Position numbers and translations under genes: made by a program. A model generated the notes under the pieces. The model was given only the letters and a program-made list of their open reading frames with translations, was not told the DNA's origin and did not search any database. Shown in pieces: positions 1-64,000 of a stretch of 64,000 nt of DNA; within the stretch, counting starts at the first letter, position 1; every line of letters starts with the position of its first letter. Location: positions 1-64,000 of the forward strand of contig JAHCHD010000008.1 in assembly GCA_026129915.1 (NCBI GenBank), in the 5' to 3' direction. The stretch comes from Bryobacterales bacterium. GTDB taxonomy: Bacteria > Acidobacteriota > Terriglobia > Bryobacterales > Bryobacteraceae.

Positions 1-2
1 GC

Positions 3-494
3 GGGCGATGCTTCATCGTGCTTGCCGTCACCACCCCGGAAGCCTGGCCGAAACTCGCAGCCAGCGCGGAACGCATAGTCAGCGGCATTGAGCTGTTTCC
101 GCCGGAAGCTCCCGCAGTGGATCCACAGTTGTTCGCGTACTTCGCGGGCAAGCGGCTAAGTTTCTATTTCAGCAGGGGATCGTACTCGTCGACGGGCTCC
201 CGGGAGGGTGGCTTCAGCGGGACCGAACGAATCTATCTCTGCAGTGACGGTAGCTTCCTCTATGGTGAGCAAACCAGCGCCGCGTTCGACGTTCCTCAAG
301 CGATGGGCTATTCGCGCTCACGCGAAAACAGTTCCGGACGCTGGCAGGTAGCCGAAACCGGGGACGGCGCTTTGCTGACGCTGGGCTTCCACGATGGACG
401 CCAGTGGAGCTACCAGGCCACTCGTCTCGGGAGTGAAGTGGTCTACCTGAACGGCAGCAAATACTTCCGAGGCGGCCAAGACCGTTGCCGGTAG
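3..494 (+). CDS. C-terminal part of an unknown protein (5' end outside window)
   Basis: The reading frame is open from the first bases of the window and runs to a TAG at 492-494. A GTG at 18 could serve as a start, but the residues before it (GRCFI, leading into VLAVTTPEAWPKLAASAERI) read like ordinary protein, so I treat the gene as truncated by the window edge. The visible 160 or so residues end in a Gly/Ser/Tyr-rich beta-type region with motifs such as ERIYLCSDGSF and SGRWQVAETGDG, which suggest a small lipocalin-like beta domain at the C terminus. No catalytic motif is visible and I do not assign a function. The next gene on the same strand begins 87 bases later. Confidence 0.6.
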   Translation, partial: GRCFIVLAVTTPEAWPKLAASAERIVSGIELFPPEAPAVDPQLFAYFAGKRLSFYFSRGSYSSTGSREGGFSGTERIYLCSDGSFLYGEQTSAAFDVPQAMGYSRSRENSSGRWQVAETGDGALLTLGFHDGRQWSYQATRLGSEVVYLNGSKYFRGGQDRCR

Positions 495-581
495 CCGCTC
501 TTAGACGAGCACTGCGGCCTGATGAAGGCAGGCGCGGGCGAGCCCTGCCAGTGATGTAGCCGTTAATGTCATCCTGACTGC

Positions 582-1685
582 ATGAGCAAGTCTGCTTGGC
601 ATTTTGCCGGTCGTCGCGCCTTCCGGACGCTGCTGGCTTTCATTCTTCTGGCGCATACGCAGATGATATGGGCGCAGGGTAAGCCTCGCGCCCGTGAGCT
701 AGGCGTTCGGGTGGGCGCGCTCGAGGCCGGCAGGCACAATGCCATCACAGATGTTGCCGGGGTAGCTGTGGGCCATTCGACACTGCGGGCAGAGGGTAAG
801 TTTGCCACAGGAGTTACCGTAGTGCTTCCCCATGGTGGGAACGTATTCCATAGGAAGGTGCCCGCCGCCATTGAGGTCTTCAATGGCTTCGGCAAGCTGG
901 TGGGATTCACGCAGGTGCGGGAACTGGGTGAGCTTGAATCGCCCGTCGCGCTTACCTCCACACTCAACATTCACCGGGTGGCCGACGGACTGCTTGACTA
1001 TATGCTGGCACTGCCGGGCAACGAGAGCGTACGCTCGCTGAACGTGGTGGTGGGCGAAACCAACGATAGCCGGCTGAACGCCATTCGCGAGCGCCCGATT
1101 GCCAGCACCCACGTCCGGGACGCGATCGCCGTGGCAACGGGTGGACCTGTGACGGAGGGTGCGGTTGGCGCGGGAACAGGGACGGTGTGTTTCGGCTTCA
1201 AGGGCGGTATTGGATCGTCATCGCGGGTGACGGCAACTGGGCATACCGTGGGCGTGCTGGTGCAGACGAACTTCGGAGGTAGGTTGCATATCGCCGGCGT
1301 GCCGGTGGGCGACATTCTGAAAGCGACGCAAGCGAACAGCGGTGACGGATCTCTGATGATCGTCGTTGCCACGGACGCGCCTCTGGATTCCCGAAGCCTT
1401 GGACGCCTGGCACGGAGGGCCTTTCTAGGAATGGCGCGCACCGGTGGTAACGGAGCCAATGGTAGCGGCGACTACTCCATTGCATTTAGCACCGCCCCGT
1501 CCACCAGTCTCGCGACGAACGACGCCCTGACACCGTTGTTCGACGCAGTAGCCGACGCCACCGAGGAAGCCATCTACAATTCCATGTTCGCCGCCGAAAC
1601 TGTGACTTCGAACGGAGCCACCGTGGAGGCACTTCCCGTCGCGCGTGTTGTGGAGATCCTTCGGGAACGCGGCGCTATCCGCTAA
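582..1685 (+). CDS. P1-family (DmpA/BapA-type) N-terminal nucleophile aminopeptidase, exported
   Basis: The 367-residue product has a signal peptide (about residues 1-31, ending IWAQ) and the full DmpA/peptidase family P1 fold signature: LGVRVG near the mature N terminus, ITDVAGVAVGHST, and CFGFKGGIGSSSRV in the middle. Members of this family cleave themselves to form alpha and beta subunits, and the beta subunit starts at the nucleophile. Here that point is predicted at Gly256-Ser257 (SGDG|SLMIVVATDAPL), leaving a 111-residue beta chain, close to the 126 residues of DmpA. Known members hydrolyse N-terminal D- or L-residues, beta-amino peptides or amides, so the exact substrate cannot be read from sequence. 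The export signal suggests a periplasmic peptide-scavenging role. Confidence 0.88.
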   Translation: MSKSAWHFAGRRAFRTLLAFILLAHTQMIWAQGKPRARELGVRVGALEAGRHNAITDVAGVAVGHSTLRAEGKFATGVTVVLPHGGNVFHRKVPAAIEVFNGFGKLVGFTQVRELGELESPVALTSTLNIHRVADGLLDYMLALPGNESVRSLNVVVGETNDSRLNAIRERPIASTHVRDAIAVATGGPVTEGAVGAGTGTVCFGFKGGIGSSSRVTATGHTVGVLVQTNFGGRLHIAGVPVGDILKATQANSGDGSLMIVVATDAPLDSRSLGRLARRAFLGMARTGGNGANGSGDYSIAFSTAPSTSLATNDALTPLFDAVADATEEAIYNSMFAAETVTSNGATVEALPVARVVEILRERGAIR

Positions 1686-1775
1686 GTGACGGCAACGACG
1701 CTATTGTTGCGCCGATGCTCGAGTAGAGGGAATCGTCTACAATCAGGAACCTGAGCAAGTATCACGGGAGAACCG

Positions 1776-2015
1776 ATGCAGTACGCCTTGAAGTTGCAGC
1801 GCGCGGGGGACCGTCCCCAGTGGCGGACGGGGTTGAGCCTCAGCGAGGCGCTCGCGATGGCTGGCGGAACTGTGCAGGCCGAAGAGACGGCGTTGAGCCC
1901 GCGATACCTCACAGCGACCATCTACCGGGACGCCATGGTGGTACACCTGTGCCGTTACTTTCCGCCCGAGATGCGGACCAAGACGGGGAGCCCGCCACCG
2001 ACCGCGCGGGAATGA
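1776..2015 (+). CDS. Small hypothetical protein (79 aa)
   Basis: ATG at 1776 is preceded by a purine-rich GGGAG (1766-1770) at good spacing, and the codons have the G/C-rich third positions of the neighbouring genes. The product MQYALKLQRAGDRPQWRTGL... contains a short GLSLSEALAMAGGTV segment but no domain I recognise. A longer overlapping frame from 1820 reads as an upstream extension of the alginate-lyase gene; the two cannot both be coding here, and this one has the better start and composition. The coding call rests on start site and codon use only. Confidence 0.45.
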   Translation: MQYALKLQRAGDRPQWRTGLSLSEALAMAGGTVQAEETALSPRYLTATIYRDAMVVHLCRYFPPEMRTKTGSPPPTARE

Positions 2016-2077
2016 CGGCCCCTGGAGGAAGTGTGATGGGCTACCCAACTTTGGCTCCGCTGCAGTATGATGCCGCC

Positions 2078-3331
2078 ATGCGCAACCTGCGGATTCCAGT
2101 GAGCGAGGGTCAACCACTTTCGCGTCGCCACTGGCTGGGCCTGGCAGCCGGGGCCGGCGTGGCGCTGCCGCTGTGGGGCCAGCGGAATGGCAAACCAGCT
2201 TTGCTGTTGCGTGCCTCAGATGTGGCCCTGGTGAACCGGGCACTTCATATTGCTGACGGACCACTGGCCAAGGAACGCGCGCAATTGGAAACCGATGCCC
2301 GTGCTGCTCTAGCCAGCGGCCCCTGGAGTGTCACCACGGAGAGACCGAAAGGAACGCCCGCGGGTCCGAACGACTTTTTCAGTGAAGGGCCTTATTGGTG
2401 GCCGGATCCCGCAAGGCCCAGCGGGCCTTATGTCCGGCGGGACGGCGAGGTAAATCCGGATCGCTTCACGCGGAACCACGACGACCTGCGCGCGCTTAGC
2501 GAGACGGTGCTCTGCCTGGCCACCGCCGCAGTGCTGCTGGAAGAGCCGCGCTATGCCAGCCATGCCTGGAATCTGCTGCGGGTATGGTTTGTAGACGAAG
2601 CGACGCGCATGAACCCCAACCTTGAGTTTGGCCAGGCAATTCGCGGGCTGGTTTGGGGAAGGGGTATCGGTCTGATTGATACCGTGCCTCTTATTTGGCT
2701 GGTGCAGGGCGTAATGCTGCTGGAAGCATTGGGCCAAACCGATGGCGGCGCTGTGGGCGTCAGGAACTGGTTCCGCGACTTTCTGCACTGGATGAACACC
2801 AGTGAAAAAGGCGTGGATGAACGCGACCACGGCAATAACCACTCCACGTGGTGGGCAGCGCAGGTTGCGGCGTACGCAACCTACCTGGGTGATGAGGCGG
2901 CGCTATTGCGCGCGTGGACACTTTTCTATGAGGCGATTGTCCCTAAGCAGTTCCTGGCCAACGGCAGCGCGCCCAAAGAGGAAGAGCGCACGCGGAGCCT
3001 GAGCTACTCGGCCATGAATCTGGACGGGCTGGCGGTTCTCTGCCGCATTGGGCAGTTATGGGAACTGGACCTCTGGGAGTTCGAGGCAGATAACGGCGCG
3101 AGTCCGGCGAAGGCCGTGGCCTACGTGCTGCCGTATCTCGAAGATCCCGCCAAGTGGACGAAGCCCCAGATCACCCCCATCCAGAAGGACCGGTATCTCT
3201 TCCCTGCCCTGGCTGGCTGGGGTTTGGGCGTGCCGGAATACGTGGAGGCACAACGCCGCTTGGGTTGTAAAGGTCGTGAATTCACCCGCTGGCTCCGTAT
3301 GCTCATCGCCCTGCCCCCAATGACGGAGTAA
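2078..3331 (+). CDS. Alginate lyase family protein (PF05426-type), Tat-exported
   Basis: I start at ATG 2078 because the residues that follow form a twin-arginine signal (LSRRHWLGLAAGAGVALPLWG), while the open frame upstream to 1820 is not protein-like. The mature part is an alpha/alpha-barrel lyase: GPNDFFSEGPYWWPDP near the N terminus, the helical NHDDLRALSETVLCL region, and the hallmark ERDHGNNHSTWW with the Asn-His pair used in beta-elimination by alginate-lyase-family enzymes. At 417 residues it is of normal length for the family. The natural substrate of soil members is often not alginate, so polyuronate or related acidic glycan degradation in the periplasm is the safest reading. A hairpin terminator lies about 95 bases after the stop. 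Confidence 0.85.
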   Translation: MRNLRIPVSEGQPLSRRHWLGLAAGAGVALPLWGQRNGKPALLLRASDVALVNRALHIADGPLAKERAQLETDARAALASGPWSVTTERPKGTPAGPNDFFSEGPYWWPDPARPSGPYVRRDGEVNPDRFTRNHDDLRALSETVLCLATAAVLLEEPRYASHAWNLLRVWFVDEATRMNPNLEFGQAIRGLVWGRGIGLIDTVPLIWLVQGVMLLEALGQTDGGAVGVRNWFRDFLHWMNTSEKGVDERDHGNNHSTWWAAQVAAYATYLGDEAALLRAWTLFYEAIVPKQFLANGSAPKEEERTRSLSYSAMNLDGLAVLCRIGQLWELDLWEFEADNGASPAKAVAYVLPYLEDPAKWTKPQITPIQKDRYLFPALAGWGLGVPEYVEAQRRLGCKGREFTRWLRMLIALPPMTE

Positions 3332-3424
3332 TTCCACTGGTCCCAGTTCCTCCGGGCTGGGGTCAATCTGGCGCTGCGGAATCGCAGTGGCCACAATGGC
3401 CGTCTTGCGATTGGTAAAACCAGG

Positions 3425-3447
3425 GTGGTGGATTTCCACCACTTTTT
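3425..3447 (+). terminator. Rho-independent terminator after the alginate-lyase-family gene
   Basis: A perfect 7-bp stem GTGGTGG (3425-3431) / CCACCAC (3436-3442) with an ATTT loop is followed at once by TTTTT (3443-3447). It separates the alginate-lyase gene from the FecR/DUF6600 gene. The remaining bases of the 205-bp gap hold nothing else I can name. Confidence 0.75.
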
Positions 3448-3536
3448 CCGGACGATCTGAGCTGGCTAAGCGGCTTTTTTTCAGTCACTTGCTAATTGGC
3501 ACGCAAAGTGCATAGTAAGGGGCTCGGAGGTGCATG

Positions 3537-6479
3537 ATGATGCGCGCAAAGCAATTCTCGATGGCTGCAATTGGCCTGCTACTGGCTTCCTTCGTGGCGC
3601 CAGCACAGACCGACGCTGGCAACGGAGTGGCGCGCGTCAGTTTGATGCGCGGAGACGTCACCGTGCAACGTGGCGATTCCGGCGAACTCACTGAAGCCGC
3701 CATCAACGCTCCCCTGGTGACGGGTGACCGTATGCTTACGGGCCCCGGTTCCCGGGCGGAACTGCAGTTCGACTACGCACACTTTTTGCGTTTGGCTCCC
3801 AATAGCGAAGTCCGCATGCTGGAACTGCGTCCAGAGCGTTACCTGGTTGCGGTGGCGGAAGGCACAGTGGCGTTCAGCAAGGTGGACCAGTTCGACTCCG
3901 AGGTGGAAGTGAACACCCCAAGCGTCTCCGTGCGCCCCGTGCAGCGCGGAAACTTCCGGGTGACGGTGAATCCGGACGGCAGCTCGGAAATTACGGTTCG
4001 TGAAGGGCAGGTAGAGGTGTACACACCCTCAGGTGTGGAGCGTCTTGGCCCTGGCCGCACCATGATGGCGCGGGGCGACCGCGACAACCCTGAGTTTCAG
4101 TACATCTCCCAGATGCGCCGTGACGAATTCGACAACTGGAACCGCGATCGCGACCGGCTGATCCGCCGCAGCGAGAGCTATCGCTATGTGGATCGCAGCA
4201 TTCCGGGCGCCCATGAACTGGACGCCTATGGAAGTTGGGTGAACGTGGCCCCATACGGAATGGTGTGGCAGCCTCGCGTGGCTGGCGGATGGGCGCCTTA
4301 CCGACATGGCCGCTGGGCTTGGGTGGATTACTACGGCTGGAACTGGGTGAGCTACGACCCCTGGGGCTGGGCTCCGTTCCACTACGGCCGTTGGTTCAAC
4401 TCGCCGGGCATGGGTTGGTGCTGGTACCCTGGCGGCTTCGGACGCCAATTTTACTCGCCCGCAGTGGTGGGCTGGTTTGGATTTGGCGGCGGGGGCGTGG
4501 GCTTCGGCTTCGGCAACGTAGGCTGGGTGCCCCTGGCACCGTTTGAACCCTTCTACCCCTGGTGGGGAGGGCGCTGGGGCGGCTGGCACGGCGGTGGCTG
4601 GCGCAACAACCGCACCTTTATTGACAACAGTGTGAACATCGTGAACAACACGAATATCACCAATGTTTACCGGAATTCCCGGGTAGGTAACGGCTACACC
4701 GTGGTGGACGGGCAGAGCTTCGCACGCGGAGCAAGTGTCCGCCACAACGGCGCGGGCATCGAAAGCCTGCGTACAGCCAGTTCCGTTCGCGGACAATTGC
4801 CGGTGCCTCCAGACCGGGGTAGCCTGCGCTTCAGCGACCGCGCGGTAGACCGGAGCCAGGTGGAAGGCCGATTGGCCCGCACCGAGGGCAGGCAATTCCA
4901 CACTCGTACCGAACCGGCACGGGTAGACCGGGCCAGCTTTGATACGCAGCGTGGAGCGATGGAGCAGGTGCAGCGGCAGGCCTTTAGCCGGGGCGAGAGC
5001 GCCCAGGGCAGTATGAACCGGCAGAGTGCGCGCGGTGAAGGCGCCACAGTAGGCAGCGATGCCGGAGGCCGAGGAGCCACCAGCGGTGTGGCCACGCAAC
5101 CGGCGCAGAACATGGGGCGCGGCGCCCAGGCAGTGGCCAGCGACGGGACGCCCACCCGAGGTGCTTCGGCACGCGGGCAGGATGTTGAAAACCCCACGCG
5201 GGGTGGCGCGGTGAGCGGACGTACCGGCGTGGAGCCAGGCGCGGCACAGGATCGCGGTGGATGGCGTCGCTTCGGCGAACCCGTCACGCGGCAGGGTACG
5301 GACCGTGGCGCTGTGGCGGATCGCGGGGCTACTGCTGGCAATAGCGATAGCACTCGTGGGGCAAGCCGCGGTGCAACGGCAACCCCCAGCAGCGAAAGTG
5401 GCTCCTCGTGGCGTCGCTTTGGCGAGCCGGCCGGCCGCACCAGCAGTGCACCCAGCGGGGAAGCTCCGGCGCGGGCAACCACGCCTGCTGAGGGCAACAC
5501 CCGAGGCAGCGGGGCGACTCGTGGAACGGAAACCACCCGCGGCAACGGTAGCGCGGAGCAGGGCGGCTGGCAGAGCTTAGGACGCGGCAGCGGATCCCAG
5601 ACGAATCGCGGTGCAGCGGAGCGGGGTGGATCCAGCACCCGTGGTTCTGACAGTGCGGCTCCCGCGCCAAGCGCGCAGCGTTCGGCGCCGAGTGGGAACA
5701 CAGGCAGTTCCAGCCGAGGCGCTGGAGCTACACGCGGCGGTAACGAGGGTACCTCGTCCCGTGGCGCAGCATCGCAGCAGCGATTGAACCTGGGCCAGCC
5801 AACCGTGCGTGAACGCGGAGGCAGTACGGCAGCCCCCAGTTCGGGCGGCCGTGGCAGTGGCGGGGCCGCACCCGGTGCATCCAGCACGGGTCGCGGCGCA
5901 ACGAATCGCAGCAGTGTGGAAGGTTCGGGTTGGCGGCGCTTCGACGGAGGTGCCGCCTCCTCCGGCGTTCAGGTGTACGGATCTTCGCGATCGAGCGCAG
6001 CGCCCAGCACCTACAGCAACCCGTCGGTCAGCCGGGGTTCGTCGAGCGGTACGGCATCTCAAGGATCCTGGCGAAGCTCTAGCGGCAGTGCGGGCAGCAG
6101 CAGAAGCAATGACGCCTTCGCCGGAAGCAGCCGGGGTTCATCGAACTCTGGATATACTCGCAGCGCCCCCGCCAGTTCCGGTGGCAGCTACAGCCGCTCA
6201 AGCGGGAGCTACGGCTCCAGCGTAGGGCGCAGTAGCGGTGGTTCCTACAGCCGTCCGGGCGGGTCGTCGGGTGGCAGCATCAGCCGGGGCGGTGGCAGCT
6301 ATGGCGGCTCGACTGCCGGGCGTAGCAGTGGCGGCAGCATGGGTGGGGGCATGAGCCGCGGCGGCGGTGGTATGAGCCGTAGCGGCGGAGGCGCCAGCAT
6401 GGGTGGCGGTGGCCGCTCCGGTGGTGGCATGTCCAGTGGCGGCAGCAGAGGCGGCGGCGGCGGTCGTGGACGAAATTAG
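3537..6479 (+). CDS. FecR-domain / DUF6600 protein with very long Gly/Ser/Arg/Ala low-complexity tail
   Basis: Three ATG codons in a row (3534, 3537, 3540) follow a GGAGG at 3526-3530; the second or third has the best spacing. The roughly 980-residue product has a signal peptide (ending APAQ), a FecR-type beta domain (about residues 30-170, with VARVSLMRGDVTVQRGDSGE and LVTGDRMLTGPGSRAEL), then a Trp/Tyr/Gly-rich block typical of DUF6600 (YGMVWQP...GGWAPYRHGRWAWVDYYGWNW...) to about residue 350. The last 550 residues are low-complexity G/S/R/A with a recurring WRRFGEP/WRRFDGG phrase. No sigma factor sits next to it, so this FecR domain is unlikely to act as a classical anti-sigma regulator; a cell-surface or periplasmic structural role is an inference. 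A strong terminator follows. Confidence 0.8.
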   Translation: MMRAKQFSMAAIGLLLASFVAPAQTDAGNGVARVSLMRGDVTVQRGDSGELTEAAINAPLVTGDRMLTGPGSRAELQFDYAHFLRLAPNSEVRMLELRPERYLVAVAEGTVAFSKVDQFDSEVEVNTPSVSVRPVQRGNFRVTVNPDGSSEITVREGQVEVYTPSGVERLGPGRTMMARGDRDNPEFQYISQMRRDEFDNWNRDRDRLIRRSESYRYVDRSIPGAHELDAYGSWVNVAPYGMVWQPRVAGGWAPYRHGRWAWVDYYGWNWVSYDPWGWAPFHYGRWFNSPGMGWCWYPGGFGRQFYSPAVVGWFGFGGGGVGFGFGNVGWVPLAPFEPFYPWWGGRWGGWHGGGWRNNRTFIDNSVNIVNNTNITNVYRNSRVGNGYTVVDGQSFARGASVRHNGAGIESLRTASSVRGQLPVPPDRGSLRFSDRAVDRSQVEGRLARTEGRQFHTRTEPARVDRASFDTQRGAMEQVQRQAFSRGESAQGSMNRQSARGEGATVGSDAGGRGATSGVATQPAQNMGRGAQAVASDGTPTRGASARGQDVENPTRGGAVSGRTGVEPGAAQDRGGWRRFGEPVTRQGTDRGAVADRGATAGNSDSTRGASRGATATPSSESGSSWRRFGEPAGRTSSAPSGEAPARATTPAEGNTRGSGATRGTETTRGNGSAEQGGWQSLGRGSGSQTNRGAAERGGSSTRGSDSAAPAPSAQRSAPSGNTGSSSRGAGATRGGNEGTSSRGAASQQRLNLGQPTVRERGGSTAAPSSGGRGSGGAAPGASSTGRGATNRSSVEGSGWRRFDGGAASSGVQVYGSSRSSAAPSTYSNPSVSRGSSSGTASQGSWRSSSGSAGSSRSNDAFAGSSRGSSNSGYTRSAPASSGGSYSRSSGSYGSSVGRSSGGSYSRPGGSSGGSISRGGGSYGGSTAGRSSGGSMGGGMSRGGGGMSRSGGGASMGGGGRSGGGMSSGGSRGGGGGRGRN

Positions 6480-6554
6480 AAGTTTTTCTTCCCGATGTTG
6501 CACGCTTTTCCAAGCTAATACGCTTTGGTAGATAGGTGGCTTTCACTCTTGAAC

Positions 6555-6601
6555 CAGGAACGTCGCGGGCATTCAAGTCTGCGACGTTCCTGCTTTTTTT
6601 T
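6555..6601 (+). terminator. Strong rho-independent terminator
   Basis: A perfect 12-bp stem CAGGAACGTCGC (6555-6566) / GCGACGTTCCTG (6581-6592) is followed by C and eight T residues (6594-6601). It ends the transcript of the FecR/DUF6600 gene. A 61-codon open frame that crosses it (6525-6710) is not a gene. Confidence 0.92.
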
Positions 6602-6791
6602 GCAAGGCTTCTGCGCTAATCCTCTCCAACTAGAAACTTTAGACACACCTTCCTGGTTCGCAATTCGCTACATCTTCAGCCACTTCCGCTGCCGGAGACT
6701 TCTCCGCTGAACCTCCTGTGACCATCGCTCCGAAGGCGAGGCGTCGCCAACAAGCCGCATCGGTTTTAGTACCGTACGGCCATTACTCCCA

Positions 6792-6805
6792 TTTTCGGCC
6801 GAAAA
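6792..6805. promoter_or_regulatory. 14-bp perfect palindrome upstream of the PEP-CTERM pair
   Basis: TTTTCGGCCGAAAA is a perfect 14-bp palindrome 51 bases before the first candidate start of the PEP-CTERM gene at 6856. It lies in the 376-bp gap 6480-6855, whose first part holds the terminator and whose remainder shows no gene, RNA or repeat that I recognise. A second short palindrome (CCGTACGG, ending about 6780) lies just upstream. A regulator-binding role is inferred only from symmetry and position. Confidence 0.35.
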
Positions 6806-6855
6806 CGGTCGATAACGCCCGGCTGTGCACTAGGTCCGAGTAGGGAGATAAGCCG

Positions 6856-8022
6856 ATGGCCGAAATTAAGAACCGATTCATTTTGTGGCGGAGGTTTCTA
6901 TGCAGAACTCTCCCGGCAGACCGGTGTAAGGGCGTGGACATCATGCAGCGAGTCGCAAGTCAACTATGGGCAGGAGTGGCTGGCATCGCATTTTGGCTGG
7001 CGCTGGCGAGCATTCTTCTGCCTGTTCCCGCAGTAGCATCGCTGCTGGTAGTGGAAGTGCAGGGTGTAGTTGGAATACGGAGTTTTGCTCCATTCGAAGG
7101 CGAACCCGGCCTACTGTATCGTCTGCAAGAGACCGGAAATCTTCTGGATGACGAGGGCAATATCCGGCCTTTGCCGTCTCTGAACGATTACCAACTGAGC
7201 GAAATTGCGGTGGACACCCCGGTATCCGTTCGGTTTGAGATTGACACCAGCCGCATGCCCGCCGGGCTACTGACAGACTTTGGTGTGGAAATTGCAACAC
7301 TTGGACCATCGTCGATCGTCCATTCTGAGGGGCTGCTCCTGGAACCTTGGATTCGCGCCAACTTGGAGGTTGAAGGGCAGAGTTTCGGGTTCGACCTCTC
7401 ACCGCAGGACCTCGATCCGCTCGGATTTTTTCCCATGCCCCCAAACACCACGAACGTCGTGGGGGATGTCGGGTATGCACACCTGCTGAGCTACGGCCAA
7501 GAGGAGAATATCCTCACCGGTGTGCGGAGGCAAGCGTTTCGCGCCGCCACGGATTCACGATCCGGCTACAACGTCTTCTTTCCACCGGCGCCGTCAGGGC
7601 CGATTTTCGTAGGATCTTTACAGATCCATACCATGAATCTCCGTCTGTTCGATGGCTTGCTAGCTGGTGAAGTTGGGTTCCTTGGAGACGACCCGTTCGC
7701 GTTACCTGTGAACTTCCACTGGACCGATGACGACATCGATCCGGAAAGTCAGACATTCCTCAAGCGCGATGGCTTCCTGACCATTGCGTGGAGATCCATC
7801 AACATTCTCGACCAGCGCGAGTTGCAGGACGACGGCTCGGTTAAGCTGCTGCGCGATTATGACGGAACCCTCCTAAACCTGGGCATGCAGGTAACCTCGG
7901 TGAGGGCCTATATGGTGGATCCAGAGGCCATCCCAGAGCCTGCCAGCGCCAGCCTGGCGGGACTCGCGCTTCTGCTGTTGGGTATGGCACACCGGCGGCG
8001 GAGAAAGTCGAAGGAGAGCTGA
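6856..8022 (+). CDS. PEP-CTERM sorting-domain protein, first of a tandem pair
   Basis: The C terminus carries the PEP-CTERM signature: PEPAS, a hydrophobic helix (SLAGLALLLLGMA) and a basic tail HRRRRKSKES, which marks exported proteins processed by an exosortase. Two starts are possible. ATG 6856 has a GGGAG 8 bases upstream; ATG 6943 gives a cleaner signal peptide (MQRVASQLWAGVAGIAFWLA...VPAVAS). The body is beta-rich with no catalytic motif. It shares blocks with the next gene: LPVNFHWTDDD versus LPLNFEWDDAS, and SVRAYMVDPEAIPEPA versus SVRAFTVDPAPIPEPA. The two are therefore diverged tandem duplicates. A 9-codon ORF with its own GGAGG lies between the two candidate starts. Confidence 0.82.
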   Translation: MAEIKNRFILWRRFLCRTLPADRCKGVDIMQRVASQLWAGVAGIAFWLALASILLPVPAVASLLVVEVQGVVGIRSFAPFEGEPGLLYRLQETGNLLDDEGNIRPLPSLNDYQLSEIAVDTPVSVRFEIDTSRMPAGLLTDFGVEIATLGPSSIVHSEGLLLEPWIRANLEVEGQSFGFDLSPQDLDPLGFFPMPPNTTNVVGDVGYAHLLSYGQEENILTGVRRQAFRAATDSRSGYNVFFPPAPSGPIFVGSLQIHTMNLRLFDGLLAGEVGFLGDDPFALPVNFHWTDDDIDPESQTFLKRDGFLTIAWRSINILDQRELQDDGSVKLLRDYDGTLLNLGMQVTSVRAYMVDPEAIPEPASASLAGLALLLLGMAHRRRRKSKES

Positions 8023-8202
8023 AGGGCCTCGGCGCAACGGCGACAAGGTTTGCCAGCTCTAGCGCCAGGAGGGGACGGATCTGGAAACGCATGGCCTGCG
8101 CTGCCATCGTGGCTCTGAATCGACCGGCCTAGGACTTGAAAACTTGCGGTGGATGAGCCTTTTGGCGTTCCACCGCACTAATGTAGCCAAGGGGATGCTT
8201 TT

Positions 8203-9312
8203 GTGAAACTGCCACTAGAACGCGCCACGCTGTCAATTGAGTTGGCGGAAGGGTCTGGGATTGCCAGGACCGGAACGGACTCTGCGGACACATCCAACAG
8301 GACAACGCTGCCTCGAAAGCGCTGGAAGCGCACGTCGCTGGCGTGGTGGGCAACGTGGGTCTTGCTACTTGCCATCAGCTTGCCGGTGCAGGCCTCTATC
8401 CTGCGGATCGAGTTCCAGGGCTATGTCGATGCGGTGAAGCCATCCCGGCCGGATGGAACGGGCTTGATCCAGATCCAGGATGAGCTCTTTGACTTGACCA
8501 TCGCGCCTCCCACCAACATTCTGGTGGCGCAGGGTACGCTGGCCAGCGGCTACTTCATCGTGGACCTGAGCAAGATACCGGCTGCAGTGCTGACGCCCGC
8601 TGGCGCAACAACACCAACCCAACTGCAACCTTCCCAGATTCACTCCTCGATTGCCGCAGAGCCGTGGATTGTGGGGCAGGTGGACGTAGCTGGCTTCACG
8701 TTCCGCACAGAGCTGGCGCAGGTCCATGTCGACGCGCAGGCAAATGCCAGCAATCCGCCATTCTTTAGCCAAGCCATCCCAACCCGCTACACGGGCTTCA
8801 TGGGCTATGGCCAGGACAACTTCGGTCCGCCGGGTGATCCACTCTTCAACGAGGTCTTCGCCACCAGGAGTTTCGCCGAGACGGCCTACGGCTACTCGAA
8901 CGGCACTGACCCGGACAACGTTGCCGGCGCCTCCTTCCACCAGTATTCGCTACAGATGAACCTGACACGGTTGCTGCTGCACGGGGTTGCCAGCTTCCTG
9001 GGTGATCCATTGGCGTTGCCGCTGAACTTCGAGTGGGATGACGCATCGGCCTTCCCCGGTAGTCCTGATTTTTCCGAAAGCTTCGGATCTGTGCTCTTGG
9101 AGTACCTGGAGTTCGACCAGCGGTCACGGATTCTGGCTGATGGGAGCTTCGAAAACAGGCAAACCGTGCTCTCCGCAGACATCGGCATCCGATTGAGTTC
9201 AGTGCGGGCATTCACCGTCGATCCCGCGCCCATTCCGGAACCTGCCACCCTGGGCCTGTCCGCGCTGGCGCTGGCCGCCCTGTGTCTTCTGCGCAGGAGG
9301 GTCACGCGGTAG
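8203..9312 (+). CDS. PEP-CTERM sorting-domain protein, second of a tandem pair
   Basis: GTG 8203 follows AAGGGGA (8189-8195) at normal spacing. The 369-residue product has an unusually long cytoplasmic-type N region of about 45 residues before the hydrophobic signal segment (WATWVLLLAISLPVQAS), a beta-rich body, and a C-terminal PEPATLGLSALALAALCLLRRR sorting signal. It is a paralogue of the preceding gene, matching it along the whole length at moderate identity, including the WIVGQVDVAGFTF block and the motif just before PEP. No exosortase gene is present in the window. The 180-bp gap before it shows no terminator, so the pair may be co-transcribed. Confidence 0.82.
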   Translation: MKLPLERATLSIELAEGSGIARTGTDSADTSNRTTLPRKRWKRTSLAWWATWVLLLAISLPVQASILRIEFQGYVDAVKPSRPDGTGLIQIQDELFDLTIAPPTNILVAQGTLASGYFIVDLSKIPAAVLTPAGATTPTQLQPSQIHSSIAAEPWIVGQVDVAGFTFRTELAQVHVDAQANASNPPFFSQAIPTRYTGFMGYGQDNFGPPGDPLFNEVFATRSFAETAYGYSNGTDPDNVAGASFHQYSLQMNLTRLLLHGVASFLGDPLALPLNFEWDDASAFPGSPDFSESFGSVLLEYLEFDQRSRILADGSFENRQTVLSADIGIRLSSVRAFTVDPAPIPEPATLGLSALALAALCLLRRRVTR

Positions 9313-9351
9313 GCGGGCGCGGCGACCGCGCGCAAGGATCGCCCGGCGCAC

Positions 9352-9375
9352 TGTGCATTACCAGGGTAATGTACA
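9352..9375. promoter_or_regulatory. Palindromic operator/promoter of the vapBC-type module
   Basis: TGTGCATTACC (9352-9362) and GGTAATGTACA (9365-9375) form an 11-bp inverted repeat with one G-T mismatch and a 2-base centre. A -10-like TAATGT (9367-9372) lies inside the right arm, which would place transcription start only about five bases before the antitoxin ATG at 9384. AbrB-type antitoxins commonly bind such a site and repress their own operon; that function is inferred from position. Confidence 0.6.
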
Positions 9376-9383
9376 CTGAAGAC

Positions 9384-9647
9384 ATGCCAATCGCGGAATC
9401 GAAGATCACCGCCCAGGGGCAGATTTCCGTGCCGGCCGCTGTGCGCAAGCGGATGGGAGTAGGCCCCGGCTCCGTCCTCGAATGGGTCGAGGTCGACGGC
9501 CAGTTAGTTGTCAGGAAGGCGGGCAAACGCAGCTTCGCGGATATCCACCAGGCGTTGTTTCCTGCGGGCGCACCCGCGCGAAAGTCCGTCACGGACTGGA
9601 AGCGGGGCATTGAGGGCGCGGTGCGCGCACGCCATGCAAAGCATTGA
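9384..9647 (+). CDS. vapB: AbrB/MazE-fold antitoxin (VapB-type)
   Basis: The 87-residue protein begins with a SpoVT/AbrB swapped-hairpin DNA-binding domain (SKITAQGQISVPAAVRKRMGVGPGSVLEWVEVDG), followed by a C-terminal tail (about residues 50-87) of the kind that wraps the toxin. ATG 9384 is chosen because the frame upstream is not protein-like and the palindrome ends just before it; an ATG at 9369 would add five residues. The stop overlaps the start of the PIN toxin by 14 bases, so the two are translationally coupled. Expected role: neutralise the RNase toxin and repress its own promoter. Confidence 0.85.
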   Translation: MPIAESKITAQGQISVPAAVRKRMGVGPGSVLEWVEVDGQLVVRKAGKRSFADIHQALFPAGAPARKSVTDWKRGIEGAVRARHAKH

Positions 9648-10023
9648 CACCGATGTGCTGGTGCGGTTGATCGTCCGCGACGACGCCCAGCAAGTGGCCG
9701 CCGCGGAACAATTCATCCAGGATGGCGCATGGGTTCCCATTCTCGCTCTGGCCGAGACCGCGTGGGTGCTCAAGGCGGTTTATCAGATTCCCCCGTCCCG
9801 GCTGTACACGGCAGTGGTGATGCTGCTGGACCACGAGCGCTTGACCCTGCAACATGCCGACGCGGTGGCACTGGCCGCGGAGCTGTTTCATGCCCACCCT
9901 GGAGTGGGATTCACCGATTGCCTGATGGCGGCGTTGGCCATCCGGTCAGGGCATACGCCGCTGGCAACCTTTGACGGCAAACTGGCGCGGCTTGACGGCG
10001 TCGTGGCCCTCACAGCCCGATGA
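9634..10023 (+). CDS. vapC: PIN-domain ribonuclease toxin (VapC-type)
   Basis: The 129-residue protein is a PIN domain of normal length. Acidic metal-binding residues are seen in order at Asp5 (SIDTDVLVRL), Glu41 (ALAETAWVL), Asp95 (GFTDCLMAALA) and Asp114 (TFDGKLARL), matching the four-residue Mg2+ site of VapC endoribonucleases. Upstream residues of the open frame belong to the antitoxin gene in another frame. The pair stands alone between the PEP-CTERM genes and xylA, as expected for a mobile addiction or stress module. The RNA target cannot be read from sequence. Confidence 0.88.
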   Translation: MQSIDTDVLVRLIVRDDAQQVAAAEQFIQDGAWVPILALAETAWVLKAVYQIPPSRLYTAVVMLLDHERLTLQHADAVALAAELFHAHPGVGFTDCLMAALAIRSGHTPLATFDGKLARLDGVVALTAR

Positions 10024-10111
10024 TTCGCTCATGCCCTGGCCACGCAGGGCTGCCGGAGTTTCCTTTGATGCGACTCCCGTTATAGGATGGCTCTGCGGAG
10101 ACTTCCCTACA

Positions 10112-11356
10112 ATGAGTGCACCCATTCCCCCAGAAAAACAGCAATCCTTAGTATCCCGGCTGATGAAGGCCTGCGGCGGCGCCTATACGCCCGAGCAGCG
10201 CCGCAAGTATTTCATTACCGGTCCCCAATGGGCCGGCTCCTATAACGGCAGCGCCCTCTTCCACGCGCCCACACGCAAGCCGGTGTCCTTTGAGAAGGTC
10301 ATCGACTTCTACGGCAAGCTGGGCATTCGCACCTGGGCGACCCACGATACCGACGTGATTCCGGCTAAAGCACTGGGCACGGACAAGCAGGCCGAGATTC
10401 TCGGAAAGATCAAGGCCGCGCTGAAGAAGGCCGATGTCACTTGTTCGATGGTGACCACGGAGACTTTCCACCATGAGGTGTTCGCTACCAGCCCGGCTAG
10501 CGAGTCGCCGGAGATTCGCGAGTATGCCTCCTGGCGCCTGGTGAATACCGTAAAGATGGGCCACGAGCTCGGGGCGAATTATGCCGTCTACTGGCCAGGG
10601 TCACTGGGCTACTACGTGCAGGGCGCGGTGGAGGAAACCGAAACCCTGAAATGGTACGCCGAGGGGCTGAACGCGGCTTGCGAGGCGGACATTAAGGAAG
10701 CCAAGAAGCGGAAGCGCGCAACCCTGAAGCATTGCCTCGAAGCGAAACCGTTTGAACCACAGGCCGAGATCCTGCTGCCGACGTCGGACGCAATGCTTGG
10801 TTTTATTGACTCGGGGTTGCTGAAATATCCCGACATGGTGGGCCTGAACCCGGAATATCTGCACGAGCTGATGTGGGGCGCTTCGGTACGCGCGGCGCTA
10901 GCCCGCGCACTGCTCAAGGGCAAGCTTTTCCACTTTGACATCAACGACGGCTATCGACTGAAGCACGACGTGGATATCGCTGTGGGCCTGGTGAATCCGC
11001 TCGACTGGCTGAACGTGCTCGTGTTGCTGCGCAGCCACGGCTACGAAGGCCCCTTCAACCTCGACTACAAGCCACCGCGGACAACCTCCAACTTTGGCGT
11101 GTTCGAGGTGAGCTTCCCCACCGCGGTTGACCGCTTCATTTCCCTTTGGGAGATGGCTGGAGAGGTGCTTGCGGATCCGATCATTAACGAGGCCTCGGCG
11201 GCCTTGCGGGCGGGCGGGGGCGTGAAGAAGTCCACTGACCCGGAAGAGATTTTCAAGGCCAACAAGGAACTGCATACGCTGCATGAGCTTATTGCGCACA
11301 GGCTGTTCCAGATCCTTTGTGGTTTCCACGCGGGCCGCAGCTATTCGATTGGGTAA
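10112..11356 (+). CDS. xylA: Xylose isomerase-type sugar isomerase
   Basis: The 414-residue TIM-barrel protein shows the actinobacterial-type xylose isomerase pattern. It has HDTDVIP early in the barrel, the metal/substrate loop LEAKPFEPQAEILLPT (family: EPKPNEPRGDILLPT), VGLNPEYLHELMWG, the metal-binding KLFHFDINDG, and the closing FNLDYKPPRTT. It would interconvert an aldose and ketose (xylose/xylulose or a related sugar) in the cytoplasm. ATG 10112 is used because the upstream frame overlaps vapC and is not protein-like. The change from EPKP to EAKP is a small departure from the classical enzymes, so a different pentose or hexose is possible. A terminator hairpin follows the gene. Confidence 0.85.
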   Translation: MSAPIPPEKQQSLVSRLMKACGGAYTPEQRRKYFITGPQWAGSYNGSALFHAPTRKPVSFEKVIDFYGKLGIRTWATHDTDVIPAKALGTDKQAEILGKIKAALKKADVTCSMVTTETFHHEVFATSPASESPEIREYASWRLVNTVKMGHELGANYAVYWPGSLGYYVQGAVEETETLKWYAEGLNAACEADIKEAKKRKRATLKHCLEAKPFEPQAEILLPTSDAMLGFIDSGLLKYPDMVGLNPEYLHELMWGASVRAALARALLKGKLFHFDINDGYRLKHDVDIAVGLVNPLDWLNVLVLLRSHGYEGPFNLDYKPPRTTSNFGVFEVSFPTAVDRFISLWEMAGEVLADPIINEASAALRAGGGVKKSTDPEEIFKANKELHTLHELIAHRLFQILCGFHAGRSYSIG

Positions 11357-11401
11357 CGCAGAGCAACTTACCCTTACGCCAGGAATCACCGGCACGCTGA
11401 G

Positions 11402-11431
11402 GGCGCACCTTCGCAGGAGGGTGCGCCTTTT
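11402..11431 (+). terminator. Rho-independent terminator after xylA
   Basis: The 8-bp stem GGCGCACC (11402-11409) / GGTGCGCC (11420-11427) with a 10-base loop is followed by TTTT (11428-11431). It lies 46 bases after the xylA stop. The rest of the 237-bp gap to the moaD-moaE gene shows no clear element. Confidence 0.75.
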
Positions 11432-11593
11432 GCGCTTTGCTCCCACAAAAACGAACAATGAAGTCACTTTCGGGGAATCCCGACTGGGCGGGGCGCGTCC
11501 CTTTTGATGAACCCACGAATGCGCTAGCAGTGTGTCCATGAGGTCTAGCATGGCCAGCGATGACTATCATGGTAGGAAAGCTTCCGAACATCC

Positions 11594-12328
11594 ATGACTG
11601 AACCCATCCATATCCAGGTGCTGTTTTTCGGCCAGTTGCGTGAGATTGCGGGTGCCAGCGAGATGAGCTGGGAACTGCCTCCAGGCAGTACAAGCAATGA
11701 GCTTTTTGGGGCTGTTGCGGTTGCTTTCCCTGGGATTGCGGCGATGCGAGGCAGCATCGTGCTGGCGCGCAATGCCGAGTTTCTTCACCAGCCGGTGGTG
11801 CTGTCCGAAGGCGACGAGATTGCCTTTTTGCCGCCCGTGAGCGGGGGAAACGACGGCGGCTGGATTCACGAAATCCGCACAGCCGAAGGCCACTTCTTTG
11901 GCCTAACGCGCCAACGCATCGACGGCACGCGGCTCGCGCGGGAGGTCCTGCGCGCGGAGGATGGAGCGTTTGTGAATTTCGAGGGCGTGGTGCGCAACCA
12001 CTCGGGCGGACGCAAGACACGGTTCCTCGACTATGAATGCTATGAGGCGCTGGCCATCAAGACAATGGCGGCCATCGGGCAGGACATCGCGAGCAAACAT
12101 GCCGTAGGCCGGGTGGCCATCGTCCACCGGTTGGGACGCCTGGAGATTGGCGAAACGAGCGTGGCGGTGGTGGTGACCTCACCTCACCGACGCCCTGCCT
12201 TTGAAGCCGCGCTTGAGGGTATCAATCGCCTGAAAACGAGTGTTCCGATTTGGAAGAAGGAGTACTTCGAGGACGGTGAAGTGTGGGTGGAGGGCGAATG
12301 GGAAGCAACACTCAAGCCCGCCGGGTAG
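11594..12328 (+). CDS. MoaD-MoaE fusion: molybdopterin synthase, both subunits in one chain
   Basis: Residues 1-89 form a MoaD-type beta-grasp domain (VLFFGQLREIAGASE ... GDEIAFLPPVSGG) and residues 92-244 a MoaE domain (VNFEGVVRNHSGGRKT, YECYEALAIKTM, VAIVHRLGRLEIGETSVAVVV, PIWKKEYFEDGEVWVEGEW). Together they convert cyclic pyranopterin monophosphate to molybdopterin, with the MoaD C-terminal diglycine carrying the sulfur as a thiocarboxylate. Here the diglycine (Gly84-Gly85) is internal, joined to MoaE by a short NDGG linker, so it must be cut or the chemistry must differ. Fusions of this type are known in mycobacteria and Deinococcus. The molybdenum enzyme at 41.5-44.2 kb would need this cofactor. 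The gene overlaps the next by 31 bases. Confidence 0.92.
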   Translation: MTEPIHIQVLFFGQLREIAGASEMSWELPPGSTSNELFGAVAVAFPGIAAMRGSIVLARNAEFLHQPVVLSEGDEIAFLPPVSGGNDGGWIHEIRTAEGHFFGLTRQRIDGTRLAREVLRAEDGAFVNFEGVVRNHSGGRKTRFLDYECYEALAIKTMAAIGQDIASKHAVGRVAIVHRLGRLEIGETSVAVVVTSPHRRPAFEAALEGINRLKTSVPIWKKEYFEDGEVWVEGEWEATLKPAG

Positions 12329-13290
12329 CCGCGTACGCAGCAGTCCTCTTTCTCCTGCTAGGGCTGGCGATTTCCGCGACCGGCCAGTTCCGAGGAGTAA
12401 AGGATCCGCCGCGCACCCGTACCCAGTCCCCTGAGATTGCGCCCACGTTTCGCAGCGATGTGCGCCTGGTACCTCTGCTGGCGACAGTGAAGGACGAAAA
12501 CGGGCAACTGATTGCGGACCTGGAACGCGATGAGTTTGTGCTGACAGATAACGGCGCACTCCAGGAGATTGCTGTCTTTGAGAAACGCACAGAACAGCCC
12601 TTATCGGTGAGTATTCTTATTGACGTGAGCCTTACAACCTCCATCAGGCTGAGGGAAGAGCGGCGCAGCGTCGAGCGCTTCCTGCGAGCGCTGGTTTCCA
12701 GCGGGAACGAAGAGGATAGCGCGGCCCTTTATGCATTCAATGATGAGGTGACCCTGCTCAAGGATTTCTCACGCGACTTGGGGAGCTTCAACCGGGCGCT
12801 GAACCGCATACGCGCCAGCGGCGGCACGTCTCTCTACGATGCGCTGTATCTTGCCGCGGACGTGATCGAACATCGTCGCGGTCGCCATGTGGTGGTGGTA
12901 GTATCCGACGGCAGTGACACCACAAGCCGATTGAACATCACCAAGGCCATACGGAAACTCCATGAAGCAGACACGGTGGTGTACCCAATTGTGGTGATTC
13001 CCGTGGAAGCGCACGCCGGCCGCAGCATTGGCGGGGAGAATGCGCTCTACATCATTGCGCAACGCACTGGCGGCAAGGTGTATGCGGCAGCACTGGGAGC
13101 GGAACTGGACACCGTGTTCAGCGAACTCCTTCGAGACCTCCGCACGCAATATCTGCTTGGCTTCTATCCGCGCGGCGCACCGCCTTCAAAGGACGGCTAT
13201 CATGCGCTGCGGCTGACGACAACCCGCCCCGGTTTGCTGGTACAAACCCGCAGTGGCTACTATGGGGAGGCGGGGTCCCCCGAACAATAG
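12298..13290 (+). CDS. VWFA-domain protein, acidobacterial type, exported
   Basis: ATG 12298 lies inside the end of the MoaD-MoaE gene, preceded by GGAGGG. The 330-residue product has a signal peptide (AYAAVLFLLLGLAISATG), a short N-terminal beta region common to acidobacterial VWFA-related proteins (VRLVPLLATVKDENGQLI), and a von Willebrand factor A domain (about residues 100-290). The metal-site motif at Asp109 reads IDVSLTTS rather than the classical DxSxS, while the second metal residue (SGGTSLYDALY) and the VVVVSDGSD strand are intact. Metal binding may therefore be altered. These proteins are abundant in Acidobacteria and their function is not established. Overlap with moaDE suggests co-transcription. 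Confidence 0.85.
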   Translation: MGSNTQARRVAAYAAVLFLLLGLAISATGQFRGVKDPPRTRTQSPEIAPTFRSDVRLVPLLATVKDENGQLIADLERDEFVLTDNGALQEIAVFEKRTEQPLSVSILIDVSLTTSIRLREERRSVERFLRALVSSGNEEDSAALYAFNDEVTLLKDFSRDLGSFNRALNRIRASGGTSLYDALYLAADVIEHRRGRHVVVVVSDGSDTTSRLNITKAIRKLHEADTVVYPIVVIPVEAHAGRSIGGENALYIIAQRTGGKVYAAALGAELDTVFSELLRDLRTQYLLGFYPRGAPPSKDGYHALRLTTTRPGLLVQTRSGYYGEAGSPEQ

Positions 13291-13355
13291 CCAGCCGAAT
13301 CTCTGCTTGCGAAGCAGGTACCGCCCGCCGCCAAGGCTCCCGTAAAGGAAACTGC

Positions 13356-14186
13356 ATGCCTTCTTACATGGAAGTGGCCACCGAAATTGCGCGCGAAGCC
13401 GGAGCGCTTCTGTTGAACTATCTTGAAAAGCGCCCTGCCTGGGAGATCAAGGGAGAACAGGACCTGGTGACAGAAGCGGACCGGGCGAGTGAGGCGCTGG
13501 TAGTGAGCCGCCTCCACCAGTACTTTCCAGCCCATTCCGTGGTGGCCGAAGAAGGCAGCGGCGAGGACCGGAAGTCAGAATTCTGTTGGTATGTGGACCC
13601 GCTTGACGGCACCACCAATTTCGCCCACTCCTACCCGGCGTTCTGCGTCTCCATCGGCTTGCTTCAAGGCGATGAGATTATCGCGGGCGTGGTGTTTGAC
13701 CCCAATCGCAACGAACTGTTTTCCGCGGAGAAGGGTGCGGGCGCGTACCTCAATAACCGCCGCATCCGCGTATCGAAGACGGCAGACCTGTGCGAGAGCC
13801 TGCTGGCGACGGGCTTCCCGAGCCGGAAGCGGCACGAAGACGTGAACGTGTATTTCTTCCATCAGCTTGGAGTACGGGCACATGGCATCCGGCGTAGCGG
13901 ATCTGCTGCCATCGACCTGGCGAGTGTGGCGTCGGGGCGGCTGGATGGCTTCTGGGAGTTTGGCCTCAATCCTTGGGATGTAGCGGCAGGATTACTTCTA
14001 GTGACCGAGGCAGGCGGCAGCTACAGCGATATGCGCGGCGGGAAGTTCGCACTCACTTCGCCACACCTGATCGCAGATAACAGCTTGCTACACAACGAAT
14101 TCGTTGCTCGTGTGGGCGACGTATTTAACGGAACCATTCACGTGCCTATTCCCGGCCTAACCCCGGGCGCTCCTGTCCGGTACTGA
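13356..14186 (+). CDS. suhB: Inositol monophosphatase family protein
   Basis: The 276-residue protein carries the family's metal sites: Glu in VAEEGSGED, the DPLDGTTNFAHSYP motif (Asp81, Asp84), and the C-terminal GLNPWDVAAGLLLVTEAGG. These Mg2+-dependent phosphatases act on inositol phosphates, or on related phosphosugars and nucleotides; some also serve as ribosome-biogenesis factors. The exact substrate is not readable. The start ATG 13356 lies 10 bases after an AAAGGA. Its 3' end overlaps the convergent rluA-type gene by 30 bases. Confidence 0.9.
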   Translation: MPSYMEVATEIAREAGALLLNYLEKRPAWEIKGEQDLVTEADRASEALVVSRLHQYFPAHSVVAEEGSGEDRKSEFCWYVDPLDGTTNFAHSYPAFCVSIGLLQGDEIIAGVVFDPNRNELFSAEKGAGAYLNNRRIRVSKTADLCESLLATGFPSRKRHEDVNVYFFHQLGVRAHGIRRSGSAAIDLASVASGRLDGFWEFGLNPWDVAAGLLLVTEAGGSYSDMRGGKFALTSPHLIADNSLLHNEFVARVGDVFNGTIHVPIPGLTPGAPVRY

Positions 14187-15113
14187 CAGCGGTGAGGGAA
14201 AAGCTGCTGGCCACTGCTGCTGAAAGGCAGAGGGCGGGGGCGCCTCCACCGTGACCATGCTGTCGCATTGGGGATGGTTGAACATGAGGCGCCAGGCATG
14301 CAGGCAGAGTCGCCCGGCCGCGGTGGCGCCATAGGCTACATCACCCACAATGGGACGGCCGAGGCTGGCGGTATGGATACGCAGTTGGTTGGTACGCCCG
14401 GTAACGGGCTCAAGCAGGGCGAGGGTGAGGCCGGCCTCGCATGCGAGGGGATAGAGATAGCTCTGGGCGGACATCCCTCCGGGGGTTGCCTGCCAGTGGG
14501 GCGCGGTGTCGGCGACACGCCCGATGGGTGCATCTACCATCGACCATCCCGCAGGCAGGCGGCCCTCCATGATGGCAAGGTATTGCTTCCGCACCCCACG
14601 CGCCGCCCATTGTTTGCCGAGTCGCGAGGCGGATTCGCGGTTACGCGCCACCAGCACCACGCCGGAGGTTTCGCGATCAAGGCGATGAAGAAAGTGCGGC
14701 CATATCACGGGGGTTGCACTTTCGTCCACGAGCAATTCCTCCCGCAGCCAGGGGTTCCAGAGCGCGAGCAGCGCATTGGCGAGTGTGCCGCGCTTCACCC
14801 CCATCGTTGGGTGTACAAGCATGCCAGCGGGTTTGTCGACAGCGACGAGCAGTGCATCTTCCCAGAGGATGCTGAGCGAGTACGGTTCGGGAAACAGTGG
14901 TGGGAGGCGTGACGGGTCCCAGCAAATATCCACTACGTCCCCTGGGCGGAGACGGTCGCCTCCAGTAACCCTGAGTCCGTTGCGCAACACCCCGCTTTGC
15001 ATCAGCAGCACGCGCAATTTGGTTCCGCTCAGCAGCGGAAGGCGAGGCGCAAGATAGGCATCCAGACGCATTCTTGCATCTGTCTCCGTCACAAGGAATC
15101 GTTGTTCTACCAC
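14157..15113 (-). CDS. RluA-family pseudouridine synthase with S4 domain
   Basis: The start is set at GTG 15113 because everything upstream in frame is not protein-like, while the product then opens with the S4 RNA-binding domain (residues about 15-60, RLDAYLAPRLPLLS ... GGDRLRPGDVVDI). The catalytic domain follows with DKPAGMLVHPT and HRLDRETSGVVLVARN, where Asp146 is the catalytic aspartate. It converts specific uridines of 23S rRNA or tRNA to pseudouridine; RluD, RluC or RluA-like specificity cannot be separated by eye. Length (318) is normal. No strong Shine-Dalgarno is visible. It converges on suhB with a 30-base overlap and is divergent from the BON gene. Confidence 0.88.
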   Translation of the reverse strand: MVEQRFLVTETDARMRLDAYLAPRLPLLSGTKLRVLLMQSGVLRNGLRVTGGDRLRPGDVVDICWDPSRLPPLFPEPYSLSILWEDALLVAVDKPAGMLVHPTMGVKRGTLANALLALWNPWLREELLVDESATPVIWPHFLHRLDRETSGVVLVARNRESASRLGKQWAARGVRKQYLAIMEGRLPAGWSMVDAPIGRVADTAPHWQATPGGMSAQSYLYPLACEAGLTLALLEPVTGRTNQLRIHTASLGRPIVGDVAYGATAAGRLCLHAWRLMFNHPQCDSMVTVEAPPPSAFQQQWPAAFPSPLSVPDRSARG

Positions 15114-15352
15114 GTGCTTACGATTGTCGCTGACTCGCAAGTGGAATCGATAGCAGAATTGCGCTATTCGCGCAGAGAAACTCGCGTAGTTTGATAGGAA
15201 TACCTTACAGAGCAGTTGGTATTCAAGGACAGATATCCGCGAAGCAGAAACTGTTAAGCGGCAGCGAGAAATGAAACGGCTGAGTATTTCAAACCGTCTC
15301 ATAGATGTCCTTAAAGGGGAGAACCCGAACAAGGGATGAGGAGGACAAACCG

Positions 15353-15907
15353 ATGACCAATCAAAATATTGCAAAGGTGTTGCTGGCGATGCTTACCATG
15401 TTCGCGACAACCCTTGGTGTCTCAGCGCAGGAAAGCGAGCGGATGCAGGACCGCATTGGGAAGCAGGTCCGCAAGGAACTCGTAACCTTACCCTTTTACA
15501 GCGTATTTGACAACTTCAAGTACAGTGTTTCGCCCGCTGGCGAAGTTACATTACTTGGCGAAGTGAGCCGTCCGACACTGAAGGACGATGCTGGCCGCGT
15601 TGTTCAACGCATTGAAGGTGTCACAAAAGTAAACAACGAAATTGAAGTGCTGCCGCTGTCGCCAATGGACGACCGCATCCGGCTTGCTACTTTCCGGGCA
15701 ATTTATGGCCATTCGGCACTCCGCCCCCTTGCCATTCGCGCGGTGCCGCCCATTCACATCATCGTGAAGAACGGAAATGTAAGTCTGGAAGGCATGGTGA
15801 ACACCAAGCTTGAGCGCCAAGTGGCGGAGGCCCAGGCGCGGCAGGTTCCTGGTGTGTTCGCGGTTACGAACAACCTCCAAGTGGAGCAGACCGGGAAAGC
15901 CTCGTAA
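15353..15907 (+). CDS. Periplasmic protein with two BON domains
   Basis: ATG 15353 follows GAGGAGGA at good spacing. The 184-residue product has a signal peptide (IAKVLLAMLTMFATTLGVSAQ) and two BON repeats: residues about 30-100 (FKYSVSPAGEVTLLGEVSRP ... GVTKVNNEIEV) and about 105-180 (IHIIVKNGNVSLEGMVNT ... VPGVFAVTNNLQV). BON domains of the OsmY kind bind phospholipid and act in envelope stress protection. The gene stands alone with its own terminator; the 239-bp upstream region holds the divergent starts but no regulator site I can name. Confidence 0.88.
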   Translation: MTNQNIAKVLLAMLTMFATTLGVSAQESERMQDRIGKQVRKELVTLPFYSVFDNFKYSVSPAGEVTLLGEVSRPTLKDDAGRVVQRIEGVTKVNNEIEVLPLSPMDDRIRLATFRAIYGHSALRPLAIRAVPPIHIIVKNGNVSLEGMVNTKLERQVAEAQARQVPGVFAVTNNLQVEQTGKAS

Positions 15908-15929
15908 CCAGCGCGAGTGGTGCAGCTAG

Positions 15930-15974
15930 AAGTGCCTTCGGCGGTTGCTATCCGCAACTTAGCCGAAGGCACTT
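15930..15974. terminator. Terminator hairpin between convergent genes
   Basis: A perfect 13-bp stem AAGTGCCTTCGGC (15930-15942) / GCCGAAGGCACTT (15962-15974) has an inner GTTGC/GCAAC stem in its loop. It lies between the ends of the BON gene and the HAD gene, followed on the plus strand by TGTGTTTG. It can fold on both strands, so it probably serves both transcripts, though the T-run is weak. Confidence 0.75.
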
Positions 15975-16018
15975 TGTGTTTGCGCCTGACGGAAATGTGA
16001 ATGGTCCGGGCCACCCGA

Positions 16019-16765
16019 TCAGCCCCGCCCGAGCAATTCCTCGAGCCGCAGTTGAACCAGCGTTTCCACCAGCACGTGCGGTGAGTAGGTGCGCAGCTGT
16101 TCGCTGCTGTTGATGCCCGTGCTGACGGCTATACTGCGAATTCCATTGGCATGCGCGGCGCGGATGTCATTCGGGGAGTCGCCAACCAAAGATACAGGGG
16201 TGTGTGCATGCGCCCAGCCCTGCTGACGTGCCGCACGCATCGCGAGCCGAGCCAATCCGGCGCGCGTGCTGCTCATCCCAGCAAAGGCGCCATCGAGAAA
16301 GTAGCTCTTCAGCCCGGCAAGCTCCAGCTTTTTCCAGCCGATACGAGGAAAGTTTCCCGTTACCAACAGCAAGGGAATGCCGCGCCGCTCCAGGCGCCGC
16401 AGCAGCGTTCGCACTCCGGGACACACGCGGCTGGTAAGCAGCCCTGGGTTCCGGCGGGCGTAGCGCCGTTCGGCGCTGGCAATGATGGCCGGCATCGCCT
16501 CGCGGATCTCTCTTACCGGGACGCCAGCTCGCCGGGCCATCGCAGTCACGAGATCGGTATCCAGCATGCCGTGTGTGGGGATTCCATCGAGGCTGGCACG
16601 CACCTGCACGATGCGCCATACGGCATACTCCAGAGCTTCCTTGTGCTGTGGTCCGGACTTTCGGATCAACGTGCCATCGATATCAAACAGAACCAGTGCT
16701 TGGGAATCGGCTGCATCTTTTCCGTTTCGGCTTGGTCTGGGCGACTCTAGCGAAAGTGATGCCAC
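16019..16765 (-). CDS. HAD-superfamily hydrolase (phosphoglycolate phosphatase-like)
   Basis: The 248-residue protein has the four HAD motifs: LFDIDGTL (nucleophile Asp28, general acid Asp30), LLLVTGN, a Lys in the GWKKLELAGL segment, and VSLVGDSPNDIRAA. The cap insertion between motifs I and II (residues about 45-110) is helical, as in phosphoglycolate phosphatase and beta-phosphoglucomutase relatives. It would remove phosphate from a small metabolite in the cytoplasm; the substrate is not evident. The gene starts close to the divergent gene at 16846 and ends at a shared terminator. Confidence 0.85.
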   Translation of the reverse strand: MASLSLESPRPSRNGKDAADSQALVLFDIDGTLIRKSGPQHKEALEYAVWRIVQVRASLDGIPTHGMLDTDLVTAMARRAGVPVREIREAMPAIIASAERRYARRNPGLLTSRVCPGVRTLLRRLERRGIPLLLVTGNFPRIGWKKLELAGLKSYFLDGAFAGMSSTRAGLARLAMRAARQQGWAHAHTPVSLVGDSPNDIRAAHANGIRSIAVSTGINSSEQLRTYSPHVLVETLVQLRLEELLGRG

Positions 16766-16845
16766 AATCTCAGTTTCCCATAGGCAGCAATCCCTGGCCG
16801 TCCGGGCAGAAAACGGGTCGCCTGCCGTACAATGGGTTTTACCCT

Positions 16846-17322
16846 ATGCAAGTCGTTCAGGCAGGTATCGAACAACTCATCGTTCTGGAACTTGATCTGG
16901 AGTTCCTTGAGAACGTTGCCCGTCAGGCCGGTTTCACTTGTATCCTACATGATGAAGCACGGTTTGTGACGATGGATCTGACGGCGACAGACCGAAGTTC
17001 CCCGCTTCTGCTTTTCGACGCCTCCAGCCCTTCCAACACCGGCTGGTTTTCGCGGTGCCAGTTCTATATCGACGGCAGCAACGGCCGCGTGATGCAAACT
17101 CCCCTGCTGGTGGCGAATCGCCGCGAACGAACGGGCAAGGTGAATCCGCTCGCGATGCGACTGCAAATCTGCAAGGAACTGCCCGTCCGCTACAAGCTAC
17201 CCGGCCACGCGCATGTGACTGAACAATCGATGTATGCGCTCGTCTTTAACTTCCTGCTGAGCGTCTCAAACAACGGGGTGGGCGTCTGCGGCGGCCCGGT
17301 TGTGAAACCGCTCACGGACTGA
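16846..17322 (+). CDS. Hypothetical protein (158 aa)
   Basis: I do not recognise this family. ATG 16846 begins the protein-like part (MQVVQAGIEQLIVLELDLEF...); an in-frame ATG at 16759 would add 29 less convincing residues. A -10-like TACAAT (16828-16833) lies 12 bases before the ATG and no Shine-Dalgarno is seen, so the transcript could be nearly leaderless. The product is soluble, mixed alpha/beta, with two short Cys-containing segments (FTCILHD and GVGVCGGPV) and no signal peptide. It is followed 55 bases later by the DUF1080 gene on the same strand. Confidence 0.6.
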   Translation: MQVVQAGIEQLIVLELDLEFLENVARQAGFTCILHDEARFVTMDLTATDRSSPLLLFDASSPSNTGWFSRCQFYIDGSNGRVMQTPLLVANRRERTGKVNPLAMRLQICKELPVRYKLPGHAHVTEQSMYALVFNFLLSVSNNGVGVCGGPVVKPLTD

Positions 17323-17377
17323 TCGCGCGAGTGAGCGCGCCCCCCGGGGAGCAGTTCGCGCGATTGAGGATCTACTG

Positions 17378-18112
17378 ATGGCACATCCGAAAACTCTGCG
17401 CTACTCTGCCTTGCTGACCTCAACTGCTCTGACCTTCGCAACATTCCTGCTTTGTCTGCCGCCTCTCCGCGCCCAACAGCCAGCCTGCGTCAGCGATTGG
17501 GTGGACCTGTTGAAGCCTGGCCTAACTGGCTGGCAGATCCTCGGCGAAGGCAAGTGGGAACTGGACGACAAGCAGGTGCTGACCGGGTACCGAGACGAGG
17601 ACTTGAGCCGCCTGAAGCAGTTAAGCCCGTTTGACTTCGCGATGGTGCGAGGCTGGGTGACCGCCCAGAGCTGGCTCTACACCGAGCGCGAGTATGACCA
17701 GTACAACCTTAGCCTCGAGTACTGGGTGCGCTCGCCCGGCAACAGCGGCATTTCCATCCGCGATCCCAAGCGTGCCGAATGCGGCATCAAGATTCCGCCA
17801 GATTTCTCGTGTACCCCGTCAAAGACTGCATACGAGATCCAGATCAACAGCGATTGGCCGGACAAGTGGGCGACAGGCAGCATCTACGGTATGGTGCCCC
17901 CGTTGAAAGACGCACAGAAGCGCTTGGAGTGGAACACGCTGGAGATTGAAAGCCGCAAGGACCGGATCGCGGTGAAGGTAAATGGCGAACTGGTGGCCGA
18001 ACATCCGGGCGATCCGCGCCGCTCCCGCACTGGACCCATTGGGCTGCAGTTGCATGACCTCACCAGCTACGTGCGCTTCCGAAACGTCCGCATTCAGGAG
18101 ATCTGCGACTAG
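17378..18112 (+). CDS. DUF1080 (3-keto-disaccharide hydrolase-type, LamG-like) exported protein
   Basis: The 244-residue product has a signal peptide (ending LPPLRAQ) and a concanavalin-like beta-sandwich of the DUF1080 family: WVDLLKPGLTGWQILGEGKWELDD, YNLSLEYWVRSPGNSGISIRDP, EIQINSDWPD, and the closing TGPIGLQLHDLTSYVRFRNVRIQEI. Family members include 3-keto-glycoside hydrolases, and many are glycan-binding or glycan-cleaving periplasmic proteins. Catalytic residues cannot be fixed by eye. The stop overlaps that of the convergent gene by 4 bases. Confidence 0.85.
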   Translation: MAHPKTLRYSALLTSTALTFATFLLCLPPLRAQQPACVSDWVDLLKPGLTGWQILGEGKWELDDKQVLTGYRDEDLSRLKQLSPFDFAMVRGWVTAQSWLYTEREYDQYNLSLEYWVRSPGNSGISIRDPKRAECGIKIPPDFSCTPSKTAYEIQINSDWPDKWATGSIYGMVPPLKDAQKRLEWNTLEIESRKDRIAVKVNGELVAEHPGDPRRSRTGPIGLQLHDLTSYVRFRNVRIQEICD

Positions 18113-18660
18113 CTCTGCGCCGGGTCTTTATCCGCCGCTTCATCAAAGAAGCGCGCCACTTGCGGCAAGGCTTCTTCGGCGACGTAGATGCTGGTATCGG
18201 GGTCAAGGCACAACGCGTAGCGTGGAGTGCCCTCCCGCAACAGCAGAGCAAGGTCGAATCCGGGCCAGGGCGATAGCGTAATTCGCTGGTCTCGCATCAG
18301 CGGATGATCTTCAGGACGGCGCGGCGCCTGCAGCACCTGCGGACCCTGCGCGAGGAAAGCCACGGAAGCGCTCGCTGAGCTCTTTTCCAGAATGCGCAGC
18401 AATTCGGGCAGTGAGATGGTGGCCAGTATGCTGCGTCGCTGCGAGCATTCGCCTCCCCGCTCGAAGAGTTCCCATTTGCCCTCGCGTGCCACTAGCACCG
18501 CTTGCACGCGAGGATGCAAGCTTTCGAGCATTCGAGTGAGCGGGAGTTTTCCGGGTTTGGGAATCACGTCAGGCTGCCGGCGTTCTGCTTGCCTGGATTG
18601 CCCTTTCTTGAGGCCGCGCGCAAACGGAATCACCTTTCCGCCCTGCGACGAATCCTCCAT
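18109..18660 (-). CDS. Hypothetical protein (183 aa), last gene of the hem operon
   Basis: No known domain is visible. The product starts MEDSSQGGKVIPFARGLKKG, has a basic, probably disordered first 35 residues, and then an alpha/beta region with RVQAVLVAREGKWELFERGG and GFDLALLLREGTPRYALCLDPDTSIYVAEEALPQ. There is no signal peptide or membrane segment. It lies 44 bases after the coiled-coil gene on the same strand and probably belongs to the same transcript as hemD and hemC. The start ATG 18660 is the natural one. Confidence 0.65.
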   Translation of the reverse strand: MEDSSQGGKVIPFARGLKKGQSRQAERRQPDVIPKPGKLPLTRMLESLHPRVQAVLVAREGKWELFERGGECSQRRSILATISLPELLRILEKSSASASVAFLAQGPQVLQAPRRPEDHPLMRDQRITLSPWPGFDLALLLREGTPRYALCLDPDTSIYVAEEALPQVARFFDEAADKDPAQS

Positions 18661-18704
18661 CTCGCCTCTGCCTCCCTTGCCCGTGTTACCGCAGGATCTG
18701 CCCG

Positions 18705-19268
18705 TTACTCAGACTGGTCAAGCAGCCGCAGGTCGTCGTTGAGTTCGTACAGCCGGTCTTCCGCGTTCTGCATTTTCACTGCATCGCCAAGTGCGGCTAC
18801 CTGAGCTAACCTGGCTTCTGCCTTTTCGATTTGTTTGCGGAGCTGGCGGCGCTTCTTTTCCAAATCCACTGTTTCTGAACCGGGCTTTTTCGGCGCTCGC
18901 AACGAAGCGGTTGGGGCTGTCCGGCGTGACGTCACCGGTGCCGCGCCGGCGGAAGCGCCGCTCTTCACCGGAACGGACACAGGGGCTGGAGCAGGCCGCG
19001 CGGACGGCGAGTTACGGGGAGCAGCGACGGCCTTTCTGGCCGGGCTGCGCCCTTTCCCCTTCCGGGCGAATTTTGGGTTGACGGGAAACTTCACCGACTG
19101 CCCGAAGTCCTCCCATAAGTCGTGCTGCACCTGCTGGGCTTCCTGGATGAGTGCAGAGAATCGCTCCACCAGAAAGCTCTGCGCGCGCGCCCTCAAGGCC
19201 TCACCGTCTTCTTTCCACCGGCGGTATTGCGCCAGCACTTGGCTTGCGCTCGATCCTGAATCTGCCAT
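18705..19268 (-). CDS. Hypothetical protein with C-terminal coiled coil (187 aa)
   Basis: The start is set at ATG 19268, which has AGGAA six bases upstream; the longer frame would overlap the small membrane gene. Residues 1-65 are helical (ASQVLAQYRRWKEDGEALRARAQSFL). A Pro/Ala/Lys/Ser-rich linker covers about residues 70-130, and a charged coiled coil (DLEKKRRQLRKQIEKAEARL...AEDRLYELNDDLRLLDQSE) ends the protein. I do not recognise a function. The fourth unnamed gene after hemD in the same direction. Confidence 0.65.
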   Translation of the reverse strand: MADSGSSASQVLAQYRRWKEDGEALRARAQSFLVERFSALIQEAQQVQHDLWEDFGQSVKFPVNPKFARKGKGRSPARKAVAAPRNSPSARPAPAPVSVPVKSGASAGAAPVTSRRTAPTASLRAPKKPGSETVDLEKKRRQLRKQIEKAEARLAQVAALGDAVKMQNAEDRLYELNDDLRLLDQSE

Positions 19269-19320
19269 CGCGGTTCCTGTTTCCGTGGCCGGATACCCTT
19301 GGCGGTCCGGCCGCTTGCTG

Positions 19321-19506
19321 CTATCCGTGACCAAGATACATCAACCAGCCCGCCGCAAGCAGCGTTACCAGAAAGTAGGCGAAACACTTTGCTCCATAGC
19401 GCAGCCGGTCACGGTCTGTATTGCGGCTTACAATGCCCAGCACCATGCTGGTAAAGAAACAAAACAGCAGCGCGGCTTCGAGGTGAGAGAGTGTGAGTTT
19501 CGGCAT
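19321..19506 (-). CDS. Small membrane protein (61 aa, two TM helices)
   Basis: ATG 19506 opens a 61-residue product with two membrane segments (LEAALLFCFFTSMVLGIV and GAKCFAYFLVTLLAAGWLMYLG) joined by a short charged loop with NTDRDRLRYG. It lies 14 bases after the DUF6677 gene and 52 before the coiled-coil gene, so it is most likely expressed with them. No family recognised; the two-helix hairpin and operon position support it as real. Confidence 0.6.
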   Translation of the reverse strand: MPKLTLSHLEAALLFCFFTSMVLGIVSRNTDRDRLRYGAKCFAYFLVTLLAAGWLMYLGHG

Positions 19507-19520
19507 CGCCCGGTTTCCGC

Positions 19521-19898
19521 CTAGTCCTTCTTGCCCGTGGCGATTTCAAAGGCATCCACCATCGCCAGCAGATTCAGCAATCCGGCCGAGGCAAGGAACA
19601 CCGTGCCGTAATCGAAAGCCAGCCCTGGGGTCTCGCTTCCTTCGTATCCGAAAGCCATCGCGAACACGTAGAGACACCCGCTCAGCAGGTTACAGAGGAA
19701 ACCACCCGTGTTCACAAGGGTAGTCATCAGGTCACCGCTCTTGGGCAGGTACACGGTACCGCGCATCATCAATCCAAAGAGGTACATCGAGAGCACGGCG
19801 AATAGCAGAAATACCCCGCGCCAGCGCCGCCCCAGCAGTAAATGACCGCCCCCGGGAAGCAGCCAGCCAATCGCAACATATTTCATCCAAGGCTTCAT
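19521..19898 (-). CDS. DUF6677-family membrane protein
   Basis: The 125-residue protein has about three membrane segments (RWRGVFLLFAVLSMYLFGLMM, a central hydrophobic stretch NLLSGCLYVFAMAFG, and FLASAGLLNLLAMVDAF). It opens with the AIGWLLPGGGHLLLGRRWRG motif and has NLLAMVDAFEIATGKK near the end, as in DUF6677 and related TM2-like small membrane proteins. Such genes recur next to hemD or related genes in acidobacterial genomes, as far as I recall; the function is unknown. It starts 25 bases after hemD. Confidence 0.75.
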   Translation of the reverse strand: MKPWMKYVAIGWLLPGGGHLLLGRRWRGVFLLFAVLSMYLFGLMMRGTVYLPKSGDLMTTLVNTGGFLCNLLSGCLYVFAMAFGYEGSETPGLAFDYGTVFLASAGLLNLLAMVDAFEIATGKKD

Positions 19899-19923
19899 GC
19901 GAACTCATTCACGCCGGGCACAC

Positions 19924-20754
19924 TCACTGCGCCGCACCCGCGGAATCCTCCATGCTAGCATGCGATCCCGCCATTCCCCCCGCGCCGGAAAGCGCCTTCA
20001 CCAAACCCTCGCCACTGTGGTGCTCGCATTCCAGCGCCGGATCCAGCCCGTGCCTGCGCATTACCTCCGTGGTGGCTGGGCCGATGCTCAGCGCCTTCGC
20101 GCGATTGAGCAGCGGACGTCCTCCCGCTGCCAGAAAGTTCTTCACCGTGGACCCGCTGCTGAATAACACCCAATCCACCCGCTGGCCACTTTCCAGCAAC
20201 GATTGTATGCGTGCTTCCGCCGCCGTAGGCATTCCGGTGCGATAGGCCTCCACAACATCCACGCTGGCGCCCAGGGCTCGCAACGCCTCGGGGGCCACAT
20301 CGCGCCCCGCCGCCGCACGCGGCAACAGGACTCGCATTCCCCGAAGATCGACCCCGGCGAAGGACGCCACCAGTCCCTCAGCGACATGCTCCTCGGGCAA
20401 AAGGTGCACATGAATTCCATGCGCTTCGGCTTCCGCGCGGGTGGCCGGGCCGATGGCACACACCTGGATTTGCCCAAGTGCGCCCGCATTGATAACGATG
20501 CCAAGCTCCGCAGCTCGCATGGAGAAACGGCTCACGCCATTGGGGCTGGTGAACAACAGCCATTGGTAGCCGTTCAACCGATGCAAGGCCGCATCCAGGG
20601 CGTCATAGCTTGCGGGAGGCTGAATCTCCAGCACGGGTATATGCAGCACTGAGGCGCCCAGTTGCCGCAAGGCCGCCATCAGTTCAGCTTCCTGGCCAAC
20701 CGCACGGAGCAGCAGCAGTGTCTGTTCCCCGAGAGGCTTTGCCGCGCTGGGCAT
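19924..20754 (-). CDS. hemD: Uroporphyrinogen-III synthase
   Basis: The 276-residue protein has the two-lobed HemD pattern: repeated LGASV strand-helix units, the hinge GYQWLLFTSPNGVSRF, VCAIGPATRAEAEAHG, MRVLLPRAAAGRD and DWVLFSSGSTVKNFL. It closes and inverts ring D of hydroxymethylbilane to give uroporphyrinogen III, the branch point to haem, sirohaem and cobalamin. Its ATG (20754) shares one base with the hemC stop (TGATG), so it is translationally coupled. Sequence identity in this family is normally low, so order and position in the operon strengthen the call. Confidence 0.92.
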   Translation of the reverse strand: MPSAAKPLGEQTLLLLRAVGQEAELMAALRQLGASVLHIPVLEIQPPASYDALDAALHRLNGYQWLLFTSPNGVSRFSMRAAELGIVINAGALGQIQVCAIGPATRAEAEAHGIHVHLLPEEHVAEGLVASFAGVDLRGMRVLLPRAAAGRDVAPEALRALGASVDVVEAYRTGMPTAAEARIQSLLESGQRVDWVLFSSGSTVKNFLAAGGRPLLNRAKALSIGPATTEVMRRHGLDPALECEHHSGEGLVKALSGAGGMAGSHASMEDSAGAAQ

Positions 20755-21689
20755 CAGTCATGCTCCGCGGTTGGCGCCGTTTGGGCAGCGGCGATGATAT
20801 CCCGTGCCTCCGATGCCATCAGTTCTTCCGCCAGCCTCATACCCACCTGTGCTGCGCCGGTCACTGTGCCTTCGCGCTCTCTCCGCACCAGACGGAGCCC
20901 ATCCGGCGAAACCACCACGGCCCGTAAAAGCAACCGATGACCCTCGATGGTGGCGTACGCGCCCACTGGCACCTGACACCCACCACCGAGGCCAGCAAGC
21001 AAGGCACGCTCTGCCTCGACCGTGGCCGCGGCCTGGAAATCGTGCAGCGCCTTGGCAGCATGCCAGCCAGGGCCCTCGTCCGCCCGTGTCTCGATGGCCA
21101 GCGCTCCTTGTGCCACCGCTGGCAGAAAGATCTCCGGCGCGAGATACTCGCAGATTTCCGCTTGCAGCCCCAGTCGCGTGAGACCCGCGCTGGCCATCAC
21201 CAGTGCTTCGTACTGGCCCTCCTTGTGCTTGCGCAAGCGGGTGTCCACGTTGCCACGGATATCGGCCACCACCAGCCCTGGACGAAGGGCGCGCAATTGC
21301 GCCGTCCGTCGCAAACTGCCTGTGCCCACGCTAGCGCCGTCGGGAAGCCCTTCCAGCGTACCGCCCACCAGCACGTCGCGGGGGTCTTCTCGTTGCGGCA
21401 TGGCTGCCATGATTAGGCCCTCGGGCAGGGTGGTGGGCAAGTCCTTCAGACTGTGCACCGCCAGGTCTACACGGCCGTCGATCAGTGCTTCTTCAATCTC
21501 TTTCGTAAACAGGCCCTTGCCGCCGATCCTTGCGAGCGGCACGTCGAGAATCCTATCCCCTGTGGTCTTGATGATTACGATCTCGGCCAGGTGGCCAGCC
21601 TCGGCCAAGCGGGCCTTCACCCACTCTGCCTGCCATAGCGCCAGCTTCGATCCACGCGACCCGATACGCAACGTCTCCATGCCAGGCAT
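20754..21689 (-). CDS. hemC: Hydroxymethylbilane synthase (porphobilinogen deaminase)
   Basis: The 311-residue product carries LRIGSRGSKLALWQA, the Asp-containing HSLKDLPT loop (catalytic Asp), GTGSLRRTAQLRALRP and the dipyrromethane attachment site LAGLGGGCQVPVGAY. It polymerises four porphobilinogen molecules to hydroxymethylbilane. ATG 21689 has GGAG nine bases upstream; a second ATG three codons later is possible. It starts two bases after the end of hemA. Confidence 0.96.
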   Translation of the reverse strand: MPGMETLRIGSRGSKLALWQAEWVKARLAEAGHLAEIVIIKTTGDRILDVPLARIGGKGLFTKEIEEALIDGRVDLAVHSLKDLPTTLPEGLIMAAMPQREDPRDVLVGGTLEGLPDGASVGTGSLRRTAQLRALRPGLVVADIRGNVDTRLRKHKEGQYEALVMASAGLTRLGLQAEICEYLAPEIFLPAVAQGALAIETRADEGPGWHAAKALHDFQAAATVEAERALLAGLGGGCQVPVGAYATIEGHRLLLRAVVVSPDGLRLVRREREGTVTGAAQVGMRLAEELMASEARDIIAAAQTAPTAEHD

Positions 21690-21691
21690 AT

Positions 21692-23086
21692 CTAGCGCTC
21701 CACTTGCTCTTGCTCAGCCGGAGTCTCATGTGCGGATGACCCGGGGTTCCGTTGCTCATCCTCAGCCGCTGCATCCGACGCTGCATCCGTGGTGGCGGCG
21801 ACCACTTCTTCATCAAGACGGAAGGCCCGGCGGATGGCATCCAAAACTGGAGCCCCGTCCGGATGCGCGGCACTGCGCCGGACTTCGGAAATCGGCCCAT
21901 GCGCGATCTTGGCCACCAGGCTGCGCGTGATTGCCTCAATTGCTGCGTCCTGCTCCGGGCTCACTGGCCCCAGTTTGCGGCGCAGTTTCTCCACTTCCTC
22001 GCGCCGCGCCCGCTCCAGTTGTTCCTGAAGCCGAATGATGATGGGGGCTGCCTCTCTCGCCCGAAGTCTTACCAGGACTTTGTCCACCTCCTCGCGAACG
22101 ATCTCTTCGGCCCGGTCCGCTTTGGCTGACCGTTCCTTCAGGTTCTCTTCCACCACCTTCTGGAGGTCGTCGATGTCGTAGACGAAAACCTGGTCGAGGG
22201 TGTGCACGCTGGGCTCAATGTTGCGTGGAACGGAGATGTCGATCAAAAAGGTTGGCCGGTGCTTGCGCGCATCCATGACGCCGCGCATCAACTGCTGCGT
22301 GATGACGTAATGCGGGGCGGCGCTGGATGCGATCACAATGTCCATCTCCGGCAGACGTTTGGCAAGGTCTTCATAGAGGAAGCTCTCGCCATGGAACACC
22401 GAGGCGATCTCCACCGCCTTATTGTGAGTACGATTGGTGACGAAGATATGTTCAGCGCCAGAGTGGCGCAGGTGCCGTGCGGCGAGCTCCGACATTTTCC
22501 CGGCGCCAAGAATCAACACGCGTTTACCACGCAGGTTCCCGAAAATCCTCTTGGCAAGTTCCACTGCAGCAAAACTCACGCTAACGGCGTTCTCGCCGAT
22601 TCCCGTCTCAGTACGAATGCGTTTGGCCACCTGGAAGCTGCGCGTCACCAGCATCTCAAGCGGACCATGCAGCGCGCCTCTCTCCTTGGCCAAAGCATAC
22701 GCGGTTTTCAACTGCCCAAGAATTTGCGGTTCGCCCACCACCATCGAATCGAGGCTGGACGCGACGCGGTAAAGGTGACTAACGCTATCCTGCCCATGGA
22801 GAGAGTAGAAATGTTCGACACCGGGAGCGACGCCACCCTTTGCCAGGCCCCGGAGAAAGGAACGCAATTCCTTGGAGCCATCCGCGCCCTCGTGAAGTAT
22901 GGCCATCGCTTCCACGCGATTGCAGGTGGAGACCAGCAGACATTCCTCTACGGCATTGCTTGCATGCAACTGAGCACAGACTTCCGGCAAAGCGTGTGAA
23001 TCAAGCGCAAGGGTCTCCCGCACCTCAACCGGCGCCGTTCGATGGCTCAATCCCACCGTCCAGACATTGATAGGCCAATGCGTCAT
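21692..23086 (-). CDS. hemA: Glutamyl-tRNA reductase
   Basis: ATG 23086 overlaps the stop of the upstream gene (ATGA). The 464-residue protein begins WTVGLSHRTAPVEVRE and has the catalytic Cys55 in LVSTCNRVEA, then SSLDSMVVGEPQILGQLK and the NADPH-binding GKRVLILGAGKMSELAARHL. A C-terminal dimerisation helix ends the known family length; the extra 40 residues, rich in Ala, Glu and Asp (residues about 425-464), are acidic and probably disordered. It converts glutamyl-tRNA to glutamate-1-semialdehyde, the first committed step of C5 tetrapyrrole synthesis. Strongly coupled to the upstream cytochrome-assembly gene and to hemC. Confidence 0.96.
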   Translation of the reverse strand: MTHWPINVWTVGLSHRTAPVEVRETLALDSHALPEVCAQLHASNAVEECLLVSTCNRVEAMAILHEGADGSKELRSFLRGLAKGGVAPGVEHFYSLHGQDSVSHLYRVASSLDSMVVGEPQILGQLKTAYALAKERGALHGPLEMLVTRSFQVAKRIRTETGIGENAVSVSFAAVELAKRIFGNLRGKRVLILGAGKMSELAARHLRHSGAEHIFVTNRTHNKAVEIASVFHGESFLYEDLAKRLPEMDIVIASSAAPHYVITQQLMRGVMDARKHRPTFLIDISVPRNIEPSVHTLDQVFVYDIDDLQKVVEENLKERSAKADRAEEIVREEVDKVLVRLRAREAAPIIIRLQEQLERARREEVEKLRRKLGPVSPEQDAAIEAITRSLVAKIAHGPISEVRRSAAHPDGAPVLDAIRRAFRLDEEVVAATTDAASDAAAEDEQRNPGSSAHETPAEQEQVER

Positions 23087-23928
23087 TGCTTCAATACCGA
23101 CGCAACGCCCGAGTGCGTTACCCAAGTGACAACCGAACTCCCCAGCGCCGCAAGGGCCAGATACGCGGCCTTCCGCCCGCGCCAGCCCGATGCCGCGCGC
23201 AGATAAACCAGCGCGAGGTAGATGAGCCAGGTGCCCACTGCCACCAGGATGCGCTGCTCGCGGATCCAGCGGATCCCACTTTCGTTCGAGGCCCAGATAA
23301 TGCCCATCACCAAACCAGCGGTGAGGAAGGCGAAGCCCCATGCGCCCGCCTTGGCAATGATTCCATCGAGCGTCATGAGGGGAGGCACGCGGTCGCCTTC
23401 AGAGGGAAAGTGCTTCTGCTTCAACTGCCGCTCCCGCCAGAGGTAGAACAGCGAAACCGCAGCGGTAACCAGCAAGCCCGCGTAACCAAGCATCACAAAG
23501 ACCACGTGAGTGATCAGCCAGGCATCGCGACCCGCGCCCAGTCGCCAGGAGGAATTAGCGCCCGCCACACCGCCCGTCAATGTCATTAGAAACACGAGGG
23601 GCATCAGCAGAACGGCGAGTCCGTCAAAGCGGTATACCACCTGACAAATCAACAGGGTAACGGCTAGGAGCAGGCCCAGAAGAGTGATGGCTTCAAAGAA
23701 GTTGTTGGCAGGTAGCTGGCCCACCTCAATGGCTTCTTCCACGACAGCCACCAAGTGAACCGTGGCGCCCATCAGAAACGAAACCAGCGCGCCACGGCTA
23801 CTTACCGAACGCACATTGCTGGTGTTCCCGCGAAGGAAGGAAAATAGGGCTACCAACAAGCCAGGCAGATAAAGCAGGGCAGCCACGCGAAGCCACAAAA
23901 TACTGGATTCCTGCAAGCTGCCAAGCAC
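23083..23928 (-). CDS. ccsA: CcsA/HemX-type cytochrome c assembly membrane protein
   Basis: The 281-residue protein has about eight hydrophobic helices and the cytochrome-assembly layout: paired His-containing segments (GATVHLVAVVEE and DAWLITHVVFVMLGYAGLLV), a WASNESGIRW segment in the place of the usual Trp-rich motif, and a final WVTHSG helix. It opens the operon and overlaps hemA by four bases, as HemX-type proteins do; in such clusters the protein is thought to handle haem for cytochrome c maturation or to tune HemA level. A start at GTG 23928 is used because no ATG is available; the GGAAAG upstream is too far to be a strong signal. Confidence 0.82.
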   Translation of the reverse strand: MLGSLQESSILWLRVAALLYLPGLLVALFSFLRGNTSNVRSVSSRGALVSFLMGATVHLVAVVEEAIEVGQLPANNFFEAITLLGLLLAVTLLICQVVYRFDGLAVLLMPLVFLMTLTGGVAGANSSWRLGAGRDAWLITHVVFVMLGYAGLLVTAAVSLFYLWRERQLKQKHFPSEGDRVPPLMTLDGIIAKAGAWGFAFLTAGLVMGIIWASNESGIRWIREQRILVAVGTWLIYLALVYLRAASGWRGRKAAYLALAALGSSVVTWVTHSGVASVLKQ

Positions 23929-23988
23929 CTCGTCTGCTGAGAAAACTCTTTCCTTCAGTATAACTTGGCAGGGTCATCAGATCTTTGG

Positions 23989-25176
23989 TCAGCCGAGTTT
24001 TGGCAGTCCTGCCCGATGGATCGTCTCCGTCATGCGGAGGTGCCACTCCACATCGCGCCACATTCCCACGAACTGCGGGCCGCAGAAGTTACTGGTTGCG
24101 ATCGCAGCCCATTGTCCCGTGGCAGCCGCCGTGCGTACGCCGGTTTCGCAGAGATCCTTTATCCAACCCCATTCCAGCAGCGGCCAGTCCTTGTAATCCA
24201 CCACCGCCCAACATTCCGTAGTCACCAGCGGCTTGTTAGCTCGATAGGCCCACTGGGCCGCCCAGCGCACGCACTCCGCGAGCTTTTCGTGCCAGTAGTC
24301 GCGCTTCGCGTGGTAGAGCGCCTCTCCCCGCGCCACCAGGTTTTCGTAGCCTATCGAGTCAAATCGCTCGTAGTTGTAGTCTACCTGCTTATAGAAGTCA
24401 GTGAAGTGCGTCATCCACAGGTGGAGTTCCAGGAAGTCGTGCATCGACACGACTTCCGTCTCCCAACGCTGGTACTCGCTGGTGAATGAGAAACAATAGT
24501 CGAATTGCGGATAGCTTTCCCGGCAAACCGCAATGGCTTCGCGCATCCATCCCGCACCGTCGGCTGAGTTGCGCTGGAAGCCTTTGGGGAACCACGGGCA
24601 CCACACGCTTAGGGGGAACTCGTTGCAGAGGTCAACGTACAGAACCTGGCCAAGCAGCCCCTCGGCGGCGATACTATCTAGCGCCAGTTTCCAGTCGAGA
24701 CCCTGCTCTTGGCCCGACTTATATAGGCGGGAGACCCGGGGGGCCTCCTTGCGGTACCACGTGGACAGCCCTACCAGAATTCGCTGCCGTTCACAGGCAC
24801 GCAAGAACTGGTTCAGCGCTGGTTGTACCTGAACCCGGCAGCGCGCAGGAGCGCCCCAATCCTGCTGGTTCCATTCCGGCTGCAGCTCCCAGTGCTTCTC
24901 AGCGCCGTGGGCGATAAGGTGCGGATAGGCGTCGATGCGAACGGCGTCGTAGCCTCGGGATTTCAGCTCCCCCAGTACCTGGTCCCAGTCCTCGTACCCC
25001 GCGCCGGGCCAGCGGCGCTCCAGCCATGAGAAATCCCACATTGTGATCGCAAGTGGGTGTGTGCGGATGTGGCGCGCCAGACTTCCCAGCGGGTTGGGAG
25101 CCGGGACTTGTACCGGCGCCAGCGAGGACGCGAACGGCAAGGCGGCGGACGACAGAAACTCGCGACGGTGAAGCAT
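23989..25176 (-). CDS. Cellulase-like family protein, Tat-exported
   Basis: A twin-arginine signal (MLHRREFLSSAALPFASSLA) opens the 395-residue protein. The rest reads as a (beta/alpha)8 glycosidase-like fold: ITMWDFSWLERRWPGAGYEDWDQVLGELKSRGYDAVRIDAYPHL, ILVGLSTWYRKEA, GQVLYVDLCNEFPLSVW with a candidate acid/base Glu in DLCNEF, and NKPLVTTECWAVVDY with a candidate nucleophile Glu in TTECW. This matches the sugar-binding cellulase-like family. Activity and substrate are not assignable. It is divergent from the GH2 gene, with a 155-bp shared upstream region. Confidence 0.75.
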   Translation of the reverse strand: MLHRREFLSSAALPFASSLAPVQVPAPNPLGSLARHIRTHPLAITMWDFSWLERRWPGAGYEDWDQVLGELKSRGYDAVRIDAYPHLIAHGAEKHWELQPEWNQQDWGAPARCRVQVQPALNQFLRACERQRILVGLSTWYRKEAPRVSRLYKSGQEQGLDWKLALDSIAAEGLLGQVLYVDLCNEFPLSVWCPWFPKGFQRNSADGAGWMREAIAVCRESYPQFDYCFSFTSEYQRWETEVVSMHDFLELHLWMTHFTDFYKQVDYNYERFDSIGYENLVARGEALYHAKRDYWHEKLAECVRWAAQWAYRANKPLVTTECWAVVDYKDWPLLEWGWIKDLCETGVRTAAATGQWAAIATSNFCGPQFVGMWRDVEWHLRMTETIHRAGLPKLG

Positions 25177-25331
25177 AAGTCACCTTTCGTCTGCAGGCTA
25201 TCACAAATCGGAGTTCCCGCTCTGCAATACGCGCTTCGTCCGGCTGACTGTTGCTTACTATCCGATAAACAGATATGGTTAGCGTAATCTCGATAGATTC
25301 GCGCATCGCTATGAGTTAAGGAGCGAACACC

Positions 25332-27464
25332 ATGAGCGACAAGTCCAGCCGGCGTCAATGGCTACGCAGCGGGGGCCTTAGCGCGGCAGGATTCCTCGGC
25401 GCCCAGCAAGCTGAATCGCAGCCGGCCCGAGACGCGCTACAGGATACGATCCCGCATGACACCCAACGGATAACGCTCTGCGGCGAGTGGCTATTCCGTC
25501 TGGATGCAGACAATCAGGGCCAGGCGCAGGCATTCTCAGAGACCAACCAGCCCAGCCCTGGATGGCGCTCGGTAACGGTTCCCCATACCTGGCAGGTGGA
25601 GCCGGAAAACACTGAGCACTACGCACCCGCCTGGTACACACGCACGTTCGATGTACCCGCTTACTGGAGGAACTCCTGTGTGCGCCTGGAGTTTGAAGCA
25701 GTATTCCATTCCGCCTGGGTTTGGGTAAACGGAAATGAGATCGGCTCGCACGTTGGCAAAGGCTACACTGCGTTCACCTTCGATATCAGTAGCTTCATTC
25801 GCTATGGCCAGACGAACCGCATCACAGTGCGGGTTGATAATGCGTTTAATGATGCCATGCTGCCTCGAGGACGCTCTAGCGATTGGGCGCATGATGGAGG
25901 CCTCTACCGGCCCGTGGCACTGCTTGTGACTCCCAAGGCCTACGTGGAACATGTAGCGATTGACGCCGTGCCAGATCTTGCGGCAGGCAGCGCGAACCTA
26001 AACGTCGCCGTCACGCTGTGCAATACAGACTCACAATCCGTAACGGCTTCCCTGCTCTGCCGCGTGGTGGAGGAACGCACCGGGCAGGCTGTGCTGGAAT
26101 GGACCCAACCCAATCCGGTTGCACTGCCTGCGATGGAGGCGGTCACACTCAAGATTCCGCCCGTGACTCTTTCGGGCGCGAAGCTATGGCACATTGATCA
26201 CCCGTTTCTTTATCGCCTGGAAATGGAGTTGCGCACAGCCAGTCATGCGCCACACCGGTTCGCGGAAACCTTTGGCGTGCGTTCCTTCGAGATCCGGGAT
26301 GGCGCATTTTACCTGAATGGTGAGCGCATACGCCCCATGGGCGTCGAACGCATGGCCGGCAGTAACCCGTGCTATGGGATGGCGGAACCCGAGGCGTGGC
26401 TTCACCACGACCATCAGGACATGGTGGAGCTGAACGGAATCTTCACCCGCGTCCATTGGCCTCAGGACCGCCGGACACTCGACTTCTGTGATCGCCACGG
26501 CATCCTTATCCAGACCGAAGTACCCACCTGGGGACCGAAGACCTTTGCCGGCATGACCGGCGAACCCACGCCCGAGATTCTGAACAACGGCCTCGAACAG
26601 CTTCGGGAGATGATCGCCCGCGACCGCAATCACCCGTCGATCTACGCGTGGGGGATGTGCAATGAAATCGGCGGGCAACACCCGGCCGCCTATCGCTTCG
26701 CCGAGAGGCTCTACCAGGAAGCGGCCACACTTGATCCCCGCCGGTTGCGCACCTACGCCTCCCATAGCCTAAAGGAAACCCCAGGCAATGACGTCTCCCG
26801 GCTGATGGACTTCGTTTCCTGGAATGAATACTACGAGAGTTGGACGCCTGGAACGCCGGACGATCTCCGGCGCAATCTCCAGGAGATTATTGCCGCCTTC
26901 CCAGGCAAACCCATCGTGGTTTCAGAATACGGCTACTGCGCCTGTACCGCAGACCGCCCGGAAGGCGACGCCCGCCGGATTCAGGTACTCCACGAGCACA
27001 ACTCTGTTTTCCGGGATTTTCCCGAGGTCGCCGGGCTGATCTTCTTTTGCTACAACGACTATCGAACCCAAGTCGGCGACCGCGGCCTGGGCGCGCTGAA
27101 ACAGAGGGTGCATGGAGTCGTGGACGTGATCGGCGGACGGAAACCCAGTTTTGCTGCCTTGCGCGCGGAGTCGAGTCCCGTCGAGCAGTTGACACTCAAG
27201 GGCACCCCGGCGCGGTTGCGCGCAACCATCCGAACCAGGGCCACATTGCCTGCCTGGAAGCTGGACGGCTATCGCCTCCAATGGACAGCATACGGGTATG
27301 GGGATTTCCCGGCAGAGCAAAGCACGGTGGATATCCCATCGCTCTCCCCCGGCGCGGTGTTCGAAACGAGCTTCAAGTGTGAGACTCGCGAGCCGGTACG
27401 AATCGTGGTGGAAGTTCTGCGACCCACCGGAGATTCAACGTACACGGCAGAGTGGCGGCCGTAA
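25332..27464 (+). CDS. Glycoside hydrolase family 2 (beta-galactosidase/glucuronidase-type), Tat-exported
   Basis: The 710-residue product starts with a twin-arginine signal (SSRRQWLRSGGLSAAGFLG), then the GH2 sugar-binding jelly roll (about 45-200, GEWLFRLDADNQG, WRSVTVPHTWQV, YRPVALLVTPKAYVEHVAI). An immunoglobulin-like domain and the TIM barrel follow. The acid/base Glu445 lies in GMCNEIGGQHP and the nucleophile Glu532 in VVSEYGYC, both intact. Beta-galactosidase, glucuronidase and mannosidase activities all occur in GH2; the choice is not readable. An 11-base gap to the sugar porter gene suggests one transcript, so sugar released in the periplasm would be taken up by that porter. Confidence 0.92.
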   Translation: MSDKSSRRQWLRSGGLSAAGFLGAQQAESQPARDALQDTIPHDTQRITLCGEWLFRLDADNQGQAQAFSETNQPSPGWRSVTVPHTWQVEPENTEHYAPAWYTRTFDVPAYWRNSCVRLEFEAVFHSAWVWVNGNEIGSHVGKGYTAFTFDISSFIRYGQTNRITVRVDNAFNDAMLPRGRSSDWAHDGGLYRPVALLVTPKAYVEHVAIDAVPDLAAGSANLNVAVTLCNTDSQSVTASLLCRVVEERTGQAVLEWTQPNPVALPAMEAVTLKIPPVTLSGAKLWHIDHPFLYRLEMELRTASHAPHRFAETFGVRSFEIRDGAFYLNGERIRPMGVERMAGSNPCYGMAEPEAWLHHDHQDMVELNGIFTRVHWPQDRRTLDFCDRHGILIQTEVPTWGPKTFAGMTGEPTPEILNNGLEQLREMIARDRNHPSIYAWGMCNEIGGQHPAAYRFAERLYQEAATLDPRRLRTYASHSLKETPGNDVSRLMDFVSWNEYYESWTPGTPDDLRRNLQEIIAAFPGKPIVVSEYGYCACTADRPEGDARRIQVLHEHNSVFRDFPEVAGLIFFCYNDYRTQVGDRGLGALKQRVHGVVDVIGGRKPSFAALRAESSPVEQLTLKGTPARLRATIRTRATLPAWKLDGYRLQWTAYGYGDFPAEQSTVDIPSLSPGAVFETSFKCETREPVRIVVEVLRPTGDSTYTAEWRP

Positions 27465-27475
27465 CGAGAAGACGC

Positions 27476-28864
27476 ATGCCAGAACCTTACCCTCGTGATG
27501 CGGAGACCTCCCGTCAGGCCGGCGCAGCCACTACCGCGGGCAGCAGGACGTTTCTGTACTTTGTGTCCTTGGTGGCAGCCACCTCAGGCTTGCTCTTCGG
27601 CTTCGATATCGCCGTCATCAACGGCGCGATCCTCTTCCTGCGCGAGGAGTTTGCACTCAGCGAGTTTCAGACCGAGGCCGCGGCCAGCAACCTCTTGTTC
27701 GGCTGCGTCCTGGGCGCCATTGTAGCCGGTATCCTTAGTGATCGCTTCGGACGTCGCCGTGTGTTGCTTCTGGCGGCTGCCTTGTTTGGCCTCTCCGCTT
27801 TGGGCGCCGCACTGCCGCGCAATCTATGGGAGTTTGGCGCAGCGCGTTTTGCTGGCGGCGTGGCCATTGGCGTAGCTGCGCTGCTGGCGCCGCTCTATAT
27901 CGCCGAGATCGCCCCCGCACGAATCCGCGGCCGCCTGGTGGCCCTTAACCAGATGGCTATCGTCACCGGAATTCTGCTTGCGTATTTCGTCAATTGGACG
28001 CTGTCTTTTGGTGGAGGGAAGAGCTGGCGCTGGATGTTCGCTGTAGCCGCCGTTCCTTCACTGGCCTTTTTCATCGCTCTGTTCTTCGTGCCCGAGAGCC
28101 CGCGCTGGCTGGTGGAGATTGGCCGCGAGGAAGAAGCCTTCCGCGTACTCGCTCGCGTCTCCGGCGCCGCCAGCGCAGAGGAGGAATTGCCTCGAATCCG
28201 TGATGCCATCACCGAAGAATCGGGTACGCTCCGACAGCTTTTCCAGCCTGGCTATCGCCGCGCCCTCGCCATTGCAGTTGGCCTGGCGATTCTCCAACAG
28301 ATCACTGGCATCAACACCGTCCTCTGCTACGGCTCCATCCTGTTCAAGGAGCACCTCGGCAACACGGATAACGTGGCGATTGGCGCAAACGTCACCATCG
28401 GCGCAGTGAACTTCCTTGCCACCTTCGTTGCGCTTTGGTGGATCGATCGAGCAGGGCGCAAGACTTTGCTGATGCTTTCCGCAGGCGGGATGGCGTTTTG
28501 CCAGCTTGCGCTGGGCTTCGCCTTCCAGCAACAGCCCCCCTCAGCCTGGGTGGTGTTGCCGCTTGTGCTTGGCTGCGTGGCCGCCTTCGCGGTGGGCATC
28601 GGGCCGGCCACTTGGGTGGTGCTTTCGGAGATCTTCCCCACCCGGATTCGAGGCCGCGCGATGGGCATTGCCACCGTTGCGTTGTGGATTGCCTGCATCG
28701 TGCTTACGATGACCTACCTCACACTGGTGCGGGTGGCCGGTGTGAGCGGCGCCTTCTGGATCTATGGTTCAATCTGTGTGTTCACGTTCCTCTTCGTGTG
28801 GCGCATGCTGCCGGAGACCAAGGGCAAGACGCTGGAAGAGATCGAGCAGAACTGGCGCACGTAG
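27476..28864 (+). CDS. MFS sugar porter family transporter
   Basis: ATG 27476 lies 11 bases after the GH2 stop. The 462-residue protein has 12 predicted membrane helices and the sugar-porter signatures: SGLLFGFDIAVINGAI, GRRR between helices 2 and 3, PLYIAEIAPARIRGRLV, PESPRWLVEIGREEEAF after helix 6, AILQQITGINTVLCYG in helix 7 (the QQxxGxN sugar-binding motif), RAGRKTLL, and a C-terminal PETKGKTLEEIE. It would move a monosaccharide, likely with protons, into the cytoplasm. The operon with GH2 argues that it takes up the product of that enzyme. Confidence 0.94.
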   Translation: MPEPYPRDAETSRQAGAATTAGSRTFLYFVSLVAATSGLLFGFDIAVINGAILFLREEFALSEFQTEAAASNLLFGCVLGAIVAGILSDRFGRRRVLLLAAALFGLSALGAALPRNLWEFGAARFAGGVAIGVAALLAPLYIAEIAPARIRGRLVALNQMAIVTGILLAYFVNWTLSFGGGKSWRWMFAVAAVPSLAFFIALFFVPESPRWLVEIGREEEAFRVLARVSGAASAEEELPRIRDAITEESGTLRQLFQPGYRRALAIAVGLAILQQITGINTVLCYGSILFKEHLGNTDNVAIGANVTIGAVNFLATFVALWWIDRAGRKTLLMLSAGGMAFCQLALGFAFQQQPPSAWVVLPLVLGCVAAFAVGIGPATWVVLSEIFPTRIRGRAMGIATVALWIACIVLTMTYLTLVRVAGVSGAFWIYGSICVFTFLFVWRMLPETKGKTLEEIEQNWRT

Positions 28865-28897
28865 TGGCCCGCCCTCGATACCGGAGGTCTGGCCACT
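28863..28897. terminator. Possible weak bidirectional terminator
   Basis: AGTGGCC (28863-28869) and GGCCACT (28891-28897) form a 7-bp stem with a 21-base loop that holds a CCTC/GGAGG-like inner pairing. It sits between the ends of the convergent MFS and GHMP genes. There is no T-run, so a terminator role is only a suggestion. Confidence 0.3.
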
Positions 28898-28915
28898 AGG
28901 AACCTTAGGCCCAGG

Positions 28916-29923
28916 TCATGCCGCAACCCGCGGCTTCAATACCTTCACGCCCACTTCGCCCAGGCTCTGGACCAGTCGCTGGAACATTGCTTCGTCCTCA
29001 AACGTGCCCACAATCGCTCCACCGGAACCGGCGAAATTCGAGGTGGCCCCCACGTCTCTAGACCTCCGAATCATTTCCAGATTGCCCTCACTGATCTGGT
29101 AGACGGTGGCGCGCAGATCGAAGTTAGCGTTCACCAGCTCGCCCAGGCGCGCCACGTCACCACGCAGCAGCGCCATCCTGCCCTGCTCGGCATAGGAAGC
29201 CCAGGTATTCATCGCCTCCACAACGGCGGTTTCCCCGGCGTTCCATCGCCCACGCACGTTGTTGTGAAATACTTCCGTGCCCTCACTCAGGCTGGTGCGA
29301 AAAGCCATATAGACGTTAGGCAACAGCCCGATGTTCATCCGGGCGTACTGGCCATAGCCTCTGGTCTCCATCAGTTCTCGCTGGAAGTCCATGTACACAA
29401 GTCCCTCATAGACCTGAATTACTCGGTCCTGCGGTCCAGCCGAAACATTCAGCTCGCGCGTTTCGGTTTCGAGAATCAGCTTGGCCTGAATTTCCGGGGT
29501 GATTTCCAACTGGTAAAACTCCATCAGCGCTCGCAGTGCGGCGGTAATGATGGCGCTCGACCCGCCCATGCCCAGCCGCAGCGGGATGGTGGACTCCTAG
29601 TCCAGCGTGAAGTTGCGGTCGTGCAACTCCACCCCCTGCTCGTTGCAGTACTCGATCAGCCTCACCAGCAGCGCCTGGATAATGCGAATGCCTCCGTAGT
29701 AACCTCGCCAGCGGGTGATCTCGTAGAGATCCGAAAGGTTCTCAAACACGGGCATATCGGCCTTGGATGGGCGAATTTCAAGGCGGGCGCTGGGATACAG
29801 CACTACTCGGGCCCGAAAGTTGCGGACGATGAACGAAATTGTTTTCCCGAAGTAGCCATCGCTGGGGTTTCCCAGAAGGCCGGCGCGCGCGTAGGCATAA
29901 GTCTCAATCGCGGATGTGTACAT
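28916..29923 (-). pseudogene. GHMP kinase (glucuronokinase-like) interrupted by an in-frame TAG
   Basis: The frame reads as one 335-codon GHMP-kinase gene from ATG 29923 to the stop at 28916, except that codon 109 is TAG (29599-29597). The first part has the glucuronokinase-type N terminus ([22 protein letters not shown]). The part after the stop continues without a frame change with ESTIPLRLGMGGSSAIITAAL, the ATP-binding GLGSSA-like motif, and ends with GATSNFAGSGGAIVGTF (third GHMP motif). The stop falls where relatives have Arg-Tyr-Glu or similar (FTLD*ESTIP), so a TAC or TAT to TAG change is the simplest cause. The gene is otherwise intact, suggesting a recent nonsense mutation, a base-calling error, or read-through. 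It is divergent from dtd by 29 bases. Confidence 0.85.
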
Positions 29924-29952
29924 ACAGAAGGCTCTGGCATACTGAATACCAC

Positions 29953-30390
29953 ATGCGCGCTGTGATTCAGAGAGTCTCGGAAGCCTCCGTTACGGTGGAG
30001 GGCACGATTACCGGCCAGATTGGCCTCGGAATCCTGGTGTATCTCGGCGTGGGCCATGGCGATACGGAACGAAATGCGGACGCGATGGTCGACAAGATCA
30101 CCACCCTGAGAATCTTCCCTGACGAAGCCGGCAAGATGAACCGCAGTGTGCAGGAAGCGGGTGGGGGTTTGCTGGTGGTATCGCAGTTTACGCTGCTGGG
30201 CGATTGCCGCAAGGGCCGGCGTCCTTCCTTCGACGCGGCGGCTCCGCCCTCTGAGGCAAAGCGGCTCTATGCGTATTTCCTCGAGAGAGTGCGCGCGTGC
30301 GGGCTGCCCGTAGGCGAGGGTGTCTTTCAGGCTCACATGGATGTCCGTTCGCTGAACGATGGCCCCGTCACGTTTGTGCTGGAGCTGTAA
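29953..30390 (+). CDS. dtd: D-aminoacyl-tRNA deacylase
   Basis: The 145-residue product is the exact usual length of DTD. It begins [17 protein letters not shown] and contains the active-site [19 protein letters not shown] and the [11 protein letters not shown] end with the Gly-cisPro motif (GPVT) that excludes L-amino acids. It hydrolyses D-aminoacyl-tRNAs (and Gly mischarged on tRNA-Ala) in the cytoplasm. Start ATG 29953 is set by the fixed N-terminal sequence of the family; the longer frame overlaps the divergent kinase gene. Confidence 0.97.
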
Positions 30391-30692
30391 GGCAGATCCG
30401 GCTCGCCAACTGGCCATGGTCAGGTTTCATTCGCCTGTGACGTAAGCGGTAACTCTCGTACCGGTTCTGAGGACGAAGCGCGGCTACCGCTGTAGCTCGC
30501 ACAATGCACGGTGACCTTCGTCGCCAGTACCCCGCACGCGGAACTAGAACTCAGTGGGGCCGGCAGCCACGCCTATTGCGGACACCTCACGCACCGCGCG
30601 GAGCCGGCCCACCCAGCGAAGACCGGCCCATGCTGTTGTTTTGAGACGTCGTTCGGTCGAGGCGATCCTGTCTCGGCAGTGAGTGAGACAGC
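30391..30692. other. 302-bp intergenic region between dtd and ric
   Basis: No gene, RNA or repeat is recognisable. A 7-bp hairpin CTGTCTC (30668-30674) / GAGACAG (30685-30691) lies just after the ric stop and could mark the 3' end of the ric transcript, but it has no T-run. Confidence 0.4.
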
Positions 30693-31430
30693 TCAACCGC
30701 GGCCATTCCCGGCAGCTTCCATTGCCATCGCACGAGGAAACAGAATGTTGTTCTCCAGGTGGATATGCAGATGGAGGTCCTGCTCCAGCTCCCGCAGACC
30801 CTCGATCAATGCCCGGTAGGTAACACAGGCGTAGTCAGGGACGGTATAGTTTTCCGTGATCTCCCGGATCTTCTCCAAGTGCGCACCCGCGCCCTGGTGA
30901 TCTGCTTCCATCATGCGGATGGGGCCTTGCACCGTCCCAAAGAGGGGCTTGGGAACTGGATTCCCCTCGCTGACTGCGTTCTGGTAGGACGAAATCACCG
31001 GGAACAGGATATGTTCCTCTTTCATCATGTGATCTTCCAACTCCGCGCAAAGTTCAGCAAATACCTCTGGCAGCCCGATGAGCGCGCTGCCATACCGCTG
31101 GTTGTAAACGCGGTAGACCTTCTCCAGCCGAGCCGCGATGCCAGGGCACTCACGCCTCAAGTACCCATGGTGGCGATTCACGATGTGATCCGCGAGTTCA
31201 TCGAGAGGAGCGGAGTTCCACTCGCGATCCTCGGCCGCCGCCGCGTTCAAGGCGGTCGATAGCTCGTTCTCGACACTCGCAAGATCGAGACCCTTTTCCC
31301 CGCACACATCTCCGAGCGGACGTTTTCCTCCGCAACAGTAGTCAATTCCGTAGCGTTCAAATACTTTCACGGCGGCCAGCGAAGTGGATGCGATTTCCGC
31401 AACCGTGACTCCTGGATTCACTTCAGTCAT
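30693..31430 (-). CDS. ric: Iron-sulfur cluster repair di-iron protein (RIC/YtfE/ScdA family)
   Basis: ATG 31430 has AAGGAG seven bases upstream and excludes a non-homologous extension. Residues 1-60 form the ScdA-type DUF542 domain with ERYGIDYCCGGKRPL (Cys32-Cys33). The rest is a hemerythrin-like four-helix bundle with His/Glu ligands in HIVNRHHGYLRREC, LCAELEDHMMKEEHILFPV, MMEADHQGAGAHLEKI and LHLHIHLENNILFPRAMAME. It repairs iron-sulfur clusters damaged by nitric oxide or peroxide. It lies 101 bases after the ferredoxin gene on the same strand, and the NsrR-like control region lies upstream of that ferredoxin. Confidence 0.94.
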   Translation of the reverse strand: MTEVNPGVTVAEIASTSLAAVKVFERYGIDYCCGGKRPLGDVCGEKGLDLASVENELSTALNAAAAEDREWNSAPLDELADHIVNRHHGYLRRECPGIAARLEKVYRVYNQRYGSALIGLPEVFAELCAELEDHMMKEEHILFPVISSYQNAVSEGNPVPKPLFGTVQGPIRMMEADHQGAGAHLEKIREITENYTVPDYACVTYRALIEGLRELEQDLHLHIHLENNILFPRAMAMEAAGNGRG

Positions 31431-31531
31431 TGCTTGCTCCTTTGGTGATCTCGTCGGCGAACTGCCTTGTTGAGCCGCAGCAACTCTCGCGGCAGGCACA
31501 CGGAGGTTTCGCCCGTGTCAGTTGGTCCGCG

Positions 31532-31789
31532 CTACTCGTAGTAGTCGGCGTTGATCTTTGCGTAGCCTTCCCACTGCTTGGGAAGTTCCCCAAGCTCGAA
31601 AATGGCGGACACTGGGCAGACCGGCACACAAGCCCCGCAATCAATACATTCCTGCGGATGGATGTAGAGGATCTCTGCTGATTCAAAATCCGCCTCATCC
31701 TTTCGCGGGTGAATGCAGTCCACCGGACATGCGTCCACACACGCTGTGTCTTTCACGTTGGTGCAAGGTTCCGCAATTACGTATGCCAT
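31532..31789 (-). CDS. Seven-iron ferredoxin
   Basis: The 85-residue protein has the 7Fe ferredoxin cysteine pattern: Cys9, Cys17, Cys21 (CTNVKDTACVDACPVDC) and Cys48, Cys51, Cys54, Cys58 (CIDCGACVPVCP). Position 12 is Val where a second [4Fe-4S] would need Cys, which favours one [3Fe-4S] (Cys9/17/58) and one [4Fe-4S] (Cys21/48/51/54). It carries electrons at low potential. An AGGAGA lies 11 bases before the ATG. It is divergent from the NsrR-like gene and upstream of ric, so it likely supplies electrons for cluster repair or NO detoxification (inference). Confidence 0.93.
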   Translation of the reverse strand: MAYVIAEPCTNVKDTACVDACPVDCIHPRKDEADFESAEILYIHPQECIDCGACVPVCPVSAIFELGELPKQWEGYAKINADYYE

Positions 31790-31885
31790 GGCAAGAGTCT
31801 CTCCTGTGCCTTCGTTTCCACTCGCCCATCGGGGGATGGCGTTGCCACTTTGGTTGTGGGCTTTGCCTGTAGCGCATTCCCCACA

Positions 31886-31908
31886 AAGATAGATGGTGTT
31901 TATATCTT
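31886..31908. promoter_or_regulatory. NsrR-type operator, fdx-proximal
   Basis: AAGATA (31886-31891) and TATCTT (31903-31908) are perfect inverted hexamers separated by 11 bases, giving a 23-bp site. This is the spacing of the classical NsrR site (AAGATG-N11-CATCTT). It lies 97 bases before the ferredoxin ATG and 52 bases before the NsrR-like ATG. Binding is inferred from geometry and the adjacent regulator. Confidence 0.6.
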
Positions 31909-31926
31909 ACAGCCGGGCCGTTGCAA

Positions 31927-31949
31927 AAGCAATAGTCTACGTATATCTT
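31927..31949. promoter_or_regulatory. Second, degenerate NsrR-type site, nsrR-proximal
   Basis: TATATCTTA at 31942-31950 repeats exactly the TATATCTTA at 31901-31909. Its 23-bp window has AAGCAA (4 of 6 matches to AAGATA) at 31927-31932 opposite TATCTT at 31944-31949. It ends 11 bases before the NsrR-like start codon, where it could give autorepression. Confidence 0.45.
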
Positions 31950-31960
31950 AAAGTAGGACC

Positions 31961-32458
31961 ATGCACCTTACTCTGCACACAGACTATGCCTTTCGCACCC
32001 TGATGTTCGTTGCGGTACGAACTCCCGCGCCGGCCACTATTCAGGAGATCTCCGCGCATTACGGGATTTCGCGCGGGCATTTGATGGTGCTGGTGAACCG
32101 CCTTGGCAATGCCAGACTGCTGGACAATCAGCGCGGGCGGGGTGGCGGCATCCGACTGGCCCGCCCCGCCACCGAAATTCGCCTTGGCGAAATCGTCACC
32201 GCCACTGAGCCGCACTTTCATATTGTGGAGTGCTTCAATCCGGAGGCCAATCAGTGCCTTATCACGTCGCCGTGCCGGCTTCGCGGAATTCTGCAGCAAG
32301 CGCTGGGAGCATGGCTCGATGTCTTGAACAGCTATACGCTCGCTGATCTTGTAAAACGCAATGCCGGCCTGAAGGACTTGCTGCACCAACTGGGTCCGAA
32401 CAAATTGTCCGAGCCGGTCCGCTCGCGATCCGACACCGCAGGGAGAAGGCAGCAATGA
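31961..32458 (+). CDS. nsrR: Rrf2-family regulator, NsrR-like nitric-oxide sensor
   Basis: The 165-residue protein has the Rrf2 winged helix (MHLTLHTDYAFRTLMFVAV, HYGISRGHLMVLVNRLGNARLLDNQRGRGGGIRLAR) and the cluster-binding stretch ECFNPEANQCLITSPC with Cys91, Cys99 and Cys105. Asp8, which ligates the [4Fe-4S] cluster in Streptomyces NsrR, is present in HTDYAFR. NsrR represses NO-stress genes until NO damages its cluster. The last 30 residues are a basic tail. Its stop overlaps the next gene (ATGA at 32455), and it is divergent from fdx-ric across a region with two NsrR-like sites. Confidence 0.88.
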   Translation: MHLTLHTDYAFRTLMFVAVRTPAPATIQEISAHYGISRGHLMVLVNRLGNARLLDNQRGRGGGIRLARPATEIRLGEIVTATEPHFHIVECFNPEANQCLITSPCRLRGILQQALGAWLDVLNSYTLADLVKRNAGLKDLLHQLGPNKLSEPVRSRSDTAGRRQQ

Positions 32459-33309
32459 GTCAGGGACCTTCTGCGGCCTCTGGAGTGCCAATCCCTCGTG
32501 AACATGGCGCATGGGGACTATTGCTTCAGCCATTTCTTGCCGCATCCGTCCTTGCGGGATTCTGGAGCTGGACTCTCGCACCGGCTCTACTATTGGTGGT
32601 TCTCGGCTTCATGGTGAAGGAACCATTGGTGGTGCTGGCCCGCCAGCGATGGGTTTGGCGAGGAGCAAACCCACAAACTCCGCGAGCAATGCGGTGGCTG
32701 GTGATCGAGTTCGCTGGAATTCTTGCCTGTCTGGGGGTGTTGGTTCGCGTGGTTCCCGCTACCCATCTGATTGCGTTAACCAGTATCGCGATACTGCTTA
32801 CGATGACGGCAGTCTGGTTTACGGTGACGAACCGCCAAAGATCAGTGATGCTGCAGTTGCTGAGTGCCGCGGGTCTCAGCACTTCTGCCCTGCTGGTTGT
32901 GCTGCTAAGCGAGCAATCGCTTCCCGTGTGGTCGTGGCAACTTTGGGCAGTCCTTAGCCTTCATGCCGCCGGGTCTATCCTGGTAGTGCATGAAAGGCTC
33001 AGGCGCGTAGCCTCCAGAAAGCGATCGTCGGCCCCATCGGGTATTTCCACAATTAAGCCCAATCGTGCCGCTCCCGTCGCTCAACTGGTCCAGGTGGCGG
33101 CTGGCGCCTTATCCTCTGTGGTTGTAGCGGTGCCACTGTGGCTGCCATTATTCTTTTCCGCCATTGGCAATTCCATGGAGCTTCATCGCCTTCGGAAGTG
33201 GGAGAACCTTGACGAGCCTCTGAAGAGGGTTGGCTTTCGTACGCTGGGCCTTTCGCTTGCTCACATGGTTGTTACCATCATTGCTTTATGGACTTCGCCG
33301 CGAAGCTAA
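32455..33309 (+). CDS. YwiC-like membrane protein
   Basis: The 284-residue protein has about eight hydrophobic helices and starts with the YwiC-family motif IPREHGAWGLLLQPF. A charged loop (HERLRRVASRKRSSAPSG...) separates the last membrane helices, and a conserved-looking MELHRLRKWENLDEPLKRVGFRTLGLSLAHM closes the protein. In Bacillus the family member lies among nitrate-respiration genes; its function is unknown. Translational coupling to the NsrR-like gene suggests an NO or nitrate-respiration role here. Confidence 0.82.
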   Translation: MSQGPSAASGVPIPREHGAWGLLLQPFLAASVLAGFWSWTLAPALLLVVLGFMVKEPLVVLARQRWVWRGANPQTPRAMRWLVIEFAGILACLGVLVRVVPATHLIALTSIAILLTMTAVWFTVTNRQRSVMLQLLSAAGLSTSALLVVLLSEQSLPVWSWQLWAVLSLHAAGSILVVHERLRRVASRKRSSAPSGISTIKPNRAAPVAQLVQVAAGALSSVVVAVPLWLPLFFSAIGNSMELHRLRKWENLDEPLKRVGFRTLGLSLAHMVVTIIALWTSPRS

Positions 33310-33338
33310 CGTCATGGCGTTGTTGGTTGCTTTCGGTG

Positions 33339-33905
33339 TTAGGCGTGCTCGCCCAATCCACTCTTTGGCACATACGCAACGCCTCTTCGCAACGCCATCT
33401 GCCTTCCAATGGCATCGAGTTCCGTTTCGTTCAACGCTCGGGTCGCTTTGGGGAAAACCTCTGTCTCCTCCACCTGAATATGCTCTGCATAGAGTGCCTC
33501 CAACTCTTCCGTGGCATTGCGAAACTCTCGTAGCAGCTCTTCCTCGATGCGTCCATCGCGGACCCACCTCTCCCCAACCTCATTCACCCGAGCATGCAGA
33601 CGTCCTGCCCTCTGATGGTCCAACTCCAGCCGATTGATCGCGTCGGCTGCGCCGGGGTCGCGACGCGCGAGTGCGGGAAACAGATCCTGCTCCTCGTCCG
33701 CAACGTGATGTGGCGCAGCCTCGCGGAAGTACCGTAATGAGCGCGATATCGCCTCTGCCTCGTCCGTCAACAATTCTCGTCCTCCGGCATGCTCCGCAGC
33801 ATACCGGAGAGTCTTCAGGAAAAGTTCAATTCTTCGATGGCAGGCCGTCATCAGTCCCACCGGATCATTGCAACCTGGCTCTGGTTGTCCGATCTGTATC
33901 GCCAT
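33339..33905 (-). CDS. Hemerythrin-domain protein
   Basis: The 188-residue four-helix bundle has His/Glu ligands of a di-iron site: ACHRRIELFLKTL, FREAAPHHVADEEQDLFPAL, INRLELDHQRAGRLHARV and LYAEHIQVEETEVFPKA. Such single-domain hemerythrins bind oxygen or NO or store iron. The residues after 165 (RGVAYVPKSGLGEHA) form a short tail. The gene is 21 bases downstream of the methyltransferase gene and shares its transcript. Its position beside the NsrR block supports a role in NO or oxygen handling. Confidence 0.88.
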   Translation of the reverse strand: MAIQIGQPEPGCNDPVGLMTACHRRIELFLKTLRYAAEHAGGRELLTDEAEAISRSLRYFREAAPHHVADEEQDLFPALARRDPGAADAINRLELDHQRAGRLHARVNEVGERWVRDGRIEEELLREFRNATEELEALYAEHIQVEETEVFPKATRALNETELDAIGRQMALRRGVAYVPKSGLGEHA

Positions 33906-33926
33906 ATTTCCCTTTTCACCTCCGTA

Positions 33927-34610
33927 CTATTCAACTGCGACGCGCCTGGCTCGGAATCGGAAGTCTCGCTTGCGAACCGCGATCTCCACTTCCGTGAAAC
34001 CCGCATTCCACAACCGTTGCTCCAAATCCTCCGGGTGCACTGCCGTCATCGCGCTGCGCCAGTGCAAACAGCGAAATACCGGACCCTCCAGGCTGTCTGT
34101 GCCAGCGAACACGCCGCCCGGTTTCAATATTCTGGCCGCACTCGCGAATACGGTGTCCTGCATGCGAGCGGGCGTTACATGGTGCAGCATAGTGAAGGCC
34201 ACTACGCTGTCAAAGCGTTCAGACCGGAAGGGGAGCCCAGTGGCGTCCGCGCGGACCACCTGCACATTCATACCCTCAGTGCTCGCCCGTGCGGCCTTCG
34301 CAAGAGCGCTGTCGACTTCTATGCAAACTAACGTGTCTGTGGAAGGCGCCACGAAGCGGGATGTAATGCCAGGTCCAGGCCCGAGTTCCGCTGTCAGTGG
34401 TCCAAGGTGAATTCCCTCCAGTGCCCATGGAATAAGATCTCGTTCAAGGTGTTCACTCCACCATGCCGACTGGCAAATCCAATGATGAATGCGGTTCAAT
34501 CGATCTACCTGCGGGCAGACTGCCGCCCTCGGCGCGCTGCCTCGTTCGTCAATTCGCTTGTGTCCGAAGCTTACCGCGCTCAATGGTTCCCACGAAGTGA
34601 CTTTCGTCAC
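33927..34610 (-). CDS. Class I SAM-dependent methyltransferase
   Basis: GTG 34610 has a strong GGGAGGAGGGG just upstream; a TTG at 34499 would remove 37 residues that relatives usually lack, so the start is not certain. The Rossmann core is clear: HLGPLTAELGPGPGITSRF (motif I), LVCIEVDSALAKAA, VVRADATGLPFRSERFDSVVAFTMLHHV and RILKPGGVFAGTDSL. It resembles small-molecule methyltransferases of the ubiquinone/menaquinone type. Substrate unknown. It sits between the membrane-protein and hemerythrin genes. Confidence 0.85.
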   Translation of the reverse strand: MTKVTSWEPLSAVSFGHKRIDERGSAPRAAVCPQVDRLNRIHHWICQSAWWSEHLERDLIPWALEGIHLGPLTAELGPGPGITSRFVAPSTDTLVCIEVDSALAKAARASTEGMNVQVVRADATGLPFRSERFDSVVAFTMLHHVTPARMQDTVFASAARILKPGGVFAGTDSLEGPVFRCLHWRSAMTAVHPEDLEQRLWNAGFTEVEIAVRKRDFRFRARRVAVE

Positions 34611-34675
34611 GTCCCTCCTCCCACCGAAGCAACCAAATCAAACGAGCATCGCCTATGCTTCAGTAGCGGAACTAT

Positions 34676-35197
34676 TCAGGCGAAGGTGGAAAGGGCGTCT
34701 GGCGGCGCGGCGTCATCAGGGGGATGCTCCAGCCGCGTTCGGCGCCGGGCAACTCCGCCCAGGACCACACCGTACACCACATGCGCCCACATCAAGTGCG
34801 CATGGACGCCGTAAATGACGATGTAGCTGGAGATCCGCTGCCACCAAATGCGGTCACCCGCCATGAAAAGCGCCACGGCAAAGAAGACCGCTACCAGGTA
34901 GGGACCAGCCCCGCGACGCCTTCCGGGGAAGATCACGGCGAAGGCAAGTCCGCTGGCGACGAAGTACAAGAAGACGAGCGCGAAACCAGCCAGCGTATGG
35001 TAACCGGGTGCGGCCTCCAGGACATTGGGGGAGTAAAGCACCGTGGAGAACAGATTGCCGTACGCGTACCACGGCATACCCGCGAAGCGGCCGAGAGCCA
35101 TCAATAGCGCGATGGCGGCCAGCGCGCCAATCGCGGAAACTTCAAGCCCGGCAACAAGCGAGCAGCGCAAATAGCCCCTGAGACTGGGAGCACCCAT
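34676..35197 (-). CDS. Hypothetical four-helix membrane protein (173 aa)
   Basis: Four hydrophobic segments are seen (LVAGLEVSAIGALAAIALLM, TLAGFALVFLYFVASGLAFAV, YLVAVFFAVALFMAGDRI, and IVIYGVHAHLMWAHVVYGVVLGG). A pair of His residues in HAHLMWAH could bind a metal or haem, but this is only an observation. The C-terminal 20 residues are charged. The gene heads a three-gene unit with the methyltransferase and hemerythrin, and is divergent from the ketoacyl-ACP synthase gene by 66 bases. No family recognised. Confidence 0.65.
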   Translation of the reverse strand: MGAPSLRGYLRCSLVAGLEVSAIGALAAIALLMALGRFAGMPWYAYGNLFSTVLYSPNVLEAAPGYHTLAGFALVFLYFVASGLAFAVIFPGRRRGAGPYLVAVFFAVALFMAGDRIWWQRISSYIVIYGVHAHLMWAHVVYGVVLGGVARRRTRLEHPPDDAAPPDALSTFA

Positions 35198-35263
35198 ACC
35201 AAACAGCCTATACTAGTGCTTCAGTCCGTCGTGTGTTGACCGGCGGCGATCGAAAGAGAGCGA

Positions 35264-36523
35264 ATGAAGCCACGTAGAGTTGTGATTACTGGAATCGGGG
35301 CAATCAGTCCGAACGGAATTGGCCGAGAAGCCTTCTGGGAAGCCACCAAGTCGGGTAAGAGCGGAGTGAAGCGGATTTCGTTGTTTGACGCCTCGGCGCT
35401 GCAATGCCAGATTGCGGGCGAAGTGGAGGGCTTTGACGAAACCCAATATGTGAGCGCCAAGGATCGCCAGCACGTCTCGCGCGTAACACCGCTGGCTATT
35501 GCGGCCACCCAGGAGGCACTGGAGGACGCAGGGCTGGATGCCGGCGCGATGAGCCGCGACGAACTGCGACAGGTGGGCGTGCTGGTGGGCTCCGGCGGTG
35601 GCAGCCAGGAATTTACGGAGCAGCAGTATCGCTATTTCTACACCGGCCAACTGAAGCAGTGCAGCGTCTACGTGATTCCCACATCCACGATTGGCACACT
35701 AGCTAGCGAAGTGTCGATGCGCTTCGGTTTTCGCGGCCTCAGCCACATCGTGAGCACGGGCTGCACATCTTCCACCGACGCTATCGCCTACGCCTATCGC
35801 CACATCCAGATGGGTTTTCTGGACCGCATGATTGCGGGCGGCGTGGATGCGCCGTTAGCGCCGCTGATCATGCGCGGCTTCCTGCTGATGCGCATCATGA
35901 GCACGCGCTGGAATGGCGAACCTTCGCGTGGCTCGCGACCATTCTCCAAGGACCGCGACGGCTTCGTGATTGCCGAGGGCGCCTGGTTCTTCATGCTGGA
36001 AGAAGCCGAGACCGCCAAGCGACGCGGCGCGAAGATCTATGGCGAGATTGGCGGCTACGGCTCCACATGCGAGGCCTACCATCGGGTGCGCCTGGAGGAG
36101 TGCGGCGAAGAACCTGCGAGAGCGATGGGGATGGCCATGCAGGAAGCCGGAATAGGTCCGGACCAAGTGGATTACGTGAACTACCACGGCACATCCACCG
36201 AACTGAACGACCGCATTGAAACCCGGGCAATGCGCATCGCGTTCGGCAGCCGCGCGGACAAAGTGCCTGGGTCGGCGCTGAAGAGCATGATCGGCCACCC
36301 CCAGGGGGCCTGTGGTGCTGCGGGGATGGCGGCCACGCTGCTCGCGATGCGCGATGGCGTGCTGCCGCCAACGATCAACCTGGAAGAAGCCGACCCCGAG
36401 TGCGACCTTGACTACGTTACCGACATCGGCCGCAAGGCGCGGATCGAGCATGCCGTGTGCAATTGCATCGCCTTCGGCAGCAAAAACTCGGCGATGGTGC
36501 TGAAAAGATGGGTGGATTCGTGA
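35264..36523 (+). CDS. Beta-ketoacyl-ACP synthase (FabF-like)
   Basis: The 419-residue thiolase-fold protein has RRVVITGIGAISPNGIG, the nucleophile Cys167 in VSTGCTSSTDAI, the first His in VNYHGTSTELND and the second in MIGHPQGACGAAG, so the Cys-His-His triad is complete. It condenses malonyl-ACP with an acyl primer. The STGCTSSTDA motif differs from the TACAS of housekeeping FabF, so a specialised lipid or polyketide-like role is possible. No ACP or ketoreductase gene lies beside it. Its end overlaps the epimerase gene by 16 bases. Confidence 0.9.
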   Translation: MKPRRVVITGIGAISPNGIGREAFWEATKSGKSGVKRISLFDASALQCQIAGEVEGFDETQYVSAKDRQHVSRVTPLAIAATQEALEDAGLDAGAMSRDELRQVGVLVGSGGGSQEFTEQQYRYFYTGQLKQCSVYVIPTSTIGTLASEVSMRFGFRGLSHIVSTGCTSSTDAIAYAYRHIQMGFLDRMIAGGVDAPLAPLIMRGFLLMRIMSTRWNGEPSRGSRPFSKDRDGFVIAEGAWFFMLEEAETAKRRGAKIYGEIGGYGSTCEAYHRVRLEECGEEPARAMGMAMQEAGIGPDQVDYVNYHGTSTELNDRIETRAMRIAFGSRADKVPGSALKSMIGHPQGACGAAGMAATLLAMRDGVLPPTINLEEADPECDLDYVTDIGRKARIEHAVCNCIAFGSKNSAMVLKRWVDS

Positions 36524-37620
36524 CGCGCCGAAGCATTCTCGCCGCCCTCAGCACGGCCCCGGTTCTTACCATGGCCCAGACGTCGCAATCACCCGCCACC
36601 GTGACCACCCGCATCCGCCGTCTGCAGCTAAAGCACACCTGGACCACGGTGATGTCGTCGAGCACCTATCGCGACACCTTCTTTGTGGAGTTCCGCAAGG
36701 ATGGAATTACCGGCGTGGGCGAGGGCGCGCCCATCGTGCGGTACAACGAATCCCCGGAGAGCGCAAAGGCGGCCGTGGATGCCATCGCACCATATCTGGA
36801 AATCTGCGACCCCGGACAGTATGCCAAGGTGATGCGGGAGGTCTTCGCGCGAGTGAAGGGCGAGTGGGCAGCCAAGGCCGCGGTGGATATCGCCATACTC
36901 GATTGGGCCTCCCAGCGCCTCGGTGCGCCGCTGCACCGAATGTTCGGTCTCGACCCAGCGGATACCCCCGTCACCACGTTCTCCATCGGCATCGATAAAC
37001 CGGAAGTCATTCGGCAGAAGGTGGCCGAGGCCAAGGACTTTCCGCTGCTGAAGATCAAAGTGGGCCTCGACAACGACGAGGAAATCATTGCCGCGGTCCG
37101 TGCGGTCACTAACAAGCCTCTGATCTGCGATGCCAACGAAGGCTTCAAGTCGAAGGAAGCGGCGGTAGAGAAGATCAACTGGCTGGCGAGGCAGGGCGTG
37201 CAGTTGATTGAGCAGCCACTGCCCGCCGCGCAGTTGCGGGAATCGCAGTGGGTCCGCGAAAGGGTTACCATTCCGGTGATCGCGGACGAAGCCTGCCTTC
37301 GTCCGGAAGACGTGCCGCGCCTGGCGCCATACTTTGACGGTGTGAACGTAAAAGTGGATAAGTGCGGCGGATTGCAGGAAGCCTTGCGCATGATCTACAT
37401 GGCTCGGGCGCTGGGGCTGAAGGTGATGATCGGCTGCATGGTGAGTTCGAGCGTGGCCATTACGGCTGCAGCACAGCTATCGCCCCTTGTTGATTTTGCT
37501 GACCTCGACGGGAATTTGCTGATTGCCAATGATCCTTACACCGGAGTGCTGGTGCGCAACGGAAAGCTGATGCTGCCGCAGCGACCGGGGTTGGGGCTAG
37601 TCGCGAACGCGGACGCATGA
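36508..37620 (+). CDS. Enolase-superfamily dipeptide epimerase, exported
   Basis: ATG 36508 lies 16 bases inside the synthase gene; a GTG at 36520 (GTGA overlap) is the alternative. A short twin-arginine-like signal (TRRSILAALSTAPVLTMAQ) opens the product. All catalytic residues of L-Ala-D/L-Glu epimerase relatives are present: Lys182 and Lys184 (LLKIKVGLD), metal ligands Asp208 (CDANEGF), Glu235 (IEQPLP), Asp260 (IADEAC) and Lys285 (KVDKCGG). It epimerises a dipeptide, probably from peptidoglycan or protein turnover. An exported member is unusual since the classical enzymes are cytoplasmic. Confidence 0.85.
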   Translation: MGGFVTRRSILAALSTAPVLTMAQTSQSPATVTTRIRRLQLKHTWTTVMSSSTYRDTFFVEFRKDGITGVGEGAPIVRYNESPESAKAAVDAIAPYLEICDPGQYAKVMREVFARVKGEWAAKAAVDIAILDWASQRLGAPLHRMFGLDPADTPVTTFSIGIDKPEVIRQKVAEAKDFPLLKIKVGLDNDEEIIAAVRAVTNKPLICDANEGFKSKEAAVEKINWLARQGVQLIEQPLPAAQLRESQWVRERVTIPVIADEACLRPEDVPRLAPYFDGVNVKVDKCGGLQEALRMIYMARALGLKVMIGCMVSSSVAITAAAQLSPLVDFADLDGNLLIANDPYTGVLVRNGKLMLPQRPGLGLVANADA

Positions 37621-37689
37621 AGCTCCGCGCCAGAGGCCTTGGCCGAGCCCAGTGCAACGGCAATCCTGCGGGCATAGAATAGGGGCGCT

Positions 37690-39900
37690 ATGCGCCGCGC
37701 GATTTGCTTTCTCTTCCTCCTCCTTCTTTCCGGCTCCTTGCTAGGGCAGGCGGTTCGCTACGACGAGGGCCGCAAGATCTGGCTGCTTTCCATGGGGGCG
37801 AGCAGCTACGCGATGGGCGTGGACGCTAACAACCACTTGCGCCATATCTACTGGGGCTCCCATTTATGGCGAACGGAAGACTTGACGCCACCGAGACCCT
37901 TGCGAGACGGATCGTCCTTCGACCCCAAGGAGATGTTTGAGAACGAGGAATACGCCGGCTGGGGCGGCCCGCGTTTCTACGACGCTGCGTTGAAGCTGGT
38001 CCGCGCGGATGGCAATCGCGACCTGGTACTGCAGTACGCCTCGCACAGCGTAAGCGGCAACGAACTGCATATCCGGCTGAAGGATATCCGCGACGACATA
38101 AACGTCACACTGCATTACCGCGTGTATCCGAGTGAAGGAGTGTTGCGACGCCACTCAACCATCGAAAACAATACGCGCGCACCCATCACGGTGGAGAGCG
38201 CACAGTCAGCCACCTGGCACTTGCCGGCGGGCGAAGGTTACAAGCTGCGCTACCTGACGGGGCGATGGGCCGCGGAGACTCAACTGGTGGAAGAACCGGT
38301 GCACGTGGGAACGAAGGTGCTTGAAAGCCGGAAGGGGCACACGAGCCACGGCATCAATCCGTGGTTCTCGCTGGATGACGGTGCAGCCGGCGAGGAGAGC
38401 GGCCGTGTCTGGTTTGGCGCGCTGGCCTGGAGCGGAAACTGGCGCATCACGGTGGAGCAGACCCAATACCAGCAGGTGCGCGTCACCGGCGGCTACAATT
38501 CCTTCGACTTCGCCTATTCGCTGGCGCCCGGGGAAACTCTTGAAACGCCGGCATTCTTTGCGGGCTTCACGGCGGGCGGCTACGGCGCGGCATCGCGCAC
38601 TCTGCATCGCTTTGAGCGTAGCCAGATATTCCCCGGCGGACTAAACGCTCGTCCGCGGCCCGTCCTGTATAACTCGTGGGAAGCTACTACCTTCAATGTG
38701 GATGAGCCGGGCCAGAAGGCCCTCGCGGACAAAGCAGCCAGCCTGGGTGTGGAATTGTTTGTGATGGACGACGGCTGGTTTGGCGAGCGAAACCACGACC
38801 GGGCCGGGCTGGGAGATTGGACGGTGAACCCAAAGAAGTTTCCGCAAGGGCTGAAGGGGCTCATCGACCACGTGAACGCCAAAGGCATGGAGTTCGGCCT
38901 GTGGGTGGAACCGGAGATGGTGAATGCCGACAGTGACCTGTATCGAGCACACCCTGACTGGGTAATTCACTTTCCTGACCGGCCCCGCAGTGAGTTGCGC
39001 AATCAGATGGTGCTGAACATGGCGCGCGACGATGTGAGAGAGCATATCTTCAAGGTGCTCGACAAACTGGCAACTGAGAACAACGTGCGCTATTTCAAAT
39101 GGGACATGAACCGCGCGGTGAGCGAGCCGGGATGGCCAGGTGAGCCCCTGCCCGAGCAGCGCGAGCTGTGGGTGAAGTATGTGCGGAACGTGTACGAAAT
39201 CATCGACCGGCTGCGGGCGAAGCATCCCACGCTCGAGATTGAATCGTGCTCAGGCGGCGGAGGCAGGGTGGACTTGGGCATTCTCGCGCGGTCGGATGTG
39301 GTGTGGCCTTCTGACAACACAGAAGCCTTCGACCGGCTACGGATACAGGAGGGATTCACTCAGGCTTACGCGCCCCAGGTGATGTCTGCCTGGGTGACCG
39401 ATGTGCCGAACATGAACCGGCGCAGCGTTCCCCTGAAATTCCGCTTTCTGGTGGCCATGCAGGGCGCGCTGGGGATTGGCGCGAACCTGAACGAGTGGAA
39501 AGAAGAAGACTTCACGCTGGCCCGCCAGATGATATCGCTCTACAAGCGCATCCGGCCTACGGTGCAGCAGGGAGCGCTCTACCGGCTGATGTCGCCGCGG
39601 CACGGGGAGATCACAGCCAACCAGTATGTGGCGGAGGACGGCAAACAGGCCGTGCTGTTCGTCACGCGGCACGCGCAGCAGTACAACCTACCGACGCCCG
39701 CCATCCGCTTGCGTGGCCTGGACGAGAAGGCTGTCTATAAGATGGAGATGCTGGACGGTCCGCCCGCGATGGGCCGCCAGCAGCCACAGGCGCCCGTGTC
39801 GAGGGAAGTTAGCGGCGCCTACCTGATGAGCCAGGGCCTGAACGTGTTCCTGCGCGGAGACTACGACAGCACGGCCGTAATGCTGGAACGAGTGCGCTAG
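37690..39900 (+). CDS. GH36 alpha-galactosidase, exported
   Basis: The 736-residue protein has a signal peptide (FLFLLLLSGSLLGQ), an N-terminal beta-supersandwich (about 25-330), the TIM barrel (PVLYNSWEATTFNVDE...), and a C-terminal beta domain. The nucleophile Asp472 is in YFKWDMNRAV and the acid/base Asp542 in WPSDNTEAFDRL, both as in family GH36. Other hallmarks are LFVMDDGWFGERNHDRAGLGDW and ESCSGGGGRVDLGILAR. It releases alpha-linked galactose from galacto-oligosaccharides or galactomannan in the periplasm. It ends next to the convergent gene at 39905. Confidence 0.95.
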   Translation: MRRAICFLFLLLLSGSLLGQAVRYDEGRKIWLLSMGASSYAMGVDANNHLRHIYWGSHLWRTEDLTPPRPLRDGSSFDPKEMFENEEYAGWGGPRFYDAALKLVRADGNRDLVLQYASHSVSGNELHIRLKDIRDDINVTLHYRVYPSEGVLRRHSTIENNTRAPITVESAQSATWHLPAGEGYKLRYLTGRWAAETQLVEEPVHVGTKVLESRKGHTSHGINPWFSLDDGAAGEESGRVWFGALAWSGNWRITVEQTQYQQVRVTGGYNSFDFAYSLAPGETLETPAFFAGFTAGGYGAASRTLHRFERSQIFPGGLNARPRPVLYNSWEATTFNVDEPGQKALADKAASLGVELFVMDDGWFGERNHDRAGLGDWTVNPKKFPQGLKGLIDHVNAKGMEFGLWVEPEMVNADSDLYRAHPDWVIHFPDRPRSELRNQMVLNMARDDVREHIFKVLDKLATENNVRYFKWDMNRAVSEPGWPGEPLPEQRELWVKYVRNVYEIIDRLRAKHPTLEIESCSGGGGRVDLGILARSDVVWPSDNTEAFDRLRIQEGFTQAYAPQVMSAWVTDVPNMNRRSVPLKFRFLVAMQGALGIGANLNEWKEEDFTLARQMISLYKRIRPTVQQGALYRLMSPRHGEITANQYVAEDGKQAVLFVTRHAQQYNLPTPAIRLRGLDEKAVYKMEMLDGPPAMGRQQPQAPVSREVSGAYLMSQGLNVFLRGDYDSTAVMLERVR

Positions 39901-39904
39901 GCGC

Positions 39905-41383
39905 TTAGCCCGAAGTTCCGCAGACCTGCCGAATTCGCTCGAGTTTCTCGTCGCTCAGGTAGCCATAGCGATTGATCCAGACCCGTCCGCCGGAGGCTTG
40001 CCAAGCCACGCGAAGCCGCGCCTCGAAATCTTCCACTGGACCGTAGCCGTGGGCGAGTGCGTTCACCGCCACCGCACTTCCGGTGGCGAGCCTTGCCTGC
40101 CGGATCTTGCGGTCGAGCGACTGTGGAGACACAGGGTGGGGGACATCGGGCTCCGGATACGAGTAGCTTTCCACTGCCTCCAGTGGGCGCTCATCGATAT
40201 CCATCAGACGTACCAGCACTGCGGCCAGCAACTGGCTCGACAATCCAGGATTCGCCTTCAGCAGAGCATCGCCGTAGAAGCGAAGCATCATGGGCCAGTG
40301 CATCGTATAGAGCTTCACGCTGATGGCGCTTGAGTGAACAGCCACCTTCTGGAAATCGAGGCCGGACACTGTGGTGAACGGAGGCGGAAACGCATTGGGC
40401 ACTAGCTTCTTCTCCGCCCCACCCGCCTTGGTTAGTGCAGCGCGGAAGCCGCCGAGAAGTTCATCCACAAGAACTGCCTTGAACCGGCATAAGTCCGTGA
40501 AGCCCGGCCATTGCGAGAGCAGGCTCGCAAGCCCGTAGCGGCCGCCATCCTCAGATAGCAGCAACTCCATATGCTGATTGGTGAGGCTTCCGTGCAGTTG
40601 CTTCCATGCCGCCAGCGCTTGCCTCTGCATGGCTTCGGGAGAATAGCCAAGGCGCTCGGCTGCCCGTCGTGCGGGGGCTCTGAAATCCAGAAAAAGCGAA
40701 TCGAGCAGGTAGGGAGGGTACTCCGGCCAATCAGGCCGCAGCCCATCGATGCCTGGATAGGCTCGGCACAGGTCAGCAATCAGCGCTTGCGAGTAAGCCC
40801 GGATATGTTCGCTGGCCAAGCTGCCATTCTTGTCGACGCGTCGCGCCGGCACACTGCCATCCGGCAAGCGCGGTTCGTCATCGCCCGCGCCCCCGCCGAA
40901 CTGTACACGATAGCCGGGGGGAATGGCTGCCTGGAACTGCAGGTAGACTTCAAGGCCGGCTGCCTTTGCCGCCTTTACGAAGTCCCCCACCACGGCGCCG
41001 CTTTGACGGCTAAGCGCATCTGGGGCGACGGGTTGATAACGCAGCCCCTGGTACAGGCGAGTATCGGGGGTAAAGCTGGGAGCGGTGCGCACGTACAGTT
41101 CCCGCTTGCCCCAGAGAGGCCGGTCGAGCAAACGGACACCACCCGCCCCGGCGTCGGCAGGAGGCTCACGGGAACCGGCGTCTTCCGAAGCTGGCTCCAT
41201 CACATAGGGTGACGTGCAAACAGCAGTGGCGCGCACTCGCTCGAGGCTGCGGAGCACGCCATCGATGCCCTCGCTTTGAATGTACTCAGGCATCACGGTT
41301 ACGCCCAGGAAGCGCGGTGCTTCCGCGGCCCTTGCAAATGGAGCGGCAGCAGATGCAGCAAGAAAACTGCGACGGGTGATCAT
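39905..41383 (-). CDS. Unassigned Tat-exported protein, glycoside-hydrolase-like
   Basis: ATG 41383 opens a twin-arginine signal ([19 protein letters not shown]). The 492-residue protein then reads as a (beta/alpha)8-like enzyme: [91 protein letters not shown], and [24 protein letters not shown]. Candidate acidic residues lie in DWPEYPP and LSEDGG. I cannot place it in a named GH family. It is convergent with the GH36 gene and divergent from the molybdenum hydroxylase genes. Probably a periplasmic glycan or glycolipid enzyme; function not assigned. Confidence 0.7.
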
Positions 41384-41550
41384 GGCGTTACCGTGGAGTG
41401 TATCAGGGATCCCATGGCAGCCCTTCGTTTGCGTCGCGTTCGTTGCGTTGCGGCGGGGCCCTGGCAGCCCCGATCGTTGTATACTTCCCTCAAGCTGGGT
41501 GCTGGAACCGATATCCCGCACAACGTAAACGGATCTGGGAAGGGGGCTGT

Positions 41551-42000
41551 ATGGTTCAGCTCAAAGTGAATGGGGTGTCTCGCCAGTTTGAGGGCGACAA
41601 CACCATGCCTCTGTTGTGGTACCTGCGCGACCTGCTGGATTTGACAGGCACTAAGTATGGGTGCGGAATGGGCCTGTGCGGCTCATGCACGGTTCACGTG
41701 GATGGCAAGGCTGTTCGCAGTTGCCTGACGACGCTAGGCAGTTTGGAAGGAAAGTCGGTGGTAACCATCGAGGCGCTGAACGGCGAGCACCCGCTGCAGA
41801 AGGCCTGGATGGAATGCAGCGTGCCGCAATGTGGCTACTGCCAGAGCGGACAGATTATGCAGGCCGCCGCCCTGCTGAAGGATAAGCCCAAGCCAACCGA
41901 CCAGGATATCGACACCGCGATGCAGGGGAACCTCTGCCGCTGCGGCACCTATCAGCGTATCCGGCAGGCCATCAAGCAGGCCGCGGAGGTGAAAGCATGA
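41551..42000 (+). CDS. iorA: [2Fe-2S] small subunit of a molybdenum hydroxylase (isoquinoline 1-oxidoreductase type)
   Basis: The 149-residue protein has an N-terminal ferredoxin-like [2Fe-2S] domain ([24 protein letters not shown]) and a C-terminal four-helix [2Fe-2S] domain ([35 protein letters not shown]), as in xanthine-oxidase-family small subunits. ATG 41551 follows GGGAAGGGGG. It passes electrons from the molybdenum subunit. The gene overlaps the large-subunit gene (ATGA), and no FAD subunit is present, which is the two-subunit pattern of isoquinoline 1-oxidoreductase relatives. Confidence 0.93.
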
Positions 42001-44237
42001 GCCGGGTATCGTTCCGCACACTCGACCGGCGCACGTTTCTGAAGTACACCTTCGGCACGGGCGCCTTGATACTTGGAACCCATGTGCCGGGCTGGGCCTC
42101 GGAGGCCGACAAGGCTACCTTCCATCCCAGCGTATTCCTGGGCATTGAACCCGATGGTGAAGTGATTATCGTGGCCCATCGATCGGAAATGGGCACGGGT
42201 TCCAAGTCCACGCTGCCGATGGTGGTGGCCGAGGAACTGGAAGCCGATTGGAAGCGCGTACGCGTAGAGCAGGCCATTGGCGACGAGAAGTATGGGTCGC
42301 AGAACACTGACGGATCGTGCTCTATTCGCGATTTCGTAGAGATCATGCAGAGTGCAGGCGCCACGGCACGCACCATGCTGGAACTGGCTGCGGCGCAGAA
42401 GTGGAACGTCTCCGCGAGTGAATGCAAAGCGCAGAACCACGAAGTAGTGCATGCAAAGTCCGGGCAGCGCGCCGGGTTTGGCGAGTTGGCGCCGCTGGCC
42501 GCGAAGTTGCCCGCGCCAGACCAGGCAACTCTCAAGTTCAAGTCCCCTGGAGAGTACCGCTACATCAACAAAAACACTCCCGTGGTGGACCAGAAGGACC
42601 TCTGCGAGGGCAAGGGAACCTTTGGCTACGACGCAAAGATGCCGGACATGCTGGTGGCGTCCATCGAGCACTCGCCGGTTTATGGCGGAACCGTAGCTTC
42701 GTTCGATGCGACGGAAGCAAAGAAGGTGCCCGGTGTGCAACATGTGGTGGCCATCGAGCGCTTCAAAGAACCCCACAACTTTCAGGCACTGGGCGGCGTG
42801 GCCGTGCTTGCTGACCATACTTGGGCGGCCATGCAAGGACGCAAGAAGCTGAAGGTGAACTGGGATTCGGGTTCTAACGCGAGCTATGATAGCGACCGCT
42901 ATCGAGAACAACTGGTGGCGACGGCCAAGCAGCCAGGCAAAGTGGTAGCGAATCGCGGCGACGTGGACGCGGGCTTCGCCGCTGCCGCAAAGACGCTGGA
43001 GGCAGTCTACACCACGCCTCTACTATCGCACGCCCCGATGGAGCCTCCTGCCGCGGTTGCGGAGTTTAAGGATGGCAAGGTAGTGTGCCATGCCGCCACT
43101 CAGAATCCACAGGCCGTCCAGGAGACCGTGGCGGCTGCCATGGGCATTGAGAAGAAGGATGTAATTTGCCACGTCACCCTGCTGGGCGGCGGTTTCGGCC
43201 GCAAGTCAAAGCCGGATTATGTGGCGGAAGCGGCCATCCTTTCGAAGAAGGTCGGCAGACCCGTGAAGGTGGTGTGGAGCCGTGAGGATGATATCCGCAC
43301 GGACTTCTACCACTCCCCAGCCGGCATGTACATGAAGGCTGGCCTCGATGCCGCGGGGAAGCCCACAGCGTGGCTACAGCGCAGCGTATTTCCGTCGATT
43401 GGCACCACGTTCGGCGACCAGTCAGGGTACGGCATGGAACTGGAAATGGGCATGGGCTGGAACGACCTTCCCTATTCGATCCCGAACCATCGCGCGGAGA
43501 ACGGCCAGGCGAAGAACCACATCCGCATCGGTTGGCTTCGCGCCGTGGCCAATGTGTACCATGCCTTCGCGATTCACTCGTTCACTGACGAACTCGCCCA
43601 CCTGGCGGGCAAGGATCCAGTGGACTATGTGCTCGGGTTGCTTGGACCAGGACAGAAGCTGGAAATCAACCCCGTAGGGATGAAGTACTGGAATCACGAC
43701 CAAGACCAGCAGAAGTATCCTGTCGACACCGGGCGGCTGCGCAACGTGATTGAAACCGTGGCACAGAAGTCAGGGTGGGCCAGTCGCACAAAAGGCAACG
43801 GCCATGGCTGGGGCTTCGCGGCGCATCGCAGCTTCCTTACCTATGTCGCCATCGCCACGGAAGTACAAGTGGAGCGGGATCGCGTACGCATACCCAACAT
43901 GCACATCTGCGTGGACGCCGGCCAGACCTTTCACGAGGACCGCGTGCATAGCCAAATGGAGGGCGCCTGCGTGTTCGGTACGTCGCTAGCGATGCTAAGC
44001 GAGATCTCCGTGAAGGAAGGCAAGGTGGTGCAATCAAACTTCCACAATTACCAGGTGGCACGTTTCACCGAAGCGCCGATGAAGGTGCATGTTCACCTCA
44101 TCAAGAGCGATGCGCCGCCCGCTGGTGTGGGGGAGCCGGGCGTGCCCCCGGTGGCTCCGTCGATTGCCAACGCGATCTTTGCGGCCACAGGGAAGCGACT
44201 GCGCGACCTGCCGCTACGGAAGGGACTTCGCGCATAA
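41997..44237 (+). CDS. iorB: Molybdopterin-binding large subunit of a molybdenum hydroxylase
   Basis: The 746-residue protein starts with a Tat signal ([18 protein letters not shown]), so it is exported folded with its cofactor. It has the aldehyde/isoquinoline-oxidase domains: a repeat with [30 protein letters not shown], the [18 protein letters not shown] binding region, [31 protein letters not shown], and the C-terminal [19 protein letters not shown] with the catalytic Glu in VGEPG. It hydroxylates an aldehyde or N-heterocycle in the periplasm. The cofactor would come from the MoaD-MoaE fusion and other moa genes outside this window. Confidence 0.93.
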
Positions 44238-44255
44238 CGAAGCACCCGAACAGGC

Positions 44256-45724
<1,469 letters not shown>

Positions 45725-45728
<4 letters not shown>

Positions 45729-48700
45729 TCCTTCGTAATGGCCTCGTCAAGGTTGAGGATCACGCTGGCCACTGTGGCCCAACCGGCTAGTTCGCGGGCG
45801 TCAAGTCTCTGGTCATAGGGGGACTCGCCCACCTTCAATAAACGCTTTGCCGCTTCAGGATCTCGGCGATAACGGGCGATCTGGGTCTCAGCGAGATCGC
45901 GAAGCGCCTGCAACTCGCGGGGGTTCGGATCACGTGCCGTCACGAGGCGGAAGGCGTGGCGGATGCGAGAGCCGGGGTCAGGGGCCGCTTCCTTCAGGAC
46001 GCGCTGAGCCAAGGCGCGGGAAGCCTCCACATAGGTAGGGTCGTTCAGCAGCACAAGGGCCTGCAGTGGCGTATTCGTGTTGGTGCGGCGCGCCGTGCAC
46101 TTCTCTCGGTCAGGGGCATCGAAAGTCACCAGGGTTGGCGGTGGTGCAGTGCGCTTCCAGAACGTGTACATGGTGCGCCGGTAAAGGTCCTTGCCGTGGC
46201 TCTGCTCATAGCGCTGCACGGAATAGACGTCGCCAAAGGCCATGTCCTCCCAGACGCCATCGGGCTGATAAGGAAACACGGAGGGGCCGCCGATTGGGCC
46301 GTGCAGAAGGCCGCTGGCAGAAAGGGCGCTATCGCGGATCATTTCTGCGGGCAGCCGCACCCGCGGACCACGGGCGAGAAGCCGGTTTTCGGGATCGCGC
46401 TCGATCAGAGCCGGCGTAGCTTGCGATGCCATGCGATAGGTGGACGACGTAACGATGGTTCGCATCATGTGCTTAACGTCCCAGCCCGAGCGGGTGAACT
46501 CGGTGGCCAGCCAGTCAAGCATTTCGGGATGGGAGGGCGCGTCACCCTGGGCGCCGAAGTCTTCTGAGGTCTTCACGATACCCTGGCCAAACGTCATCTG
46601 CCAAAAACGATTGGCGGCCACGCGCGCCGTCAAAGGATGGTCTGGCTGCATTAGCCATTGGGCAAGGGTGAGGCGGTTGAGAGGAGCGCCTTCGGGCAGC
46701 GCTGGCAGCACCGCGGGAACACCCGCATCAAGGGGCTCCGCGGGCATGCTGTAGTCGCCGCGCTCAAGGCGGTGCGTGATGCGGGGCGTCAGCATCTCCT
46801 CCATCACCATTGTGGTGGGGATGGCCTGAGCGAGGGCATCGGCGCTCTTGGTAGCCGCCTGCAACTCCTCCCAGGCGCGACGATGAACCGGGGACGCAGC
46901 GTTCTCCAGGTAGTAGCGGCGCAGCAGGTCGCGCTGTTCGCGGGAGCGGCTGTCGTCTGGCAAATGCAGTGTGGCGCGGGCCGGCTCGTGGTAGTGAAGC
47001 TGCTCGATTTCGGCGGCCGTGAGCGTGCGGCGGTATATGCGCAAGTCGTCCACATTGCCGTTGAATGGTGAGCCAATTGTGGGATCCGCGATGCGCATGG
47101 GGGCCGTGCTGCGGAACGAGCCCACCAAATTGTCGAGTTTCACGCGCAGCCGGGCGGCCTTGCCGTTCACCCACAGTTGCACGCCACTGGCGCGTCCGCT
47201 GCCATCGTAGTTCAGCGCAATATGCGCATAGCCCTTCTGGCGCACGCGCTCCACGGTGGTCACCTCAATGGCGCTGGCTGGGTAACTGGCCGCAAGTCGT
47301 ACGGTGAGGTAAACACCGCGGTCAATCTCGTCGGGAATAGGGTAGGATTCGTCGAACTCAAACTCGATGCCTTTGCGGGTGGAAGCGTCGTCGATCTGCT
47401 GAAAGATAGACATTGGCTTCTGGCTGGAGCTATGCACCCAGAAGGCTATGGAAAAGGCATCGTTGCGTCCGAATGGGAAGGCGTCGCCGAACGCCACGGT
47501 GGTTTCGCCATCAAGCTCCAGCCGGTCAGCCACCATGCCGGGAACGTAGCGGGCTTCACCCCGCAGCACCTTGCCGCGCAACGCAGGGCTGGCGGTTTCG
47601 AGGTGGTGGTCGAACGAATAGTGGGCCAGCAACGAGCGGTATGATGGCACCGGCAGTTGGGCAGCCTGTCCTGGTTCCCACTGCGAAAGGTGATAGTCGA
47701 CTGTGTCGTTGCAAAGCGCCTGCTTCGCATCATGGAGGCGCTGCTGGGCCTGCTTCCACTGCTGCTCTTGAACTTCGTTCCGGAAGACCCGCAAGAAGGG
47801 CGTGGCGTTGCCTCGTTTGCCGTCTAGCCCCTCTTCGTCGACGGTGTTAAAGAAGGCGTAGAAGCGGTAGAAGTCGGTCTGCTTGATGGGGTCGTACTTG
47901 TGGTCGTGGCAGCGCGCGCAACCCATGGTGAGGCCAAGCCAAACCGTGGCGGTTGTGTCCACACGGTCCACCACATACTCGGTCTGATACTCCTCAGGGA
48001 TGGCGCCACCCTCGTAGTTAATCATGTGATTGCGATTGAAGCCGGAGGCGATACGCTGCTCGCGGGTGCGGTTGGGCAGCAGGTCGCCCGCCAGTTGCCA
48101 GATGCTGAACTGGTCGTAGGGCATGTTCCGGTTGAAGGCGTCAATCACCCAATCGCGCCACAGCCACATGTCACGATGGCTGTCGATGTGGAAGCCGTGG
48201 GTGTCGGCATAGCGGGCGAGGTCAAGCCATTGCATGGCCATGCGTTCGCCGTAGCGGGGCGACGCCAATAGCGCATCCACGCGCTTCTCATAGGCATCCG
48301 GGGCGCGGTCGGCAAGGAAGCTATCGATCTCCTGAGGAGACGGCGGCAGGCCGGTAAGGTCAAAGTGAAGGCGACGCAGCAGCGTGGTCTTGTCCGCCTC
48401 TCGCGCGGGCTTCAGTTGCTCGCGGTCGAGACGGGCAAGTACGAAGCGGTCAATCGCGTTGCGCACCCAGGCTTCGTCGCTCACCGAAGGCGGATCCGGG
48501 CGACGGGGCGCGGTGAATGACCAATGGCTTTCGAACTCAGCGCCCTGGCGAATCCATTCCGTAATCACTTCCAACTGCGCAGGCGTAAGCGGATCCCCAG
48601 AGCCGGGCGGGGGCATGGCGAGCGCGCGCTTCGGATGCGCCATGCGCTCCAGCAGTTTGCTCTTGCCGGGGTCGCCGGGAACCACGATCTGGTACTTGCC

Positions 48701-48910
48701 GCGATCGGCGAGTAGCCCATCGCGGGTATCGAGGCGAAGGCCCACCAATCGCTTGCTTTCATCGGGACCGTGGCAGGTGTAGCACTTGTCAGAGAGAATG
48801 GGCCTGACGTCACGATTAAACTCTACCCGCGGGGCAGCCAGGAGACCCGGCAGAGCACAGAAAGCCGCTGCCAGAAAGACAGTCCACCGGAGAATAGGAG
48901 AAGAAACCAT
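45725..48910 (-). CDS. PSD1-type cytochrome c protein with DUF1549, LamG and DUF1553 domains
   Basis: The 1061-residue exported protein has a signal peptide ([16 protein letters not shown]), then a planctomycete-type cytochrome c domain with haem motif Cys43-Tyr-Thr-Cys46-His47 (KCYTCHG). Next come a DUF1549 region (about 150-360; [32 protein letters not shown] with a second CxxCH), a LamG-like concanavalin domain (about 430-640), and DUF1553 (about 730-1000; [11 protein letters not shown]-like block [48 protein letters not shown]). It is co-transcribed with the DUF1501 gene. Electron transfer plus carbohydrate binding at the cell surface is suggested by the domains; the reaction is unknown. 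Confidence 0.93.
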
Positions 48911-49042
48911 GATCGAGAGACAAAGCGAACCCAGAGCCCATTGGCTGACGCACCACCAGCCCTTGGGCTAATTTGTACCACACGTGGGGTGGCAGCGGCT
49001 TTCGCCAGGCATTCACCAGGTTGTGCCCCCAACGGCAATTGG

Positions 49043-50269
49043 TCAAAAGGGCCGGTGCGTCTCGTAGACGATCTTGATCGGCACCGCATCCCGCACGGTT
49101 ACACGGAGCACAATCTGAAAGTGATCTGGGATCGGGGCTCCCCCCGTGGAGAGCTTCGACATCAACTCCCGGGCGTAGATATCCTCCGTCAGGTATTTTG
49201 CCCCAGCCCAAATTCCTGTTGTGGTGTGCGACTCGATCACCAGCAACTCCCCATCACTGTGCAATCCGGGCACGAAGCTGATCAGCGCGAAGTCGGTCCT
49301 CTCGCGCTCGTCGTCTTCGAGGACGCGGAACCATCTTTTGGGCTCGCCCTCTCGTGGCCTGCGGTTAATGACTGATTCGCCTTCGACGCTGAACGCCCAT
49401 TCGGCACTCAGGGAGAGGATCTGTCGATTTGATTTAGCGGACCCCAGGAAGATTACGTTGTAGCCGCCAATTGAATCCCAAGTCAGAGCGCTGGAGCGGA
49501 TCAAATCGGCCTGGAAGCCATTTCCACCAAAGAACCGGCCCAGCAGAAACGCCGCGGTTGCCTGCCCAGTTCCTGTGTAACCGTAATTCTGGCGCAATGG
49601 CACCTCATTGAAAATTGTGGCGAGCTTGTCAAGTCGGCTCTGGACTGCATCGGGAGTCGCTAGATCCAAGGCCGGTTCACGCAGGAAGCCTCCCTGATAG
49701 GAGTAGAACTGGTGGGTGCCCAAAGAAATCAGCACCGGGCGGGGGCTGCGCATGAAAGTGTGCCAGACGTCCCTCAGTTCTTGAGACAACCGCTTCGAAT
49801 CAGTATCCATCTTCGAGCTGCGGAAGGTGGAAATTCCAAAGGCCACGAGCATCACCAGTAGCGCAAACGTGGATATCTTCCAGAATTGGGCGGTTGCTGG
49901 CGCCGCAGCCGCCTCGGGCTGTACAGCATTTGCATTGAACACAGGCAGGAATTGCCGGCGAGGCAATTCAATGCGGATGGGGTCTCTGGCACCTTCAGTC
50001 GCATAGTATTCGACGAGCTTCTGCCGAAGCTTGCCAGCTTGCACACGCACGTAGGCGTCGTGTTGCGGATCGTAGCTTTCGGGCCGGCCAAAGGCCTCAA
50101 CACCGATCGTATATTCCTTCAGGGGCGTGTCAGGATCAGAGAGCGCGCGGTTAACCAACCAAGCAAGAAGCAGATGAACTGCCGACTTGGCTCCGAAGGT
50201 CCTGCTCGAGAGGATAGACTCAAGCGCGTGTCGAATCTCAACTTCATCGAAATGTAGCTTTGGTTGCAA
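49043..50269 (-). CDS. Membrane-anchored protein with N-terminal wHTH-like region; putative one-component regulator
   Basis: The start is TTG 50269, the only usable codon after an upstream stop. Residues 1-110 form a conserved-looking cytoplasmic domain (RHALESILSSRTF, LKEYTIGVEAFGRPESYDPQHDAYVRVQAGKLRQKLVEYYATEG, RIELPRRQFLPVF). Its end resembles the recognition-helix and wing pattern of OmpR/CadC-type domains. A single membrane helix (about 129-149) and a roughly 255-residue periplasmic alpha/beta domain (ISLGTHQFYSYQGGF, GYNVIFLGSAKSNRQIL) follow. This layout matches ToxR/CadC-like regulators. It is divergent from an Oar-like receptor gene, its likely target (inference). No DNA-binding residue is proven. 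Confidence 0.6.
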   Translation of the reverse strand: MQPKLHFDEVEIRHALESILSSRTFGAKSAVHLLLAWLVNRALSDPDTPLKEYTIGVEAFGRPESYDPQHDAYVRVQAGKLRQKLVEYYATEGARDPIRIELPRRQFLPVFNANAVQPEAAAAPATAQFWKISTFALLVMLVAFGISTFRSSKMDTDSKRLSQELRDVWHTFMRSPRPVLISLGTHQFYSYQGGFLREPALDLATPDAVQSRLDKLATIFNEVPLRQNYGYTGTGQATAAFLLGRFFGGNGFQADLIRSSALTWDSIGGYNVIFLGSAKSNRQILSLSAEWAFSVEGESVINRRPREGEPKRWFRVLEDDERERTDFALISFVPGLHSDGELLVIESHTTTGIWAGAKYLTEDIYARELMSKLSTGGAPIPDHFQIVLRVTVRDAVPIKIVYETHRPF

Positions 50270-50408
50270 TGCTTTGCCGGTAGTCGAAACTTGTTCGGTC
50301 TTTTGATTGACTTGATTTTACTGTAGATCCTCTCCTCAACGACTTACCGTAGAGCGTAGCTGCTTCACAGCCTCCTCGCCCTTCCCTGTCCGAATTAGGA
50401 GATTGCCA

Positions 50409-53400
50409 ATGCGACTTTTCGTCTTCCTTGTAATGTCCTCGATGGCAGTGCTGGCTCAGACAGCTCAGGTGACCGGTCGCGTGACCGATTCCACCAGCGC
50501 TGTGGTAGTCAACGCGTCGATCGAAGTCACCAACGTGGATACCGGAATTCAGCGGACCACGGTCTCGAACTCGGGGGGCACTTACACGCTGCCCTTGCTC
50601 CCTCCAGGCCAATACACCGTTAGTGCCGGTGCCGATGGTTTTCGCACTGAGGTCCGGCAGGGCATCACTCTCGCCGTGGATCAGACCGCCCGGCTCGATT
50701 TCGTCCTGGTTCTAGGATCAGTCGCCGAATCGATTTCGGTGACGGCGGACGCAGGTCTGGTGGATTCCTCCAGCGCTACGGTGGGCACGGTGATTGAGAA
50801 CCGGCGCGTGTCGGAACTACCTCTCAACGGACGGAATGCGATGGCGCTCGTCATGTTGACACCAGGCGTTAAGTCGAACGCAGGCCCTACAAACAGCGGT
50901 TTTGGTGACAGGGGAACGGCACTCTCCTCCATCAGCATCAATGGTGGACCCAGCGGCATGAACAACCTCATGCTAGACGGGGGAAACAATGTGGATTCCT
51001 ACCAGATGGGAGTGAATGTCAGTCCAGCCGTCGACGCGGTCCAGGAGTTCAAGGTTATGGCAAACACGATGTCCGCGGAGCATGGCTTCACGGCCGGCGG
51101 GGTTGTCAATATGGTCACGAAGTCCGGCACCAACGAACTGCACGGCACCTTATACGAATTTGTTCGAAACGATAAGTTTGATGCGCGACGTACATTCGCG
51201 CAACAAAGAGACCCCTTCCGTTACAACCAGTTTGGAGGTGCAGTTGGAGGACCCGTTGTGCTTCCGCGACTCTACAACGGGAAGGAGCGCACCTTCTTCT
51301 TCTTCAATTACGAAGAGTGGCGTTTCCGCAGGTATGATAACCCCGTCTTCACTGTGCCCATCGAGGAACAGCGCAACGGAGACTTCTCAAGGCTGTTCAC
51401 TGCCTCAGGCGCACAGATCCCGGTGTTCGATCCCTGGTCCACCCGGGCAAATACCGGTGGTTCCGGATTCCTGAGGGACCGCTTCCCAAACAACGTGATT
51501 CCACAAAGCCGCATGGACCCGGTGGCGCAAAACTACCTGGCTTTCTATCCCCTCCCAAACCGGGCGCCGGTGAACCCGTTCACCAACCAGCTAAACTTCG
51601 CGGGCAGCAACGCGGAGCAACGATCCATGCGCCAGTATACCTCCCGAGTGGATCATCGATTGGGCAACAGGAACTCCCTGTTCGGGCGGTATACCTACTA
51701 CCAGCACTACACCGATGGCGGCATTGGCGGGGTTCTGCCCGACCCCGTCGTTCGGCAGCGAATAGATAACTGGGAGAATCGCAATCTAATTCTGTCGGAC
51801 ACGCACACCTTCACGCCCACCCTCCTAAACGAGTTCCGGGCAGGTGTTGCGCGACTCTACTTTCCTTTCAATGTGGCAAGTTTCGGCGACGATTGGCCCC
51901 AGAAACTGGGACTGCCCGCGATCGTGCCTTCCGACACGATTCCAGCAGTCAACAACGGATTGCCCGGCATCGTCACTGGCACTGCCGGCCTGCGTGCCGC
52001 CACTACCTGGCAGATTCAGAACACACTCACCTACATCCGCGCCCAGCATACTCTGAAGAGCGGATTTGAGCTCAGAATCCAGCGGGCGAACAACCTGCAG
52101 CGTAGTGCACCTTCGGGTTCATTTGTATTTCCTGTCGCCCTCTCCGGCAATCCCCAGGCCCCGGCTGGAACCGGCAGCGCTTTCGCGACCTTTCTTACGG
52201 GTGCTGTGGGCAACGCCAGCGTCACCACCCACTTAGGACAGGCCCAGCATGGGCATTCCCTGAGCTTCTTTGTGCAAGACGATTGGCGGCTCGCCCGTCG
52301 CTTCACCCTCAATCTCGGCCTGCGCTACGACTACCAGCCGTGGCCGGTTGAGCGCTACGATCGGGTTTCCAACTTCAACCCGTTTGCGCCTGAACCAGTC
52401 CGTGGATTGCCTGGCCGTCAGGAGTTCGCTGGGCAGGACTACGGCCGGTCGGCCATCGCGAACGTGAAGAACAGCTTCTCGCCCCGCATAGGCTTCGCAT
52501 ATTCGGTAGATGATTCCACCACGTTCGTGATTCGGGGCGGTTACGGCATCTTCTATCCGCTCATCTTCGCCCGGGACTACTTCGGCAACGGCGCAGGGTT
52601 TGCCACTACATCTACGGCCTATCTCCCCCCCGGCGGAAATGCCAATCTCCCCGCTATGCGCTTCAGTGATGGCTTCCCCTCTGCACCCATTCAGCCACAG
52701 GGTGCGGCGCTTGGCCCCAACGCCTTCTTTGGCCAGAATGTCAGCTATACCCAGCCCAATGAGCCCGCGCCGATGACCCAGCAGTGGAATCTTGGAATCC
52801 AGAAACAATTCGGTCTGGGGTGGATGGTCGACGTCACCTATTCAGGCTCCCATGGCACCCACTTCCTTTCCGGTGTCTATGACTACAACCAACTTGACCC
52901 AGTTCATCTTGCTCTGGGGCTCGCGCTGCAGGATCGCGTCCCCAACCCTTATGAAGGTTTTGTTCCCGGCGCGCTCGGCGCAGCAACCATCACCCGCGAG
53001 CAGTCGCTCCGGCCTTACCCGTATTACAACCAGATTGGTGTTACCACCGCGATGAATGGCAACTATAATTCCCATGCCCTCCTGATGACCATGCAGAAAC
53101 GCTTCTCTTCGGGTCTCACGCTGTTGGCATCATTCACAGGCGGAAAGTTGATCAACGATAGTGTCCGCACCATGCTGAATTTCGGAGAGTTTGTGGAACA
53201 GGTGGGCATCGTCGGATACCAGAATGGCAACTTTGACCGGCGGCTTGAGCGGTCTCTCGATCCCACGGATGTTTCGCGACGGCTGGTCTTCAGCGGAGTC
53301 TACGAGCTTCCGTTTGGGAAGGGAAAGGCGTTCGGCGGCAATGGGAAGGTCTTCAATGTACTTGCCGGGGGCTGGCAAGTCAATTCAATTACTACCCTGC

Positions 53401-53819
53401 AGACGGGACTTCCGTTGGTGATACGCGGTGCCAATAATCTCCGCGCCGATCGGCCCAATTCCACTGGCGAAAGCGCCAAATTGTCGAACCCCACCGCTGA
53501 TCGTTGGTTCGACACGAACACTTTTGTCAATCCCCCGAACTTCACATTCGGCAATGTGGGGCGCGTGCTGCCCGATGTCCGAGCCCCAGGCGTGGCCAAC
53601 GTGGATATTTCACTCATCAAACGAACTCCGATTGGTGAACGCGCCCGTCTGGAACTCAGAGGTGAGGCCTTCAATGCGTTCAACAGGGTCAACTTGGGCT
53701 TCCCGAATGTGTCCTTCCAGGCGGGACCGGATGGCCGCAATTTGAGCGCTGCATTCGGCACGATCACATCCTCCCGGGATGCTCGCATTATCCAGTTAGG
53801 ACTGAAGCTCATTTTCTAG
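50409..53819 (+). CDS. TonB-dependent receptor, Oar-like, with N-terminal carboxypeptidase-regulatory domain
   Basis: ATG 50409 follows AGGAG seven bases upstream. The 1136-residue protein has a signal peptide (FVFLVMSSMAVLAQ), a CarboxypepD_reg domain (about 20-100; VTGRVTDSTSAVVVNASIEVTN, GTYTLPLLPPGQYTVSAGADGF), and a plug region (VSELPLNGRNAMALVMLTPG, ISINGGPSGMNNLMLDGGNNVDSYQ). A large beta-barrel follows with repeated aromatic strands and ends in LGLKLIF with the terminal Phe typical of outer-membrane proteins. It would import or export a glycan, peptide or iron complex using TonB energy. It is followed by an alpha/alpha-barrel lipoprotein-like gene and is divergent from the putative regulator. 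Confidence 0.94.
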   Translation: MRLFVFLVMSSMAVLAQTAQVTGRVTDSTSAVVVNASIEVTNVDTGIQRTTVSNSGGTYTLPLLPPGQYTVSAGADGFRTEVRQGITLAVDQTARLDFVLVLGSVAESISVTADAGLVDSSSATVGTVIENRRVSELPLNGRNAMALVMLTPGVKSNAGPTNSGFGDRGTALSSISINGGPSGMNNLMLDGGNNVDSYQMGVNVSPAVDAVQEFKVMANTMSAEHGFTAGGVVNMVTKSGTNELHGTLYEFVRNDKFDARRTFAQQRDPFRYNQFGGAVGGPVVLPRLYNGKERTFFFFNYEEWRFRRYDNPVFTVPIEEQRNGDFSRLFTASGAQIPVFDPWSTRANTGGSGFLRDRFPNNVIPQSRMDPVAQNYLAFYPLPNRAPVNPFTNQLNFAGSNAEQRSMRQYTSRVDHRLGNRNSLFGRYTYYQHYTDGGIGGVLPDPVVRQRIDNWENRNLILSDTHTFTPTLLNEFRAGVARLYFPFNVASFGDDWPQKLGLPAIVPSDTIPAVNNGLPGIVTGTAGLRAATTWQIQNTLTYIRAQHTLKSGFELRIQRANNLQRSAPSGSFVFPVALSGNPQAPAGTGSAFATFLTGAVGNASVTTHLGQAQHGHSLSFFVQDDWRLARRFTLNLGLRYDYQPWPVERYDRVSNFNPFAPEPVRGLPGRQEFAGQDYGRSAIANVKNSFSPRIGFAYSVDDSTTFVIRGGYGIFYPLIFARDYFGNGAGFATTSTAYLPPGGNANLPAMRFSDGFPSAPIQPQGAALGPNAFFGQNVSYTQPNEPAPMTQQWNLGIQKQFGLGWMVDVTYSGSHGTHFLSGVYDYNQLDPVHLALGLALQDRVPNPYEGFVPGALGAATITREQSLRPYPYYNQIGVTTAMNGNYNSHALLMTMQKRFSSGLTLLASFTGGKLINDSVRTMLNFGEFVEQVGIVGYQNGNFDRRLERSLDPTDVSRRLVFSGVYELPFGKGKAFGGNGKVFNVLAGGWQVNSITTLQTGLPLVIRGANNLRADRPNSTGESAKLSNPTADRWFDTNTFVNPPNFTFGNVGRVLPDVRAPGVANVDISLIKRTPIGERARLELRGEAFNAFNRVNLGFPNVSFQAGPDGRNLSAAFGTITSSRDARIIQLGLKLIF

Positions 53820-53836
53820 TGGAAAAGGAATTCCTT

Positions 53837-55294
53837 ATGACACGACGAGAACTCTTCCAATACACCGGATTGGCCGGAGTCGCCGCTAGCATCGGATGCA
53901 GCCGCAAGCAGGAATACCTGCCACTCATTCGAACTCATCTCGAAGGGATAGCCAAGCATGGCCTCGACCGGTACGGCGCCGAGAAGACGCCCATGTGGAT
54001 GGCCTCGCTCGACCTGGAGACAATGGCCTACCCTGAGTCTGAGCCCATTGCCCGCGCGGGAAGAAGGGTGTATCGCGATATCGCCTCACCATTCGGTAGC
54101 AATATCTATTGGGACGTCCCTCAGCTAGCAGTCGCACACGCGGTTTCAGACTCAACAGGAGACCCGCAATACTCTAAAGCGGTAACGAACTATGTCCAGT
54201 CATTTCTGGCCAAAGGGGTTGACGAACACGGAGTCTTTGAGTGGGGAAACCACCGCTACTACGATGCATTCACCGATAAGCCTGCCCACTTCACAGGCGG
54301 GCCGCACGAGATGAGGCCTATCCACCCTTGCTGGGAAGTCTTTTGGAGGATAGACCCTAAGGTTACCGAAACCCAGATCCGGCAGAGTGGCATCCGCCAT
54401 GTGTTTGACCCCGCAACCGGTGGCTTCAATCGACACGATGATGGGATAAAGGGCTACGCCTTCCTGGAAGCCGGCGGCATCCTTTCAGAATCGCTGTCTT
54501 GGCTCTACGCAAAAACCAAAGACGATTCACTCGCGGACATGGCACAGAAGATCGCTGAGTTTAGCTTTGGCTACCGCGGCGCGGACACGGGCCTCGTGGA
54601 GAACAGCCCCACAAGAGACCGTTGGGACAAGTACGTCTGTACAACTGAAGTTGGTCTGTGGGCAGGCTCTTTGCTGCGAGCCGCGGATCTCACAGGCCGT
54701 CAGGAGTTTGAGCGAATGGCCGAAGATGCCATGAAGGCCTACCTTCGGTATGGCTACGACAAGAAGACCCGCAGGTATTTCGGCCAGCTCCAAGTTGCAG
54801 ACGGTAAGCCCGTGCTGAGAGACAATCCAGTGCCCGGCCACGAGGAGTACTTTCCCGGAAATCACGCGGATGTCTGGAACGCAAACTTTCCCTCGCATGA
54901 CTACCCCATGGCCTTTGCCACCACGTGCGTGGAACTTTATCGGCGGACGAAGGCCGAGCCATTCGGCGAGGCAATCGAACGATGGGCTGGCGCGCTGCAG
55001 GAGCAAGAAGTCCCCACTACAGCCAGCAACGGACGTGGCGGCTACGCTGAGCTGTTTGGCCGGTCCATCCAGTTCCTGCTCAACGCGTCGGAGGTCACGG
55101 GTGGGAGAAGCTACATGGAAAGCGCATCGGCCCTCGCGATGGACGCGAAGAAGATCCTCTATGCCAACGGCATGTTCCGTGGACACGCTGGCGAGGATCG
55201 CTACGACGCTGTGGATGGCGTAGGGTTCCTGCTTCTGGCGCTATTCTCCCTGGATACCGGAAAGCGCCCTGACTATCTCGGGTTCGGGTTCTAG
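53837..55294 (+). CDS. Exported alpha/alpha-barrel-like protein, possibly a glycan lyase or epimerase
   Basis: ATG 53837 follows AAGGA at good spacing; a GTG overlapping the receptor stop is less likely. The 485-residue product begins TRRELFQYTGLAGVAASIGCS, giving both a twin-arginine pattern and a Cys at the possible lipid-attachment site. The body is helical with repeated aromatic and acidic motifs (SNIYWDVPQLAVAHAVSD, FEWGNHRYYDAFTDKPAHFTGG, RDRWDKYVCTTEVGLWAGSLLRAADLTG, GHEEYFPGNHADVWNANFP, RGGYAELFGRSIQFLLNAS), like (alpha/alpha)6 barrels of lyases or 2-epimerases. I cannot name the family. Its position just after the receptor suggests it processes the receptor's substrate. Confidence 0.65.
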   Translation: MTRRELFQYTGLAGVAASIGCSRKQEYLPLIRTHLEGIAKHGLDRYGAEKTPMWMASLDLETMAYPESEPIARAGRRVYRDIASPFGSNIYWDVPQLAVAHAVSDSTGDPQYSKAVTNYVQSFLAKGVDEHGVFEWGNHRYYDAFTDKPAHFTGGPHEMRPIHPCWEVFWRIDPKVTETQIRQSGIRHVFDPATGGFNRHDDGIKGYAFLEAGGILSESLSWLYAKTKDDSLADMAQKIAEFSFGYRGADTGLVENSPTRDRWDKYVCTTEVGLWAGSLLRAADLTGRQEFERMAEDAMKAYLRYGYDKKTRRYFGQLQVADGKPVLRDNPVPGHEEYFPGNHADVWNANFPSHDYPMAFATTCVELYRRTKAEPFGEAIERWAGALQEQEVPTTASNGRGGYAELFGRSIQFLLNASEVTGGRSYMESASALAMDAKKILYANGMFRGHAGEDRYDAVDGVGFLLLALFSLDTGKRPDYLGFGF

Positions 55295-55330
55295 CCACTA
55301 TTGGGTGGGGCGAAAGACTTTCACATCACC

Positions 55331-55374
55331 AATCCACTACTCACAGACATAAATATGTCTGTGAGTAGTGGATT
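55331..55374. repeat. Perfect 20-bp inverted repeat with 4-base loop
   Basis: AATCCACTACTCACAGACAT (55331-55350) and its exact reverse complement (55355-55374) are separated by AAAT. It lies in the 178-bp gap between convergent genes, with no T-run on either side. It may be a bidirectional transcript-end hairpin or the remnant of a small mobile element. No second copy is seen in the window. Confidence 0.7.
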
Positions 55375-55472
55375 CTACGTTCTGGAAAATCTATCTCCGG
55401 CGTGCTTCCGCCATGTCCCCGAAACCGTCCGGGAACCCTCTGCTCCGATGCGCCAACGTTCTCCCGGAATGC

Positions 55473-56531
55473 TCACTCCTCCAAGGCGATAAACTTGAAA
55501 GGCGGCGCAGCCTCAAACTGCGCGCTCACCTCGCCTGCCAGAACCCGGGTCTGGTTCGGGCCAAGCCGCAACCTTCGCGCCCCTGTGCCCGTCGCGAAAT
55601 TCACCTTCGTCAAATCCACCCAGAACACATTCGGCGTCAACGCAGACTCAAAGTAGTAGATCTTGTCCTTATGGTCAGCAACGGTTCTCCATCGCGTGGA
55701 TGATATGTTGGGTTGGTCAGGAGTGCTGATTCCATAGGGTACGGAAGTGTTGCGGATGACGCTGAACACGCTGGCTGTGGCTACTAGCCGGTCATCCGTC
55801 TTGGGGATTGCGTTTACATAGAAGCTAGCCCGCGCGAACCGGTCGGCCGCACGATTGGTTCCCGGCAGCATTACTTCGCCACCAATGGCTTGCCAATACT
55901 TCGCCAGCGCAAGCTGTTCATCGTAGGTAGGCGAATTGGTCATCACCTGAAACTCTCGCCCGTGGTGAATCGTGATCTTGCCTCCAATGTATTCAAAAAT
56001 GGCGCTGTCCCCACTGGAATCGGAAAGTGAAAGGTGAACTGTCGTCAGCCGGTCGTCGCCCGGCACGGGCCCCGTAACCACAAGAAACGTGTGCTTGCCT
56101 GCATCCTCCACGGCCTCTGCCACCGTTCCGAACTGGTCTAGGTAATACTGCGCCCAAAGGGATAACGCTAAAGTTGGCGTCTTGCCGTCCGGCTTCGGGT
56201 ACTCTGACTCCACAAGCCACAGCATGTTCACCATCAGCCCGGCTTCGTTCATCCCATCGCTGCTTGATCCTTCATACGCACTCGCGATCACACTGCCATA
56301 CTTTGTAGTCCACCGTAAGGATGTCTTTCCTGCTGCACCGTCTCGCTCCAGCCCACGCGGGAAAATCCACAGATTTGTAAACAAATCTGACTTCCAGTCC
56401 ATCGACCGCCCAGTAAGCACTCGCCCATTCGTCCCGTGATAAACGAACCGTGTACACGCATCTGCCAACTGTGCTGCCATCAGCAGCACAATCAGCGAAA
56501 CAATCGGTGAATAAGTGTTTCCGCGCTTCAT
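55473..56531 (-). CDS. Choloylglycine-hydrolase/penicillin V acylase family (Ntn) hydrolase, exported
   Basis: ATG 56531 is chosen over a GTG at 56588 because it is preceded by GGGGGAG and gives a standard signal peptide (SLIVLLMAAQLADA). Cleavage would expose Cys26 (ACTRFVYHGTNG) as the N-terminal nucleophile, as needed in this Ntn family. RSMDWKSDL and GMNEAGLMVNML supply the family's Asp and Asn contacts. It hydrolyses linear amides such as N-acyl amino acids, N-acyl homoserine lactones or penicillin V. In a soil bacterium signal quenching or amide scavenging is plausible; the substrate is not evident. It converges on the receptor locus. Confidence 0.86.
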   Translation of the reverse strand: MKRGNTYSPIVSLIVLLMAAQLADACTRFVYHGTNGRVLTGRSMDWKSDLFTNLWIFPRGLERDGAAGKTSLRWTTKYGSVIASAYEGSSSDGMNEAGLMVNMLWLVESEYPKPDGKTPTLALSLWAQYYLDQFGTVAEAVEDAGKHTFLVVTGPVPGDDRLTTVHLSLSDSSGDSAIFEYIGGKITIHHGREFQVMTNSPTYDEQLALAKYWQAIGGEVMLPGTNRAADRFARASFYVNAIPKTDDRLVATASVFSVIRNTSVPYGISTPDQPNISSTRWRTVADHKDKIYYFESALTPNVFWVDLTKVNFATGTGARRLRLGPNQTRVLAGEVSAQFEAAPPFKFIALEE

Positions 56532-56830
56532 TCCAGGAACTCCCCCAATATTTCCATGCTTGGGGCTAATATAGAACCCCTTCTTCACCCTAACACCAAC
56601 GATCCAGTTTCTTGAACTTGCACAAGCTTACGTGTGCTTTCTGTCATCAACCTTTCTTGGCTGGCATTCACCTCGCTTCCATCCCCAAGCCGCGAAGCAT
56701 GGCCATGCGCCGGTTAAGCCGATGTGTGTGGCGGAAGAGAACAATTACTCCCCGGGATGTGAGTGCAAAATAGCGGTCGCTTTGCATCGCGATGCTGCGT
56801 GCGCGAAACGCGAAGCCTGGCGCGACGCTC
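56532..56830. other. 299-bp intergenic region
   Basis: The region carries the promoter of the Ntn hydrolase gene at one end and the 3' end of the peptidoglycan-binding-like gene at the other. I see no further gene, RNA or repeat in it. Confidence 0.4.
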
Positions 56831-57715
56831 CTAAGTCATGATGTCCTCTGCAACGTATGTCCAGGCCTTCTGCTTCACCACTCGGTTGTTGTTCAGCACA
56901 TCAACGATCACACCCTTGTAATGCAGATTCATCCGCAGCCGAGAGCCTGAAACCCGGCGAGAGCCCATCATGCCGAATGTGTCGATGCAGATGTACTCCT
57001 TGCCATTCTGCTGGTCAGGCAAATATCGGTCCTCTTCGCCAGGCGCAATAAAGGCATTCGAGCTCCGGTAGCCATATTTCCGTGTGGCCCCGAATGCTAC
57101 GATGCCGTCTTCGCTCCAATCACTGGGGCGCAACCCACCCGGAACTCGAAACTCGGCACTGGCATCCTGGGGGGCACCTGTAGCTGACCAGTTCCCCAGG
57201 CTTGGCGGATTTCCCGTGAACCTTCCAGGCGTGATGATGGCGGTGCCACGGATGTACTGCCGATACTGATAGCGGTTCACATTGGCGAGCCCATTGTTGA
57301 ATCGAATGTACACCCGGAATCTCCCGCGGAATTGCCACCCAGCCCCATCGCCCCGAAGTGCAACCAGAACCGGATCGGTGACTGTGAAACTCGAGACCAC
57401 CGCACTCTCACTGGGTCCGCTACCGGTGGGCAGATTGTGCGGGTACGCGGCGAGTTCAGACAAGTCAGTCGTTGGGCTACCGCGCCGCATCTCCGCCACC
57501 AGGCAGCCCAGGGAGTTTTGTCCGAACTTCCCGTCCGGAACGAGAGATGCCATCCGATCGGACGAACCTTGCCAGTTGAAAACGCCCCGTAGCGTTCCAT
57601 CGTCGAATGAACCGGTGACCGAGATTCCCATCTGGCGCTGCATAGCACGGATCGCGTTCACGCTATAGCCGCGGCCATTGTTGAAGCTTCGTGCGCTGTT
57701 GATATTCAGTGACAT
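56831..57715 (-). CDS. Peptidoglycan-binding-like protein without signal peptide
   Basis: ATG 57715 has AGGAGG five bases upstream. Residues about 15-75 resemble a PG_binding_1 repeat (YSVNAIRAMQRQMGISVTGSFDDGTLRGVFNWQGSS, VPDGKFGQNSLGCLV). The remaining 200 residues are beta-rich with repeated aromatic-Arg patches (GRFRVYIRFNNGLANVNRYQYRQYIRG, FGATRKYGYRSSNAF) and no known catalytic motif. No signal peptide or membrane segment is visible, so if the protein reaches the cell wall it uses another route, or it acts only after lysis. The gene stands alone with a strong ribosome site. Confidence 0.7.
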   Translation of the reverse strand: MSLNINSARSFNNGRGYSVNAIRAMQRQMGISVTGSFDDGTLRGVFNWQGSSDRMASLVPDGKFGQNSLGCLVAEMRRGSPTTDLSELAAYPHNLPTGSGPSESAVVSSFTVTDPVLVALRGDGAGWQFRGRFRVYIRFNNGLANVNRYQYRQYIRGTAIITPGRFTGNPPSLGNWSATGAPQDASAEFRVPGGLRPSDWSEDGIVAFGATRKYGYRSSNAFIAPGEEDRYLPDQQNGKEYICIDTFGMMGSRRVSGSRLRMNLHYKGVIVDVLNNNRVVKQKAWTYVAEDIMT

Positions 57716-57977
57716 CCCATCCTCCTATTTTCGGCCTTGCCGGCCGTTCCACCAGATTGGCGTCGTGCAGCCATGAAACCGCTCAGGATTTGGGTTTACA
57801 GTTTCCCTCGTTCCCCGCGGAGCACTATCAGCAGGGTGGCTGGGGCTGCTTGTAGGAAAAACCGAGGCAGATCGGAACGACCACCCCAGGCCTTTGACGG
57901 GGGTTCAGCCCGGAGTCCGCTGCATGACAAAAGCCGTCGAGGATGTACAATCTGGACGCAGAAAATCTACAGTCTGC

Positions 57978-58958
57978 CTAGCTACCGACAACAGTGCTAA
58001 TCAGGTACGCGGTATAGGCCAGGTAGCTGGCCAGGAGGGCGGCGCCTTCAATGCGGTTGATGCGGCCCGGACGTCCTGGGCGGCCAAAAGCATAGCCAAG
58101 GCCGAAGAGTGAAACGGTAAGAACCGCCATCACCAGCATGTCGCGAGAGAATACTTCCGGCCCCACGGCCATGGGGTGGATGAGTCCAGCCACCCCCACC
58201 ACGGCCAGGGTATTGAGCAGGTTCGAACCGAGGATGTTGCCCAAGGCGATGTCGTGCTCACACTTGCGGACGGCCACAATCGATGAAGCCAGTTCCGGCA
58301 GCGAGGTGCCCACCGCGACGACGGTTAGACCGATGATGAGATCGCTCACGCCGAATCCGTGGGCAATCTCCACCGCGCCCCAAACAAGGATGCGGGAACT
58401 CACTACCAGCAGAACCAGACCAATCACCAGCCAGGTGACGGCCATACGCAGAGACATGGCGCGGGAGTCCAGATGGTGCTCTATGTCCGTGGCCAGCGCA
58501 TCGGCCTTATCCTGAAGACCCTGCCAGACTGACCAGCCGAAGAGTCCGGCAAAGACCGCCATCAGCACGAGCGCGTCACCAGTGCTGATGGTGCCGTCCG
58601 AAACTTGCCAGGCCGCCAGTGCTGTAACGGCTGTTAGGATGGGCAGTTCCTTCCGCAGGACCTGCGAATGCACGATGACTGGACAGACCAACGCGGTGAC
58701 GCCAAGGATGAGTCCGATGTTCGATATGTTCGAGCCATACGCGTTACCCAGCGCAATGCCGGGGTTTCCCTGAAGGGCGGCGAGAACAGATACCACTAGC
58801 TCCGGCGCCGAGGTGCCGAAGCCCACCACCACCATACCGATGAGCAGGGGCGGCATACCAAAGTGGCGTGCGGTTGCGGCGGAGCCTTCCACGAAGCGGC
58901 CGGCGCTCCACACGAGAAGCGCCAAGCCAACGGCGACGGCGAGAAAGGCGAGGGTCAT
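57978..58958 (-). CDS. Calcium/sodium antiporter (CaxA/YrbG family)
   Basis: ATG 58958 is used; the TTG one codon earlier is unlikely. The 326-residue protein has about ten membrane helices and two inverted Na/Ca-exchanger alpha repeats: VVVGFGTSAPELVVSVLAALQGNPGIALGNAYGSNISNIGLILG and VVAVGTSLPELASSIVAVRKCEHDIALGNILGSNLLNTLAVVG, each with the ion-binding Glu and Asn-Ser/Ser-Asn patterns. A cytoplasmic loop (DKADALATDIEHHLDSRAM) separates the halves. It exports Ca2+ in exchange for Na+ or H+. Confidence 0.93.
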   Translation of the reverse strand: MTLAFLAVAVGLALLVWSAGRFVEGSAATARHFGMPPLLIGMVVVGFGTSAPELVVSVLAALQGNPGIALGNAYGSNISNIGLILGVTALVCPVIVHSQVLRKELPILTAVTALAAWQVSDGTISTGDALVLMAVFAGLFGWSVWQGLQDKADALATDIEHHLDSRAMSLRMAVTWLVIGLVLLVVSSRILVWGAVEIAHGFGVSDLIIGLTVVAVGTSLPELASSIVAVRKCEHDIALGNILGSNLLNTLAVVGVAGLIHPMAVGPEVFSRDMLVMAVLTVSLFGLGYAFGRPGRPGRINRIEGAALLASYLAYTAYLISTVVGS

Positions 58959-59133
58959 CAATGTAGCTGGGTCCGTTCCAGATAAGGCGCAATGGGCTGC
59001 CCATCCAGATCGAAGAGACCTTCTCTATGGTACCCGCAATACGCCGAGGGGCGAGAGCGGCGCAGCACGCTGCAAGATGAGTGCAGGATAGGATAAGGTA
59101 CACGAGCCGGGCGATGGTGGGCGAGGCGCACGG

Positions 59134-60633
59134 GTGGCAATGAAGATGGTTGGCGATTTACAGTCTGGGCATTCGGAACGCACGCGCTGGCTGCTGTTTG
59201 CTGGGCTGGCGGCGGCGATGGTGGGCGCGCGGCTCTGCCACGTGGGCGTGCTGTGGGTGGATGAATCCTATGGCATGGCCGCGGCACGGGCGCTGCTGGA
59301 CGGTAAGGTTTTGTACCACGATCTGTGGTTCGACAAGCCTCCGCTGTATGCGTGGTTCTACCTGCTGGAAGGGGCGATGCCGGGCGCTCCGTTGCGTCTG
59401 CTGGGGGCGGGGTTCGCGCTACTCTGCTGCTGGCTGAGCTACGGTACGGCGCGGGCGCTGTTTGGGGAATGGGAAGCACGGGCAGCGGCGCTGCTTATGG
59501 CGTTCTTCCTGGTGTTCGGGATACCCTCGGCGGTGGTGTCGGTGGCTCCGGATCTGCTGGCCGTACCCTTCGCCCTGGGCATGGCATGGTTGGCGGCACG
59601 GGATCGGCCGGTGCTGGCCGGGCTGGTGGCTGGGGCGGCACTGCTGGCCAATGCCAAGGCTCTGTTTCTGCTACCGGTGGCTGTTGTCTGGCTGTGGCCC
59701 CAGTGGCCAAAGGTACTGGCAGGCTATGCAGCGGGGGCGGGCATTGGCCCTCTGGTGCTGCTGGCACAGGGTTCTCTGCAGGACTACTGGCAACAGGTGT
59801 GGGCCTGGGGGGCAGTCTATTCCAGAGAGACGCCGCTTGAACATCCCTATGCCGAGGGCGTACATCGCACTGCAAACTGGATTGGCTTTCATGCCGCGCT
59901 AATGGCCCCTGCGGTGGTCTACTTCCTGCGCCGGCTTGACCGGAAAGCGCCCCTGCTTGCAGTCTGGTTCTTGCTGGCGCTGGCTAGCGTCGCCGGGGGC
60001 TGGCGCTTCTATCCGCGCTATTACTTCGCCTTGCTGCCAGTGGCTGTGGTGCTGGCCGCGCATGGGCTGAAGCTAATTCCCTTCCGGGTTCGCGTTGCGC
60101 TGCTGGCGGTGACGCTGGCGACACCGGCCATCCGTTTCGGAAAGCCGCAGGCGCAGATGGCGTGGGAGCACGCAAGCGGATCGGCAGCCACGCATCGCGA
60201 TCTGGCACTGTGGGCGGACGCGCGCGATGCGGCAACACGCATCCGGCAGGAGGCCCAGCCGGGCGATACGCTGCTGGTGTGGGGCTACCGTCCCGAGCTA
60301 AATGTGCTGGCGGGGCTGCCCATGGGGACGCGCTTCCTCGACAGCCAGCCGCTGACGGGTGTGATCGCCGACCGCCACCTGGAAAGCAGCCACGTGAGCT
60401 ATCCCGGGCTGGCAGCGGCGAACCGGAGGGAGTTGGCGCGCGAAGCACCCACGTGGATTGCCGATGGGCTGGGGCCCTTCAACCCGCAACTGGCCATATT
60501 ACGGTATCCCGAATTGCAGGAGTGGCTCCAGCGCTATGAGCGTGTGGGCCAAACCAAGGGCTTCGTGCTGTACCGGCGAAAAGGGGCTGATCCGCCTCAA
60601 ACGAACTTACCTGGCCAAAGCAATTCAATATGA
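59134..60633 (+). CDS. GT-C superfamily glycosyltransferase (PMT_2/ArnT-like) membrane protein
   Basis: GTG 59134 is followed by ATG codons at 59140 and 59146, any of which could start. The 499-residue protein has about ten membrane helices, an early acidic motif after helix 1 (VGVLWVDESYGMAAARALLDGKVLYHDLWFDKPPLYAWFY) typical of GT39/ArnT-like enzymes that use polyprenyl-phosphate sugars, and a periplasmic C-terminal domain (DTLLVWGYRPELNVLAGLPMGTRFL...). Acceptor and sugar are unknown. Its stop overlaps the start of the Gfo/Idh/MocA gene (ATGATGATGG at 60630). Confidence 0.86.
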   Translation: MAMKMVGDLQSGHSERTRWLLFAGLAAAMVGARLCHVGVLWVDESYGMAAARALLDGKVLYHDLWFDKPPLYAWFYLLEGAMPGAPLRLLGAGFALLCCWLSYGTARALFGEWEARAAALLMAFFLVFGIPSAVVSVAPDLLAVPFALGMAWLAARDRPVLAGLVAGAALLANAKALFLLPVAVVWLWPQWPKVLAGYAAGAGIGPLVLLAQGSLQDYWQQVWAWGAVYSRETPLEHPYAEGVHRTANWIGFHAALMAPAVVYFLRRLDRKAPLLAVWFLLALASVAGGWRFYPRYYFALLPVAVVLAAHGLKLIPFRVRVALLAVTLATPAIRFGKPQAQMAWEHASGSAATHRDLALWADARDAATRIRQEAQPGDTLLVWGYRPELNVLAGLPMGTRFLDSQPLTGVIADRHLESSHVSYPGLAAANRRELAREAPTWIADGLGPFNPQLAILRYPELQEWLQRYERVGQTKGFVLYRRKGADPPQTNLPGQSNSI

Positions 60634-61718
60634 TGATGGCCATGGAACGACGCAGCTTTCTCGCTATGATGCTGGCGGCGCCCCGCCGTTGGCGTGTGGC
60701 GATTATCGGTCACACGGGCCGGGGAAACTACGGGCACAATCTCGACATCGCCTTTCAGGGCGTGGCCAACGTGGACATTGTCGCTGTGGCTGACCCTGTG
60801 GAGGCTGGCCGTAGCAAGGCGATGGCCCGCTCTTCCGCCGCAAAGGGTTATGCCGATTACCGGGAAATGCTGCGGGCAGAGAAACCGGACGTGGTGGTGA
60901 TTGGGCCGCGCTGGCTTGACCAACGGGTGGCGATGGTGAGGGCAGCCGCGGAGACAGGCGCGCATCTGCTGATGGAAAAGGCCTTTGCCGCCACGCTGGA
61001 AGACGGCGACGCAATGATGCTATCAATCGGTAACCGCAAGGTGCAGGTTTGCCACACGGCACGGCTCGCCCCAGCCACTATCGAAGGCGTGCGGATGATC
61101 CGCGAGGGTGCAATTGGCGAAGTGCTGGAACTGCGGGCGCGCGGCAAGGAAGACCACCGCGCGGGCGGAGAGGACATGCTGACCTTGGGCACCCACTGTC
61201 TTGACCTGATGCGAATGATTGCGGGGAGCCCGGTGCGCTGCTCGGCAATGGTGTTGGGGCCGAAGAAGCAGCCCACGGAGCCGGTGGGGCCGGTGGCGGG
61301 CGATGCCATTCACGCGACCTTTGAGTTTCAAGAGGGCCTGATGGGAACCTTCGATTCCCAGAAGAACAGTGGACCGCATAGCCACCGTTATGGCGTGACG
61401 GTATACGGCAGTACAGGTGCGATTGCGTTTCCCATTAACGACATTCCCAACGGTGCCTGGATTGTGCGCTCGCCGTCGTGGCGGGGAAACTGGGAACCAA
61501 TTCCAGCGCCGGACGCGAGTGAAGTTACCACGCATCCGCAGGTGAACACCCTGTTTGCGCGGGATCTGATCGCCGCCATCGAGCAGGATCGCGCGACGGC
61601 CTGCCAGGCCATTGACGGGCTGTGGACCATCGAGATGGTGCAGGCCGTTTACGCCTCCAGCATTGCCGGGGGACCAGTCACCCTTCCACTGAAAAAGCGG
61701 AGGCATCCGCTGCTATGA
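60630..61718 (+). CDS. Gfo/Idh/MocA-family oxidoreductase
   Basis: The 362-residue protein starts four bases inside the previous gene. It has a short hydrophobic or Tat-like N region (MERRSFLAMMLAAPRRW), a Rossmann fold (VAIIGHTGRGNYGHNL, VDIVAVADPVEAGRSKAMA), and a substrate domain. The usual EKP reads EKA (HLLMEKAFAATLE), and a His in LGTHCLDLMRM occupies the catalytic His position. Such enzymes oxidise or epimerise sugars or cleave glycosides through a bound NAD. The family often works on sugars released by neighbouring hydrolases, here perhaps the GH127 product next door. Confidence 0.84.
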   Translation: MMMAMERRSFLAMMLAAPRRWRVAIIGHTGRGNYGHNLDIAFQGVANVDIVAVADPVEAGRSKAMARSSAAKGYADYREMLRAEKPDVVVIGPRWLDQRVAMVRAAAETGAHLLMEKAFAATLEDGDAMMLSIGNRKVQVCHTARLAPATIEGVRMIREGAIGEVLELRARGKEDHRAGGEDMLTLGTHCLDLMRMIAGSPVRCSAMVLGPKKQPTEPVGPVAGDAIHATFEFQEGLMGTFDSQKNSGPHSHRYGVTVYGSTGAIAFPINDIPNGAWIVRSPSWRGNWEPIPAPDASEVTTHPQVNTLFARDLIAAIEQDRATACQAIDGLWTIEMVQAVYASSIAGGPVTLPLKKRRHPLL

Positions 61719-61736
61719 GCGGAATGCAGCGCATGT

Positions 61737-63737
61737 CTATCCCTCTTCTGGCTTCACCCAAGGGAAGGAAGTGATGCGCAGCTTGGCCGAGCCATAGGGA
61801 ATCAGCGTCACCTGTTCGGCGGGTGCGGTGGTTGCCACCGGGCTGGGCGGGGGCGGCGCGGCGGAAGCATTCTCCATCTCCCACCCTGGTAGTCGGCGGG
61901 CTGCCACCGCGATGCGGATAGGAGCAGAGTCAGCGGCGAAGGGCATCTTGCCGGGATCCTGAACTTCAATCGAAACGCCCTTGGGATCGGCGGGATCGAG
62001 GGCCAGCGCGTAATTCCAGGGGGTGGTGGGATGCAGTTCGAAGTCCGCGGTCATGCCGGCGTCGCGGAGCTTGCGCCACTCAGTGCCGACGTTGAGGGCG
62101 AACACCAGCGGGCCGCGTTCAACGGCAATTGACTGGCTAAACCAGCTAGTGGTGCGCACGGCCATGGGGAACTGCAGATCCACGCGGTCGCCCTGTTTCC
62201 ATTGCCGTTCGATGCGGGTGAATCCGCCAGGCTCGGCGCTTGTGGCCGCGTCCCCGTTCACGCGCCAGGTGGCGCCAGTGGCCCAGGCAGGGATCCGCAG
62301 CACGAGTGGGAAGCTGGCAGGTTCGCTTAATGAGAGGCTGAGCTTCACCTCGCCGCGAAACGGGTAGTCCGTCTCCTCAACAATGCGTAACTCAGCACCG
62401 CCACGAACGCGCGCGGTTACTTCAGACGGCCCCCAGGCAACGGCAGCAAGTCCGCCGTCAGGGGTCGCCATCCATTGGTGGCTGACATACTTGGGCCACC
62501 CCTGGTGATAGTTGGCGGTACAGCACCCAAAGTTTGGTTCGAGTCCAAAGAGGTTTGAATCTGGACCGTTGGTGGTCCACTGGCGGGGGTGACGCGTGCA
62601 GAGAATCTGGTTGGGCTGCTGGTCGTACTGATGGGTCCACATATCGCCGCTGAGTGTGGCAGGGAGGGCGTTGAAGGCAGCCCGTTCAAGACGGTCTCCA
62701 AACACGGGGTCACCCAACAGCGAGAGCAACACTTCGTAGGAATACATCGCCTCGACTACCGCGCAAAGTTCGGTTCCCTGTACCGGGCTGTTGCCGGCGT
62801 AGTGCTCGTCGCCACTATGGACGCCATTGGGCATCAGGTGGTGCGCATCCATCACGCGAAGAAGCTGGTAGATGGATTCGCGGTCTGATTGATCACCCGA
62901 AAACTGCCAGTACACGGCGCTGGTCTTGAGCGCCATGGCGTTGTTCACGACGTGTGTGGGCAGTTTTGCCTGGTCCTTTGTCACTTTGCCAGGGAACTGG
63001 AAGTGGGCGAAGTGGGCCTTCCAATCGTAGGACTGAGTGGCGAGAACGCGGGCAAGCTCAAGCAGCCGTGGGTTGCCAGTGCGGTTATAGACCCACGCAA
63101 TGGTGAGAAGTTCTTCTGCCCAGCGCACGCGTGCCCATTCGACCAGCGGAATCTTCTCCGCGTTCTCAAGATGATGGACCAGGTACCGATCCAGTAGGGG
63201 CACCACGCGGGCATCGCCGCTGGCCTCAGCGTACTGGGTAAGCACTTTCATCATGATCATGTTGGGCCACCAATCCGTGGCCTGCCAGTCGCGGGCATAC
63301 TTGCCTTTTGCAGGGTCGGGACCGATGGCGCCATCGGGACGCTGGTTCTCGATGGTCCAGCTAACCCAGTCCTTGGCCTTGGGAATCAGACGCTCGTCGT
63401 CGAGCAGGAAGGCGAGAGGCACAAGACCGTCGAGGTAGTAGGGGCCGCGCTCCCAGCTTTCGCCACCGGTGGCTCCGCGCCATCCGCTTTTGGAGGGGTC
63501 AAGCGAATCCCAGAATTCATCAAGGTGGCCGGTGAGTCCGCTGGCCTGGATTTGCAACTGCTCGCGCAGCCAGCCACGGGGTTTCACGGCCCCAAGCGGC
63601 AAAGCAAGGAAGGCGGCGGGCTGCAAGGGGGAACGGGTGGCCGTTACGCCGGGCGCCCCGGTGCGGGCACAGGAACTGTGCAGCAGGGCGGCTCCGGAAG
63701 CAGCAAGCAGGGAAAAGTGTTGGCGGCGGGTGATCAT
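61737..63737 (-). CDS. GH127-family beta-L-arabinofuranosidase-like protein, exported
   Basis: A twin-arginine signal (MITRRQHFSLLAASGAALL) opens a 666-residue protein with the DUF1680/GH127 layout: FWDSLDPSKSGWRGATGGESWERGPYYLDGLVPLAFLL, a helical barrel, and the catalytic Cys region FGCCTANYHQGWPKYVSH plus GTELCAVVEAMYSYEVLL. In HypBA1 the paired Cys and the Glu/Cys of the second motif bind zinc and one Cys is the nucleophile; all are present here. It releases beta-L-arabinofuranose or a related sugar. A beta-sandwich domain ends the protein. Convergent with the Gfo/Idh/MocA gene. Confidence 0.92.
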   Translation of the reverse strand: MITRRQHFSLLAASGAALLHSSCARTGAPGVTATRSPLQPAAFLALPLGAVKPRGWLREQLQIQASGLTGHLDEFWDSLDPSKSGWRGATGGESWERGPYYLDGLVPLAFLLDDERLIPKAKDWVSWTIENQRPDGAIGPDPAKGKYARDWQATDWWPNMIMMKVLTQYAEASGDARVVPLLDRYLVHHLENAEKIPLVEWARVRWAEELLTIAWVYNRTGNPRLLELARVLATQSYDWKAHFAHFQFPGKVTKDQAKLPTHVVNNAMALKTSAVYWQFSGDQSDRESIYQLLRVMDAHHLMPNGVHSGDEHYAGNSPVQGTELCAVVEAMYSYEVLLSLLGDPVFGDRLERAAFNALPATLSGDMWTHQYDQQPNQILCTRHPRQWTTNGPDSNLFGLEPNFGCCTANYHQGWPKYVSHQWMATPDGGLAAVAWGPSEVTARVRGGAELRIVEETDYPFRGEVKLSLSLSEPASFPLVLRIPAWATGATWRVNGDAATSAEPGGFTRIERQWKQGDRVDLQFPMAVRTTSWFSQSIAVERGPLVFALNVGTEWRKLRDAGMTADFELHPTTPWNYALALDPADPKGVSIEVQDPGKMPFAADSAPIRIAVAARRLPGWEMENASAAPPPPSPVATTAPAEQVTLIPYGSAKLRITSFPWVKPEEG

Positions 63738-63909
63738 GGCGTTGTTTGATTGATATCCTATCCCAGCGCTGCTAGCCTGAGTAACCCACGTTGCTGCCCG
63801 TGTGTGGCGCGGCGAAACCAGGAATGGGAAAGCGATTCTTCTTGGCGCGGGGAACAGATTCTGATAGTTCTATGAGCGTCGGGAAGAACACGATTTCTGG
63901 GGAGTTGCG

Positions 63910-64000
63910 ATGCAAGTGAAGTATCAGTCTGATTTTGCAGTTGACGAGTCCACGGCGAACAAGGAAACCGGGCAGGGTCTGGAGGCCTGGTTCAAGGACT
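63910..64000 (+). CDS. Start of a DUF4287-like protein (truncated by window end)
   Basis: ATG 63910 follows GGGGAG at normal spacing. The 30 visible residues (MQVKYQSDFAVDESTANKE, then TGQGLEAWFKD) fit the N-terminal pattern of small DUF4287-type proteins, in which a Thr-Gly pair is followed by a Trp-Phe motif. The frame is open to the window end. The 172 bases upstream of it, after the divergent GH127 start, hold no other gene. Confidence 0.5.
   Translation, partial: MQVKYQSDFAVDESTANKETGQGLEAWFKD

What the first reader, a model, noticed from the sequence alone, without database searches (positions are those of the whole stretch)
49043..55294. Putative membrane one-component regulator divergent from an Oar-like receptor and an exported barrel protein
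The protein at 49043-50269 has an N-terminal region whose end (RVQAGKLRQKLVEYY...RIELPRRQFLPVF) looks like the recognition helix and wing of OmpR/CadC-type domains, then one membrane helix and a periplasmic domain of about 255 residues. It faces an Oar-type TonB-dependent receptor whose gene is followed 17 bases later by an unassigned exported helical protein. This would be a sensor-regulator/receptor/enzyme unit working without sigma/anti-sigma factors, unlike classical SusR/FecIR control.
Basis: inference. Interest (0 to 1): 0.62.

Follow-up and report, generated by a model that had tools for sequence, protein, structure and literature searches.

The report
Membrane switch beside an outer-membrane receptor
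A soil bacterium carries a single-protein switch that spans its inner membrane, with a DNA-grabbing end inside and a new kind of sensor outside, and that sits next to (and probably turns on) an outer-membrane uptake receptor and a pectin-cutting-type enzyme; many related soil bacteria pair the same kind of switch with such receptors.

Summary
P0001 (49043-50269, -) has no database family. AlphaFold gives a confident winged helix at residues 9-113 (pLDDT 95); its best PDB matches are OmpR/PhoB-type DNA-binding domains. One membrane helix and a roughly 250-residue alpha/beta domain follow; the latter weakly resembles BcsB and GH67 alpha-glucuronidase domains. The receptor is an Oar-like TonB-dependent receptor (PF13620 + PF25183). 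The 'unassigned' third protein is a PL2-type pectate lyase homologue (PF06917) that keeps the metal-binding and catalytic residues.

Homologues across Acidobacteriota sit next to Oar-like receptors far more often than chance: 39 of 70 within 600 bp, 5 of 6 in this genome. Three other genomes repeat switch-receptor-PL2. Promoters in the family share a de novo motif, direct repeats of about CCGGTTA every 11 bp, the geometry of PhoB-type operators; a Bacteroidota homologue has it too. The window's own 139-bp region shows no recognisable copy.

Best reading: a ToxR/CadC-like membrane one-component regulator of an undescribed subfamily that locally controls an Oar-like uptake unit, here probably for pectin-type uronates. 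Ligand, sign of regulation and binding at this locus are untested. New variant of a known kind.

The parts
49043..50269 (-). Membrane-bound one-component regulator P0001 (408 aa, TTG start)
   Evidence: no Pfam/NCBIfam/PDB sequence match; AF2 model pLDDT 89.3
49931..50245 (-). Winged-helix DNA-binding domain, residues 9-113
   Evidence: AF2 of the domain pLDDT 95, pTM 0.87; Foldseek: SaeR, RstA, PhoB DNA-binding domains; 14 of 47 homologous domains touch PF00486 below cutoff, best E 1.2e-5
49997..50053 (-). Predicted recognition helix, residues 73-91 (VRVQAGKLRQKLVEYY region)
   Evidence: V74, R75 and R82 (P0001 numbering) among the invariant columns of the family alignments
49811..49882 (-). 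Single transmembrane helix, residues about 130-153
   Evidence: helix in model; 91 of 100 family members have a 19-residue hydrophobic segment here
49046..49792 (-). Predicted periplasmic alpha/beta sensor domain, residues 160-408
   Evidence: Foldseek nearest: BcsB (E 5.7e-3, prob 0.96), then GH67 alpha-glucuronidases; no PDB sequence relative
50270..50408 (.). 139-bp divergent promoter region; no recognisable copy of the family motif here
50409..53819 (+). Oar-like TonB-dependent receptor (PF13620 N-terminal domain, PF25183 barrel)
   Evidence: PF25183 E 2.6e-225, PF13620 E 5.1e-22
53837..55294 (+). Exported PL2-type pectate lyase homologue with Tat-like signal (RRELFQ...GC); H145, E164, R205, H206 (numbered from GTG 53819) align with the YePL2A metal and catalytic residues H109, E130, R171, H172
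   Evidence: PF06917 E 4.3e-17; PDB 2v8i/6ojk alignment; residue roles from PMC10992409; positions

Best explanation
P0001 is a ToxR/CadC-like membrane one-component transcription regulator of an undescribed subfamily. Its N-terminal winged helix binds DNA in the cytoplasm, a single helix crosses the inner membrane, and a C-terminal alpha/beta domain in the periplasm senses a ligand, most likely a saccharide or uronate brought in by the neighbouring receptor or released by the PL2-type enzyme. Ligand binding would change dimerisation and drive transcription of the divergent receptor-PL2 operon and of the regulator gene. Shown by computation: the genes, the fold class of the DNA-binding domain, the single membrane helix, the repeated linkage to Oar-like receptors, and, in the family, operator-like direct repeats with an 11-bp period in the regulator promoter region. 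Inferred: periplasmic location of the sensor, ligand, activation rather than repression, and binding at this particular locus.
For: Winged helix pLDDT 95 with OmpR/PhoB-family nearest structures; sub-threshold PF00486 matches in 14 of 47 members. Full-length model with one TM helix and an alpha/beta domain. Adjacency: own genome 5 of 6; four contiguous genomes about 13 of 22 (binomial p 4e-11 at a generous 6%); wider set 39 of 70 within 600 bp; of 9 'other' proteins with readable flanks only 2 were near a receptor, one a frameshifted member of the sensor class and one a 127-aa ORF overlapping a receptor, while the long TPR-sized ones had none. Same switch-receptor-PL2 order in L100, L102 and L149. 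Promoter motif: perfect 7-mer direct repeats enriched at period 11 (9 observed, 0.6 expected); de novo motif with one sequence per 50%-identity cluster, score 89 against 52-61 for shuffles, sites at p<0.02 in 31 of 55 receptor-adjacent regulators. In the own genome the exact AACCGGTNNNNAACCGGT occurs once, beside the C8 paralogue's gene.
Against: The window's own 139-bp region has no recognisable motif copy (score 3.4, p 0.60). Foldseek E-values for the DNA-binding domain are weak (0.22) with TM-scores of 0.42-0.48. The N-terminal beta-sheet of OmpR-type domains is replaced by a helix. About 36% of alpha/beta-class members have no receptor within 2.5 kb, so some control other genes. The window is a long, deep branch and does not group specifically with the other PL2-linked regulators.
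Confidence: 0.72

Rival explanations
1. The regulator is genuine but controls something other than the adjacent receptor (for example only itself or distant genes); adjacency reflects joint transfer or loose clustering.
For: About a third of sensor-domain homologues have no receptor within 2.5 kb; the window locus lacks the family motif.
Against: Mostly divergent or directly co-directional placement across many genera, the motif between the two genes, and its concentration in receptor-adjacent members (31 of 55 against 8 of 44).
Confidence: 0.15
2. The receptor is a secretion conduit rather than an importer, as Myxococcus Oar is for protease PopC, and the unit controls export of the PL2-type enzyme.
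For: M. xanthus Oar is needed for PopC secretion (PMC6434023 abstract); the PL2 gene lies 17 bp downstream and carries an export signal.
Against: Most receptor-regulator pairs found here have no PL2 or other constant cargo gene; the PL2 homologue has its own Tat-like signal.
Confidence: 0.1
3. The regulator represses the receptor operon and is relieved by ligand, instead of activating it.
For: The sign of control cannot be read from sequence; motif sites lie roughly 45 nt upstream of the regulator start in several members, compatible with either.
Against: CadC activates its target operon (PMC5430869), and ToxR-like proteins are mostly described as activators (general knowledge).
Confidence: 0.2

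Closest known systems
ToxR/CadC-like membrane one-component regulators
   Same: Cytoplasmic OmpR-type winged helix, one TM helix, C-terminal periplasmic domain (definition in PMC5430869)
   Different: No N-terminal four-stranded sheet (a helix instead); sensor domain unrelated by sequence to any solved structure; operator-like motif is GC-containing 11-bp direct repeats, not the AT-rich CadC site; linked to Oar-like receptors
PhoB/OmpR response regulators
   Same: Winged-helix type (SaeR, RstA, PhoB are top structural matches) and 7-bp direct repeats with 11-bp period in target DNA (pho-box geometry from general knowledge)
   Different: No receiver domain; membrane-tethered; no phosphorelay
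FecIR-type sigma/anti-sigma control and SusR control of receptors
   Same: Local control of a TonB-dependent receptor gene
   Different: No sigma or anti-sigma gene nearby; different protein family
PL2 pectate lyases (YePL2A)
   Same: PF06917 match above cutoff; metal and catalytic residues H, E, R, H conserved
   Different: Only distantly related outside the N-terminal half; activity untested
Myxococcus Oar
   Same: CarboxypepD_reg domain plus large outer-membrane barrel
   Different: One of about 60 such receptors in this genome; specific role unknown

Membership tests
ToxR/CadC-like receptors (definition in PMC5430869) | Cytoplasmic OmpR-type winged-helix DNA-binding domain at the N-terminus | tested here: met
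   AF2 helix-helix-helix-recognition helix-wing, pLDDT 95; top PDB matches OmpR/PhoB family, though E 0.22
ToxR/CadC-like receptors (definition in PMC5430869) | Full OmpR-type topology with N-terminal four-stranded beta-sheet | tested here: not met
   Model has an N-terminal helix (residues 9-20) and no N-terminal strands; so filed as a variant, not a canonical member
ToxR/CadC-like receptors (definition in PMC5430869) | Single transmembrane helix | tested here: met
ToxR/CadC-like receptors (definition in PMC5430869) | C-terminal domain in the periplasm senses a signal | not testable with these tools
   Topology inferred from a single helix; mean flank charge higher on the N side in the family (1.9 against 1.1), but the window's helix is neutral on both sides
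Pfam PF00486 Trans_reg_C | Match at the curated cutoff | tested here: not met
   No match for P0001; 14 of 47 domains match at E up to 0.1, best E 1.2e-5; L013 scores 22.4 bits against the cutoff 26.2
PL2 pectate lyase (PF06917) | Match above Pfam cutoff | tested here: met
   62.4 bits against 26.6; homologues beside related receptors also pass
PL2 pectate lyase (PF06917) | Metal-binding and catalytic residues | tested here: met
   H145, E164, R205, H206; a second catalytic Arg (R272 of YePL2A) not tested
Oar-like TonB-dependent receptor | CarboxypepD_reg domain plus large outer-membrane barrel | tested here: met
   PF13620 and PF25183
FecIR-type sigma/anti-sigma regulation | ECF sigma and FecR-like genes beside the receptor | tested here: not met
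   Neighbours are PSD1/PSCyt, DUF1501, PL2, choloylglycine-hydrolase-type genes

The most novel reading that the evidence does not exclude
A previously undescribed, widespread class of membrane one-component regulators in Acidobacteriota, combining a sheet-less OmpR-type winged helix with a carbohydrate-type (BcsB/GH67N-like) periplasmic sensor, that is dedicated to switching individual Oar-like receptors on when their own cargo reaches the periplasm, through pho-box-like 11-bp repeats: a sigma-free counterpart of FecIR control for a phylum with dozens of receptors per genome.
Probability: 0.5. Interest if true: 0.7.

Novelty: new variant of a known kind. Interest (0 to 1): 0.56.

Why it matters
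Acidobacteriota are among the commonest soil bacteria and carry dozens of Oar-like receptors whose cargo and control are largely unknown. A dedicated local regulator with a predicted sensor and a predicted operator gives a direct experimental handle on what a given receptor takes up. I found no description of the family in the open paper library; subscription papers were not searchable.

Tried and rejected
Sequence-only assignment of P0001 with Pfam, NCBIfam and PDB gave nothing. Profile searches of the PDB gave only marginal hits: SaeR at E 0.59 in the right register, and cytoglobin, flavodoxin or nothing for the full-length or sensor profile. A match of the family motif in the window was sought and not found; the perfect 12-bp-period repeat for the window lies inside the receptor coding sequence and was discarded. 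A specific shared ancestry of the PL2-linked regulators was tested: the three others form a clade (support 0.98) but the window is not its sister. Five further genome matches to the strict operator pattern are chance hits with no regulator nearby. The first tree attempt failed to give a tree file and was redone with unique names. The listing of neighbours of receptor-less members stopped early with a script error and was not repeated.

Full report
Observation. The window is contig C312 of a 5.28-Mb, 85%-complete draft genome with about 60 Oar-like receptors; relatives with named records are Bryobacteraceae and other Acidobacteriota. The divergent gap between TTG 50269 and ATG 50409 is 139 bp, and the third gene starts 17 bp after the receptor stop.

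The regulator. P0001 has no Pfam, NCBIfam or PDB match. An alignment of 28 homologues gave an AlphaFold model with mean pLDDT 89: helices 9-20, 30-44, 52-60 and 73-91, wing strands 98-101 and 110-113, a membrane helix near 130-153, and an alpha/beta domain from about 160 to the end. The domain alone, with 47 sequences, scored pLDDT 95 and pTM 0.87. Its best PDB matches are SaeR, RstA and PhoB DNA-binding domains (probability 0.89 at best, E 0.22, TM-scores about 0.45). Fourteen of 47 members touch PF00486 weakly (best E 1.2e-5). It therefore belongs to the OmpR-type winged helices, but lacks the N-terminal four-stranded sheet that the CadC domain has (PMC5430869).

The sensor. Foldseek places the C-terminal domain nearest to BcsB (E 5.7e-3, probability 0.96), then GH67 alpha-glucuronidases and, lower, GH84 and GH115 proteins. 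The match is weak and partial, so 'carbohydrate-type sensor' is a lead, not a result. In the own genome, seven of eight matches to the sensor profile lie in winged-helix proteins and the eighth is a broken fragment. In a phylum-wide sample it was found mainly within the same class.

Neighbourhood. Nine copies of the winged-helix domain exist in the genome. Of those with the alpha/beta sensor and readable surroundings, five of six touch an Oar-like receptor; a copy with two malectin domains also faces one, and a TPR-type copy does not. In 61 relatives, 22 homologues lie in other genomes and 12 are directly next to a receptor, with several more one gene away. In four contiguous genomes, about 13 of 22 winged-helix proteins touch a receptor, against a generous 6% expectation (p 4e-11). 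Across all loci collected, 39 of 70 sensor-class proteins have a receptor within 600 bp, mostly divergent (24) or downstream in the same direction (13), and 6 more within 2.5 kb. The wider set was seeded by sequence similarity to the query, so these rates apply to its relatives.

The enzyme. The third protein matches Pectate_lyase_2 above cutoff and aligns with YePL2A so that H145, E164, R205 and H206 fall on the metal-binding and catalytic residues named in PMC10992409. Three other genomes have the same order of regulator, receptor and PL2 homologue. The regulators of those three form a clade, but the window's regulator is a long separate branch, so the association is either old or arose twice.

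Operator-like motif. Aligning the divergent regions of orthologues exposed AACCGGT-NNNN-AACCGGT in one group and TTAACCGTTAA in another. Perfect 7-mer direct repeats upstream of receptor-adjacent regulators are enriched at period 11 (9 against 0.6 expected) and only weakly or not at other periods. De novo motif discovery gave tAaCCGGTtactaACCGg (score 152 against 53-61 for shuffles). With one sequence per 50%-identity cluster and the window left out, it gave gCGGT...ttAcCGGtTa (89 against 52-61). Thirty-one of 55 receptor-adjacent members have a site at p<0.02, against 8 of 44 others; some of those sites helped train the model. A Bacteroidota homologue (Flexithrix, L178) carries AACGGTTTTTTAACGGTT upstream of its gene. 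The exact pattern occurs once in the own genome, beside the C8 paralogue. Seven-base direct repeats every 11 bp are the known geometry of PhoB-type sites (general knowledge). The window's own promoter region has no recognisable copy (p 0.60), so binding there is inferred only from the family.

Mechanism and limits. The best-supported mechanism is a ToxR/CadC-like membrane regulator that senses a periplasmic ligand and controls the receptor-PL2 operon and itself. Fold class, membrane helix, linkage and family motif are computed results. Ligand, sign of regulation, periplasmic orientation and binding at this locus are inferences. No description of the family was found in the open literature searched.

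Noticed in passing
L016:7338-8534, L079:1477-2616, L086:694-1839: A subgroup of the regulators has the same winged helix and sensor but no membrane helix, so it should be soluble; two of the three still touch a receptor.
   Followed up: partly
L017:11755-12774, L071:5269-6591, L074:544-1953: In this subgroup the membrane segment is weakly hydrophobic, and in L017 it is preceded by a twin-arginine-like stretch (PTRRGLIGTALSFAAG); the sensor might be exported by Tat (read from sequence).
   Followed up: no
L018:11092-12771: The same winged helix is fused to two malectin (carbohydrate-binding) domains, facing a receptor at the contig end.
   Followed up: partly
L178:5986-7176: Flexithrix dorotheae (Bacteroidota) has a homologue with AACGGTT repeats every 11 bp upstream but no Oar-like receptor nearby; it faces a different exported protein.
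   Followed up: partly
L017:4722-8083, L067:12251-15610, L071:10239-11891, L113:10332-12254, L121:7804-9627: Genes that read like FAD-dependent oxidoreductases with export signals recur next to receptors paired with these regulators, a possible second cargo type.
   Followed up: no
G000:C288:25930-26154: Fragment of the sensor domain with stop codons, apparently the remnant of a lost regulator.
   Followed up: no
L149:5771-7029: Regulator gene beside a receptor and PL2 homologue appears split by a frameshift in this draft genome.
   Followed up: no
window:45725-48910 and 44256-45728: PSCyt1/PSCyt2/laminin-G/PSD1 protein followed by a DUF1501 protein on the minus strand, a Planctomycete-type pair next to the unit.
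   Followed up: no
window:55473-56588: Choloylglycine-hydrolase-type (PF02275) protein with an apparent signal sequence, convergent to the PL2 gene.
   Followed up: no
window:56831-57715: 294-residue protein with no Pfam match.
   Followed up: no
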